A DNA stretch of 34,278 bases from Bacteroidota bacterium (lineage in GTDB: Bacteria; Bacteroidota; Bacteroidia; SXHM01): assembly GCA_947479755.1 (NCBI GenBank), contig CANKAM010000038.1, positions 1 to 34,278 of the forward strand. The letters are read 5' to 3'. Of this stretch, positions 1 through 34,278 are shown piece after piece. A model generated the notes under the pieces. It was not told the DNA's origin, did not search any database, and worked only from the letters and a program-made list of their open reading frames with translations. The translations under genes and the position numbers were made by a program. The first letter of the stretch is position 1. Each line of letters begins with the position of its first letter.

Positions 1-936
1 AAGAATGGAGATAGCTTTATTCAGTTTCAACACATGCGCAATGGCAAGACACAACAGCATCTGGTAGCCCCAGAAAGGTGCGATGCCCATAAAAAAACCA
101 AGCATCACCGAAAATATTTTTATCGAATCGGGTTCGGTAGAATTAAGAAAATGTTCGCGAACAAAGGTTCTGAAATTGGTTTTCACTAATCGTTTGAAAA
201 AATCGCGGGGCTTGATGTAAAGCACGGCAATCAGAACAAGAAACGTATTGAGCACACTCACTCTGCTGAAATCCGGCACAGGACGAAAATGACTGATACG
301 CTCCTCGGCAGGTGGGTAATAAACCTTTACCGGAACGGCAATTACACCAATGCCTTTCCACGCTGCACGCACTATTACCTCTACTTCAAACTCGTATTTA
401 GGAGTAATAAAATTGATGCCCTCCAGTAATTTAACAGGATACAATCTGTAACCGCTTTGTGTGTCGGGAAGAGCAATTCCTGTATTGAACTTAAACCAGA
501 AATTAGAAAACTTATTTCCGAAATTACTTTTACCCGGAACCGATTCCTGTTTCATGTTTCGCGCACCAATGATGATAGATTTTTTTTCTGTTTCCAGTTT
601 TTCAACAAACACCGGAATATCATTTGCAAAGTGTTGTCCGTCCGAATCAATGGTGATTACATAATCAAAACCCTTTTTGCGTGCTGCTTCAAAACCAGTG
701 CGCAGGGCAAAGCCTTTTCCCTTATTTTTCAGGTAAGAGACAACATGAATGTTATCAAACTTTGCAAGAATATGATTGGTTGAATCGGTGCTGCCGTCAT
801 TCACAACAATTATGCTGGCAGTGTATTCTGCCACATCATTGATTACCTTTTCAAGTGTTTGTGCGTTGTTGTAAGTAGGGATAAGAATGCAGCAATTCAG
901 CGCATTCATTCGTTCACGACAATAATCAGGGGTCAT
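1..936 (-). CDS. Glycosyltransferase family 2 with C-terminal DUF2062 membrane domain (3' end beyond window)
   Basis: Reading leftward, 312 codons are open to the window edge. The N-terminus has the GT2 nucleotide-sugar fold: ILIPTYNN near the start, VVNDGSTDST, then the metal-binding TIDSDGQH. The DTQSGYRLYP and YEFEVEVIVRAAW segments are typical of dolichol-phosphate-mannose-synthase-like enzymes. After a charged region the chain enters FFMGIAPFWGYQ, the start of a DUF2062 membrane domain, which often follows this GT2 type in Bacteroidota. It probably moves a sugar from a nucleotide or lipid donor at the inner membrane for envelope glycans; the substrate is unknown. The first ATG is at 936, and a second ATG at 909 (MNALNCC) is equally plausible. 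The upstream type IX cargo gene stops 9 bases before position 936, so the two are probably co-transcribed. The family call is firm; the exact start is not. Confidence 0.85.
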   Translation of the reverse strand, partial: MTPDYCRERMNALNCCILIPTYNNAQTLEKVINDVAEYTASIIVVNDGSTDSTNHILAKFDNIHVVSYLKNKGKGFALRTGFEAARKKGFDYVITIDSDGQHFANDIPVFVEKLETEKKSIIIGARNMKQESVPGKSNFGNKFSNFWFKFNTGIALPDTQSGYRLYPVKLLEGINFITPKYEFEVEVIVRAAWKGIGVIAVPVKVYYPPAEERISHFRPVPDFSRVSVLNTFLVLIAVLYIKPRDFFKRLVKTNFRTFVREHFLNSTEPDSIKIFSVMLGFFMGIAPFWGYQMLLCLAIAHVLKLNKAISIL

Positions 937-945
937 CTCAAAAAA

Positions 946-3165
946 TCAGCGCTGACGAATGAGCGCAACAGTTCCTACGTATTTATGATTATCGAAACCG
1001 GAGAAGGTTTTTATGTCAATGCGGTAAACATAAACGCCATCAGGTGCAGGGTGTTTGTCGCGATGCGATTGCCCGTCCCATTTGCCGTTTACAAAGTCAC
1101 TGGTCTGATAAATAAGACTACCCCAGCGGTCATAAATGGTCATATAATAGCTGTCAACATCATATGCATTTCCAACAGGACCAAAGGTGTCATTCAACTC
1201 ATCCACACTTCCCGGAGTAAAAGCATTTGGAATATAAAAAGTATAAACCGGATTTATGGTAACAAAATGAATTGCGGTATCCACGCAACCCGGATACTGC
1301 CCGTAAGCAAGAAGTATAACAGGGAATGTTCTCGCTGTATCATAGCGATAACTGGGGTTGGTATCTGTTGACGTTCCATTCCACTCATCACCAAAGTCCC
1401 ATAAGTAAGTATTGGCATCTTCCGATTCATTATCGAAGAAAACCAACGGTTTAAAAATATCATCAGGTTGAATAGTAAATTCGAAATCTGCAATCGGTGA
1501 AGGAATATTTCCAACACTTGTTTTTGCTGAGTCTACACATCCGTTATCGTCAGTAACAATAACACTATAAGATCCTTTCAGCAATCCTGTTAAAATAGAA
1601 TCATTACCTGAAATTGGCCTCCATGAATAATTGTAAGTTGCAGTTCCTCCTGAAACTGCAACTGTTGCAGTACCTTTTCCCTGCTCGCAGGTATCGGTAA
1701 CCGAAGTAGCAACAAGCACCAATGGTGTAGGTTGAAGAATTATAAAATCCTGCTCAAAAATGCAGCCCTTATCATCAGTAACAGTTGCAGTATAATTTCC
1801 CGGGGCAAGATTACTTGCATTATTTCCTGTCTGCTGCAAAGGGTCATTCCAATCAACAGCATAAGCAGGAGTTCCTCCGCTTACAACAACACTTGCAGTT
1901 CCATTAGTTTCTCCGTTACAAAGTATATCGGTATGCGAAGTATCTACTGCAATTGCAGTAGGCTCATCAATAACAATTACCTCTGTAAGAACACATCCCA
2001 TACTGTCGGTCATTTCAACCGTATAGTTTCCTGCAACTAATCCTGAAATGCTGTCTTCAGTTGCATTTACTCCGTTCATAGTTCTGAGAACTGTACCTGC
2101 TGAATTTTCCCACACATAATTAAAGGGGTCAAATGTGCTGGTAACCTCTGCCAATGCAGTACCTGTATTGCCGCCATTGCACAACACATCCGTTGAGGAT
2201 GAGGTAAGTGTTGTATTGGAAATGCCAACCAGAACTGTATCAGAATAAACTAAGTTACTGCACTCAAATTCAACAGAAGCAACATAATAAGTTGGTTGTG
2301 TAGGCTGAACAACAATACTAAAACCAGTTCCAACAGGAGTCCCGTTAAGTAAAGTCCATTCAACGGTAGCTCCACTTCCTATGCTCACTATATTTGAAGG
2401 ATTAAAAGGAATGGGAGTCATCGAGTAAGTGTTGGGGCCTGTTGGCGTAAACTTATAACCATCTGCCGTTGCCGACCATTGGGTTGGTGCATTTCTTCCG
2501 GGAACAACAAAAGCGGTTGCGCCCGCTGCATCTTGAATGCCGTGAATAGCCTGACCTGAGTTCCATGCTGCACAAATAGGTTTACTTCCGATATGCGTTT
2601 CAATCTCGTTAGTTCCTTCAAATATTTTTATCTGACTTGTAAAGAAAAGACTGGTACACGAGAACATAGCAACCGAACAAAATGATGTTACAAAAATCCT
2701 GTTAGGTGCTGTTCCAAACATAGCGTAGCGAACAGCTCCTCCACTTGGTGGCAATATATCCTGCCATGGCCCCATTATTGAGTTATATAACTCAGCAACA
2801 CCATTTCCGGGGATAGCACCGGGAATACTCCAGGGTGAATAACCGCCTGCGCTTCCGGTATTAAATGTAATGTAGTTGTTAGATGAGATAAGACATTGAG
2901 TATAATCAACATCAAAATAATTGAAAGTAAATCCTATGGGAACAACTCCTGTATACTGGTCATCTGAAAGTGTAACGCTTGTACCCAGTTCCCCTTGTGT
3001 TATTGCAGTAAGAGTAATTGGCGAGTTAGAACAAACCACCGTATCATTCCCTGCAAAGATGAGTGATTGAGCTTGTGTATTCTGATAAAGAAATATAAGC
3101 AGTAATAGAAGGCTAAGCCCACTATTCTTTAGAAAAGACAACTTGCTTGTAAATGTCATTTGCAT
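946..3165 (-). CDS. Type IX secreted adhesin-like protein: SprB-like repeats, PKD, gliding-motility C-terminal sorting domain
   Basis: This is a 739-residue exported protein. It has a signal peptide (LSLLLLLIFLYQNTQAQ) and an N-terminal extracellular domain of unclear family. Three SprB-like repeats follow, each starting near DVLCNGG or similar and ending GNYTVTVTD-like with GC(V/I). Next are a PKD-like domain (YLWDFGDEWNGTSTDTNPSY) and a CHU_C/gliding-motility-associated domain (YIPNAFTPGSVDELNDTFGP, YDRWGSLIYQT, WDGQ, DGVYVYRI). That last domain is the type B sorting signal recognised by the type IX secretion system, so the mature protein is expected at or beyond the outer membrane. I start at the ATG at 3165, with a second ATG at 3159. 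An upstream in-frame TTG at 3177 lies inside a perfect TAnnTTTG box (3175-3182). The GT2 gene follows after 9 bases. Confidence 0.9.
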   Translation of the reverse strand: MQMTFTSKLSFLKNSGLSLLLLLIFLYQNTQAQSLIFAGNDTVVCSNSPITLTAITQGELGTSVTLSDDQYTGVVPIGFTFNYFDVDYTQCLISSNNYITFNTGSAGGYSPWSIPGAIPGNGVAELYNSIMGPWQDILPPSGGAVRYAMFGTAPNRIFVTSFCSVAMFSCTSLFFTSQIKIFEGTNEIETHIGSKPICAAWNSGQAIHGIQDAAGATAFVVPGRNAPTQWSATADGYKFTPTGPNTYSMTPIPFNPSNIVSIGSGATVEWTLLNGTPVGTGFSIVVQPTQPTYYVASVEFECSNLVYSDTVLVGISNTTLTSSSTDVLCNGGNTGTALAEVTSTFDPFNYVWENSAGTVLRTMNGVNATEDSISGLVAGNYTVEMTDSMGCVLTEVIVIDEPTAIAVDTSHTDILCNGETNGTASVVVSGGTPAYAVDWNDPLQQTGNNASNLAPGNYTATVTDDKGCIFEQDFIILQPTPLVLVATSVTDTCEQGKGTATVAVSGGTATYNYSWRPISGNDSILTGLLKGSYSVIVTDDNGCVDSAKTSVGNIPSPIADFEFTIQPDDIFKPLVFFDNESEDANTYLWDFGDEWNGTSTDTNPSYRYDTARTFPVILLAYGQYPGCVDTAIHFVTINPVYTFYIPNAFTPGSVDELNDTFGPVGNAYDVDSYYMTIYDRWGSLIYQTSDFVNGKWDGQSHRDKHPAPDGVYVYRIDIKTFSGFDNHKYVGTVALIRQR

Positions 3166-3174
3166 ATCAGAAAA

Positions 3175-3182
3175 CAAAAATA
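3175..3182 (-). promoter_or_regulatory. Bacteroidota -7 promoter box (TATTTTTG)
   Basis: On the minus strand these bases read TATTTTTG, a perfect match to the TAnnTTTG element of Bacteroidota primary-sigma promoters. They lie 10-16 bases upstream of the ATG candidates of the type IX cargo gene. No clear -33 TTTG is visible. The position argues for a short leader and against the TTG at 3177 as a start codon. Confidence 0.4.
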
Positions 3183-3241
3183 ATGAAAATAATAATCACA
3201 TTAACAGGCGATTGCACATATTTTTAACGTTGGCATAACAT

Positions 3242-3275
3242 AAAAAAAGAAGGACGGGGTATCCCGTCCTTCTTT
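3242..3275 (-). terminator. Rho-independent terminator of the phasin-like gene
   Basis: A 13-bp perfect stem (3246-3258 with 3263-3275, arms around AAGGACGGG/CCCGTCCTT) encloses the 4-base loop GTAT. On the minus strand it is followed by a T run made by the A stretch at 3242-3248. It lies 23 bases beyond the stop codon of the 109-residue phasin-like gene and insulates the type IX cargo gene downstream. Confidence 0.85.
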
Positions 3276-3298
3276 ACCATTAAAAACCTTTGCTTAAT

Positions 3299-3628
3299 TT
3301 AAGCTGTAGCTTTTGCAGTTTTAGTAGCGTGTTTTTCAGCTTTAACTTTAGCTTCAAGGTCAGCTACTTGTTTGCGAAGACCATCTAATTGTTCTTCTTC
3401 AGTTTGTTTAGAAAAACCAACTTTGTTTTTCAACTCGTTGAATTTGGTTTCAAATTCTTCTTTTCTTTTTTCAGTTTTTTCCAAGAATTCATCCACTAGT
3501 TTTTTACCTTCAGAAGAAGAGATTTTTCCGTTCTCAACCAGTTCTGTTACTGATTTTTGGAATTTTTCAGAGGCAGCTGCAGCTAAATCAACTCCAGCGT
3601 AAAGAAATTTTTTAAATTCGTTTTGCAT
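3299..3628 (-). CDS. Phasin-like small helical protein
   Basis: The protein has 109 residues, no signal peptide and high charge. It begins MQNEFKKFLYAGVDLAAAAS, followed by a short linker (NGKISSSEGKKLVDEFLEK) and a long Lys/Glu-rich amphipathic helix. The second half (EEEQLDGLRKQVADLEAKV) reads as a coiled coil, and the tail is Ala/Lys/Thr-rich. This layout matches the PhaF/PhaI-like phasin-related family, small proteins that coat polyhydroxyalkanoate granules or act as helical stress proteins. No PHA synthase gene is visible here, so granule binding is not shown; a general chaperone-like or nucleoid role is the alternative. It is monocistronic, with about 270 bases of non-coding DNA upstream and a strong terminator downstream, which suggests its own, possibly high, expression. 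Confidence 0.65.
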   Translation of the reverse strand: MQNEFKKFLYAGVDLAAAASEKFQKSVTELVENGKISSSEGKKLVDEFLEKTEKRKEEFETKFNELKNKVGFSKQTEEEQLDGLRKQVADLEAKVKAEKHATKTAKATA

Positions 3629-3898
3629 TGTTTTGTGTTTTTAAGATTTGTTAATTGTTTGTTTTTGTTTGACGGTTTTGGAGTAGTCAATATCCGTGCT
3701 AATGTGCCGTGCCAAACTTTAATTAAGTCAAAAGGTTAGAAAGGCAGAAGGCTATAAAGTCCAATAAAATCAATGCTTTCAGTTATTTTTATTCTTTTCT
3801 GAAAATAAATTCTGGCTTATCTGTGCCAGAATTTTGGATACTGACACAGGTAGGTTGATGTCAGAAAATGAAAGAGATGATGTCAGTTGTGGCAGAAT
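3629..3898. other. Intergenic region with repeated TGTCAG and TGTGSCAGAATTT motifs
   Basis: This 270-base gap contains no credible gene. It holds a hairpin (3807-3834), the direct repeat TGTGCCAGAATTT/TGTGGCAGAATTT at 3822-3834 and 3888-3900, and the octamer GATGTCAG at 3857 and 3879 (22-base spacing), with its inverse CTGACA at 3841. The phasin promoter must lie in the right part of the gap relative to the minus strand (upstream of 3628), but no clear TAnnTTTG box was found there. Confidence 0.4.
3807..3834 (-). terminator. Possible terminator hairpin after the OppC-like gene
   Basis: A perfect 10-bp stem (3807-3816 with 3825-3834, arm AAATTCTGGC) has an 8-base loop. It lies 65 bases past the stop of the permease gene transcribed on the minus strand and is followed there by a T-rich stretch. 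The stem is AT-rich, so termination strength is uncertain. The right arm is also one copy of the TGTGSCAGAATTT direct repeat. Confidence 0.45.
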
Positions 3899-5005
3899 TT
3901 AATTGTCAGCCTTTACATCCAAGGCATCGCGAATGCCGTTGCCAACCAATGTAAAAGCCAGAACCATAAGAAGAATAGCTGTTCCGGGAATAAAGGCAAG
4001 GTAAACTTTGTCTAATATAATGTATCCATAATGATCTTTAATCATACCGCCCCAACTTGGAATAGGTGGTTGCGCGCCAATACCCAGAAAACTCAAACCT
4101 GCTTCAATCAATATAGCTGAAGCGAAGTTGGCTGCCGAAATCACAATCACAGGGCCCATAATATTTGGCAAAATATGTTTCACCACCGTTCTGAAACCCG
4201 AAAAACCCAAGGCGCGACAAGCTTCCACAAACTCTTTTTCACGAATACCGAGAATTTGTCCCCGAACAATACGTGCAACTTCTACCCACATTGCCAGACC
4301 TACAGCAACAAACACTTGCCAAAAGCCTTTACCCATGACTAGTGTGATTGCAATCACTAACAATAATAAAGGAATGGACCACACTACAGTTACAAACCAC
4401 ATTACCACATTGTCAATCCAGCCGCGAAAAAAACCGGCAATTGCACCCAATGAAATACCAACTAATAAAGAAATAATAACAGCAATAAAACCAACTGCCA
4501 GTGAAATACGTGTACCTAATATCATGCGACTTAACATATCTCTGCCGAAACGGTCGGTGCCGAAAACAAATGTGCGTTCGGTAAGATTCGATTCTATCGG
4601 TTGAGGAAAATCTTTCAGTAAATACTTTTTCAGTTCACCATCATTGGGTATTGCTCCTGTGTAAGTTTCTACCAATAAAGTATCGCCAACTACCCTGTGA
4701 TTGAAAACAGGAACAGAAAAACAATTCCGTTCTGCCCCAGAAATTATTTTAGTTAAAATACCTGTATTATCAACATATTCAAATTTTGGTGCTTTTAAAA
4801 TTGTTACTGAAAATCCCGGCTTCTGCGCAGCAATTTCCAAAATCTGCTCATTAGCATTCGGTGTTGAATCCGGCATAATCAGATAACCCAATGCAGCAAT
4901 CAGAATACTAAGAATAACCACAAAAGAACTAAACATGGCAACTCCGTTCTTCCTGAAACGCTGCCAGGCAAGTTGTGAAAGTGATGTACTTTTTTCTTTA
5001 GTCAT
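3899..5005 (-). CDS. ABC transporter permease, oligopeptide/dipeptide OppC-DppC type
   Basis: This is a 368-residue inner-membrane permease. TM1 (about residues 22-44) follows a cytoplasmic N-terminus of the OppC_N type. A long extracytoplasmic segment of about 100 residues (45-148) precedes FGTDRFGRDMLSRMILGTR and five further membrane segments. The EAA loop that docks on the ATPase is clear (EFVEACRALGFSG, residues 259-270, through HILPNIMGP). The C-terminal SFLGIGAQPPIPSWGGMI is the classic OppC/DppC signature. The large first periplasmic segment is longer than in E. coli OppC but is seen in many Bacteroidota relatives. No cognate OppA, OppB or ATPase lies next to it; the partners must be elsewhere. 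It sits 3 bases after the GT2 gene and is probably co-transcribed with it. The substrate is not determined. Confidence 0.9.
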   Translation of the reverse strand: MTKEKSTSLSQLAWQRFRKNGVAMFSSFVVILSILIAALGYLIMPDSTPNANEQILEIAAQKPGFSVTILKAPKFEYVDNTGILTKIISGAERNCFSVPVFNHRVVGDTLLVETYTGAIPNDGELKKYLLKDFPQPIESNLTERTFVFGTDRFGRDMLSRMILGTRISLAVGFIAVIISLLVGISLGAIAGFFRGWIDNVVMWFVTVVWSIPLLLLVIAITLVMGKGFWQVFVAVGLAMWVEVARIVRGQILGIREKEFVEACRALGFSGFRTVVKHILPNIMGPVIVISAANFASAILIEAGLSFLGIGAQPPIPSWGGMIKDHYGYIILDKVYLAFIPGTAILLMVLAFTLVGNGIRDALDVKADN

Positions 5006-5008
5006 TAT

Positions 5009-6166
5009 TTATTTCAATTCTCTTCCTTTCCATTTGTATTTGCCGTTGCTGCCGATTATTCCCATCAGCGTAACATATACAATTACCAAAACCTGTTCGG
5101 GTAAAAACCACCAAAGCAATTCTCTTCTTCCGAAAAATTTTGCAACAGGGTAAAGAAAAACAAAATCAGAAAAACATTTCAATAAAAATAACAGACCGAA
5201 TAAAATCATGAACGAATTACCTGCTACAAAAAATGAAAGCAGAAAACCAAGTAACACAAAAAAGTTAAAAGCATAAACGAGTAATGCTGTTGCAATCACA
5301 GAAACGTCTTTGTAGCCGGGGCGCTTAGAAAGCCAACGCTTGCGCTGCTGAAAAAAATCATTCATACTTTTTTGAGCAAACGTTTCCACAATTGCTTCTC
5401 TTGATTTCAAAAAATGAATTGTTTCAGGAAACATTTTTTTTATTTTCAACATCAGAAAAACATCATCACCCGAAGCAAGATTATCATTGTGTTTATAACC
5501 ACCAACTGCATTAAATACTTCGCGCTCATAAGCCAAATTAGCACCGTTGCACATCAACGGATTTTTCATTGCAACTGCAGCTGCACTAACTCCAATATAA
5601 CCGATAAATTCGAGTGTCTGCAACTTTTCAAACAAAGATTTCTCTTCTGCAAAAGTTACAGGTGAAAGCAACATTTTTGTTTGATGCAGTTCATAATATT
5701 CAGTAATAGTTGCAAGCCATTTACTTCCCATTCTGCAATCAGCATCGGTTGTGATAATCAGTTTTCCTCTTGCAACAGAAACAGCTTCAGTGATAGCTCT
5801 TTTTTTGAATAGTGCTGTTGCACTTACATCCTTTAGTTTTACCAAACGAATTGTTCTGTCAGTATTTTCAGCAATTATTTTTTCAACCAACATTGCAGTA
5901 TTGTCAGTTGAGTTATCATCCACAATAATAATTTCAATCAGATTATGAGGATAATTCTGCACTAACACATTTTGCAAACATTTCGCAATGTGCTCTTCTT
6001 CATTTCGTGCGGGAATAATAACGGTGATGGTTGTTTCAGGCGTTTTACCTTTTGATTTGAAAACCGGAAGTGACAACCATTTGAATGTAAAAGCGAGCAT
6101 CATCGTTGCATATAATATACCTGCCGACATGAGCACAAAGAAAAGAATGAAAAGGATTATACTCAT
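5009..6166 (-). CDS. Membrane-bound processive-type glycosyltransferase family 2
   Basis: The 385-residue protein has an N-terminal TM helix (about 3-30), a cytoplasmic GT2 catalytic domain and a cluster of C-terminal membrane helices (about 287-375). Catalytic signatures are ITVIIPARNEEEHI (47-60), IVDDNSTDNT, TTDADC (DxD aspartates D141/D143), SGDD (D234/D235) and QQRKRW (273-278). The Q-x-x-R-W motif together with TM helices is typical of processive synthases and of sugar transferases acting on lipid carriers. The ATG overlaps the stop of the upstream flippase-like gene in an ATGA arrangement (6163-6166), so translation is likely coupled. A joint role with that gene in making or moving a glycolipid is an inference. 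The acceptor and sugar are unknown. Confidence 0.88.
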   Translation of the reverse strand: MSIILFILFFVLMSAGILYATMMLAFTFKWLSLPVFKSKGKTPETTITVIIPARNEEEHIAKCLQNVLVQNYPHNLIEIIIVDDNSTDNTAMLVEKIIAENTDRTIRLVKLKDVSATALFKKRAITEAVSVARGKLIITTDADCRMGSKWLATITEYYELHQTKMLLSPVTFAEEKSLFEKLQTLEFIGYIGVSAAAVAMKNPLMCNGANLAYEREVFNAVGGYKHNDNLASGDDVFLMLKIKKMFPETIHFLKSREAIVETFAQKSMNDFFQQRKRWLSKRPGYKDVSVIATALLVYAFNFFVLLGFLLSFFVAGNSFMILFGLLFLLKCFSDFVFLYPVAKFFGRRELLWWFLPEQVLVIVYVTLMGIIGSNGKYKWKGRELK

Positions 6167-7167
6167 TCTTTATCCTGCCTGAAAAAGTTAAGATTAAAAA
6201 CGAAAAATGTTCCGATAAAAGCAGGTAATGCAAGGTTAATCAGCCACAACACAAAAGATGCTGAAAGTATACCCGGCTCGTTGGTTGAGAGCAACCCTAT
6301 AAAGTACAACGACACCGAACCGCGCACGGCAAAGTCGGTAATGGCAATAGTGGGAATCATGGTCATAACCAGGTAACTCATTGAAATCATCATGAGTGCA
6401 GGAAAAAAAGAAACAGTTACATCAAAAACGCGGAGCAACAGAAAAAACTGCAAAGCAAAAATGGCATATCTGCCATAGCTCAACAACAATACTTTCAGCA
6501 AATCTTTACTTTGATAAAAACTGAAAACCTTGCCGTAAGCCCGGTATTTCCCAAGAAATTTCATTCTGGCTACCAACGATGAAATTACTGATGTGTTCAG
6601 AAAAAGATAATTAAAAGCAACCAGCAGCAGCAGACCCAACGAATATAAAATAATGTATTGTGCCTGGCCAAAATATCCGGGTGGAGTTCCGTAACTCGGC
6701 AGAAAAAAAGCAAGACTTACAATACCTGTTACAAGCGTAACCAGTAATTGAGCATAACTTCCCACAAGAGTGAGCAAGGTGGCTTTAATAATATTTGCAT
6801 TCTCAAGGTGAAAAACCCTTCCACCGTATTCACCAATACGGTTGGGCGTAAACACACTTATCGTTACTCCCGAAAAAATAGCTTTTAATGATTTAAAATA
6901 AGAAATTTTCTCCAGCCGCTGAATAAGCAATTTCCATTTCAGCGCCTCCAGTCCCCAGTTTAAGGGCATGAGTAAAGCAGCTAATGCAAAAAATCTGTAA
7001 TCAATGGGAAGATTAATAAAATCAAGGAGCCCACGCCTTATGCCTACATTCTCTTCCTTTACAAAAATCTGTTTGTAAATAAACCAGAACGAAACCACAA
7101 TAATTGCCAGTTTTATCAGCAAAGCCAACAGCTTTAATAATTTCTTCCTATTATTGTTCGCCCTCAT
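6163..7167 (-). CDS. LPG-synthase-TM / UPF0104-family integral membrane protein (flippase-like)
   Basis: This 334-residue polytopic membrane protein belongs to the lysylphosphatidylglycerol-synthase TM region family (AglD/UPF0104-like). Its signatures are LMPLNWGLEALKWKLLI, GVTISVFTPNRIGEYGGRVF, and the late TIAITDFAVRGSVSLYF followed by helices ending in NLNFFRQ. Relatives carry a soluble transferase domain or act alone next to glycosyltransferases, and several are suspected lipid flippases. This one has only the membrane part. I start at the ATG at 7167 (MRANNNRKKLLK); a TTG at 7176 is a weaker alternative. The gene ends in a 4-base overlap with the GT2 gene, so the two probably function together. 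It is divergent from the phosphodiesterase gene with only about 34 bases between starts. Confidence 0.85.
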   Translation of the reverse strand: MRANNNRKKLLKLLALLIKLAIIVVSFWFIYKQIFVKEENVGIRRGLLDFINLPIDYRFFALAALLMPLNWGLEALKWKLLIQRLEKISYFKSLKAIFSGVTISVFTPNRIGEYGGRVFHLENANIIKATLLTLVGSYAQLLVTLVTGIVSLAFFLPSYGTPPGYFGQAQYIILYSLGLLLLVAFNYLFLNTSVISSLVARMKFLGKYRAYGKVFSFYQSKDLLKVLLLSYGRYAIFALQFFLLLRVFDVTVSFFPALMMISMSYLVMTMIPTIAITDFAVRGSVSLYFIGLLSTNEPGILSASFVLWLINLALPAFIGTFFVFNLNFFRQDKE

Positions 7168-7201
7168 TCGCTGCAATATTAAGGGAAAAGAAAAGAGAAT
7201 T

Positions 7202-8044
7202 ATGTATGAAGTATTAAGAATTACAAAGATGAAGTGTTGGCTATTTATTATATCTGCTGCAATAATGTCAAATCAACTACTTGCTCAAACAACTAAAACA
7301 CTCAATATCGCGCATCGCGGTGCTTCGGGAAGCGCGCCTGAAAACACACTTACTTCTTTCAACAAAGCAATTGGATTTGGCGCTGAGGTGGTGGAACTGG
7401 ATGTCCACCTTAGCAGCGATGGCGAATTGATTATTATTCACGACCACACACTGGACCGCACTACAGACCTAAAGGGTGAAATAAAAAATCACACATTGAA
7501 AGAAATAAAAAAAGCCGATGCCGGCAGTTGGTTTAAACCTGAATTTAAAAACGAGCGTGTACCCACTTTAGATGAAGTATTGTTCACAGTAAACGGCAGA
7601 GCAAAAGTTATGATTGAACTAAAAGAAGGAAATGATGTATACCCAGGAATTGAAAAAAAAACACTGGAATGCATAAAACGTAATGGAGCCGAAAGCTGGT
7701 GTGAATTACAATCGTTTAAAGATACTGCTGTAAATAATTTGTTGAAACTGACTAAAACAGTTCCGGTTTACAAATTAGTGGTAGGCAATGTTCCCGCTTT
7801 GCCTCTTTACCATGATGGAGAAGTGCATAGCGGCAGTGCTTACCAATTTAAAGAAGTAGCAGGAATAAACCCTAATTATCGTTTTGCACGGAAACGAATT
7901 TTAAAAAAACTTCAGCAGCGCGGACAAAAGATGTATGTGTGGACTGTGAATGATGAAAAACTGATGAAGAAGCTTCTGCGTTGGGGCGTTGACGGAATTA
8001 TTACAAATTATCCTGAGAAGTTAACGGCTCTCAAAAATCAATAG
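7202..8044 (+). CDS. Secreted glycerophosphodiester phosphodiesterase
   Basis: The 280-residue protein hydrolyses deacylated phospholipid headgroups (glycerophosphodiesters) to glycerol-3-phosphate and alcohol. The GDPD TIM barrel is complete: NIAHRGASGSAPENT (H38, R39), VVELDVHLSSDG (E65, D67), the catalytic IIIHDHTLDRTT (H80), a metal-ligand glutamate in VMIELKEG, and C-terminal YVWTVNDEKLMKKLLRWGVD plus GIITNYPE. A signal peptide (CWLFIISAAIMSNQLLAQ) directs it to the periplasm. The ATG at 7202 is chosen; the ATG at 7229 would place the signal peptide at the very N-terminus and is nearly as good. The upstream TTG at 7154 overlaps the divergent gene and is unlikely. It is followed after 43 bases by a small lipoprotein gene. 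Phosphate or lipid recycling is inferred from the family. Confidence 0.92.
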   Translation: MYEVLRITKMKCWLFIISAAIMSNQLLAQTTKTLNIAHRGASGSAPENTLTSFNKAIGFGAEVVELDVHLSSDGELIIIHDHTLDRTTDLKGEIKNHTLKEIKKADAGSWFKPEFKNERVPTLDEVLFTVNGRAKVMIELKEGNDVYPGIEKKTLECIKRNGAESWCELQSFKDTAVNNLLKLTKTVPVYKLVVGNVPALPLYHDGEVHSGSAYQFKEVAGINPNYRFARKRILKKLQQRGQKMYVWTVNDEKLMKKLLRWGVDGIITNYPEKLTALKNQ

Positions 8045-8057
8045 ATAGAATTTAAAT

Positions 8058-8065
8058 TATCTTAG
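8058..8065 (+). promoter_or_regulatory. Possible -7 box (TATCTTAG) before the small lipoprotein gene
   Basis: TATCTTAG matches TAnnTTTG at all but one fixed position and lies 22 bases before the ATG at 8088, a usual distance for Bacteroidota. No -33 element is evident, and the gene could instead be read from the phosphodiesterase transcript. Confidence 0.3.
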
Positions 8066-8087
8066 CTGCCGAAATCAAAAATCACCT

Positions 8088-8528
8088 ATGAGAATTTCAA
8101 TTTTTGCTCTTCTTGCCTTCCTTATCAGCAGTTGCTCGCAATCAAAACTTGCTGATGTTATTGACCATACATCGGCAATGGAGATTCGCTTTACCGACAG
8201 CACCGGCTATGTAACAGGCATTTATAAAAGCAATTTTTCGGGTGAAATAAATATGCTGAATAAATACTTCACAGGCGATGAAGTTCCGCAATATAAATCT
8301 GGCTACGATGGCAAAATAATTCTGAAAGGAAAAGACACCACTGAAATCGATTTTTCAGTTCAGAACAAATGTCAGCACATTTCATTTAAGCTTGACGGAA
8401 CTGTTTATACGGAAGATATTTCGTTGGAAGGAATTGGTTATCTCAAAAAACTACGTTTTAAAGTCAGCGAAATTTCACCTGCTCCTACTCAGGAAATAAA
8501 AGCGGATACGTTGAATTCAGCCAAATAG
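8088..8528 (+). CDS. Small lipoprotein of unknown function
   Basis: This is a 146-residue predicted lipoprotein. It has a short signal peptide with lipobox LLAFLISSC, whose cysteine would be lipidated after cleavage. The mature part is mostly beta-strand-like (MEIRFTDSTGYVTGIYKSN, KIILKGKDTTEIDFSVQNKC) and contains one further cysteine. The alternation of polar and hydrophobic residues suggests a single small beta domain on the periplasmic face of the outer or inner membrane. I do not recognise a family. It lies between the phosphodiesterase and clpB, on the same strand as both, with 150 bases before clpB, so a link to either gene is only positional. Confidence 0.75.
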   Translation: MRISIFALLAFLISSCSQSKLADVIDHTSAMEIRFTDSTGYVTGIYKSNFSGEINMLNKYFTGDEVPQYKSGYDGKIILKGKDTTEIDFSVQNKCQHISFKLDGTVYTEDISLEGIGYLKKLRFKVSEISPAPTQEIKADTLNSAK

Positions 8529-8679
8529 TCATTCGTTTTAGCTTTACTCCTGCCAATTCTTCCTGATTTCTATCATTTTTTGCGTTGGTTATATTGTTGA
8601 TACTTGCAGGATAAAATTCTTATCCCGGCTTTGCCTAATCGATTAAACAAAATCGGTGGTAAGGCTAAACAAATAAAAA

Positions 8680-11292
8680 ATGAACTTAAATAATTTTACA
8701 ACAAAATCGCAGGAAGCTGTGCAGCAGGCGCAACAGATTGCGATGACTGACGGTCATCAAAGCATTGAGAATGGCCATGTTCTAAAAGGTATTCTTAATG
8801 TAGATGAAAACGTAACCCCTTTCCTGCTAAAAAAGCTGAATGTAAATATTTCGTCATTCACCAAAGCACTTGACCGTATTGTACAGAGTTACGCCAAGGT
8901 TTCGGGTGGTGAACAGTATTTATCACAAAATGCAAACAAAGCTTTAACAAAAGCATCAACTTACCTGAAAGAATTTGGTGATGAGTTTGTTTCTATAGAA
9001 CACTTATTGCTTGGAATTCTTTCGGCAGGCGACACCATTTCACAATTACTGAAAGACAATGGAGTAACTGAAAAAGGCTTAAAAGCTGCTATTACAGATT
9101 TGCGTAAAGGTTCAAAAGTTACTAGTCAGGGCGCAGAAGAAACCTATAATGCACTGAACAAATACGCTATCAATCTTAATAAGCAAGCCCAGAATGGCAA
9201 GCTTGATCCAGTAATCGGGAGAGATGATGAAATACGCAGAGTGCTGCAAATTCTTTCGCGCAGAACCAAGAATAATCCTATTTTGATTGGCGAACCCGGT
9301 GTCGGAAAAACCGCAATAGCAGAGGGTTTGGCGCATCGTATCATCAATGGTGATGTTCCTGAAAATTTGAAATCAAAACAGATTTATTCGCTTGACATGG
9401 GCGCCCTTATTGCAGGAGCAAAATACAAAGGTGAATTTGAAGAACGGTTGAAATCAGTAGTGAAAGAAGTTATCAGCGCAGAAGGCGAAATCATTTTGTT
9501 CATTGATGAAATACACACGTTGGTTGGTGCCGGTGGCGGTGATGGCGCCATGGATGCTGCTAACATTCTGAAACCTGCATTGGCGCGCGGAGAACTACGT
9601 GCAATCGGTGCAACAACACTGAATGAATATCAGAAATATTTTGAAAAAGATAAGGCATTGGAAAGACGTTTCCAGAAAGTGTTGGTGGACGAACCGGATG
9701 CAGCAGATGCCATTTCTATTTTGCGTGGACTCAAGGAGCGTTATGAAACGCATCACAAAGTGCGCATTAAAGATGAAGCAATTATTGCAGCAGTCGAATT
9801 ATCACAGCGTTATATCAACGACCGTTTTCTCCCCGACAAGGCGATTGACCTGATGGATGAAGCAGCTGCGAAATTGCGTATTGAAATCAATTCTTCGCCT
9901 GAAGAATTGGAAAACATCGAGCGCAAAATCCGTCAATTGGAAATTGAACGCGAAGCTATCAAACGCGAAAACGATGCAAGCAAACTAAAAGGATTGAGCG
10001 AAGAATTAGCCAATCTTACGGAAGAACGAAACCGTTTAAAAGCTAAATGGCAAGGTGAGAAAGACATTGTTGAAGCTGTTCAAAAAGCAAAAGAAAACAT
10101 TGAAAATTTCAAGTTGCAGGCTGAACAGGCTGAACGTGCCGGTGATTATGGAAAAGTTGCTGAAATTCGCTACGGCAGAATAAAGGAAGAAGAAGAAAAA
10201 CTGAAAACGAGCATGGAGAAACTTGTAGAAATGCAAAGTGATTCCGCCATGATAAAAGAAGAAGTGGATGCCGAAGATATTGCTGGTGTTATCTCTCGCT
10301 GGACAGGAATTCCTATTACACGCATGCTGCAAAGCGAAAAAGAAAAACTATTGCATCTGGAGGAGGAATTACACAAACGCATAGTTGGGCAGGAAGAAGC
10401 AATCACAGCAGTTTCAGATGCCATTCGCAGAAGCCGCGCAGGAATGCAGGACGAGAAACGCCCGATTGGTTCTTTCATATTTCTTGGGACAACAGGTGTT
10501 GGTAAAACCGAATTGGCAAAAGCATTGGCTGAAATGTTATTCAACAACGAGAATGCGATGACACGTATTGACATGAGCGAATATCAGGAACGCCATTCTG
10601 TTTCACGCTTGGTTGGTGCACCTCCCGGCTATGTGGGTTATGATGAAGGCGGACAATTAACAGAAGCCGTGCGCAGAAAACCCTATTCAATTGTGTTATT
10701 GGATGAGATTGAAAAAGCGCATCCTGATGTATTCAACATTCTGTTACAAGTTTTGGACGATGGAAGATTAACTGATAACAAAGGTCGTGTAGTGAATTTT
10801 AAAAACACCATTATTGTAATGACTTCCAACATCGGTTCGCACATCATACAGGAACGTTTTGAAAAGATGACCGAAAAAAATGCAGAAGAAGTACAGGAAG
10901 CAACAAAAGCAGAAGTATTTGAACTGCTGAAAACAAGCATGCGCCCTGAATTTCTGAACAGAATTGACGATATCATCATGTTCACTCCGCTCACTAAAAA
11001 GAATGTACGTCAGATTGTAAATCTTCAGTTGGATTTCATTCGCAAGAAACTGGCAGAGCGCAATATCAACCTAACTGCAACCGACTATGCATTGGATTCT
11101 ATTGCCGACATGGGCTATGATCCTCAGTTTGGAGCTCGACCAATCAAAAGGGTAATTCAGAAAAATATTCTGAATGAACTCTCCAAACAAATACTTGCCG
11201 GAAAGGTGCAACCTGACAGTGATATTCTGTTAGACTCTTTTGAAGGACAATTTGTTTTCCGAAATCCTAAAGAGAAAGTGAAGGCTAAATAA
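8680..11292 (+). CDS. clpB: ATP-dependent disaggregase ClpB
   Basis: The protein has 870 residues, the usual ClpB length, and is cytoplasmic. Domains in order: a Clp_N repeat domain (about 1-145); AAA-1 with Walker A GEPGVGKT (204-211) and Walker [16 protein letters not shown]; a long coiled-coil middle domain (about 400-520, Glu/Lys/Arg-rich) that marks ClpB rather than ClpA/ClpC; AAA-2 with Walker A GTTGVGKT (about 603-610) and [14 protein letters not shown]; and a C-terminal D2-small domain ([19 protein letters not shown]). With DnaK it rescues aggregated proteins after heat stress. No CIRCE-type heat-shock operator was seen in the 151 bases upstream. It converges with ndk at a shared terminator. 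A 3' YxGD-type pore loop is consistent with GYVGYDEGG in AAA-2. Confidence 0.98.
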
Positions 11293-11329
11293 AAAAAGAA
11301 GCCCCGCGAATGGCGGGGCTTCTTTTTTT
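11291..11329. terminator. Bidirectional terminator between clpB and ndk
   Basis: A 17-bp perfect stem (11291-11307 with 11313-11329) encloses a 5-base loop. Its GC core is GCCCCGC/GCGGGGC, flanked by AGAA/TTCT and runs of A on the left and T on the right. It therefore works in both directions and serves the two convergent genes. It overlaps the last two bases of the clpB stop codon. Confidence 0.92.
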
Positions 11330-11344
11330 GCAACAGAAATTGCT

Positions 11345-11764
11345 CTAAAATCTTTCCAGTTTAGAAAAGAAGAAATCGCCTTCAATGGCGGCATTCTCAT
11401 CGCTGTCTGAACCATGAACAGCATTAGCAGCAATTGATTTTGCATAAATTTTACGGATAGTTCCTTCTTCTGCTTTAGTTGGATCTGTAGCTCCAATCAG
11501 ATTTCTGAAATCTGCAACTGCATTTTCTTTTTCAAGAATTGCAGCAACGATTGATCCTGACGACATATAGTCAACAAGTTCTCCATAAAAAGGACGTTCG
11601 CTGTGAACCGCATAAAATTCTCCTGCGCTTTCTTTTGAAAGACGAGTGTATTTCATTGCCACAATTCTAAAACCTGCTTCATTAATCATTTTTAAAATTC
11701 CTCCGATATAATTGTTACCAACTGCATCGGGCTTAATCATTGTAAATGTTCTGTTAGTTGCCAT
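11345..11764 (-). CDS. ndk: Nucleoside diphosphate kinase
   Basis: The 139-residue cytoplasmic enzyme transfers the gamma phosphate of ATP to NDPs through a phosphohistidine. Near the N-terminus are the NDK signature [10 protein letters not shown] and the Kpn-loop region. The active-site segment is [12 protein letters not shown] with the catalytic H117. The substrate-binding [14 protein letters not shown] segment and the C-terminal EGDFFFS are also present. Length and all conserved positions fit a functional hexameric or tetrameric bacterial NDK. It is single and convergent with clpB. A near-match -7 box lies at 11814-11821. Confidence 0.98.
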
Positions 11765-11813
11765 TGTTTATTAGTTTTTCTAAATCGTAAATTCAATTCT
11801 TTAAAATCGGGCG

Positions 11814-11821
11814 CGAAAATA
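11814..11821 (-). promoter_or_regulatory. Possible ndk -7 box (TATTTTCG)
   Basis: On the minus strand the bases read TATTTTCG, one mismatch from TAnnTTTG, followed by a GC-rich CGCCC as is common after this element. It is about 50 bases upstream of the ndk ATG. No -33 TTTG was recognised. Confidence 0.35.
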
Positions 11822-11887
11822 GAAATAATCCCTATGCAGTGTCTCGCATATTATCGTTAATTTCGCTTTTCTTTTAAAAACGCCTTT

Positions 11888-12907
11888 GTGAGCAGCAGCA
11901 TAGACCCTAATAATCTGATAACTTTATTTTCAGAAAGCAAGAAAATTGTAATAACCACCCACAAAAATCCAGATGCAGATGCTATGGGCTCCTCGCTTGG
12001 GCTTTACAATTATCTGATTTCAAAAGGTCATACTGTTAATGTTATTACTCCCAATTCCTATCCTCATTTTCTACATTGGATGCCCGGAAACGAGACCGTA
12101 ACCGTTTTTAATAAACAGACTGACAAAGCAAAACAACTCATTGCTGACGCTCACGTGATTTTTAGTCTGGACTATAACAACCTTAGCAGAATTGAAGAAG
12201 CAGGAAAGGAAATTGAAAAAACAAAAGCAGTGAAAATTATGATTGACCATCATATTGAACCTGCTACTTATCCCGACTACACTTTTTCTGACACCGAAAA
12301 AAGTTCTACTTCTGAAATGATTTATGATTTCATTAATTTTCTTGGTGATAAAAAATCAATCAACAAAACAATTGGCGAATGTTTATATGCCGGAATACTG
12401 ACTGATACCGGCTCATTCCGTTTTCCGTCAACACGTCCTTCAACACATAGAATAGTTGCAGATTTGATGGAATTAGATGTGAATCACGCAAGCGTTTATA
12501 ATCGTATTCACAATACTTATACCGAAGACAGATTGCGCCTTCTGGGATATTGTTTATTTGAAAAACTGAAATTCATAAAAGAATATAAAGCCGGTTACAT
12601 CGCGCTCTCAAAAGAAGAATTAAAACGTTTCAACTTTCAGGCAGGCGACACTGAAGGTTTTGTGAATTATACACTTTCCGTTGCAGGTATTCGGCTCGCA
12701 GCCTTATTTACAGAACAGGAAGGAATTATACGTGTTTCATTGCGCTCTGAAGGAGATATTGATGTGAATAAAATGGCTCGAGCGCATTTTAACGGGGGTG
12801 GTCACGCTAATGCAGCTGGCGGTCGTTCTGATGACTCTCTTGAAACAACTACAAAACGCTTTGAAGAAATTCTTCCGCTTTACAAAGACATTCTTGCAAA
12901 AAATTAA
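11888..12907 (+). CDS. DHH/DHHA1 phosphoesterase (NrnA-type oligoribonuclease / pAp phosphatase)
   Basis: The 339-residue protein begins with GTG. The DHH motifs are intact: VITTHKNPDADAMGSSLG (H25, D29, D31), FSLDYNN (D95) and MIDHH (D120, H121, H122). The C-terminal DHHA1 domain carries the substrate-binding GGGHANAAGG. This two-domain size matches NrnA, which degrades nano-RNAs of 2-5 nt and dephosphorylates 3'-phosphoadenosine 5'-phosphate. Cyclic-dinucleotide hydrolase relatives (GdpP, PDE2) exist, but here no membrane or GGDEF-like part is fused. Its stop shares one base with the ATG of the next gene (TAATG), so it is coupled to the FKBP lipoprotein genes. From family knowledge, I recall this neighbourhood resembling the nrnA-gldI arrangement of gliding Flavobacteriia. 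Confidence 0.93.
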   Translation: MSSSIDPNNLITLFSESKKIVITTHKNPDADAMGSSLGLYNYLISKGHTVNVITPNSYPHFLHWMPGNETVTVFNKQTDKAKQLIADAHVIFSLDYNNLSRIEEAGKEIEKTKAVKIMIDHHIEPATYPDYTFSDTEKSSTSEMIYDFINFLGDKKSINKTIGECLYAGILTDTGSFRFPSTRPSTHRIVADLMELDVNHASVYNRIHNTYTEDRLRLLGYCLFEKLKFIKEYKAGYIALSKEELKRFNFQAGDTEGFVNYTLSVAGIRLAALFTEQEGIIRVSLRSEGDIDVNKMARAHFNGGGHANAAGGRSDDSLETTTKRFEEILPLYKDILAKN

Positions 12908-13437
12908 TGTTAAGAATTACTGCTCTGTCATTTTTAATTATTCTATCTTCCATATCGGGTTGCAACCGTGATACTCAGCAGCACCCCGAAAAAGTTGAGC
13001 ATCCTGAACAATACAATGATCAACTTGTAAATGTAAATAAGGGAATGGTTGCAAAAGAATCGGAAGAAATTGAAAACTACATCAAACGCCACAACTGGCA
13101 AATGCAAAGCACCGGCACCGGTTTACGTTACTTAATTTATCAACAGGGAAGCGGTGAAGCAGCAACAATCGGAAAAATTGCAGTACTAAAATATACACTG
13201 AATTTATTAGACGGAACCGAGTGTTATTCATCAGAGAAAACAGGCCCTAAGGAATTTAGAATTGGAAAAGGCGGTGTGGAAAGTGGATTGGAAGAGGGAA
13301 TAAAATTTTTGAAAGTAGGCGACAAAGCAAAATTCATCTTCCCTCCTCACCTTGCGCACGGGCTTACCGGTGATGATGATAAAATTCCTGCGCGTGCAAC
13401 TTTGGTTTATGATGTGGAACTTGTTCAACTGAAATAA
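12907..13437 (+). CDS. FKBP-domain lipoprotein with degenerate active site (GldI-like)
   Basis: The 176-residue lipoprotein has lipobox SSISGC followed by a charged linker and an FKBP-type peptidyl-prolyl isomerase fold from about residue 65 (KIAVLKYTLNLLDGTECYSS to ATLVYDVELVQLK). Compared with canonical FKBP, the active-site Phe-Asp pair after the Tyr strand is Cys-Tyr. The tryptophan at the floor of the pocket is leucine (VESGLEEG instead of VIKGWDEG), and the late tyrosine region reads LAHGL. Isomerase activity is therefore doubtful, and a chaperone or binding role is more likely. GldI of Flavobacterium is a comparable FKBP-like lipoprotein needed for gliding and secretion, so a role in folding exported proteins is inferred. 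The start overlaps the upstream stop by one base; the next FKBP gene starts 2 bases after this stop. Confidence 0.85.
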   Translation: MLRITALSFLIILSSISGCNRDTQQHPEKVEHPEQYNDQLVNVNKGMVAKESEEIENYIKRHNWQMQSTGTGLRYLIYQQGSGEAATIGKIAVLKYTLNLLDGTECYSSEKTGPKEFRIGKGGVESGLEEGIKFLKVGDKAKFIFPPHLAHGLTGDDDKIPARATLVYDVELVQLK

Positions 13438-13438
13438 T

Positions 13439-13891
13439 ATGAAACGCTTATCACTACTTGCAGCTTATTGCCTGCTGCTTACTTTCTTTTCCTGCAAAAC
13501 ACAGGAAGAAATAACACCAAACAGAACTGTTAAACTGAATAAAACTTATACCACCGAATCAGGATTGCAATATGTGTTTACTGAGGTTGGCGAAGGCGCT
13601 CGTGCAAAAAGCGGTGATAAAGTTTCGGTGCATTACATCGGCAAACTGACAGAAGGCAAGGAGTTTGACAACTCCTACAAAAGAGGCACTCCATTTTCAT
13701 TTACTATTGGCGAAGGCAAAGTAATCAAAGGTTGGGACGAAGGAATTGCACTATTAAACGTTGGTGATAAAGCAGTTTTCACTATTCCTTCACAATTAGG
13801 ATACGGACCAATGGAAATTCCGGGACTTATTCCTGCCAATTCTACTTTAGTTTTTGAAGTAGAGCTGCTGTTCATAGAAGCAGGGAATTAG
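13439..13891 (+). CDS. FKBP-type peptidyl-prolyl cis-trans isomerase, lipoprotein
   Basis: This is a 150-residue exported FKBP. The signal peptide ends in FFSC, giving a lipidated N-terminal cysteine. The FKBP core is complete: VSVHYIGKLTEGKEFDNSY, FSFTIGEGKVIKGWDEGIALL, AVFTIPSQLGYG and STLVFEVELL. The pocket residues (Tyr, Phe-Asp, Phe, Val-Ile, Trp, Tyr) are all present, so catalysis of prolyl isomerisation in the periplasm is expected. It directly follows the FKBP lipoprotein with the eroded pocket. The pair probably arose by duplication, with one copy kept catalytic. Its 3' end faces the convergent methylase gene with only 4 bases between them, and no terminator hairpin separates them. 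Confidence 0.93.
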   Translation: MKRLSLLAAYCLLLTFFSCKTQEEITPNRTVKLNKTYTTESGLQYVFTEVGEGARAKSGDKVSVHYIGKLTEGKEFDNSYKRGTPFSFTIGEGKVIKGWDEGIALLNVGDKAVFTIPSQLGYGPMEIPGLIPANSTLVFEVELLFIEAGN

Positions 13892-13895
13892 TTTT

Positions 13896-14621
13896 CTATC
13901 TTCCAAGAACAAAAACCGCAGGTCTTTTGTGAATATCCGGAAGATTTTTCTTCCATGCTGCAATCGTTTTTGTTTTTATAAATTCTGTTGAAAGTGTAAC
14001 ATCACAGGCAATACACAAGCGCGTTTCATTTCCGCAGGCTTGCAAAATAGTTTCCAGCATTTTTGTATTGCGGTAAGGCGTTTCAATGAAAATCTGAGTT
14101 TGATTTTGTTGTTGTGCACGCTTTTCCAGTTCTCTCAGTTGTTTTGTAAGCAAATGATTTTCACGTTCCAGATAACCATTGAAAGCAAAATATTGTCCGT
14201 TCATTCCTGACGAAATCAATGCAAATAAAATAGAAGATGGTCCAATCAAAGGTATTACCCTGATATTTTTCTCATGCGCCATTTTCACCATACTTGCACC
14301 TGGGTCAGCAATTCCCGGGCAACCGGCATCTGAGAGCAAACCGATATTTTTTCCTTTCAATGCAACATCAAGATAATTTCTGGTATCTAAATCCTTGCTG
14401 TGTTCATTCAATAAATGAATAGTGATTTCATCAAATGATTTTTTGAAACCTATTAGTTTCAGAAATCTTCTTGCCGGCTTTGCATCCTCAGCAATAAAGA
14501 CATCTATTGAGTTGATGATTTCAGAATTGTAGGAAGGAAAGATTTTATCAAATGACATCTCTTCTCCCAATGGAGTTGGAATTAAAAAGAGCGAGCCAAG
14601 AGTTGAATTATTCTCTTGCAT
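13896..14621 (-). CDS. RsmI-like SAM-dependent methyltransferase (tetrapyrrole methylase fold)
   Basis: The 241-residue cytoplasmic protein begins with GSLFLIPTPLGEEM, corresponding to the N-terminal strand and P-loop-like region of the tetrapyrrole methylase/RsmI fold. The central signatures are GLLSDAGCPGIADPG and IPLIGPSSILFAL with SSGMNGQYFAFNGYL. RsmI 2'-O-methylates C1402 of 16S rRNA. Bacteroidota often encode a second, diverged paralogue like this one, and the TPLGEE opening fits that paralogue better than true RsmI, whose usual motif is a TPIGNL-type sequence. The rRNA target is therefore inferred. The ATG abuts the stop codon of the tyrosine phosphatase gene with zero spacing, which indicates coupled translation in the dnaA-side cluster. 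Confidence 0.88.
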   Translation of the reverse strand: MQENNSTLGSLFLIPTPLGEEMSFDKIFPSYNSEIINSIDVFIAEDAKPARRFLKLIGFKKSFDEITIHLLNEHSKDLDTRNYLDVALKGKNIGLLSDAGCPGIADPGASMVKMAHEKNIRVIPLIGPSSILFALISSGMNGQYFAFNGYLERENHLLTKQLRELEKRAQQQNQTQIFIETPYRNTKMLETILQACGNETRLCIACDVTLSTEFIKTKTIAAWKKNLPDIHKRPAVFVLGR

Positions 14622-15104
14622 TTACTTCAATTGATGAACTATTTTCTCGCAAGCCTTATCCAACATTTTAAAAACTTCGTCAAATCCTTCATCACCACCA
14701 AAGTAAGGATCAGGAACTGGTTGATTGTTTCCGGGATTAACTACGTTCATAATCATTTCCACTTTTTGTTCGTCCAACTCATCAGAAGCCAATTTCAGAA
14801 CATCCCGATAATTGGAACTATCCATGACATAGATTTTATCAAATTCATCAAAATCCATTTTTGAAAACGGGCGGGCAACCAAATAAGAAATATCAACTCC
14901 GTATTTTTTTGCTACAGCTATTGCTCTCGGGTCAGGGTTCTCACCTTGATGTCCTGAATAAGTGCCGGCTGAATCGATTACCCAATCCAAGTTTTCACGT
15001 TTCGCCTTAAAACGCAATATGCCGTCTGCCAGAGGCGAACGGCATATATTGCCAAGGCAAACCATAAGAATTTTCTTCTTACTGGATGCTGATTTTTTTG
15101 TCAA
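14622..15104 (-). CDS. Low-molecular-weight protein tyrosine phosphatase
   Basis: The 160-residue enzyme carries the LMW-PTP loop CLGNICRSP (nucleophile C16, R22) immediately after the first beta strand KILMV. The general-acid aspartate lies in VPDPYFGG (D132). Members act on tyrosine kinases of capsule and exopolysaccharide systems or as arsenate-reductase-like enzymes; the intact DPY loop supports phosphatase activity. The first usable start is a TTG at 15104, which lies inside the 3' end of dnaA (26-base overlap). The first ATG (15065) would remove the strand before the P-loop, so TTG is favoured. The stop abuts the ATG of the methylase gene. No tyrosine kinase gene is visible in the window. 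Confidence 0.92.
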   Translation of the reverse strand: MTKKSASSKKKILMVCLGNICRSPLADGILRFKAKRENLDWVIDSAGTYSGHQGENPDPRAIAVAKKYGVDISYLVARPFSKMDFDEFDKIYVMDSSNYRDVLKLASDELDEQKVEMIMNVVNPGNNQPVPDPYFGGDEGFDEVFKMLDKACEKIVHQLK

Positions 15105-16509
15105 GCTCAGTGATGTATGCTTTGAAACGTTTGTCGGTATCCATCAGATTATTCACCGTGCGGCAAGCGTGCAGAACAGTTGCGTGATCTTTGCCACCAC
15201 AGTGCATTCCAATATTTGCAAGTGAAGATTTTGTCATTGTTTTTGCAAAGTACATTGCAATCTGTCGAGCCTGAACCACTTCGCGTTTGCGTGTTTTAGA
15301 TTTAAGCAACTCAATAGGCAACTCAAAATAATCGCAAACAACTTTTTGAATGTAGTCAATAGAAACTTCGCGAGCTGTATTTTTCACAAACTTGTCAATC
15401 ATCAGTTTCGCAAGATCAATGGTGATTGCTTTTTTGTTAAGTGATGATTGTGCCAGTAGTGAAATTAATGCTCCTTCCAATTCACGTACATTTGAAGTAA
15501 TGCTGTAAGCAAGATATTCCACTACATCTTTTGGAAGTTCTATTCCATCAGCGTAAAGTTTTTTGTGCAAAATTCCAATTCTTGTTTCCAGCTCAGGAAC
15601 CTGCAAATCTGCAGAAAGTCCCCATTTAAAACGTGAAAGCAGGCGTTGTTCCATTCCTTGCATTTCAACAGGAGCTTTATCTGAAGTCAGAATCAACTGC
15701 TTACCCGTTTGATGCAAATGATTAAAAATATGGAAGAAAACATCTTGTGTTTTTTCCTTACCTGAAAAATACTGAACATCATCAATAATAAGTACATCCA
15801 TCATTTGATAGAAATGCACAAAATCATTTTGACTATTACTTTTTATAGCATCAATAAATTGCTGCGTAAATTTTTCAGAAGAAACATACAATACTGTTTT
15901 CTCCGGAAAATTATTTTTTATCTGAATCCCGATTGCATGTGCTAAGTGTGTTTTTCCTAAACCCACACTTCCATATATAAGAAGCGGATTGAAAGAAGTG
16001 CCTCCCGGTTTGTTTGAAACCGCAAAACCGGCTGAGCGTGCAAGACGATTACACTCACCTTCAATATAATTATCGAACGTGTAGTTAATGTTGAGTTGTG
16101 AGTCAACATTCATCTTGCGCAGGCCAGGAATGATAAAAGGATTCTTAATAGTGCTGCTGTTTAAATCAACAGGCATTGATACGGGTTCATTTTTAGTTCC
16201 GTTAGAAGATGAACCCGGAATACGAACCGTGTATGGCTTGTTGCTCGTAAGCACATTGTCCATAACGATGTTGTATTCCAATCTTCCTTCCGCACCTAAT
16301 TCTTTGCGGATAGTTTTTTTCAAAAGGGAAATGTAATGCTCTTCCAGCCACTCGTAAAAGAACTGGCTTGGCACCTGAATGGTCAGCACGCTGACATCTA
16401 ATTTTACCGGAGTAATTGGTGTAAACCATGTTTTAAAACTCTGCTCATTTACGTTGTCCTTAATTATTGCAAGACAATTTTCCCAAACTTGTGTAACACT
16501 TTTCTTCAT
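15079..16509 (-). CDS. dnaA: Chromosomal replication initiator DnaA
   Basis: The protein has 476 residues. Domain I (about 1-80) contains the helicase/partner-interaction fold (VWENCLAIIKDNVNEQSFKTWF). A flexible domain II follows (about 85-140). The AAA+ domain III has Walker A GSVGLGKT (180-187), Walker B LIIDDVQYFSGKEKTQ (about 240-255) and sensor motifs. The helix-turn-helix domain IV has the DnaA signature CGGKDHATVLHACRTV near the C-terminus. It binds DnaA boxes and opens oriC. Upstream, an AGGAG-like Shine-Dalgarno (complement of 16515-16520) precedes the ATG, which is unusually clear for this phylum. The tyrosine phosphatase gene starts within its 3' end. No dnaN, rpmH or other origin-linked gene is adjacent. 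Confidence 0.98.
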   Translation of the reverse strand: MKKSVTQVWENCLAIIKDNVNEQSFKTWFTPITPVKLDVSVLTIQVPSQFFYEWLEEHYISLLKKTIRKELGAEGRLEYNIVMDNVLTSNKPYTVRIPGSSSNGTKNEPVSMPVDLNSSTIKNPFIIPGLRKMNVDSQLNINYTFDNYIEGECNRLARSAGFAVSNKPGGTSFNPLLIYGSVGLGKTHLAHAIGIQIKNNFPEKTVLYVSSEKFTQQFIDAIKSNSQNDFVHFYQMMDVLIIDDVQYFSGKEKTQDVFFHIFNHLHQTGKQLILTSDKAPVEMQGMEQRLLSRFKWGLSADLQVPELETRIGILHKKLYADGIELPKDVVEYLAYSITSNVRELEGALISLLAQSSLNKKAITIDLAKLMIDKFVKNTAREVSIDYIQKVVCDYFELPIELLKSKTRKREVVQARQIAMYFAKTMTKSSLANIGMHCGGKDHATVLHACRTVNNLMDTDKRFKAYITELDKKISIQ

Positions 16510-16635
16510 TTGTTGTCTCCTACAATTTTATATGTTGTTCGCTTTCGCGTAAATTTCAATTTCGTTGTAAAGAAAAATTAATTTTTTGAATCCACAGCAA
16601 CTTTTCTTGAAAAATATTTTATAAAAATTTTCACC

Positions 16636-17568
16636 TTACTCTTGTTTATGTGAAATATTTTTTAAGGAGGATTTTACAGATTTATTTTTTGTATTTATTT
16701 CAAAAAATAAATCCACTTTACCTAAGTTGATGCCAGCCCAACCTACCTGATTGATTAACACATCTTTGCCTTTTCTATTTAAAGCTACTGTTGGTTTTTC
16801 TAAAAAAGTATGTGTGTGCCCACCGATGATAATGTCAATGTTTTCAGTGCTTTCAGCAAGAATTCTATCACTTATTTTTTTAATTGTGTATTCATATCCA
16901 AGATGTGAGAGACAAATTACCACATCGCATTTCAATTCATTTTTCAATAACGTGCTCATCTCGTTCGCTTTAGTTATAGGGTTGAGATAAATTGTGTTTT
17001 TATAAAGTTGTTTCGGAACAAGGCCGTCTAACTCAACACCTAAACCAAACACTCCGATTTTAATTCCACCTTTTTCAAAAATTTTATGTGTAATGGTTTT
17101 ATTTTTCATCACCGTGTCAGAAAAATCGTAATTGGAGCAGATGAAAGGAAACGCTGCATTCGGCAATTGTTTATGCAAGCCTTCAATGCCATTATCAAAG
17201 TCGTGATTGCCAATTGTTGCAGCATCGTATTGCATCTGCGACATCAACTTCAATTCCAACTCCCCTTTGTAAAAATTGAAATACGGAGTGCCTTGAAAAA
17301 TATCCCCTGCATCAAACAGCAAAACATTCTCTTCTTCTTTTCTTATTTGGTTTATGATTTCTGCACGTCTTGCTACTCCTGCCATTCCTGGATATTTAGG
17401 GTCATTGAGCGGAAACGGATCAATGCGACTGTGAACATCATTGGTATGAAGAATAGAAATTTTCACCACATCTTTATATGCCAGCGCTTCCAACGGAATA
17501 AAATTCCATGCAGCAACTCCGGCAGTGCCTAATAATGTTGTTCTAATAAATTCTCTCCTATTGCTCAT
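16636..17568 (-). CDS. Tat-exported metallophosphatase, N-terminal half of a split 5'-nucleotidase/UshA
   Basis: This is a 310-residue calcineurin-like phosphoesterase. A twin-arginine signal (MSNRREFIRTTLLGTAGVAAW) predicts folded export by Tat. Dinuclear metal ligands are all visible: ILHTNDVHSR (D44, H46), FDAGDIFQGTP, TIGNHDFDNG, ICLSHLGYE and IIGGHTHTFLE. UshA-type enzymes normally carry a C-terminal 5'-nucleotidase substrate-binding domain. Here the protein stops after the metallophosphatase domain, and that missing domain is the upstream gene, overlapping by 11 bases. Hydrolysis of nucleotides or UDP-sugars in the periplasm is expected when the two proteins associate. Some Bacteroidota encode the same split pair, but activity of the separate chains is not known to me. 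Confidence 0.92.
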   Translation of the reverse strand: MSNRREFIRTTLLGTAGVAAWNFIPLEALAYKDVVKISILHTNDVHSRIDPFPLNDPKYPGMAGVARRAEIINQIRKEEENVLLFDAGDIFQGTPYFNFYKGELELKLMSQMQYDAATIGNHDFDNGIEGLHKQLPNAAFPFICSNYDFSDTVMKNKTITHKIFEKGGIKIGVFGLGVELDGLVPKQLYKNTIYLNPITKANEMSTLLKNELKCDVVICLSHLGYEYTIKKISDRILAESTENIDIIIGGHTHTFLEKPTVALNRKGKDVLINQVGWAGINLGKVDLFFEINTKNKSVKSSLKNISHKQE

Positions 17569-18337
17569 TGGTTAATCTTCCTCCCGGATGCGGTTTCAAA
17601 GAATTCCCTTTCTCTTTTTCGTTAGTAAGGTAATCAATAATAGCATCGCGGATTTTATATCCGGTAGTTTCAACCTTAATTGCATTTTTGAAAAATTCCA
17701 TTTTATCACCGCCACCTGCAAGATAATCTGAAGTAATCACTTTATAAGTTTTGTTTTTATCAAAAGGCACACCTTGAATTAATGCATGAGAATTAGGTTG
17801 ACTCATACTTTTAATTTGCAACCCGGAAACAGGCTGACCGCCAACACTTATAATATAGTGTATAAGCTCCGAAACTTTTTCTCCGTTCAGAGTCAGTATT
17901 ACAATTTCATTTTCAAACGGCATTAACTCAAATACTTTTCCTTTTGTGATTTCGCCCTGCGGAAGTGAAACGCGCAAACCTCCATTATTCAACAAACAAA
18001 AATCAGCATACTTAAAATCAGCGGGGCGATAACGTTCATTACCTTTTTCAAAAACAATATCAGCAACAAGATTTCCAAGGGCGCCTTCTGGTTGAGCTTT
18101 TTCAAAAGCAGTTTCAGAAATAATGAGCACTTCATTCATTTCTTTTTCGAGATCTTGCTTATACGGCTCAATAAGTTGTTTAGCAGAAGCATCTTCTTTT
18201 ATACTGTCTTTTATATTTACATTAATAAGATTGCTTTCGTGCTTAACAAGTTTTGCAGGCGCAGAGCAAGCAGCAAGAAGGAAAACTAAAAGGTAAAGAG
18301 AATATTTTTCAAAAAATACAGGTACAGTGAAAGGCAT
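17558..18337 (-). CDS. 5'-nucleotidase C-terminal domain lipoprotein (partner half of split UshA)
   Basis: The 259-residue protein has a signal peptide with lipobox VFLLAAC. The body is the 5_nucleotid_C fold: EGALGNLVADIV, DFCLLNNGGLRVSLPQGEIT, FELMPFENEIVIL, VSGLQIKSM and YKVITSDYLAGGGDKM. In single-chain UshA this domain binds the nucleoside or sugar of the substrate and swings onto the metallophosphatase core. Here it is anchored as a lipoprotein and precedes the Tat-exported metallophosphatase gene with an 11-base overlap, so the two are made together. The start is the ATG at 18337; a TTG at 18343 is a poorer alternative. It is divergent from the thioesterase gene. Confidence 0.92.
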   Translation of the reverse strand: MPFTVPVFFEKYSLYLLVFLLAACSAPAKLVKHESNLINVNIKDSIKEDASAKQLIEPYKQDLEKEMNEVLIISETAFEKAQPEGALGNLVADIVFEKGNERYRPADFKYADFCLLNNGGLRVSLPQGEITKGKVFELMPFENEIVILTLNGEKVSELIHYIISVGGQPVSGLQIKSMSQPNSHALIQGVPFDKNKTYKVITSDYLAGGGDKMEFFKNAIKVETTGYKIRDAIIDYLTNEKEKGNSLKPHPGGRLTNEQ

Positions 18338-18417
18338 GCACAAGTGTAAGAAATTTGGGATTGATACACATGTTAAATTTTAAAGCAACAAAATGATTTT
18401 AGTAATTTGGCGCAATT

Positions 18418-18822
18418 ATGTTTACTCACGAAATAAAATTAAGAACCCGCTATGCAGAAATTGACCGCATGGGCTTTGTCTATTACGGAAACTATGCACA
18501 ATATTTTGAAGTAGCACGTGTAGAAGCTATGCGCAGCATAGGATGCAACTACAAAGATTTTGAAGATAACGGATTGATTATGCCAGTGCTTGATTTTTCA
18601 GTTACGTATTTAAAAGCTGCTTTGTATGACGAAGAACTAACTATAAAATTACTCATCAAAGAATTGCCAACGCTGCGCATTCATTTTGACTATGTGACTT
18701 ACAACGCAAAGGGAGAATTACTGAATACAGCAAGAACCACACTTGTTTTTACCGACAAGAAAACACTAAAACCACTTCGTCCTCCGGTTGAATTCACAGC
18801 TGCATTGGGAAAATTTTTCTAA
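18418..18822 (+). CDS. Acyl-CoA thioesterase, hotdog fold (YbgC/4HBT family)
   Basis: The 134-residue protein is a single hotdog domain. The signature RTRYAEIDRMGFVYYGNYAQYFEVARVEAMRSIG contains the catalytic aspartate D16, the tyrosines and the EVAR segment typical of YbgC/4-hydroxybenzoyl-CoA thioesterase-like enzymes. The central helix is followed by strands LDFSVTYLKAALYDEEL and LRIHFDYVTYN. It should hydrolyse acyl-CoA or acyl-ACP thioesters in the cytosol. In proteobacteria YbgC is linked to the Tol-Pal genes, but no tol gene is nearby. It starts at an ATG 80 bases from the divergent 5'-nucleotidase partner gene. Confidence 0.93.
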   Translation: MFTHEIKLRTRYAEIDRMGFVYYGNYAQYFEVARVEAMRSIGCNYKDFEDNGLIMPVLDFSVTYLKAALYDEELTIKLLIKELPTLRIHFDYVTYNAKGELLNTARTTLVFTDKKTLKPLRPPVEFTAALGKFF

Positions 18823-18851
18823 TTCTGTGTTTTTACACAAATACTAAAACT

Positions 18852-18859
18852 TAGTTTTG
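18852..18859 (+). promoter_or_regulatory. Bacteroidota -7 box (TAGTTTTG)
   Basis: A perfect TAnnTTTG element is followed by GTGCG and lies 14 bases before the ATG of the 185-residue outer-membrane protein gene. The -33 region has TGTTTT but no exact TTTG. It separates that gene from the thioesterase gene upstream. Confidence 0.45.
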
Positions 18860-18873
18860 TGCGTTTATAAATT

Positions 18874-19431
18874 ATGCTGAAGCATTTTCTCTTATTAATT
18901 TTATTTCTGTCTGCGGTTTGCGGCTTTTCGCAGGATGCAAAAAGAAGCAAGTTCTCCGCAGGACTGAGTATGGGTTATAAAACACCCAATGGCTTGGGTT
19001 TTATTTTATCATATCATGCCAACCGTGTGGTACAGGTTGATTTAATGGCTGGTTACACACGCTACAACGGAGGCAAATTCGCAGCAGGCGGAAAAATTTA
19101 TCCGTTAAAACCGATGAAAGTAAATCCGTTTATTTCTGCAACCTATTCAATAAGCACAGGTGCTGATGTGAAAGTAGGCTATATTCAACAACAAAAAGAA
19201 CATTATATCACTTATTCAAACCAATATATTGTAACTGGTTTAGGCATTACAATACTTGGTGAAGAAACCGGGCATTCTTTACAAATAGGCTACAGTATTG
19301 GATTAAATGATCAAAAAATCGACCCTGTGATTAATGGGCAAACTCGCGATAGAGTTGACAATAGCCTTAAAGGGGGAATTATGGCAACTTATAATTTGTT
19401 CATCTTCTTCAACAAACCGAGAAAGCGGTAA
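18874..19431 (+). CDS. Outer-membrane beta-barrel-like protein of unknown function
   Basis: The 185-residue protein has a cleavable signal peptide (LLLILFLSAVCGFSQ). The mature region alternates hydrophobic and polar residues in short strands (FSAGLSMGYKTPNGLGFILSYHANRVVQVDLMAGYTRYNG, KVNPFISATYSI, GLGITILGEETGHSLQIGYSIGLN). It ends with a strand closing on an aromatic (IMATYNLFIFF) followed by a basic tail. That is the architecture of a small eight-stranded outer-membrane barrel. No catalytic or binding motif is evident. It has its own TAnnTTTG box and a strong palindromic terminator, so it is probably monocistronic. Confidence 0.75.
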   Translation: MLKHFLLLILFLSAVCGFSQDAKRSKFSAGLSMGYKTPNGLGFILSYHANRVVQVDLMAGYTRYNGGKFAAGGKIYPLKPMKVNPFISATYSISTGADVKVGYIQQQKEHYITYSNQYIVTGLGITILGEETGHSLQIGYSIGLNDQKIDPVINGQTRDRVDNSLKGGIMATYNLFIFFNKPRKR

Positions 19432-19434
19432 AAG

Positions 19435-19464
19435 AAAAATGCAGAACAATTGTTCTGCATTTTT
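19435..19464. terminator. Long palindromic terminator
   Basis: A perfect 30-base palindrome has arms around AATGCAGAACA and a central AATT. It starts just after the barrel gene stop and is flanked by A and T runs, so it can work in both directions. It also follows the frameshifted exported-protein gene on the minus strand, whose restored reading frame would end at 19491. Confidence 0.85.
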
Positions 19465-19543
19465 AAAATCTTCAATTATTAAAGAAGAAACTACCCACCT
19501 ATTTGCTTTTTCCAGGCACCCATTTTCTTCTCGCTCTGTTCCA

Positions 19544-20113
19544 TTACACCAAAAATAGTTTTTGCCCAATAGTTGCGAACACCGAAAAGCCACCTGCTTT
19601 TGCAGTTAGCTTTTCGGTGAGGATAACTTCTTTGGTTGCAATGTTGAAAAAGGTAACATAGATAAATCCTGATTCTTTAAACTTATCAAACGACTCAACA
19701 ATAAAAACTAAACCCAATCCTTCTTTCTCGGTGCCTTTATATTTTTTCACCATTCCGGCAATTTCTGATTTGTCAAGGGTATAGCTGTTTGTTTGCACCC
19801 ACTCACCGGGATTAATTTTTTCATTCACCGCTTCAACAGCAATAATATCGTTTACTACTTCGCCTTTTTTAAAAAATTTGCGAACATCATATTTTTCTGC
19901 TTCACTTAAAACAAGGCTGTTCCATGCCGGAACGTAGCGTTTCTGAATATCATAAGGATCGGTAAAGCCCTCTACTCCTACCAATTTGGAGCGAGACATA
20001 TCAACTCCAAACCAAACCATTTTGGCTGAGTTAAAAAGTTCAGCATTGGATTGTGCATAGATAGAGCATATAGAAGAAAGGATAAAGAATGATAGAAGAA
20101 ATAGCTTTTTCAT
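19544..20113 (-). CDS. Exported protein of unknown function, apparently frameshifted near its C-terminus
   Basis: The 189-residue reading frame has a signal peptide (LFLLSFFILSSICSIYAQ). The mature part contains VWFGVDMSRSKLVG, EGFTDPYDIQKRYVPAWN, EAEKYDVRKFF and FVIESFDKF-like segments typical of an uncharacterised exported Bacteroidota family. The end of the open frame (GGFSVFATIGQKLFLV) looks wrong. In another frame the DNA from the T run at 19585-19588 (complement) encodes FGVRNYWAKTIFGVMEQSEK and continues to KQIGG with a stop at 19491, just before the palindromic terminator. Removing two bases, or adding one, in that run restores it. This is either a sequencing or assembly slip or a real inactivating or phase-variable frameshift. 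Its neighbour on the same strand (20211-20816) is also exported. Confidence 0.7.
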   Translation of the reverse strand: MKKLFLLSFFILSSICSIYAQSNAELFNSAKMVWFGVDMSRSKLVGVEGFTDPYDIQKRYVPAWNSLVLSEAEKYDVRKFFKKGEVVNDIIAVEAVNEKINPGEWVQTNSYTLDKSEIAGMVKKYKGTEKEGLGLVFIVESFDKFKESGFIYVTFFNIATKEVILTEKLTAKAGGFSVFATIGQKLFLV

Positions 20114-20140
20114 TTTTTCAGGTTTTAAATTTTTTACAAA

Positions 20141-20179
20141 TATAAAACCCTTGCTGCAAAATGTAACAAGGGTTTTATA
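20141..20179 (-). terminator. Terminator hairpin between the two exported-protein genes
   Basis: A 13-bp perfect stem (20141-20153 with 20167-20179, arm TATAAAACCCTTG) has a 13-base loop. It follows the 201-residue exported-protein gene on the minus strand and runs into an AT-rich stretch. The next gene starts about 28 bases further, so that gene probably has its own promoter in this gap or relies on read-through. Confidence 0.7.
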
Positions 20180-20194
20180 TGATAGTGATCAATA

Positions 20195-20208
20195 CCGATA
20201 GCTATCGG
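20195..20208. repeat. Perfect 14-bp palindrome CCGATAGCTATCGG
   Basis: A self-complementary 14-mer sits 2 bases beyond the stop codon of the 201-residue exported-protein gene. Palindromes of this sequence type are, to my knowledge, scattered in intergenic DNA of several Bacteroidota. It precedes the larger terminator hairpin at 20141-20179. Confidence 0.6.
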
Positions 20209-20210
20209 AA

Positions 20211-20816
20211 TTATTTAATATTTTTTGCAATAAAACCAGCCAATGTTTTTGATGATTTTGCATAAGCTTCTGCAAGGCGTGTACCTGCATCAAAATCATA
20301 ACCACCAAATTGTGAACCTGGCGAGTTTAGGATTTCAATAGTAGCCACAACACTGCCACCTTCTTTCAATTCATAAAACATATCCGCAAAAGCAGGCATT
20401 TTTGAAATACCAATGTTCCAGCCCGGCTCAAGACGGGTTGTTTTTACAACCAGTGTGTACTTTGCGCCTGATTTACCTTCAGCTGCAGTAACACCACTCT
20501 TTTTCAAGCCGTCATTAAGCAATTCAAAGAATTTAGGTTTGTAGCGAGTGTCCGGAGCGCTTTTCCAACCTTCCAGCCATTTGTCGCCTTTGCCTGCTTC
20601 TTTTTTGTTGTGTTCTGCAACTTTTTCTGAAATGTAATCCGCTTCAGCTTTCGCTTTTTTGCCGCTTCCTACTTTCAGCGCACTGTAATCAAATTCAACA
20701 TTCAGTTCGCTTTGTCCTTTAAGACCTTTAACGCTGCCCGACTTAAGAACAGCTTTTTGTGCATAGGTAAAGCTAAAGAGCAATACGGCTGCTAATGATA
20801 GAGTAATGTTTTTCAT
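20211..20816 (-). CDS. Exported protein of unknown function
   Basis: The 201-residue protein has a signal peptide (MKNITLSLAAVLLFSFTYAQ). The mature domain is Lys/Ala/Gly-rich with clear secondary structure: VEFDYSALKVGSGKKAKAEA, DYISEKVAEHNKKEAGKGDK, a tryptophan-bearing WLEGWKSAPDTRYKPKFFEL, then YTLVVKTTRLEPGWNIGISK and a C-terminal helix region RLAEAYAKSSKTLAGFIAKN. It resembles a recurring but uncharacterised family of Bacteroidota exported proteins; I cannot assign a function. The ATG at 20816 is chosen because a promoter with both -33 and -7 elements ends about 28 bases upstream; a TTG at 20888 would lie upstream of that promoter. The stop is followed by a palindrome and a terminator. 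Confidence 0.8.
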   Translation of the reverse strand: MKNITLSLAAVLLFSFTYAQKAVLKSGSVKGLKGQSELNVEFDYSALKVGSGKKAKAEADYISEKVAEHNKKEAGKGDKWLEGWKSAPDTRYKPKFFELLNDGLKKSGVTAAEGKSGAKYTLVVKTTRLEPGWNIGISKMPAFADMFYELKEGGSVVATIEILNSPGSQFGGYDFDAGTRLAEAYAKSSKTLAGFIAKNIK

Positions 20817-20843
20817 AGTATCGTTATTATTTGGTTTAGTTAA

Positions 20844-20873
20844 CAAATGTAAAAAAGAAATACCATTGACAAA
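20844..20873 (-). promoter_or_regulatory. Bacteroidota promoter with -33 TTTG and -7 TACATTTG
   Basis: Reading the minus strand, TTTG (20873-20870) is followed after 18 bases by TACATTTG (20851-20844). Both fixed elements and the spacing match the Bacteroidota primary-sigma consensus. The expected start of transcription falls near 20837, about 20 bases before the ATG at 20816, and so decides the start codon of that gene. Confidence 0.65.
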
Positions 20874-20960
20874 ATCACAGAACAACAAGTGCCTCTTACC
20901 TGTTGCTAATCAAAAAGAAAACTTTAATTTTAACCACTCAACATTTGCATGAATTAGTTT

Positions 20961-21698
20961 TTGTTGACAAAAAAAGAATCGCTGCTTCTATCTGCCTTGT
21001 TTCTGATTTACTCTTGTTGCTTTGCCCAAAGTTTTACCATTGGCATTCAGGGACAAGCCAAAAGCACCTGGCTTATCAATACCGCTGTGCTGGGCGCAAG
21101 TGTTGCGCAGGAAGCAAAACCTTCTTTCGCCTGGGGAGGCGGCATTACAGCCAATCTGTATTTTAAGCAGCAAATTGAGACCTATCTTGGTATGGGGCTG
21201 GAATTAAATTTTGGAAATTTTGTACAGCGCTATAGCGGCAGAGTAAGCAATTCACCAACACTTGCAACCTACAACTCAAAAATAAATCTGCTTTATCTCG
21301 ATATTCCTCTGTATGCAAAACTGATATTACGCTATGGAACCTTTATTGAAGCAGGAATGCAGTTTTCAATGCTTGCGGGTGCCAGTTATAAATCAACAGG
21401 TGGATTAGAAACCACTTCAAATGTTTCAGCAAAATTCACTCCTTTCTATTATGCACCCTTACTTGGCATTGGTGCAGACTTTGCAGTTACTGATGACATT
21501 TATATTATTGCCGGAGTCCGCTTACTATATGGAATCAGTGATTTGTCAGGTGTTGATGGGCAAGGTATTTCTTTAAAAGGCAATCCCGATTACTCGGGCG
21601 CAAAAACACATGCAGCCTTTGCAGCACTAAACATTGGCGCTTACTATCGTTTTGATTACGGTGAGTACGGAAAATCCGGAAAAGGAAGAAGGCGATAA
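20961..21698 (+). CDS. PorT-like outer-membrane beta-barrel protein
   Basis: The 245-residue protein begins with a TTG (20961; a second TTG follows directly), and no in-frame ATG precedes the signal peptide LLLSALFLIYSCCFAQ. The mature chain shows strand-turn repetition typical of the PorT/OmpW-like barrels of Bacteroidota: GGGITANLYFKQQIETYLGMGLELNFG, INLLYLDIPLYAKLIL, GTFIEAGMQFSMLAG, FYYAPLLGIGADFAVTDDIYIIAGVRLLYGISD and a last strand LNIGAYYRFDYG. The motif LLYLDIPLYAKL is particularly characteristic of this family. It ends in a short basic tail. The function could be a structural or secretion-associated barrel; no substrate can be read. It precedes the DUF4139 gene by 90 bases on the same strand. 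Confidence 0.82.
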   Translation: MLTKKESLLLSALFLIYSCCFAQSFTIGIQGQAKSTWLINTAVLGASVAQEAKPSFAWGGGITANLYFKQQIETYLGMGLELNFGNFVQRYSGRVSNSPTLATYNSKINLLYLDIPLYAKLILRYGTFIEAGMQFSMLAGASYKSTGGLETTSNVSAKFTPFYYAPLLGIGADFAVTDDIYIIAGVRLLYGISDLSGVDGQGISLKGNPDYSGAKTHAAFAALNIGAYYRFDYGEYGKSGKGRRR

Positions 21699-21788
21699 TT
21701 CTTTTTTTATTTTTTATGGAATTTGTTTTTTCGGTACATCTATTGTCCGAAAGCCAACAATTATTTACCCATTTAAAAACTAAAAATA

Positions 21789-23477
21789 ATGAAAAAATTA
21801 ATCACCGGAATATTCCTGACAATAGCTTCAGCCGTATTCGCAGCAAATGAAAAGCCCGTAAAATCAACCGTAAAAAATGTAACCGTATTTCTGCAAGGGG
21901 CGCAGGTTTACCGCAACGCTTACATAAACCTTTCACCCGGAGTTACCGATTTGGTATTTGAAAATGTTTCGCCCTACATCAATGCAAGAAGCATTCAGGC
22001 AGGCGGAAAAGGCAGCTTCATTATTCTGGAAGTAAAGCACGACATTAAATATCCGGAACCACCCAAAGCAGATGCTAACGCATTACCCAAAGAAATAGTG
22101 CGCGAAATAAAACTGATTGAAGATTCATTACAAGAACAAAGTTTTATTGCTGATGAATTGAACACTAAAAAGTTTTCGCTGAACCTTGAAAAAGACATGA
22201 TATTGAAAAACAAATTAACCCGTGGAGAAGGCAAAAGCGACTCACTGCCCATGCTGGTTGATGCGATGGAATTTTTCAGAAAAAAATTAACAGACATTGA
22301 TGTACAGGTTTCGAAAATTAAAAGAGAAGAATACAAAATTGCTCAGGATAATAACCGAATGAATGAACGACTTGAACAACTTTATGCTTACAAAAATGAT
22401 AAGGAGCCTATTAAAAAATATGAACCTATTCACCGTGTTATAGTTACTGTAAGTGCAGATGAAAGTGTAAGCGGATCAATTGACATCAACTACATTGTTT
22501 CCAATGCAGGATGGACTCCTTCTTATGATTTGCGCTCAGGCAGCACAGCAGCACCCGTGCAGCTTACCTACAAAGCCAATGTTTTTCAAAACACAGGCGA
22601 AGAGTGGAACGATATAAAACTGAAACTCTCTACAAATAATCCTAACCGCAGTAATATTAAGCCAGTGCTGCCAACCTGGTATGTAAACTATTTTTACCAG
22701 ACCACTAATGGCGCAACCGTTACTACGCAATCAAAAATTGCAGGAATGCCTTCAATGGCTTATGACGATATGGATTTTAAAATGGATGAGTTCAAAAAAA
22801 GGGAAGACATGATTAACGAACTTCCGGCTGCACAGTCATCAGCCAACTACGCCCAAATGGTGGAGACCATGACCAATGTTGAGTTTGACATTAAACTCCC
22901 CTACTCTATTCCTTCTGATGGAACCACACATCTTGTTGCAGTAAAAACAAGTGATATGCCTGCAAGCTATTACCACTTTTTAGTTCCCAAAATGGAAAGC
23001 GAAGCCTTTCTTATTGCAAAAGTTACCGGTTGGGAAGAACTGAATCTGCTTCCCGGGAAAGCAAATATTTTTTACGAAGGAACGTATGTGGGCGAAACTA
23101 TGTTGAATGCTGCTTTGCTAAGCGACACTATGGAACTGGCGCTTGGCCGCGACCACGGCATAACTATTACCCGCACCAAACTTCCGGACAAAGAGCGCAA
23201 CAAGCCATTAGGAAACGATGTTGAAAAAACCGTTACCTACGAACTGAAAATGAAAAACAACAAGAGCAACACACTTAAACTTGTTGTGGAAGACCATATT
23301 CCGGTTTCGCAAAACGAGGATATAAAAGTGGAAATGAAAGACAAAGGCAGCGCTGAATACAATGACAAAACCGGCCTGGTGAAATGGAATACGAGCATCA
23401 ACAGCAAGGAAAATAAAACGCTGACATTTACGTATGCAATAACTTACGATAAAAGCATTCCACTCAGTATGCGTTAA
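21789..23477 (+). CDS. Mucoidy-inhibitor-A-like protein (DUF4140 and DUF4139)
   Basis: This is a 562-residue exported protein with a signal peptide (LITGIFLTIASAVFAA). The N-terminal DUF4140-like domain starts VKNVTVFLQGAQVYRNAYI and has the typical SPGVTDLVFENVSPYIN. A coiled-coil stretch follows (about 105-215, rich in Glu/Lys/Asn). The C-terminal DUF4139 domain spans about 220-560 (IDINYIVSNAGWTPSYDLR, YKANVFQNTGEEWNDIKLKL, and late KMKNNKSNTLKLVVEDHIPV). Family members were named for suppression of mucoidy; the molecular mechanism is not known, and a cell-surface or periplasmic role is assumed. It is followed by a strong terminator, and a dispersed repeat lies 4 bases beyond the stop codon. 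Confidence 0.92.
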   Translation: MKKLITGIFLTIASAVFAANEKPVKSTVKNVTVFLQGAQVYRNAYINLSPGVTDLVFENVSPYINARSIQAGGKGSFIILEVKHDIKYPEPPKADANALPKEIVREIKLIEDSLQEQSFIADELNTKKFSLNLEKDMILKNKLTRGEGKSDSLPMLVDAMEFFRKKLTDIDVQVSKIKREEYKIAQDNNRMNERLEQLYAYKNDKEPIKKYEPIHRVIVTVSADESVSGSIDINYIVSNAGWTPSYDLRSGSTAAPVQLTYKANVFQNTGEEWNDIKLKLSTNNPNRSNIKPVLPTWYVNYFYQTTNGATVTTQSKIAGMPSMAYDDMDFKMDEFKKREDMINELPAAQSSANYAQMVETMTNVEFDIKLPYSIPSDGTTHLVAVKTSDMPASYYHFLVPKMESEAFLIAKVTGWEELNLLPGKANIFYEGTYVGETMLNAALLSDTMELALGRDHGITITRTKLPDKERNKPLGNDVEKTVTYELKMKNNKSNTLKLVVEDHIPVSQNEDIKVEMKDKGSAEYNDKTGLVKWNTSINSKENKTLTFTYAITYDKSIPLSMR

Positions 23478-23480
23478 TTT

Positions 23481-23505
23481 GTCACCCTGAGCAAAGTCGA
23501 AGGGC
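23481..23505 (+). repeat. Dispersed repeat, copy 1 of the CACCCTGAGC...GTCGAAGGG family
   Basis: A 25-base imperfectly palindromic sequence begins GTCACCCTGAGC and ends GTCGAAGGGC. The second copy (31596-31620, opposite strand) matches at 23 of 25 positions, differing only at two central bases. It sits directly after the DUF4139 gene stop and before the terminator. To my knowledge the same core recurs as a REP-like intergenic repeat in many environmental bacterial genomes. Confidence 0.8.
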
Positions 23506-23509
23506 AGAC

Positions 23510-23546
23510 AAATAAAAAGGGCAGGATAATCTTGCCCTTTTTATTT
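23510..23546 (+). terminator. Terminator of the DUF4139 gene
   Basis: A 14-bp perfect stem (23510-23523 with 23533-23546; arm core AAAAAGGGCA) has a 9-base loop, and the right arm continues as a T run. It lies 33 bases past the stop codon, after the dispersed repeat, and its last base touches the -7 box of the exosortase gene. Confidence 0.88.
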
Positions 23547-23553
23547 ACTTTCG
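23546..23553 (+). promoter_or_regulatory. Possible -7 box (TACTTTCG) of the exosortase gene
   Basis: One mismatch from TAnnTTTG, it lies 19 bases before the TTG start at 23573. It directly abuts the terminator of the preceding gene, which supports independent transcription of the exosortase gene. Confidence 0.4.
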
Positions 23554-23572
23554 TCAAAAATCAATAACAATT

Positions 23573-24136
23573 TTGGACAAGAAAAAAGCCACCCTGTTTT
23601 TCCTTTTGAAACTATTTACCATGTATGCACTTTACATGTATGTATGGAAACAGTTTGTATGGAATTCATTTTTAGCAAAGCCCTGGGAATTGCTGCACCA
23701 CTTCCTATTAAAAGCTACCATGGCATTTTGTTTATTTTTTCTAAACCTTTTTGGTTACGAGGCTATTGAATATAGCTACCGTGTTATCGTTATGGTAAAA
23801 CCCAACGCAAGTATAACTGTTCAGAATTATTGTCTTGGTTTGGATGTGATGGCGCTTTTCACCATGTTGATTATTGCTTACCCCGGACCATGGAAAAAGA
23901 AATTGCTTTTTATTCCTGTTGGAATTATTGGTGTTTTCATCATCAACCAACTCCGCATTATGGCAATCGGAATTTGCTTTGTTGATTTTATTGAATACGC
24001 ATGGTTCGACAACCATTTGTATTTCAATGTAGCTGCGTACAGTTTTATTTTTCTGTTTTTTGTTGGATGGGTAAATTACCTGGAAAGGCAATCTGTTGAT
24101 TTACCGCAGAGGCGCGAAGGCGCAGAGGAAAAGTAA
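23573..24136 (+). CDS. Exosortase/archaeosortase family membrane protease-transpeptidase
   Basis: The 187-residue multi-pass protein starts with TTG. The three catalytic residues of the exosortase family are all present in the usual order: Cys87 in ITVQNYCLGLDVMALF, Arg128 in IINQLRIMAIG and His148 in FDNHLYFNVAAYSF. Membrane helices lie at about 8-30, 44-62, 90-104, 110-135 and 152-170. Exosortases cleave and transfer proteins bearing a C-terminal sorting signal at the inner membrane. Size and the WVNYL ending resemble the short Bacteroidota forms (XrtF-like). No substrate or accessory XrtF-associated gene is recognisable beside it. The last eleven or so residues (LPQRREGAEEK) are encoded by a dispersed repeat at 24101-24127, so the native C-terminus was probably around WVNYLERQSV. 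Confidence 0.85.
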   Translation: MDKKKATLFFLLKLFTMYALYMYVWKQFVWNSFLAKPWELLHHFLLKATMAFCLFFLNLFGYEAIEYSYRVIVMVKPNASITVQNYCLGLDVMALFTMLIIAYPGPWKKKLLFIPVGIIGVFIINQLRIMAIGICFVDFIEYAWFDNHLYFNVAAYSFIFLFFVGWVNYLERQSVDLPQRREGAEEK

Positions 24137-24158
24137 AGTAAAAAAACTTTGCGGTAAA
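24100..24158 (+). repeat. Dispersed TTTACCGC element with terminal inverted repeats, copy 1
   Basis: The left end TTTACCGCAGAG (24100-24111) and the right end CTTTGCGGTAAA (24147-24158) are inverted repeats that differ at one position. In between are GGCGC-rich repeats and an A-rich stretch. The first 27 bases (24101-24127) match 31646-31672 at 24 positions. The element overlaps the 3' end of the exosortase gene and supplies its last codons. It also lies between two convergent genes, where its hairpin could stop transcription. Confidence 0.75.
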
Positions 24159-24160
24159 AG

Positions 24161-24955
24161 CTACCGGCATTCAGGATTAATCCCTTTTACGTAATGCTCA
24201 ATGAGATTAAGTTTTGCAGCCGTCTCAGAGCCTGTAAAACCTGCAATGTTATCCGGTTTAATTTTTTGTGAATATTCTTTCAGAATTAAAGCTGATAAAG
24301 GAGTATAGCTCCAATGCCATTTCTCTTCTTCGTAACCATTAGGTCGGGTTTCATTCTTTACCGAATAGGGTTGACAAAAACCAAATTGTGCTGCATTTTT
24401 TTTCAGCCATTCGTAAACCTTTTTTCCTTCAGCAGTAGTGAAGTATGCATTCTCAAGGCTGTTCAAATCCATGTCGGTTCCCCAATGATGGCGTGATGTT
24501 CCGGGCATGGAACTGTAACGCAAAATAGTTTTTGCTCTTTCAACCGGGTCTTTAATTGTTTGCGAAAGATTTTTGCCGTTTACTAATCTGCTGCCGTTCC
24601 ACTTCGCTTCCCAAATAGATTTTTGATCGTTGAAGTTTCGCATAGCCGAAATTATTTTCAGGTTTACACCTTCCTTTTTTGCGGCATCATACATTTTCAC
24701 AAAAGCTGCAATGGTTTCTTTACGCAGATACATTCCTTCTTTACTGCAATACTTCATTGGAATTAAAGCAAACGATGTATCTGTTTTCGGATTGAATTTT
24801 CCTAAAAGATATTCGGCAGAATAAACACGAGCTTGTATTTTTTCTTTTTCCGGAAGAACTTCGTTTATAACTGTAGTATCTGTGTTCTCAGGCTTCCCTG
24901 AACAAGAACAGATTTCTAAAGTAAGTAAAGCAAACAGAATAAAACGAATATTCAT
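24161..24955 (-). CDS. Peptidase M15 lipoprotein (D-alanyl-D-alanine carboxypeptidase, VanY type)
   Basis: The 264-residue lipoprotein has lipobox LTLEICSC. The M15B/VanY catalytic domain is complete: VNLKIISAMRNFNDQKSIWE, then the zinc ligands His and Asp in SRHHWGTDMDLN, and the general base Glu and third ligand His in EEEKWHWSYT. It should trim the terminal D-Ala of peptidoglycan peptides in the periplasm, affecting cross-linking, although VanY-like proteins without vancomycin resistance genes are common in this phylum. The ATG at 24955 lies 3 bases beyond the stop of the GT39-MORN gene, so the two are co-transcribed. The 3' end converges with the exosortase gene. Confidence 0.93.
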   Translation of the reverse strand: MNIRFILFALLTLEICSCSGKPENTDTTVINEVLPEKEKIQARVYSAEYLLGKFNPKTDTSFALIPMKYCSKEGMYLRKETIAAFVKMYDAAKKEGVNLKIISAMRNFNDQKSIWEAKWNGSRLVNGKNLSQTIKDPVERAKTILRYSSMPGTSRHHWGTDMDLNSLENAYFTTAEGKKVYEWLKKNAAQFGFCQPYSVKNETRPNGYEEEKWHWSYTPLSALILKEYSQKIKPDNIAGFTGSETAAKLNLIEHYVKGINPECR

Positions 24956-24958
24956 TCT

Positions 24959-26884
24959 CTATTTCTTTCCTGCTTGTTGATTAACAAAAAGGTTCTTTTT
25001 CATATCACCTTCCTGCACCAGTTTACCTGCTTTATTGTACAGTTTTCCATATCCTTTAATAGTATCATTTACCCATGTGGCGTGCAATACATTTCCGTCA
25101 GTCATGTTGATAATTCCTTTTCCGTTACGCACGTTGTTTTTAAATTCTCCTTCAAATTTCATTCCGTTGGGCCAGGTGAAAATACCAAAGCCCTCCCGCT
25201 TATCGTTTGCCCAATCACCATCGTAAGTAGTTCCGTCTGCGTAACGGGAACTGCCTTTACCATTGCGCTTTCCATTAACGATGGGACCAACATACCCGCG
25301 ATCGTGATTGATCTCAAAAAGATAAGTGTCCGGATTTTTCATCTGTTTTACCAGTTTGAACTTTTCCGGATTTTTCTGAACGGCAGGATACAGGTATCTT
25401 CCTGTTTGTCCAAACCCCAATTGCTCAATTACCAGATGCGTTGCTCCCACTTCTTTCATATTATTGATAAGGCTGTCGGCATTAGAAGAGTTGATAAAAT
25501 TAGTTACGGTGCGATCGGCATAGAGGTAAAACAACTCGGGTTTGCGGCAGACTACAATTGCATCTTTAGGAAGGCTGCTTTTGGCAAACTTTGCAAGTTC
25601 AAAGTAATTGGTGTAAGCCGGATTCATCATTCCTTTTGCAAACGTCTCAAGATAGATTATGCCTTTTTTCTCCACCATAATAAATGCGAGAAATACAAAG
25701 GGAAGAATAACAACGCGAAGATTTTCTCCAAGCTTAACTTTCTCTGCCAGCCAATTTAAACCTTCATAAACAGGGAAAACAAGCAACAAATAAATAAAAG
25801 GAATGGCAGGTAAAATAAAACGCGTTCCATACCATGCATCAGGCCAAAGGGCAACAATAAAAGCTGTACCTGCAAGGTAGGCTATAACCAGCCATCGGTA
25901 TTTTTTGAGTGTGAACAAACCTAAAATGCCCAACAACGAAAGAAAAATTCCCAGTCCCCATTTGCGGTCTTCCGGTTTTGCCTTATTGTAATTTTCAATT
26001 TTATAACACATTACGGAACTCGGAATTTCCATGCTTACGTAACGCTTCACATTTTTCTCAACGCGGGTAAACCAATCTTTGGCTTGCATTTTTCCCAACT
26101 CAGGGCGATACGGATTTATCATCATCAGTTGACGCTCATAGCCGCCACCGCCCAATGATTTGCTTCTGATATACCAAGGCATTGCCAACAGAATAAAAGT
26201 TCCGGCAACAATTCCCGCCAGCTTCCATTTGCGCTCAAAAAGGAAATAGAGGATAACACCGCCCACCAGCGACAGACCCGCAGTGCGTATGTAATAGCTT
26301 AGCATCATAAAGAAAATCATGAGCCAGAAATTGTAATCCTTGAGTGAAAACTCTTCCTTGTTTACCCGCATGAGAAAGAACACGGCTGCCAGCGAAGTGA
26401 AGAGAAATGGAATCTCCGACATTGCTATTGTGGAGAAGTTGAGCAGGTGCAAATTCAGTGCTGATAAAAGTGTGATAACAAACGAGAGGTGTTTGTTTCC
26501 CGTGAGGTTGATTAAAATAAAGTAGAGCAGCACCATGCTGCCGAAAAGAAAATAACCGTTTGCCTTGTTCATCACTTCAATATCGTCACCGAAGATTTTC
26601 ATGATGCCGGCAGAAATTACAGGATATCCGGGAGGATAGTGATTGGCAGGTTCTTTTGAGGGCAGGTGGATATTGGTATAACCTGCTCCCTTCATCAGCG
26701 ATTTTGCGGTGATGTAATACACAGCATTATCGCCACCGAGGTATAGTTTATTATCATAGACCTGATTGTAAACTTTTACAATTGCAAAAAGTAAGGCAAT
26801 GATGTAAATCGTGTGAATCCACCACGCTTTTATTTCAAATGATTTTTTCGCCTGTGTTGTTTTTGATTTTGCTTTTGTAGCCAT
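24959..26884 (-). CDS. GT39/PMT-type glycosyltransferase membrane protein fused to four C-terminal MORN repeats
   Basis: The 641-residue protein starts with a Lys-rich cytoplasmic tail, then a GT-C fold. The first extracytoplasmic loop has YLGGDNAVYYITAKSL (the acidic position expected for lipid-linked-sugar transferases) and EPANHYPPGYPVISAG. About ten membrane helices follow up to residue 400, then a periplasmic domain (about 420-525). From residue 531 to about 622 come four 23-residue MORN repeats: YVGPIVNGKRNGKGSSRYAD, YDGDWANDKREGFGIFTWPN, FEGEFKNNVRNGKGIINMTD and a weaker fourth around HATWVNDTIKGYGKLYN. MORN repeats commonly bind membranes or other proteins. This fusion is not one I know from characterised enzymes. 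It starts 42 bases after the type IX cargo gene and is coupled to the M15 peptidase gene. Acceptor and sugar are unknown; modification of the cargo encoded upstream is one possibility. Confidence 0.87.
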   Translation of the reverse strand: MATKAKSKTTQAKKSFEIKAWWIHTIYIIALLFAIVKVYNQVYDNKLYLGGDNAVYYITAKSLMKGAGYTNIHLPSKEPANHYPPGYPVISAGIMKIFGDDIEVMNKANGYFLFGSMVLLYFILINLTGNKHLSFVITLLSALNLHLLNFSTIAMSEIPFLFTSLAAVFFLMRVNKEEFSLKDYNFWLMIFFMMLSYYIRTAGLSLVGGVILYFLFERKWKLAGIVAGTFILLAMPWYIRSKSLGGGGYERQLMMINPYRPELGKMQAKDWFTRVEKNVKRYVSMEIPSSVMCYKIENYNKAKPEDRKWGLGIFLSLLGILGLFTLKKYRWLVIAYLAGTAFIVALWPDAWYGTRFILPAIPFIYLLLVFPVYEGLNWLAEKVKLGENLRVVILPFVFLAFIMVEKKGIIYLETFAKGMMNPAYTNYFELAKFAKSSLPKDAIVVCRKPELFYLYADRTVTNFINSSNADSLINNMKEVGATHLVIEQLGFGQTGRYLYPAVQKNPEKFKLVKQMKNPDTYLFEINHDRGYVGPIVNGKRNGKGSSRYADGTTYDGDWANDKREGFGIFTWPNGMKFEGEFKNNVRNGKGIINMTDGNVLHATWVNDTIKGYGKLYNKAGKLVQEGDMKKNLFVNQQAGKK

Positions 26885-26926
26885 AAATTATTGTCGGAAA
26901 AAAATAGAGAGGGTATTGCTGACAGC

Positions 26927-29900
26927 TTATCTAAACAAATGAAAGAATCCGTGATACTCTTCATCCTTAATTCTCATTATGTAAAAATATACTCCTTCAT
27001 CTTCGTCCCGTTTTCCATTAATTTTTCCATCCCAGCAATCACTAGATTTCGTTGTCTCAAATACCTGTCTGCCCCAACGATTATATATAATCAAATAAAA
27101 ACACTCATCAAATGCACTACCAACCTCTTTGTTTCCAATTTTCACTATAAAACAATCAAAATTACCATCCCCATTTGGAGTCATCCAATTAGGAATTGAA
27201 TCTGTATCAAAGTTTATTACAGGTAGACCGGAAGTATCAATGAAATCAATGGTATCAGCGCAACCTAGTGCATTTATGGTAATTAAAGTGATTGTGTCGT
27301 TGATATCAAACACATCGTAATTGTGTTCGGGGTTGGCTTCGGTAGAAGTTGCTTCACCGCCAAAATCCCAGAAATACTGAACCGCATCGGGTGTGGTGTT
27401 GGTGAAACTTGCATGAACACCTTCGCAGGCTGGTGTGAGTACAACCGTAAAATCAGTAGGCGCTTTTTCAACTACGGTAATGGTAACTGTATCCGTTCCG
27501 CTGCAATTTGGGTTGCTGGCTTCTAAAAAATATGTGGTGGTTTCATCGGGAAAAGCAAGCGGATTGGAGATGCCGTCATCGCTTAATCCCAATGATGGAG
27601 TCCACTGATAAGATAAACCTGAAACTGCTATTGCACCCAGCTGAATGGTATCACCTATGCAGATGCTGGTTTCGGTTCCTGCAAAAGTACTGAGGTTACC
27701 ATCGAGGACAGTGATAGTAGCATAAGATGTATCTAAGAACGCAAGCCCTGCGCAGGTAAGACTGTCGTAACCGATTACCATAACGATGTAGGTTCCGGTA
27801 TCATTGTAAACGTGTGAAGGATCTTCGAGGGTGGATGTATCGCCATCACCAAAATCCCAGTAGTAGCCTTGTGCGTTTACACCATTGGCAAGAAAATCAA
27901 CGGTGAAAGGTGAGCAGCCGGTGGAAGAAATATTGTCTACCTCTACATCCACCTGCACTTCTGAAAGTTGAATACGGAATTTAATTGCGCCTTCGTTGCA
28001 ATTGGTGCTGTTATTGCTTTGCGACCATGCGCCCGGAGTTGTTGGAAACATATCGCTGCCCCCGCAACCGGCACAAACAGCTTCATAGATAATTCCGCTT
28101 TTATCAAAGCGACTGGTACCGCCATCCACGTGTTCCTGCACTCCGTTGCCGCCAAAAAATGTTCCGTATAATAATGCTGTGGCATCCTGTTCCAATACCA
28201 TGAAGTAAAAATCGCTGCCATCGGTTGATTGCTGATACGCATCAGAGGTAGTTGCCATTCCGTTTGTGTAGCCAAGGTTAGCACCAAAACCATTTACGGT
28301 ATTTACGTCTCCACCCCAGCCTGCGATGTAAATCTTTTCACACACATCAACAAGCAATGCGGTTGGAGAAATATTTAACAACGCACCACCGTCACCAAAC
28401 ACAGTTGAGAACGCAGTATTCTCCAACAAACTATCCATTTTGTGAATGAACTGTTTGCTGTTTGGATTGGAATAAACACCTGTGGTTACAGGATAAGCAC
28501 CCAGGGTTTGTCCGTAGAGATACACATCATCGTCACCATCAATGTCAATGAAGTAACTCTGGTCGTATTGGTTGGTGCCGATGAACGAAGAGCGATACAT
28601 GTCAGCATCAAGAGGATTGAACGCTGCCACAAAACCATCGGTGATGCCGCCCTGAAAAGTTGGGTTAAGTACACCGGGTGTGGTAGGAAAATCAGAGCTT
28701 GCCGTTCCACCGCAAACAACAATAGTTCCTGCGCTGTTTATTTTCATGGAATAAATGGCATCGCCTGTGCTGCCGCCAAAATAAGTACTCCATTGCAGAG
28801 TGCTTAAAGTCGGGTCTAAGCGGAAGAGACAGCCATCCTGATTACCATTATAGGCTTGCTGAAACGCTCCGGGCGTTACCGGAAAATCAGAAGAGAAAGT
28901 AGAGGAACCGATAACGGCATTTCCGGCATCGTCAATAAAAATTTCGCCACGGGCATGGTCGCTGTAATTGTAGTTGAGAGGCGAAACATCATTCATACCA
29001 TCATTGGCTGTGCCGCCAAAAAAGGTGGAAGCCAAAAGCGCTGTTCCATCGGAACTCATTTTTGAAATGATGATATCGGTGCCGGCAAATTCAACCACGT
29101 TGTCAACGGTTGTAAATGTTCCTCCATTGAAGCTCTGGTCGTAAGCACCACTCGTTGTTGGATAATTGGTGGAAGCCGTTGCACCGTAAATAAAAACCTC
29201 ATCGTTTTGATTGACGAACATGGAGTAAGGCATTTCATTTCCTGAGCCTCCGAGGTAGGTTGAATACACTAATGCAGAACCATCGGGGGTGTATTTGGTG
29301 AGTGAGATATCGCAGGGATATGCACCCGGACCGCCACCAAAACCTGATTGATATGCACCCGTTGTAGTAGGGTAACCCGGTGCAAAGGCAATGCCGCCAG
29401 CGTAGAAATTTCCGGTAGCGTTGTAGGTTGCTGAGTAGCCCCAGTTGTCGGCAGTGGAGCCGGTGTAGGTCGAGAATTCGAGTTGCGGGTCGATCACCAA
29501 TTCGTAGTCGGTGTTGTAGCCGTTGGGGAAAGAAAAAGAAACAGTTTTGTTGTTCAATTCAAAGCGGCAGGGAACAAAAACTTTTTTGCCTGCTATGGTT
29601 TGCCATGCTATTGGTTTGTGTTCGGTTACGGTGTTGAATGTGTTATGCACTTTCAGATTTCCGTTTTCGATTGCGAGTTTTTCAGCGCCATCGTATTGCA
29701 TTTTTATTTGTGAAGCGTCAACATTTTTAGCAACAATGAAATCGTATTTCAACAAACCGTTCTTGCCGTAGATGTTCATGTCAATGCCGGGATAGAGAGC
29801 AGTGTAGTGAACTTGATTGTATGACTTCACACGCGAAGCCCAGTTTTTGGCATCGCTGCCGAGGAAGTAGTTGCTGTAATCCGCATACGCATTTTGTCCG

Positions 29901-30217
29901 GAGGTTTTTGCCCCGGGATTTGCATTCACAAAATTAACGTGGTAGGCGAATGCATTGTTTCCTTGAACAGGCTGCTGATTGCCGTGGGGATGAATGGTTT
30001 CAAGGTATTCGGGTGAATAGAATACCCATGTAAAACGGTTTTGCTCGAGGTAAAGATGAGCATTGCTTAAGCCCAGTTTGTAGAGAATGTTTTGATTCCA
30101 CTGCCCTTTATTCTCGGTGAAACGGGGTGCGGGATTGTGGGTGGGTACTTTATTATCAGCATAGGTAAAGTTGATTGCCGCAAGAAAGAGGAAAAGGAGT
30201 TTACAGGTTTTTTGCAT
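26927..30217 (-). CDS. Large type IX cargo: DUF7948, SBBP beta-propeller, PKD and gliding-motility C-terminal domain
   Basis: The 1096-residue exported protein has a signal peptide (LLFLFLAAINFTYA). The N-terminal domain (about 30-250; FTENKGQWNQNILYKL, YPGIDMNIYG, LVIDPQLEFSTYTGS) matches the DUF7948 type that usually precedes SBBP beta-propeller repeats. The propeller follows with recurring LVYSTYLGGSGNE, YPTTSGAYDQSF and SDFPVTPGAFQQAYNG units to about residue 760. Then come PKD-type domains (YYWDFGDGDTSTLEDPSHVY; YFWDFGGEATSTEANPEHNY) and a C-terminal CHU_C domain (WMTPNGDGNFDCFIV, IYNRWGRQVFETT, WDGKING, EGVYFYIMRI), the type IX type B sorting signal. It is probably an adhesive surface or matrix protein. 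A perfect TAnnTTTG box lies at 30247-30254, 30 bases upstream. The next gene downstream (42 bases) is the GT39-MORN protein. Confidence 0.92.
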   Translation of the reverse strand: MQKTCKLLFLFLAAINFTYADNKVPTHNPAPRFTENKGQWNQNILYKLGLSNAHLYLEQNRFTWVFYSPEYLETIHPHGNQQPVQGNNAFAYHVNFVNANPGAKTSGQNAYADYSNYFLGSDAKNWASRVKSYNQVHYTALYPGIDMNIYGKNGLLKYDFIVAKNVDASQIKMQYDGAEKLAIENGNLKVHNTFNTVTEHKPIAWQTIAGKKVFVPCRFELNNKTVSFSFPNGYNTDYELVIDPQLEFSTYTGSTADNWGYSATYNATGNFYAGGIAFAPGYPTTTGAYQSGFGGGPGAYPCDISLTKYTPDGSALVYSTYLGGSGNEMPYSMFVNQNDEVFIYGATASTNYPTTSGAYDQSFNGGTFTTVDNVVEFAGTDIIISKMSSDGTALLASTFFGGTANDGMNDVSPLNYNYSDHARGEIFIDDAGNAVIGSSTFSSDFPVTPGAFQQAYNGNQDGCLFRLDPTLSTLQWSTYFGGSTGDAIYSMKINSAGTIVVCGGTASSDFPTTPGVLNPTFQGGITDGFVAAFNPLDADMYRSSFIGTNQYDQSYFIDIDGDDDVYLYGQTLGAYPVTTGVYSNPNSKQFIHKMDSLLENTAFSTVFGDGGALLNISPTALLVDVCEKIYIAGWGGDVNTVNGFGANLGYTNGMATTSDAYQQSTDGSDFYFMVLEQDATALLYGTFFGGNGVQEHVDGGTSRFDKSGIIYEAVCAGCGGSDMFPTTPGAWSQSNNSTNCNEGAIKFRIQLSEVQVDVEVDNISSTGCSPFTVDFLANGVNAQGYYWDFGDGDTSTLEDPSHVYNDTGTYIVMVIGYDSLTCAGLAFLDTSYATITVLDGNLSTFAGTETSICIGDTIQLGAIAVSGLSYQWTPSLGLSDDGISNPLAFPDETTTYFLEASNPNCSGTDTVTITVVEKAPTDFTVVLTPACEGVHASFTNTTPDAVQYFWDFGGEATSTEANPEHNYDVFDINDTITLITINALGCADTIDFIDTSGLPVINFDTDSIPNWMTPNGDGNFDCFIVKIGNKEVGSAFDECFYLIIYNRWGRQVFETTKSSDCWDGKINGKRDEDEGVYFYIMRIKDEEYHGFFHLFR

Positions 30218-30246
30218 GACGCAGAGTTGTTAGTTGGCGTATGCTG

Positions 30247-30254
30247 CAAATATA
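30247..30254 (-). promoter_or_regulatory. Bacteroidota -7 box (TATATTTG) for the SBBP/PKD cargo gene
   Basis: On the minus strand the bases read TATATTTG, a perfect TAnnTTTG, followed by CAGC. Position relative to the ATG at 30217 implies a leader of about 20-25 bases. The -33 region is occupied by the GT-rich complement of the dispersed CCCC-rich repeat and has no TTTG. Confidence 0.5.
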
Positions 30255-30275
30255 TGTTTTTCTACCACCCCACCA

Positions 30276-30310
30276 CCCCCTAACCCCCTCCTTGGAGAAA
30301 GGAGGGGGGA
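30276..30310 (-). repeat. Dispersed CCCCCTAACCCCCTCC-type hairpin repeat, acting as terminator
   Basis: A run CCCCCTAACCCCCTCC is followed by a hairpin with arms CCCCCTCCTT (30284-30293) and AAGGAGGGGG (30299-30308) and a 5-base loop. This is a familiar intergenic repeat type in Bacteroidota and cyanobacterial genomes as far as I recall. It lies 21 bases beyond the stop of the 403-residue gene and would fold in its transcript. It also separates that gene from the SBBP cargo promoter. Confidence 0.65.
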
Positions 30311-30330
30311 CAGAGAGAGAAGAAAGGTGG

Positions 30331-31542
30331 TTATAAGAATGTTATTTCGTAGGTGCCGGAATTTGGACCTTGATTTTGGATGTTGAGATAGGGTTTGAAG
30401 TCGGCAGCGGTGATGATGTGTATTTCTTCCTGACCGGTTAGCAGGATTGAACCGCCAGTGCCGGGATAGCCGTCACCGGGGTTGTTGGCAGGGAAGAATG
30501 CGATGCCACCTATCATTGGGGTGGTGGTTGTGTTTTTGATTTTGATTGTTGTACCTACACGCCACTCGGGGTTAGATGGGCCGAGTATGTTCAGTTGCTG
30601 TCCGCTGGTGATTGTGCCTGTGAGAACTATGTGCTGCATGACTTTGTTGCGGGTGAATTCTTTGCCTGCGGGGATGTGAAGATTGGTTTCGGTGATGGTT
30701 TGATAACCGAGTGCTGACCAATATAAATCGTAATCATCGGGAAGGAGATTGGCGATACCGTATTTGCCATCGGCATCGGCAGTTGTTTCGGCAATTTTTT
30801 CGGGCATGCCTGTTTTAGTGAGGTAGAATGAAGCACCCAGAAGGAAGGTGCCTTCGGGGTTGCGGAGTATGCCGCGGACTTTGGCGGTTGTAGAGCCAAG
30901 GTCAATTATTTCGCGAGAGAAGTAGTAGCCCTGGACGAAATCTGGATTGGTTGCTTTTACAGTGTTTACCATTCTATCTATCTGCTGTTTGAAAATGATG
31001 TTGATGATTTCGCGTATGAGGAGTTTGATATTTGCAACGGCTTGTTTTTTGGAAACGGTGAAAGCGCGAGGGTCTTGCATGGAGGCGCGGTAGAGGTCGA
31101 TGGATGTTTGAAGGTCGGTGACATCGGTGGCGGTATAACCAAAAGGACCTGCAAGGAGGATGTTTGAATTTGCTTCGTCATGGATGGTCTGGCAGATGTC
31201 GTCTACTTCTTCTTTTTTGAAACGATTAAGTTGCGGCAAGGTGTAGGTTACTTTTCCGCGGAGTACATTATTATTAATTGTAGAGGCGTAGGCACTGACT
31301 GCATCACCGCATTTGAGGGCGATGTTGGACATTGTGCTACGGATGAGTATGGTATCGAGGGTGACGTCTTTTATTGAACGGATGACTATCTGGTCGAGCT
31401 GGTCGATGAGGACGAGCTTGTTGGAGGCGGTTGTTTTTACTCCTGCGAAGGCGGTGATGCCTGAGGTTGGTGTTGAGTTATTGGTACAATAGTTTAGTGT
31501 TGTACGAATCATGTTGGTGCGGTTTGTTTCTCTGGCTTCCAT
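30331..31542 (-). CDS. Protein of unknown function with a carboxypeptidase-regulatory-like beta-sandwich
   Basis: The 403-residue protein has no signal peptide or membrane segment. The N-terminal half (about 1-215) is largely helical and unfamiliar: NKLVLIDQLDQIVIRSIKDV, MSNIALKCGDAVSAYAS, KVTYTLPQLNRFKKEEVDDI, then DLQTSIDLYRASMQDPRAFT. A carboxypeptidase-regulatory-like beta-sandwich follows (about 220-300; AKVRGILRNPEGTFLLGASF, ADADGKYGIANLLPDDYDLY). The C-terminal part (about 310-403) is beta-rich with TGTITSGQQLNILGPSNPEW and ends GPNSGTYEITFL. Relatives with the PRA..RK pattern occur in Bacteroidota, but I know no function. Lack of a signal peptide with an extracytoplasmic-type sandwich is odd. 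It is preceded by the 21-bp array and followed by a dispersed hairpin repeat. Confidence 0.78.
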   Translation of the reverse strand: MEARETNRTNMIRTTLNYCTNNSTPTSGITAFAGVKTTASNKLVLIDQLDQIVIRSIKDVTLDTILIRSTMSNIALKCGDAVSAYASTINNNVLRGKVTYTLPQLNRFKKEEVDDICQTIHDEANSNILLAGPFGYTATDVTDLQTSIDLYRASMQDPRAFTVSKKQAVANIKLLIREIINIIFKQQIDRMVNTVKATNPDFVQGYYFSREIIDLGSTTAKVRGILRNPEGTFLLGASFYLTKTGMPEKIAETTADADGKYGIANLLPDDYDLYWSALGYQTITETNLHIPAGKEFTRNKVMQHIVLTGTITSGQQLNILGPSNPEWRVGTTIKIKNTTTTPMIGGIAFFPANNPGDGYPGTGGSILLTGQEEIHIITAADFKPYLNIQNQGPNSGTYEITFL

Positions 31543-31595
31543 TTTGGTTGCTTTTTAGTTGTTAGTTTATTAGTTTATAGATGAGGTTGCTTTTT

Positions 31596-31620
31596 GCCCT
31601 TCGACTAGGCTCAGGGTGAC
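31596..31620 (-). repeat. Dispersed repeat, copy 2 of the CACCCTGAGC...GTCGAAGGG family
   Basis: The reverse complement matches the copy at 23481-23505 at 23 of 25 positions. Its inner end CTCAGGGTGAC (31610-31620) is partly duplicated 14 bases on as CTCTGGGTGAC (31624-31634). On the minus strand the CCCTGA in this repeat supplies the TGA stop of the heptapeptide-repeat reading frame (31611). Confidence 0.8.
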
Positions 31621-32111
31621 ACGCTCTGGGTGACAAAATTTGTTTTTACCGCAAAGGCGCGGAGGCGCAAAGCAGGTTGTATGGTGTTGGTTGTAAAGAA
31701 AACGGTGGCTCTTGCGGTGGCGGAGGTGTTGATTGCGGCACGGGAGGTGGCTGTTGCATTACCGCAGATGGTAATTGTATTACCGCAGTTTTGTGTTGCA
31801 TTACCGCTGGTGTTGATTGCAGCGGTGCAGGTGTTGGTTGTTTTACCGCAGTTGCCTCTTGTATTACCGCAGTTGCCTCTTGTATTACCGCTGTTGGCTG
31901 TTGTATTACCGCAGGCTTTGATTGCAGCGGTGGAGGTGTTGGTTGTATTACCGCTGTTGGCTTTTGCATTACCGCTGGTGTTGATTGTATTACCGCAGAT
32001 GGCTCTTGCAGCGGTGTAAGTGTTAATTGTATGACCGTAAGTGGCACTTGCATTACCGCAGTTGTCTTCTGCATTACCGCAGTTTTTAATATTTTGATGA
32101 TTATCAGACAT
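31611..32111 (-). CDS. Putative Cys/Asn/Gly/Thr-rich heptapeptide-repeat protein
   Basis: This 166-codon frame begins with ATG just outside the 21-bp array (MSDNHQNIKN). Nineteen 7-residue units of the form x-[C/S]-G-N-[T/A]-x-x follow (residues 10-142), for example NCGNTRG, NSGNTRG and ICGNATA, with a minority class TCTAAIN. Its codons are ordinary for this genome (AAC, GGT, ACA, GCA, ATC, AAA). The last 24 residues come from dispersed repeat DNA, which also provides the stop. No signal peptide or membrane segment is seen. Caution: the array is also open in another minus frame (TAVIQEA heptads, 31646-32074) and in a plus frame (CITAVAS heptads with the Cys invariant in 19 units, 31677-32132). 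The unit differences fall at third positions in those two frames but at first positions in this one. Coding is therefore unproven; this frame is listed for its ATG and its strand, shared with both neighbours. Confidence 0.3.
   Translation of the reverse strand: MSDNHQNIKNCGNAEDNCGNASATYGHTINTYTAARAICGNTINTSGNAKANSGNTTNTSTAAIKACGNTTANSGNTRGNCGNTRGNCGKTTNTCTAAINTSGNATQNCGNTITICGNATATSRAAINTSATARATVFFTTNTIQPALRLRAFAVKTNFVTQSVSP
31646..31672 (+). repeat. TTACCGC element, copy 2 (left part only)
   Basis: 27 bases match the copy at 24101-24127 at 24 positions. The right-hand inverted end CTTTGCGGTAAA seen in copy 1 is not found nearby, so this copy appears truncated. It ends 9 bases before the 21-bp array, whose units share the core TTACCGC with it. 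Confidence 0.75.
31682..32101. repeat. Array of twenty abutting 21-bp units with core TTGYATTACCGC
   Basis: From 31682 to 32080 there are 19 units of exactly 21 bp without a single insertion or deletion, plus a degenerate twentieth unit to 32101. The consensus half TTG(T/C)ATTACCGC is strongly kept, while the other nine bases vary (for example AGTTGCCTC, AGGTGTTGG, AGATGGCTC). Two adjacent units (31850-31870 and 31871-31891) are identical. A second unit class has TTGCAGCGGTG in place of the core (31808, 31913, 31997). There are no spacers, so it is not CRISPR. 21 bp is both seven codons and two turns of B-DNA. The array is flanked by dispersed repeats on the left and an AT-rich segment on the right. 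Confidence 0.9.
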
Positions 32112-32176
32112 TTATGTATTTTTTATGGTTGAATAAAAAACGTTGTAAAGGTCTGTAAGAAAGGAATGCTTGTCAA

Positions 32177-32195
32177 TGGTAGCTTTATGCTACCA
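32177..32195 (-). terminator. Hairpin TGGTAGC-TTTAT-GCTACCA after the HTH gene
   Basis: A 7-bp perfect stem with a 5-base loop lies 12 bases beyond the stop codon of the 85-residue HTH gene on the minus strand. No strong T run follows, so it may be a REP-like hairpin or a weak terminator. Confidence 0.45.
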
Positions 32196-32206
32196 AGAAA
32201 GTGCTA

Positions 32207-32464
32207 TCAGTTAAATAGTTGTTTTCCGTTGAAATTGCCTTTGGTGTCGAAGCCGTTGGCGAGGGCGAGGGCAATGAGTTCGGTGTTTTTGGTTGTTTGT
32301 GTTTTGCGGAAGATGAGGGTGATTTCTTTGTCGAGTGTGTTGGGCTTGTTGCCAAGAAGAAGGCTCATGTTGTAGCGGTCAAGACCTTTGCAAAGCAGTG
32401 CAATGATTTTTGCATCGTGAAGGGTTATTTCTTTTCCGCAGAATTCAAGGTATTCTGTTTTCAT
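32207..32464 (-). CDS. LuxR-type (GerE) helix-turn-helix miniprotein
   Basis: The 85-residue protein is almost entirely one LuxR C-terminal-like DNA-binding domain. ITLHDAKIIALLCKGLDRYN corresponds to the first helices, MSLLLGNKPNTLDKEITLIF to the scaffold and recognition helices, and RKTQTTKNTELIALALANGF to the dimerisation helix with the conserved N-x-x-EL pattern. There is no receiver or ligand-binding domain, so it could be a small stand-alone regulator. The recognition helix has KPNTLDKEI where many relatives read SPNTVKTHI. It lies upstream of the array and the 403-residue gene on the same strand. A role in controlling them, or in binding the 21-bp units, is speculation. The ATG at 32464 is the only good start. 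Confidence 0.72.
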   Translation of the reverse strand: MKTEYLEFCGKEITLHDAKIIALLCKGLDRYNMSLLLGNKPNTLDKEITLIFRKTQTTKNTELIALALANGFDTKGNFNGKQLFN

Positions 32465-32563
32465 TTGAAAAGGGTTTGGTTTATGAAAGTATAAACGGGG
32501 GTATTGAGAGAATATTGTTGAGGGAGAAAAATTATAAAGAACAATAGAGACTTTGGGGACAAT

Positions 32564-32610
32564 AAAGGCAGGATGCCTTGTTAATAGAAGCGTAGCGGGA
32601 CGCTACGCTG
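32564..32610. repeat. Two tandem hairpins with GGA loops upstream of the recombinase
   Basis: AAGGCA-GGA-TGCCTT (32565-32579) and AGCGTAGCG-GGA-CGCTACGCT (32589-32609) are perfect stems of 6 and 9 bp. Both close on the triplet GGA and are separated by 9 bases. They lie 20-65 bases upstream of the recombinase -7 box. They resemble REP-like palindromes; a regulatory or recombination role is possible but not shown. Confidence 0.6.
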
Positions 32611-32630
32611 AACGGGGAGGGAAAAATATT

Positions 32631-32638
32631 TATTTTTG
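32631..32638 (+). promoter_or_regulatory. Bacteroidota -7 box (TATTTTTG) of the recombinase gene
   Basis: A perfect TAnnTTTG lies 15 bases before the ATG at 32654. It overlaps the in-frame TTG at 32636, which is therefore unlikely to be the start codon. An AGCAGG Shine-Dalgarno-like stretch lies between the box and the ATG. Confidence 0.5.
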
Positions 32639-32653
32639 TGCAAGAGCAGGAAA

Positions 32654-33700
32654 ATGAAAACACTATCGTCAAAAGCAGTTACGCATAACAACCAAACCTA
32701 TTGGGCTATTAACTTTGAATATAACTCAGCACTGATTGCTGAACTGAAGAAGCTGCCGGGAACGCGGTGGTCAAAGACATTTAACTCATGGCTGGTAAAG
32801 GCAACCCCTCAAAATAAAAAGAAGGTTAGGGAAATATTCGGGATGCCAGCGGTGGAACAAACGCCTGTTTGGGTAGAGTGTGAGCGGCTGAAAGACTGGA
32901 TGCAATCGCGCAGATACAGCAGCAGCACGGTAGAGGTGTATGCCGATGCACTGAAAACATTTCTTACCTATTATAAAGACAAAGCGGTTAAGGATATCAG
33001 CAATGATGATATTATTGCTTTTAACAACAAGTATATATTGGCAAATAAATTATCGGCATCCTATCAAAATCAGGTGGTGAATGCGATAAAACTTTATTTC
33101 AGGGCAATACAAAATACAGCTATTGATATTGATTTAATTCATCGTCCTAAAAAAAATAACCTCTTGCCTAATGTTTTAAGTAAAGAAGAAATAAAAAGCA
33201 TTTTAACTGCGCAGCAGAATATTAAGCACAGAACAATGCTTTCACTTATTTACAGTTGCGGGCTGAGAAGAAGCGAGTTGCTGAATTTGAAACTAACGGA
33301 TGTTGACTCAAAAAGAAAACTGCTTATTATAAGACAGGCAAAAGGAAAGAAAGACAGAATTGCTCCGTTGAGTGAAAAAATTATTGAGCTGCTGCGCGAG
33401 TATTATAAACTGTATAAGCCAAAACAATGGCTGTTTGAAGGACAAAAAGCCGGTGAGCAATATGATGAACGAAGTTTGCAGAGTGTTTTAAAACAAGCAC
33501 TGGAAAAATCAGGAATTAAAAAACCTGTAACGCTTCATTGGCTCAGACATAGTTATGCAACACATTTGCTTGAAGCAGGAACTGATTTAAGATACATACA
33601 GGAAATATTGGGACATAAGAGCAGTAAGACCACTGAAATTTACACGCATGTAAGCACAAAAAGTCTTCAAAATATTAAAAGCCCCTTTGATGATTTATAA
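32654..33700 (+). CDS. Tyrosine recombinase (phage-integrase/XerD-like) with extra N-terminal domain
   Basis: The 348-residue protein contains all catalytic positions: Arg205 (YSCGLRRSELLNL), Lys232 region (KGKKDR), His295-x-x-Arg298 (LHWLRHSYATHLLEAG), His321 (ILGHKSSKTTEIYTHV) and nucleophile Tyr330. A core-binding SAM-like domain lies at about 75-155. In front is an additional domain of about 65 residues (YWAINFEYNSALIAELKKLP, then GTRWSKTFNSWLV) recurrent in Bacteroidota integrases. It catalyses DNA cutting and rejoining via a 3'-phosphotyrosine. No IntI-specific insertion is present and no attC sites are visible. It has its own promoter and lies beside the repeat-rich island. Whether it mobilises the island, acts on hairpin repeats or is a relic is unknown. 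A leftover tRNA target was not seen. Confidence 0.93.
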   Translation: MKTLSSKAVTHNNQTYWAINFEYNSALIAELKKLPGTRWSKTFNSWLVKATPQNKKKVREIFGMPAVEQTPVWVECERLKDWMQSRRYSSSTVEVYADALKTFLTYYKDKAVKDISNDDIIAFNNKYILANKLSASYQNQVVNAIKLYFRAIQNTAIDIDLIHRPKKNNLLPNVLSKEEIKSILTAQQNIKHRTMLSLIYSCGLRRSELLNLKLTDVDSKRKLLIIRQAKGKKDRIAPLSEKIIELLREYYKLYKPKQWLFEGQKAGEQYDERSLQSVLKQALEKSGIKKPVTLHWLRHSYATHLLEAGTDLRYIQEILGHKSSKTTEIYTHVSTKSLQNIKSPFDDL

Positions 33701-33945
33701 TTATAAAACAATAAGTTTGTATGAAAATAAGTATGAAAAGAATCATACCTATACACCCCAAAACGGGCGGATAAGGATGATTTTATCAGACCTATATACA
33801 AGTTAAGGGCAAGCTTAATTGACAATCGATAAATCGTGCATGAAAGAAATGAATCATTCATCAAAGCAAAATACAGAGAAGGGAATACTCCCTTGCAAAC
33901 AGGAAGGTCGATTAATCTCCTTAATTTAAAAAATAAAAAATAATT
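33701..33945. other. Intergenic region after the recombinase
   Basis: The 245 bases carry no credible gene. They include a short hairpin AAGGGA-ATAC-TCCCTT at 33879-33894 without a T run, the near-palindrome ATGAATCATTCAT around 33849-33861, and an AT-rich leader before the secreted-protein gene. These could include the recombinase recombination site, but no core duplication of it was found elsewhere in the window. Confidence 0.4.
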
Positions 33946-34278
33946 ATGAAAAATTTCCTAACAATTTTGCTCTTTATGACAACAGGTTTTTCATTTGGAC
34001 AAATCAACAATGGCGGTTTTGAAGTATGGGACACTGTCTATTCTGATTTATACTCTCCCATTTTGTCGAACACTTTTTCTGTTCCGAACCCTTATGGCGG
34101 TATTGCAAATAATTGGATTGGTATAAATGGTTGGGGAAATGTAAACGCTGGGGGAGTCAGTCAAACATCAGATAGCCATGCTGGTAATTATGCAGTGATC
34201 ATCCACAATACATATACTTATCTCTCTAATTCAATCAACTACCACGGTGCGATTAATTATAGTCCTCAATATTTACAA
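33946..34278 (+). CDS. Secreted protein, N-terminal part (runs off the window)
   Basis: 111 codons are open to the right edge. The signal peptide is MKNFLTILLFMTTGFSFGQ with cleavage after Gly/Gln. The mature start INNGGFEVWDTVYSDLYSP, followed by PNPYGGIANNWIGINGWGN and a Gly/Asn-rich beta-like sequence (GGVSQTSDSHAGNYAVIIHN), resembles the carbohydrate-binding or lectin-like N-terminal modules of Bacteroidota type IX cargo proteins. The sorting domain, if present, lies outside the window. The ATG follows an AT-rich leader with no obvious Shine-Dalgarno. It is downstream of the recombinase on the same strand but 245 bases away, so they are probably separate units. Confidence 0.75.
   Translation, partial: MKNFLTILLFMTTGFSFGQINNGGFEVWDTVYSDLYSPILSNTFSVPNPYGGIANNWIGINGWGNVNAGGVSQTSDSHAGNYAVIIHNTYTYLSNSINYHGAINYSPQYLQ

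Follow-up and report, generated by a model that had tools for sequence, protein, structure and literature searches.

A predicted GT-C glycosyltransferase with a C-terminal MORN-repeat tail conserved across Bacteroidota

In the eukaryotic O-mannosyltransferases TMTC1-4 and TMEM260 (CAZy GT105 and GT117) a GT-C membrane domain is followed by a C-terminal, extracytoplasmic tail of TPR repeats, and these lumenal repeats have been proposed to recruit the protein acceptor (PMC11292533). In the bacterial GT39 enzyme MtPMT, D74 in the first external loop (EL1) is catalytic, D176 is needed, R441 lies in the fifth external loop, and the protein has 11 helices and a periplasmic C-terminus (PMC12331936); an invariant DE pair in EL1 serves as the definition of PMTs (PMC12705809). 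Periplasmic three-component glycosylation is encoded by a gene set of GtrA, a GT2 enzyme and a GT-C enzyme (PMC11127046, PMC8035078). The repeats of MORN1 are described as dimerising, as making protein-protein contacts and as not binding membranes, and lipid or membrane binding by MORN repeats is disputed (PMC7725318). According to a 2025 review, three components of Bacteroidota O-glycosylation have yet to be discovered: its oligosaccharyltransferase, its ligase and its core flippase (PMC12871550). Within the available portions of the open-licence literature, we found no report of a bacterial MORN-tailed glycosyltransferase or of an identified Bacteroidota OTase. Each ingredient has a precedent, be it the GT-C fold, the MORN fold or the notion of a tail that binds the acceptor; by the same literature, what is new is their combination in one protein, conserved across Bacteroidota.

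This combination is found in a gene of a Bacteroidota bacterium, located in a window of 34,278 nucleotides (the whole stretch of DNA that was analysed). On the basis of its sequence and a structural model, the gene product is predicted to be an inner-membrane GT-C glycosyltransferase (Table 1). The gene lies 42 bases downstream of a type IX cargo gene and 3 bases upstream of a VanY-type carboxypeptidase gene, all on the minus strand. The first-pass annotation recognised the kinds of both neighbours correctly, but the cargo that it called giant is 1096 residues long. Its use of the neighbours as a clue to function did not hold up: in a tblastn search across 76 loci of the named-genome collection, cargo and VanY genes were found at 5/5 loci of the genus and at 0/71 of the others. 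Since this neighbourhood is confined to the genus, it says little about the function of the GT-C protein beyond it, and we set this line of evidence aside. The window also contains a gene for a small exosortase-family protein (23573-24136, plus strand), which is nearest to XrtX/XrtY, below their cut-offs but above that of the general signature TIGR04178, as well as a gene for a phage-type tyrosine recombinase (32636-33700, plus strand).

Table 1. Positions in the window of the GT-C gene, its predicted parts and its two neighbours.
Feature	Position	Strand	Basis or remark
Complete gene for the predicted GT-C glycosyltransferase and its C-terminal MORN tail	24959..26884	-	641 aa, ATG start
Membrane part with GT-C fold, residues 1-417: N-terminus in the cytoplasm, then 11 transmembrane helices	25634..26884	-	AlphaFold2, PDB fold matches, loop charges
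First large periplasmic loop (EL1), residues 43-101	26582..26758	-	AlphaFold2 model, loop charges
D52 codon, acidic residue of EL1, presumed catalytic	26729..26731	-	D in 58/58 aligned homologues
E157 codon, second acidic residue, at EL2	26414..26416	-	E in 58/58 aligned homologues
R355 codon, fifth external loop / start of helix 10	25820..25822	-	Listed invariant, 58 rows; position from model
Alpha/beta domain, residues 419-529, resembling the C-terminal globular domain of STT3/AglB/DPY19	25298..25630	-	Fold matches of isolated model
MORN unit 1, residues 531-553; aligned place of the 23-residue unit missing from Kordia-type tails	25226..25294	-	
MORN unit 2, residues 554-576, best Pfam match	25157..25225	-	
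MORN unit 3, residues 577-599	25088..25156	-	
MORN unit 4, residues 600-622, degenerate	25019..25087	-	
Partial unit / cap and disordered end, residues 623-641	24962..25018	-	AlphaFold2 model, repeat register
Upstream gene: DUF7948, PKD and type IX sorting domain (CHU_C / type B), 1096 aa	26927..30217	-	Pfam, NCBIfam
Downstream gene: VanY-type D-Ala-D-Ala carboxypeptidase	24161..24955	-	Pfam

Pfam assigns residues 27-239 to the PMT family (PF02366; 29.1 bits, cut-off 22.7), NCBIfam assigned no family to the protein, and two Pfam hits below the cut-off, FemAB (E 0.016) and R1_ABCA1 (E 0.21), were discarded. A profile search of solved structures recovered no solved GT-C enzyme at E up to 0.1 and, at E up to 10, three viral matrix-protein chains only (E 0.13-0.15), which we took as chance. 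An AlphaFold2 model was built with 58 family members, in which Pfam detects PMT in 40, PMT_2 in 21 and MORN in 30. The full-length model (pLDDT 90.2, pTM 0.84) was aligned by VIA-align with yeast STT3 (8age; Z 24.9, 446 residues, 4.0 A, model residues 13-532), Pmt2 (6p25; Z 24.3, 347 residues, 3.5 A, 17-419), the lipid-oligosaccharide mannosyltransferase ALG12 (9s6t; Z 23.6, 414 residues, 5.8 A) and ArnT (5f15; Z 23.4, 437 residues, 4.8 A, 21-527, the whole core). As modelled, its multi-helix membrane domain makes the protein a member of the GT-C fold, and the initial assignment as a GT-C enzyme is borne out by this fold together with the Pfam PMT match.

AlphaFold2 and hydropathy predict 11 helices, the first at residues 18-42 and the last at 387-417, behind a lysine-rich N-terminus, with 0-3 basic residues per short inner loop and 0-1 per short outer loop. 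With the N-terminus inside, eleven helices put the C-terminus outside, as in MtPMT, which likewise has 11 helices, an N-terminus that faces in and a periplasmic C-terminus. The first-pass annotation had placed the tail on the periplasmic side, and helix count and modelled fold agree in predicting that it faces the periplasm; topology and leader assignments rest here on inspection by eye, hydropathy and the model. In 58/58 aligned rows D52 in EL1, an acidic residue in the first external loop as in GT-C enzymes, and E157 at EL2 are identical, with R355, close to EL5, also listed among the invariant residues. Judged by loop positions, these three residues may correspond to D74, D176 and R441 of MtPMT. 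In contrast to the DE pair of PMTs, EL1 carries D52-N53, with N53 in at least 90% of the 58 rows, and the PMT fold matches end at residue 419-420, which leaves out the alpha/beta domain and the tail.

We folded the C-terminal part alone (pLDDT 92.4) and matched it against known structures, whereupon residues 419-529, the alpha/beta domain, aligned with the C-terminal globular domains of yeast STT3 (8agb; Z 10.3, 107 residues, 3.0 A), AglB-S2 (3vu0; Z 9.4, 103 residues, 2.9 A) and DPY19 (7zli; Z 8.7, 99 residues, 2.9 A). These Z values are moderate, and they indicate an OST-type fold, not a function. ArnT and PMT are absent among the 50 matches listed for this isolated model, so that matches to them may still exist beyond these. 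Because a single superposition on STT3 (8age) runs through both membrane and alpha/beta parts, the latter is placed on the lumenal, that is periplasmic, face. STT3, AglB, PglB and DPY19 are, like the protein described here, GT-C enzymes with a C-terminal globular domain of similar fold. Unlike them, it shows no detectable sequence similarity to these enzymes and has a MORN tail, and its 641-residue sequence lacks the WWDYG motif, which we take to be a mark of oligosaccharyltransferases.

The identity of the tail is clear from both sequence and fold. The Pfam MORN match (PF02493) reaches 60.4 bits with an E of 8.5e-17, far above chance, over three scored stretches, and the isolated tail model matches MORN4, junctophilin-2 and MORN1 at Z 13-15; the tail thus combines a 23-residue repeat above the Pfam cut-off with the MORN fold. 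The fusion proposed at the outset therefore stands, with four units and a cap at the C-terminus. The copies had also been called register-perfect, which is true of their spacing, since units start at residues 531, 554, 577 and 600, exactly 23 residues apart, with a partial cap from 623, but overstated for their sequence, since unit 4 (LHATW...) deviates from the Y-x-G-x-W pattern and the stretches that Pfam scores are three. MORN1, the junctophilins and MORN4 share repeat length and fold with the tail, but the matched structures are eukaryotic and, unlike the present protein, not glycosyltransferases. In the model the MORN beta-sheet runs on from the alpha/beta domain without a flexible linker, and no low-confidence linker lies between the two. 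No DNA-level tandem array was found across the units, so they are old. Tails in the family are not all of the same length: those of the window genus and of three relatives (L030, L043 and L044) have one unit more than Kordia-type tails, a difference of exactly 23 alignment columns.

A MORN domain outside the inner membrane had been regarded as unusual, a view that does not fit this organism. Its genome contains five MORN ORFs, and the four beside the GT-C gene start with hydrophobic sequences that look by eye like leaders, so that MORN outside the inner membrane appears to be normal here. These four (L002, L004, L141 and L148) make the exported MORN proteins a small family in this genome. One of them, on C12, has at least 11 scored repeats and, behind these, a long stretch rich in Lys, Glu and Ala.

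The fusion is neither restricted to this assembly nor recent. With residues 1-525 as a core-only query, the core was found in the window genome and in 5/6 other genomes of the genus, the single miss being a genome that is 68% complete (G002), and the MORN tail is present in 6/6 genus copies found. Across 15 pairs within the genus, dN/dS is 0.04-0.12 for the tail and 0.03-0.08 for the core, with the tail exceeding the core in 14/15; the tail is thus under purifying selection, slightly looser than that on the core. A search of the named-genome collection with an alignment of cores yielded 76 loci. For each locus a script extracted the reading frame and inspected the sequence C-terminal of the core; it classed 31 as MORN-tailed, 43 as tailless, one as TPR-tailed and one as partial; among the 58 aligned members it tagged the same number, 30, as MORN-tailed as did Pfam. 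Tailed isolates include Kordia algicida OT-1, K. periserrulae, K. jejudonensis, K. aestuariivivens, Marinifilum sp. N1E240 and Marinoscillum sp. MHG1-6. In a sample of the class, 88/395 genomes have the core (E up to 1e-20), and at 30 loci of those genomes where the tail was read, 16 have MORN.

We then placed 88 distinct cores, 36 tailed and 52 without a tail, on a tree, leaving out duplicates and cores with a profile span of <400 positions (among them L062, L085, L088/L118, L092, L096, L099, L119 and L020). The tail label changes 5 times, at least 3 of which are forced by well-supported branches, versus about 28 changes with shuffled labels; 33/36 tailed rows fall in one 40-row group, whose support is not strong. 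With so few changes, the tail is best seen as a trait of lineages that was gained or lost a few times. Since the same fusion recurs across the phylum, the sequences identify it as an old, conserved feature and a real enzyme type, not a quirk of one assembly. In Sunxiuqinia indica (L062) and a MAG (L088/L118) the tailed gene is split over several reading frames, by decay or sequencing error. The MORN-less relative with the TPR tail (Pfam) is from a Fibrobacterota MAG (L065:3623-5419) and is cut by the contig end; its TPR repeats stand where the MORN tail stands in other members.

The genes beside the relatives point to the sugar donor. We tallied flanking GT2 genes at 63 distinct loci out of the 76 (24 MORN-tailed, 39 tailless). 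One close GT2 family (scores >=340) occurs in the flanks of 11/24 MORN loci, in ten of them on the same strand and within 300 bases of the GT-C gene, and 9/39 tailless loci have a flanking GT2 at a score above 150. The flanking GT2 matches dolichol-phosphate-mannose synthase (5mlz), ArnC and GtrB, with AglJ below the cut-off. In the window genome the orthologue (64% identity) is encoded away from the GT-C gene (C2:112266-112973), and in the genus it does not adjoin the GT-C gene. Co-occurrence as a sign of a dedicated pair was rejected as weak: this GT2 is found in 253/395 class genomes (E up to 1e-60), so that only adjacency counts. A Calditrichaceae contig (L060:161-2952) carries GtrA, GT2 and a tailless GT-C gene contiguously, as a complete three-component operon, and a GtrA-like neighbour cluster occurs at 10 tailless loci, three of which were checked with Pfam. 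From the GT2 genes that often adjoin relatives, the complete operon and the GT-C fold, we infer that the donor is probably a polyprenyl-phosphate sugar. A lipid-linked monosaccharide donor, probable here, would be shared with GtrA-GtrB-Gtr systems and ArnT, but unlike the former the window locus has neither a GtrA nor a GT2 gene adjacent.

Two further neighbourhoods were noted. At L068:5546-7548 and similar Barnesiella/Tannerella loci, a tailless GT-C gene is followed by genes for an FAD-dependent oxidoreductase of the PRK07208 type and for a member of the GtrA family; this set recurs and may serve to make the sugar donor or to move it. The genome to which the window belongs has its GT2 orthologue (L137:5756-11339, on C2) beside a second GT2, which is GtrB/PgfS-like, and beside two polytopic membrane proteins that Pfam does not match, and this region is a possible hub of lipid-linked sugar synthesis.

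Taken together, these comparisons lead us to lean towards an enzyme that would act on the periplasmic side and whose MORN tail would recruit or position the acceptor, or else a partner or a second copy of the enzyme. In the cytoplasm, a GT2 like dolichol-phosphate-sugar synthases would load a hexose onto polyprenyl phosphate; a flippase would turn the lipid-linked hexose over to the periplasmic side, and the GT-C enzyme would move the hexose from polyprenyl phosphate to a periplasmic acceptor. The tail would serve as a protein-protein module that places acceptor, partner or second copy. The first-pass annotation had suggested that it might bind wall, membrane or cargo; for membranes, the work on MORN1 (PMC7725318) argues against such binding and in favour of contacts between proteins. 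Since tailless relatives retain the same acidic residues, the tail is probably dispensable for catalysis as such and not required for the basic reaction. The TPR repeats at the same place in the Fibrobacterota relative fit acceptor recruitment of the TMTC/TMEM260 kind. The window gene itself lacks a TPR tail and those enzymes belong to the eukaryotic ER, so that the likeness is one of architecture, not drawn from sequence comparison. We rank recruitment or positioning first, with dimerisation and glycan binding as its rivals.

Glycan binding would belong to an enzyme like ArnT or Gtr that adds sugar in the periplasm to an envelope glycan such as lipid A or O-antigen; the tail would then bind this glycolipid or hold the enzyme within a synthesis complex. 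We consider this possible, though not probable. The model matches ArnT over the whole core and ALG12 at a similar Z, GtrA and GT2 near relatives make up the classic O-antigen glucosylation set (PMC11127046), and added acceptor-binding domains are described on glycan-modifying GT-C enzymes (AftD, GT136; PMC8035078, PMC11127046). However, among the 50 matches listed the isolated alpha/beta domain fits STT3, AglB and DPY19 best, and by Pfam the two genes that adjoin the GT-C gene in the window are not genes for polysaccharide or lipid A.

It also seems rather unlikely that the tail has no part in acceptor choice and acts purely as a clamp for dimers or oligomers, although MORN1 repeats dimerise without binding membranes (PMC7725318) and eukaryotic PMTs act as dimers (PMC12705809); the variable number of units and the replacement of MORN by TPR in one relative fit a binding role at least as well. 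That a tailless GT-C gene and a MORN gene were joined by accident or by faulty assembly might be suggested by the 43/76 tailless relatives and the free-standing MORN genes of the genome. We give this practically no chance, because the tail is kept in all six copies from the genus, recurs in isolates that belong to several families, has a low dN/dS and is concentrated in one group of the tree, and conservation rules out both an artefact and a one-off fusion. Uniqueness to this assembly, like a cytoplasmic tail, had been named at the outset as a finding that would overturn the proposal; the data point the other way on both, for the tail's side by the model.

For the phylum, the wider reading is that these GT-C enzymes glycosylate proteins and form a class of their own in Bacteroidota, in which an OST-like C-terminal domain is joined to a periplasmic MORN tail for the capture of particular exported proteins, as an independent bacterial counterpart of TMTC1-4 and TMEM260; we regard this as speculative and, at present, unlikely. 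With the core in only 88/395 class genomes, the family is too patchy to be the general transferase of Bacteroidota O-glycosylation. Were the reading true, it could be, for a subset of species, one of the transferases missing from protein O-glycosylation in Bacteroidota. The family is conserved, has both an OST-like C-terminal domain and a tail of protein-binding type, and occurs in Kordia, which can be cultured, so that it makes a concrete candidate. It would also mean that bacteria, as animals do, extend GT-C enzymes with tails of repeat protein, for which either MORN or TPR can be used.
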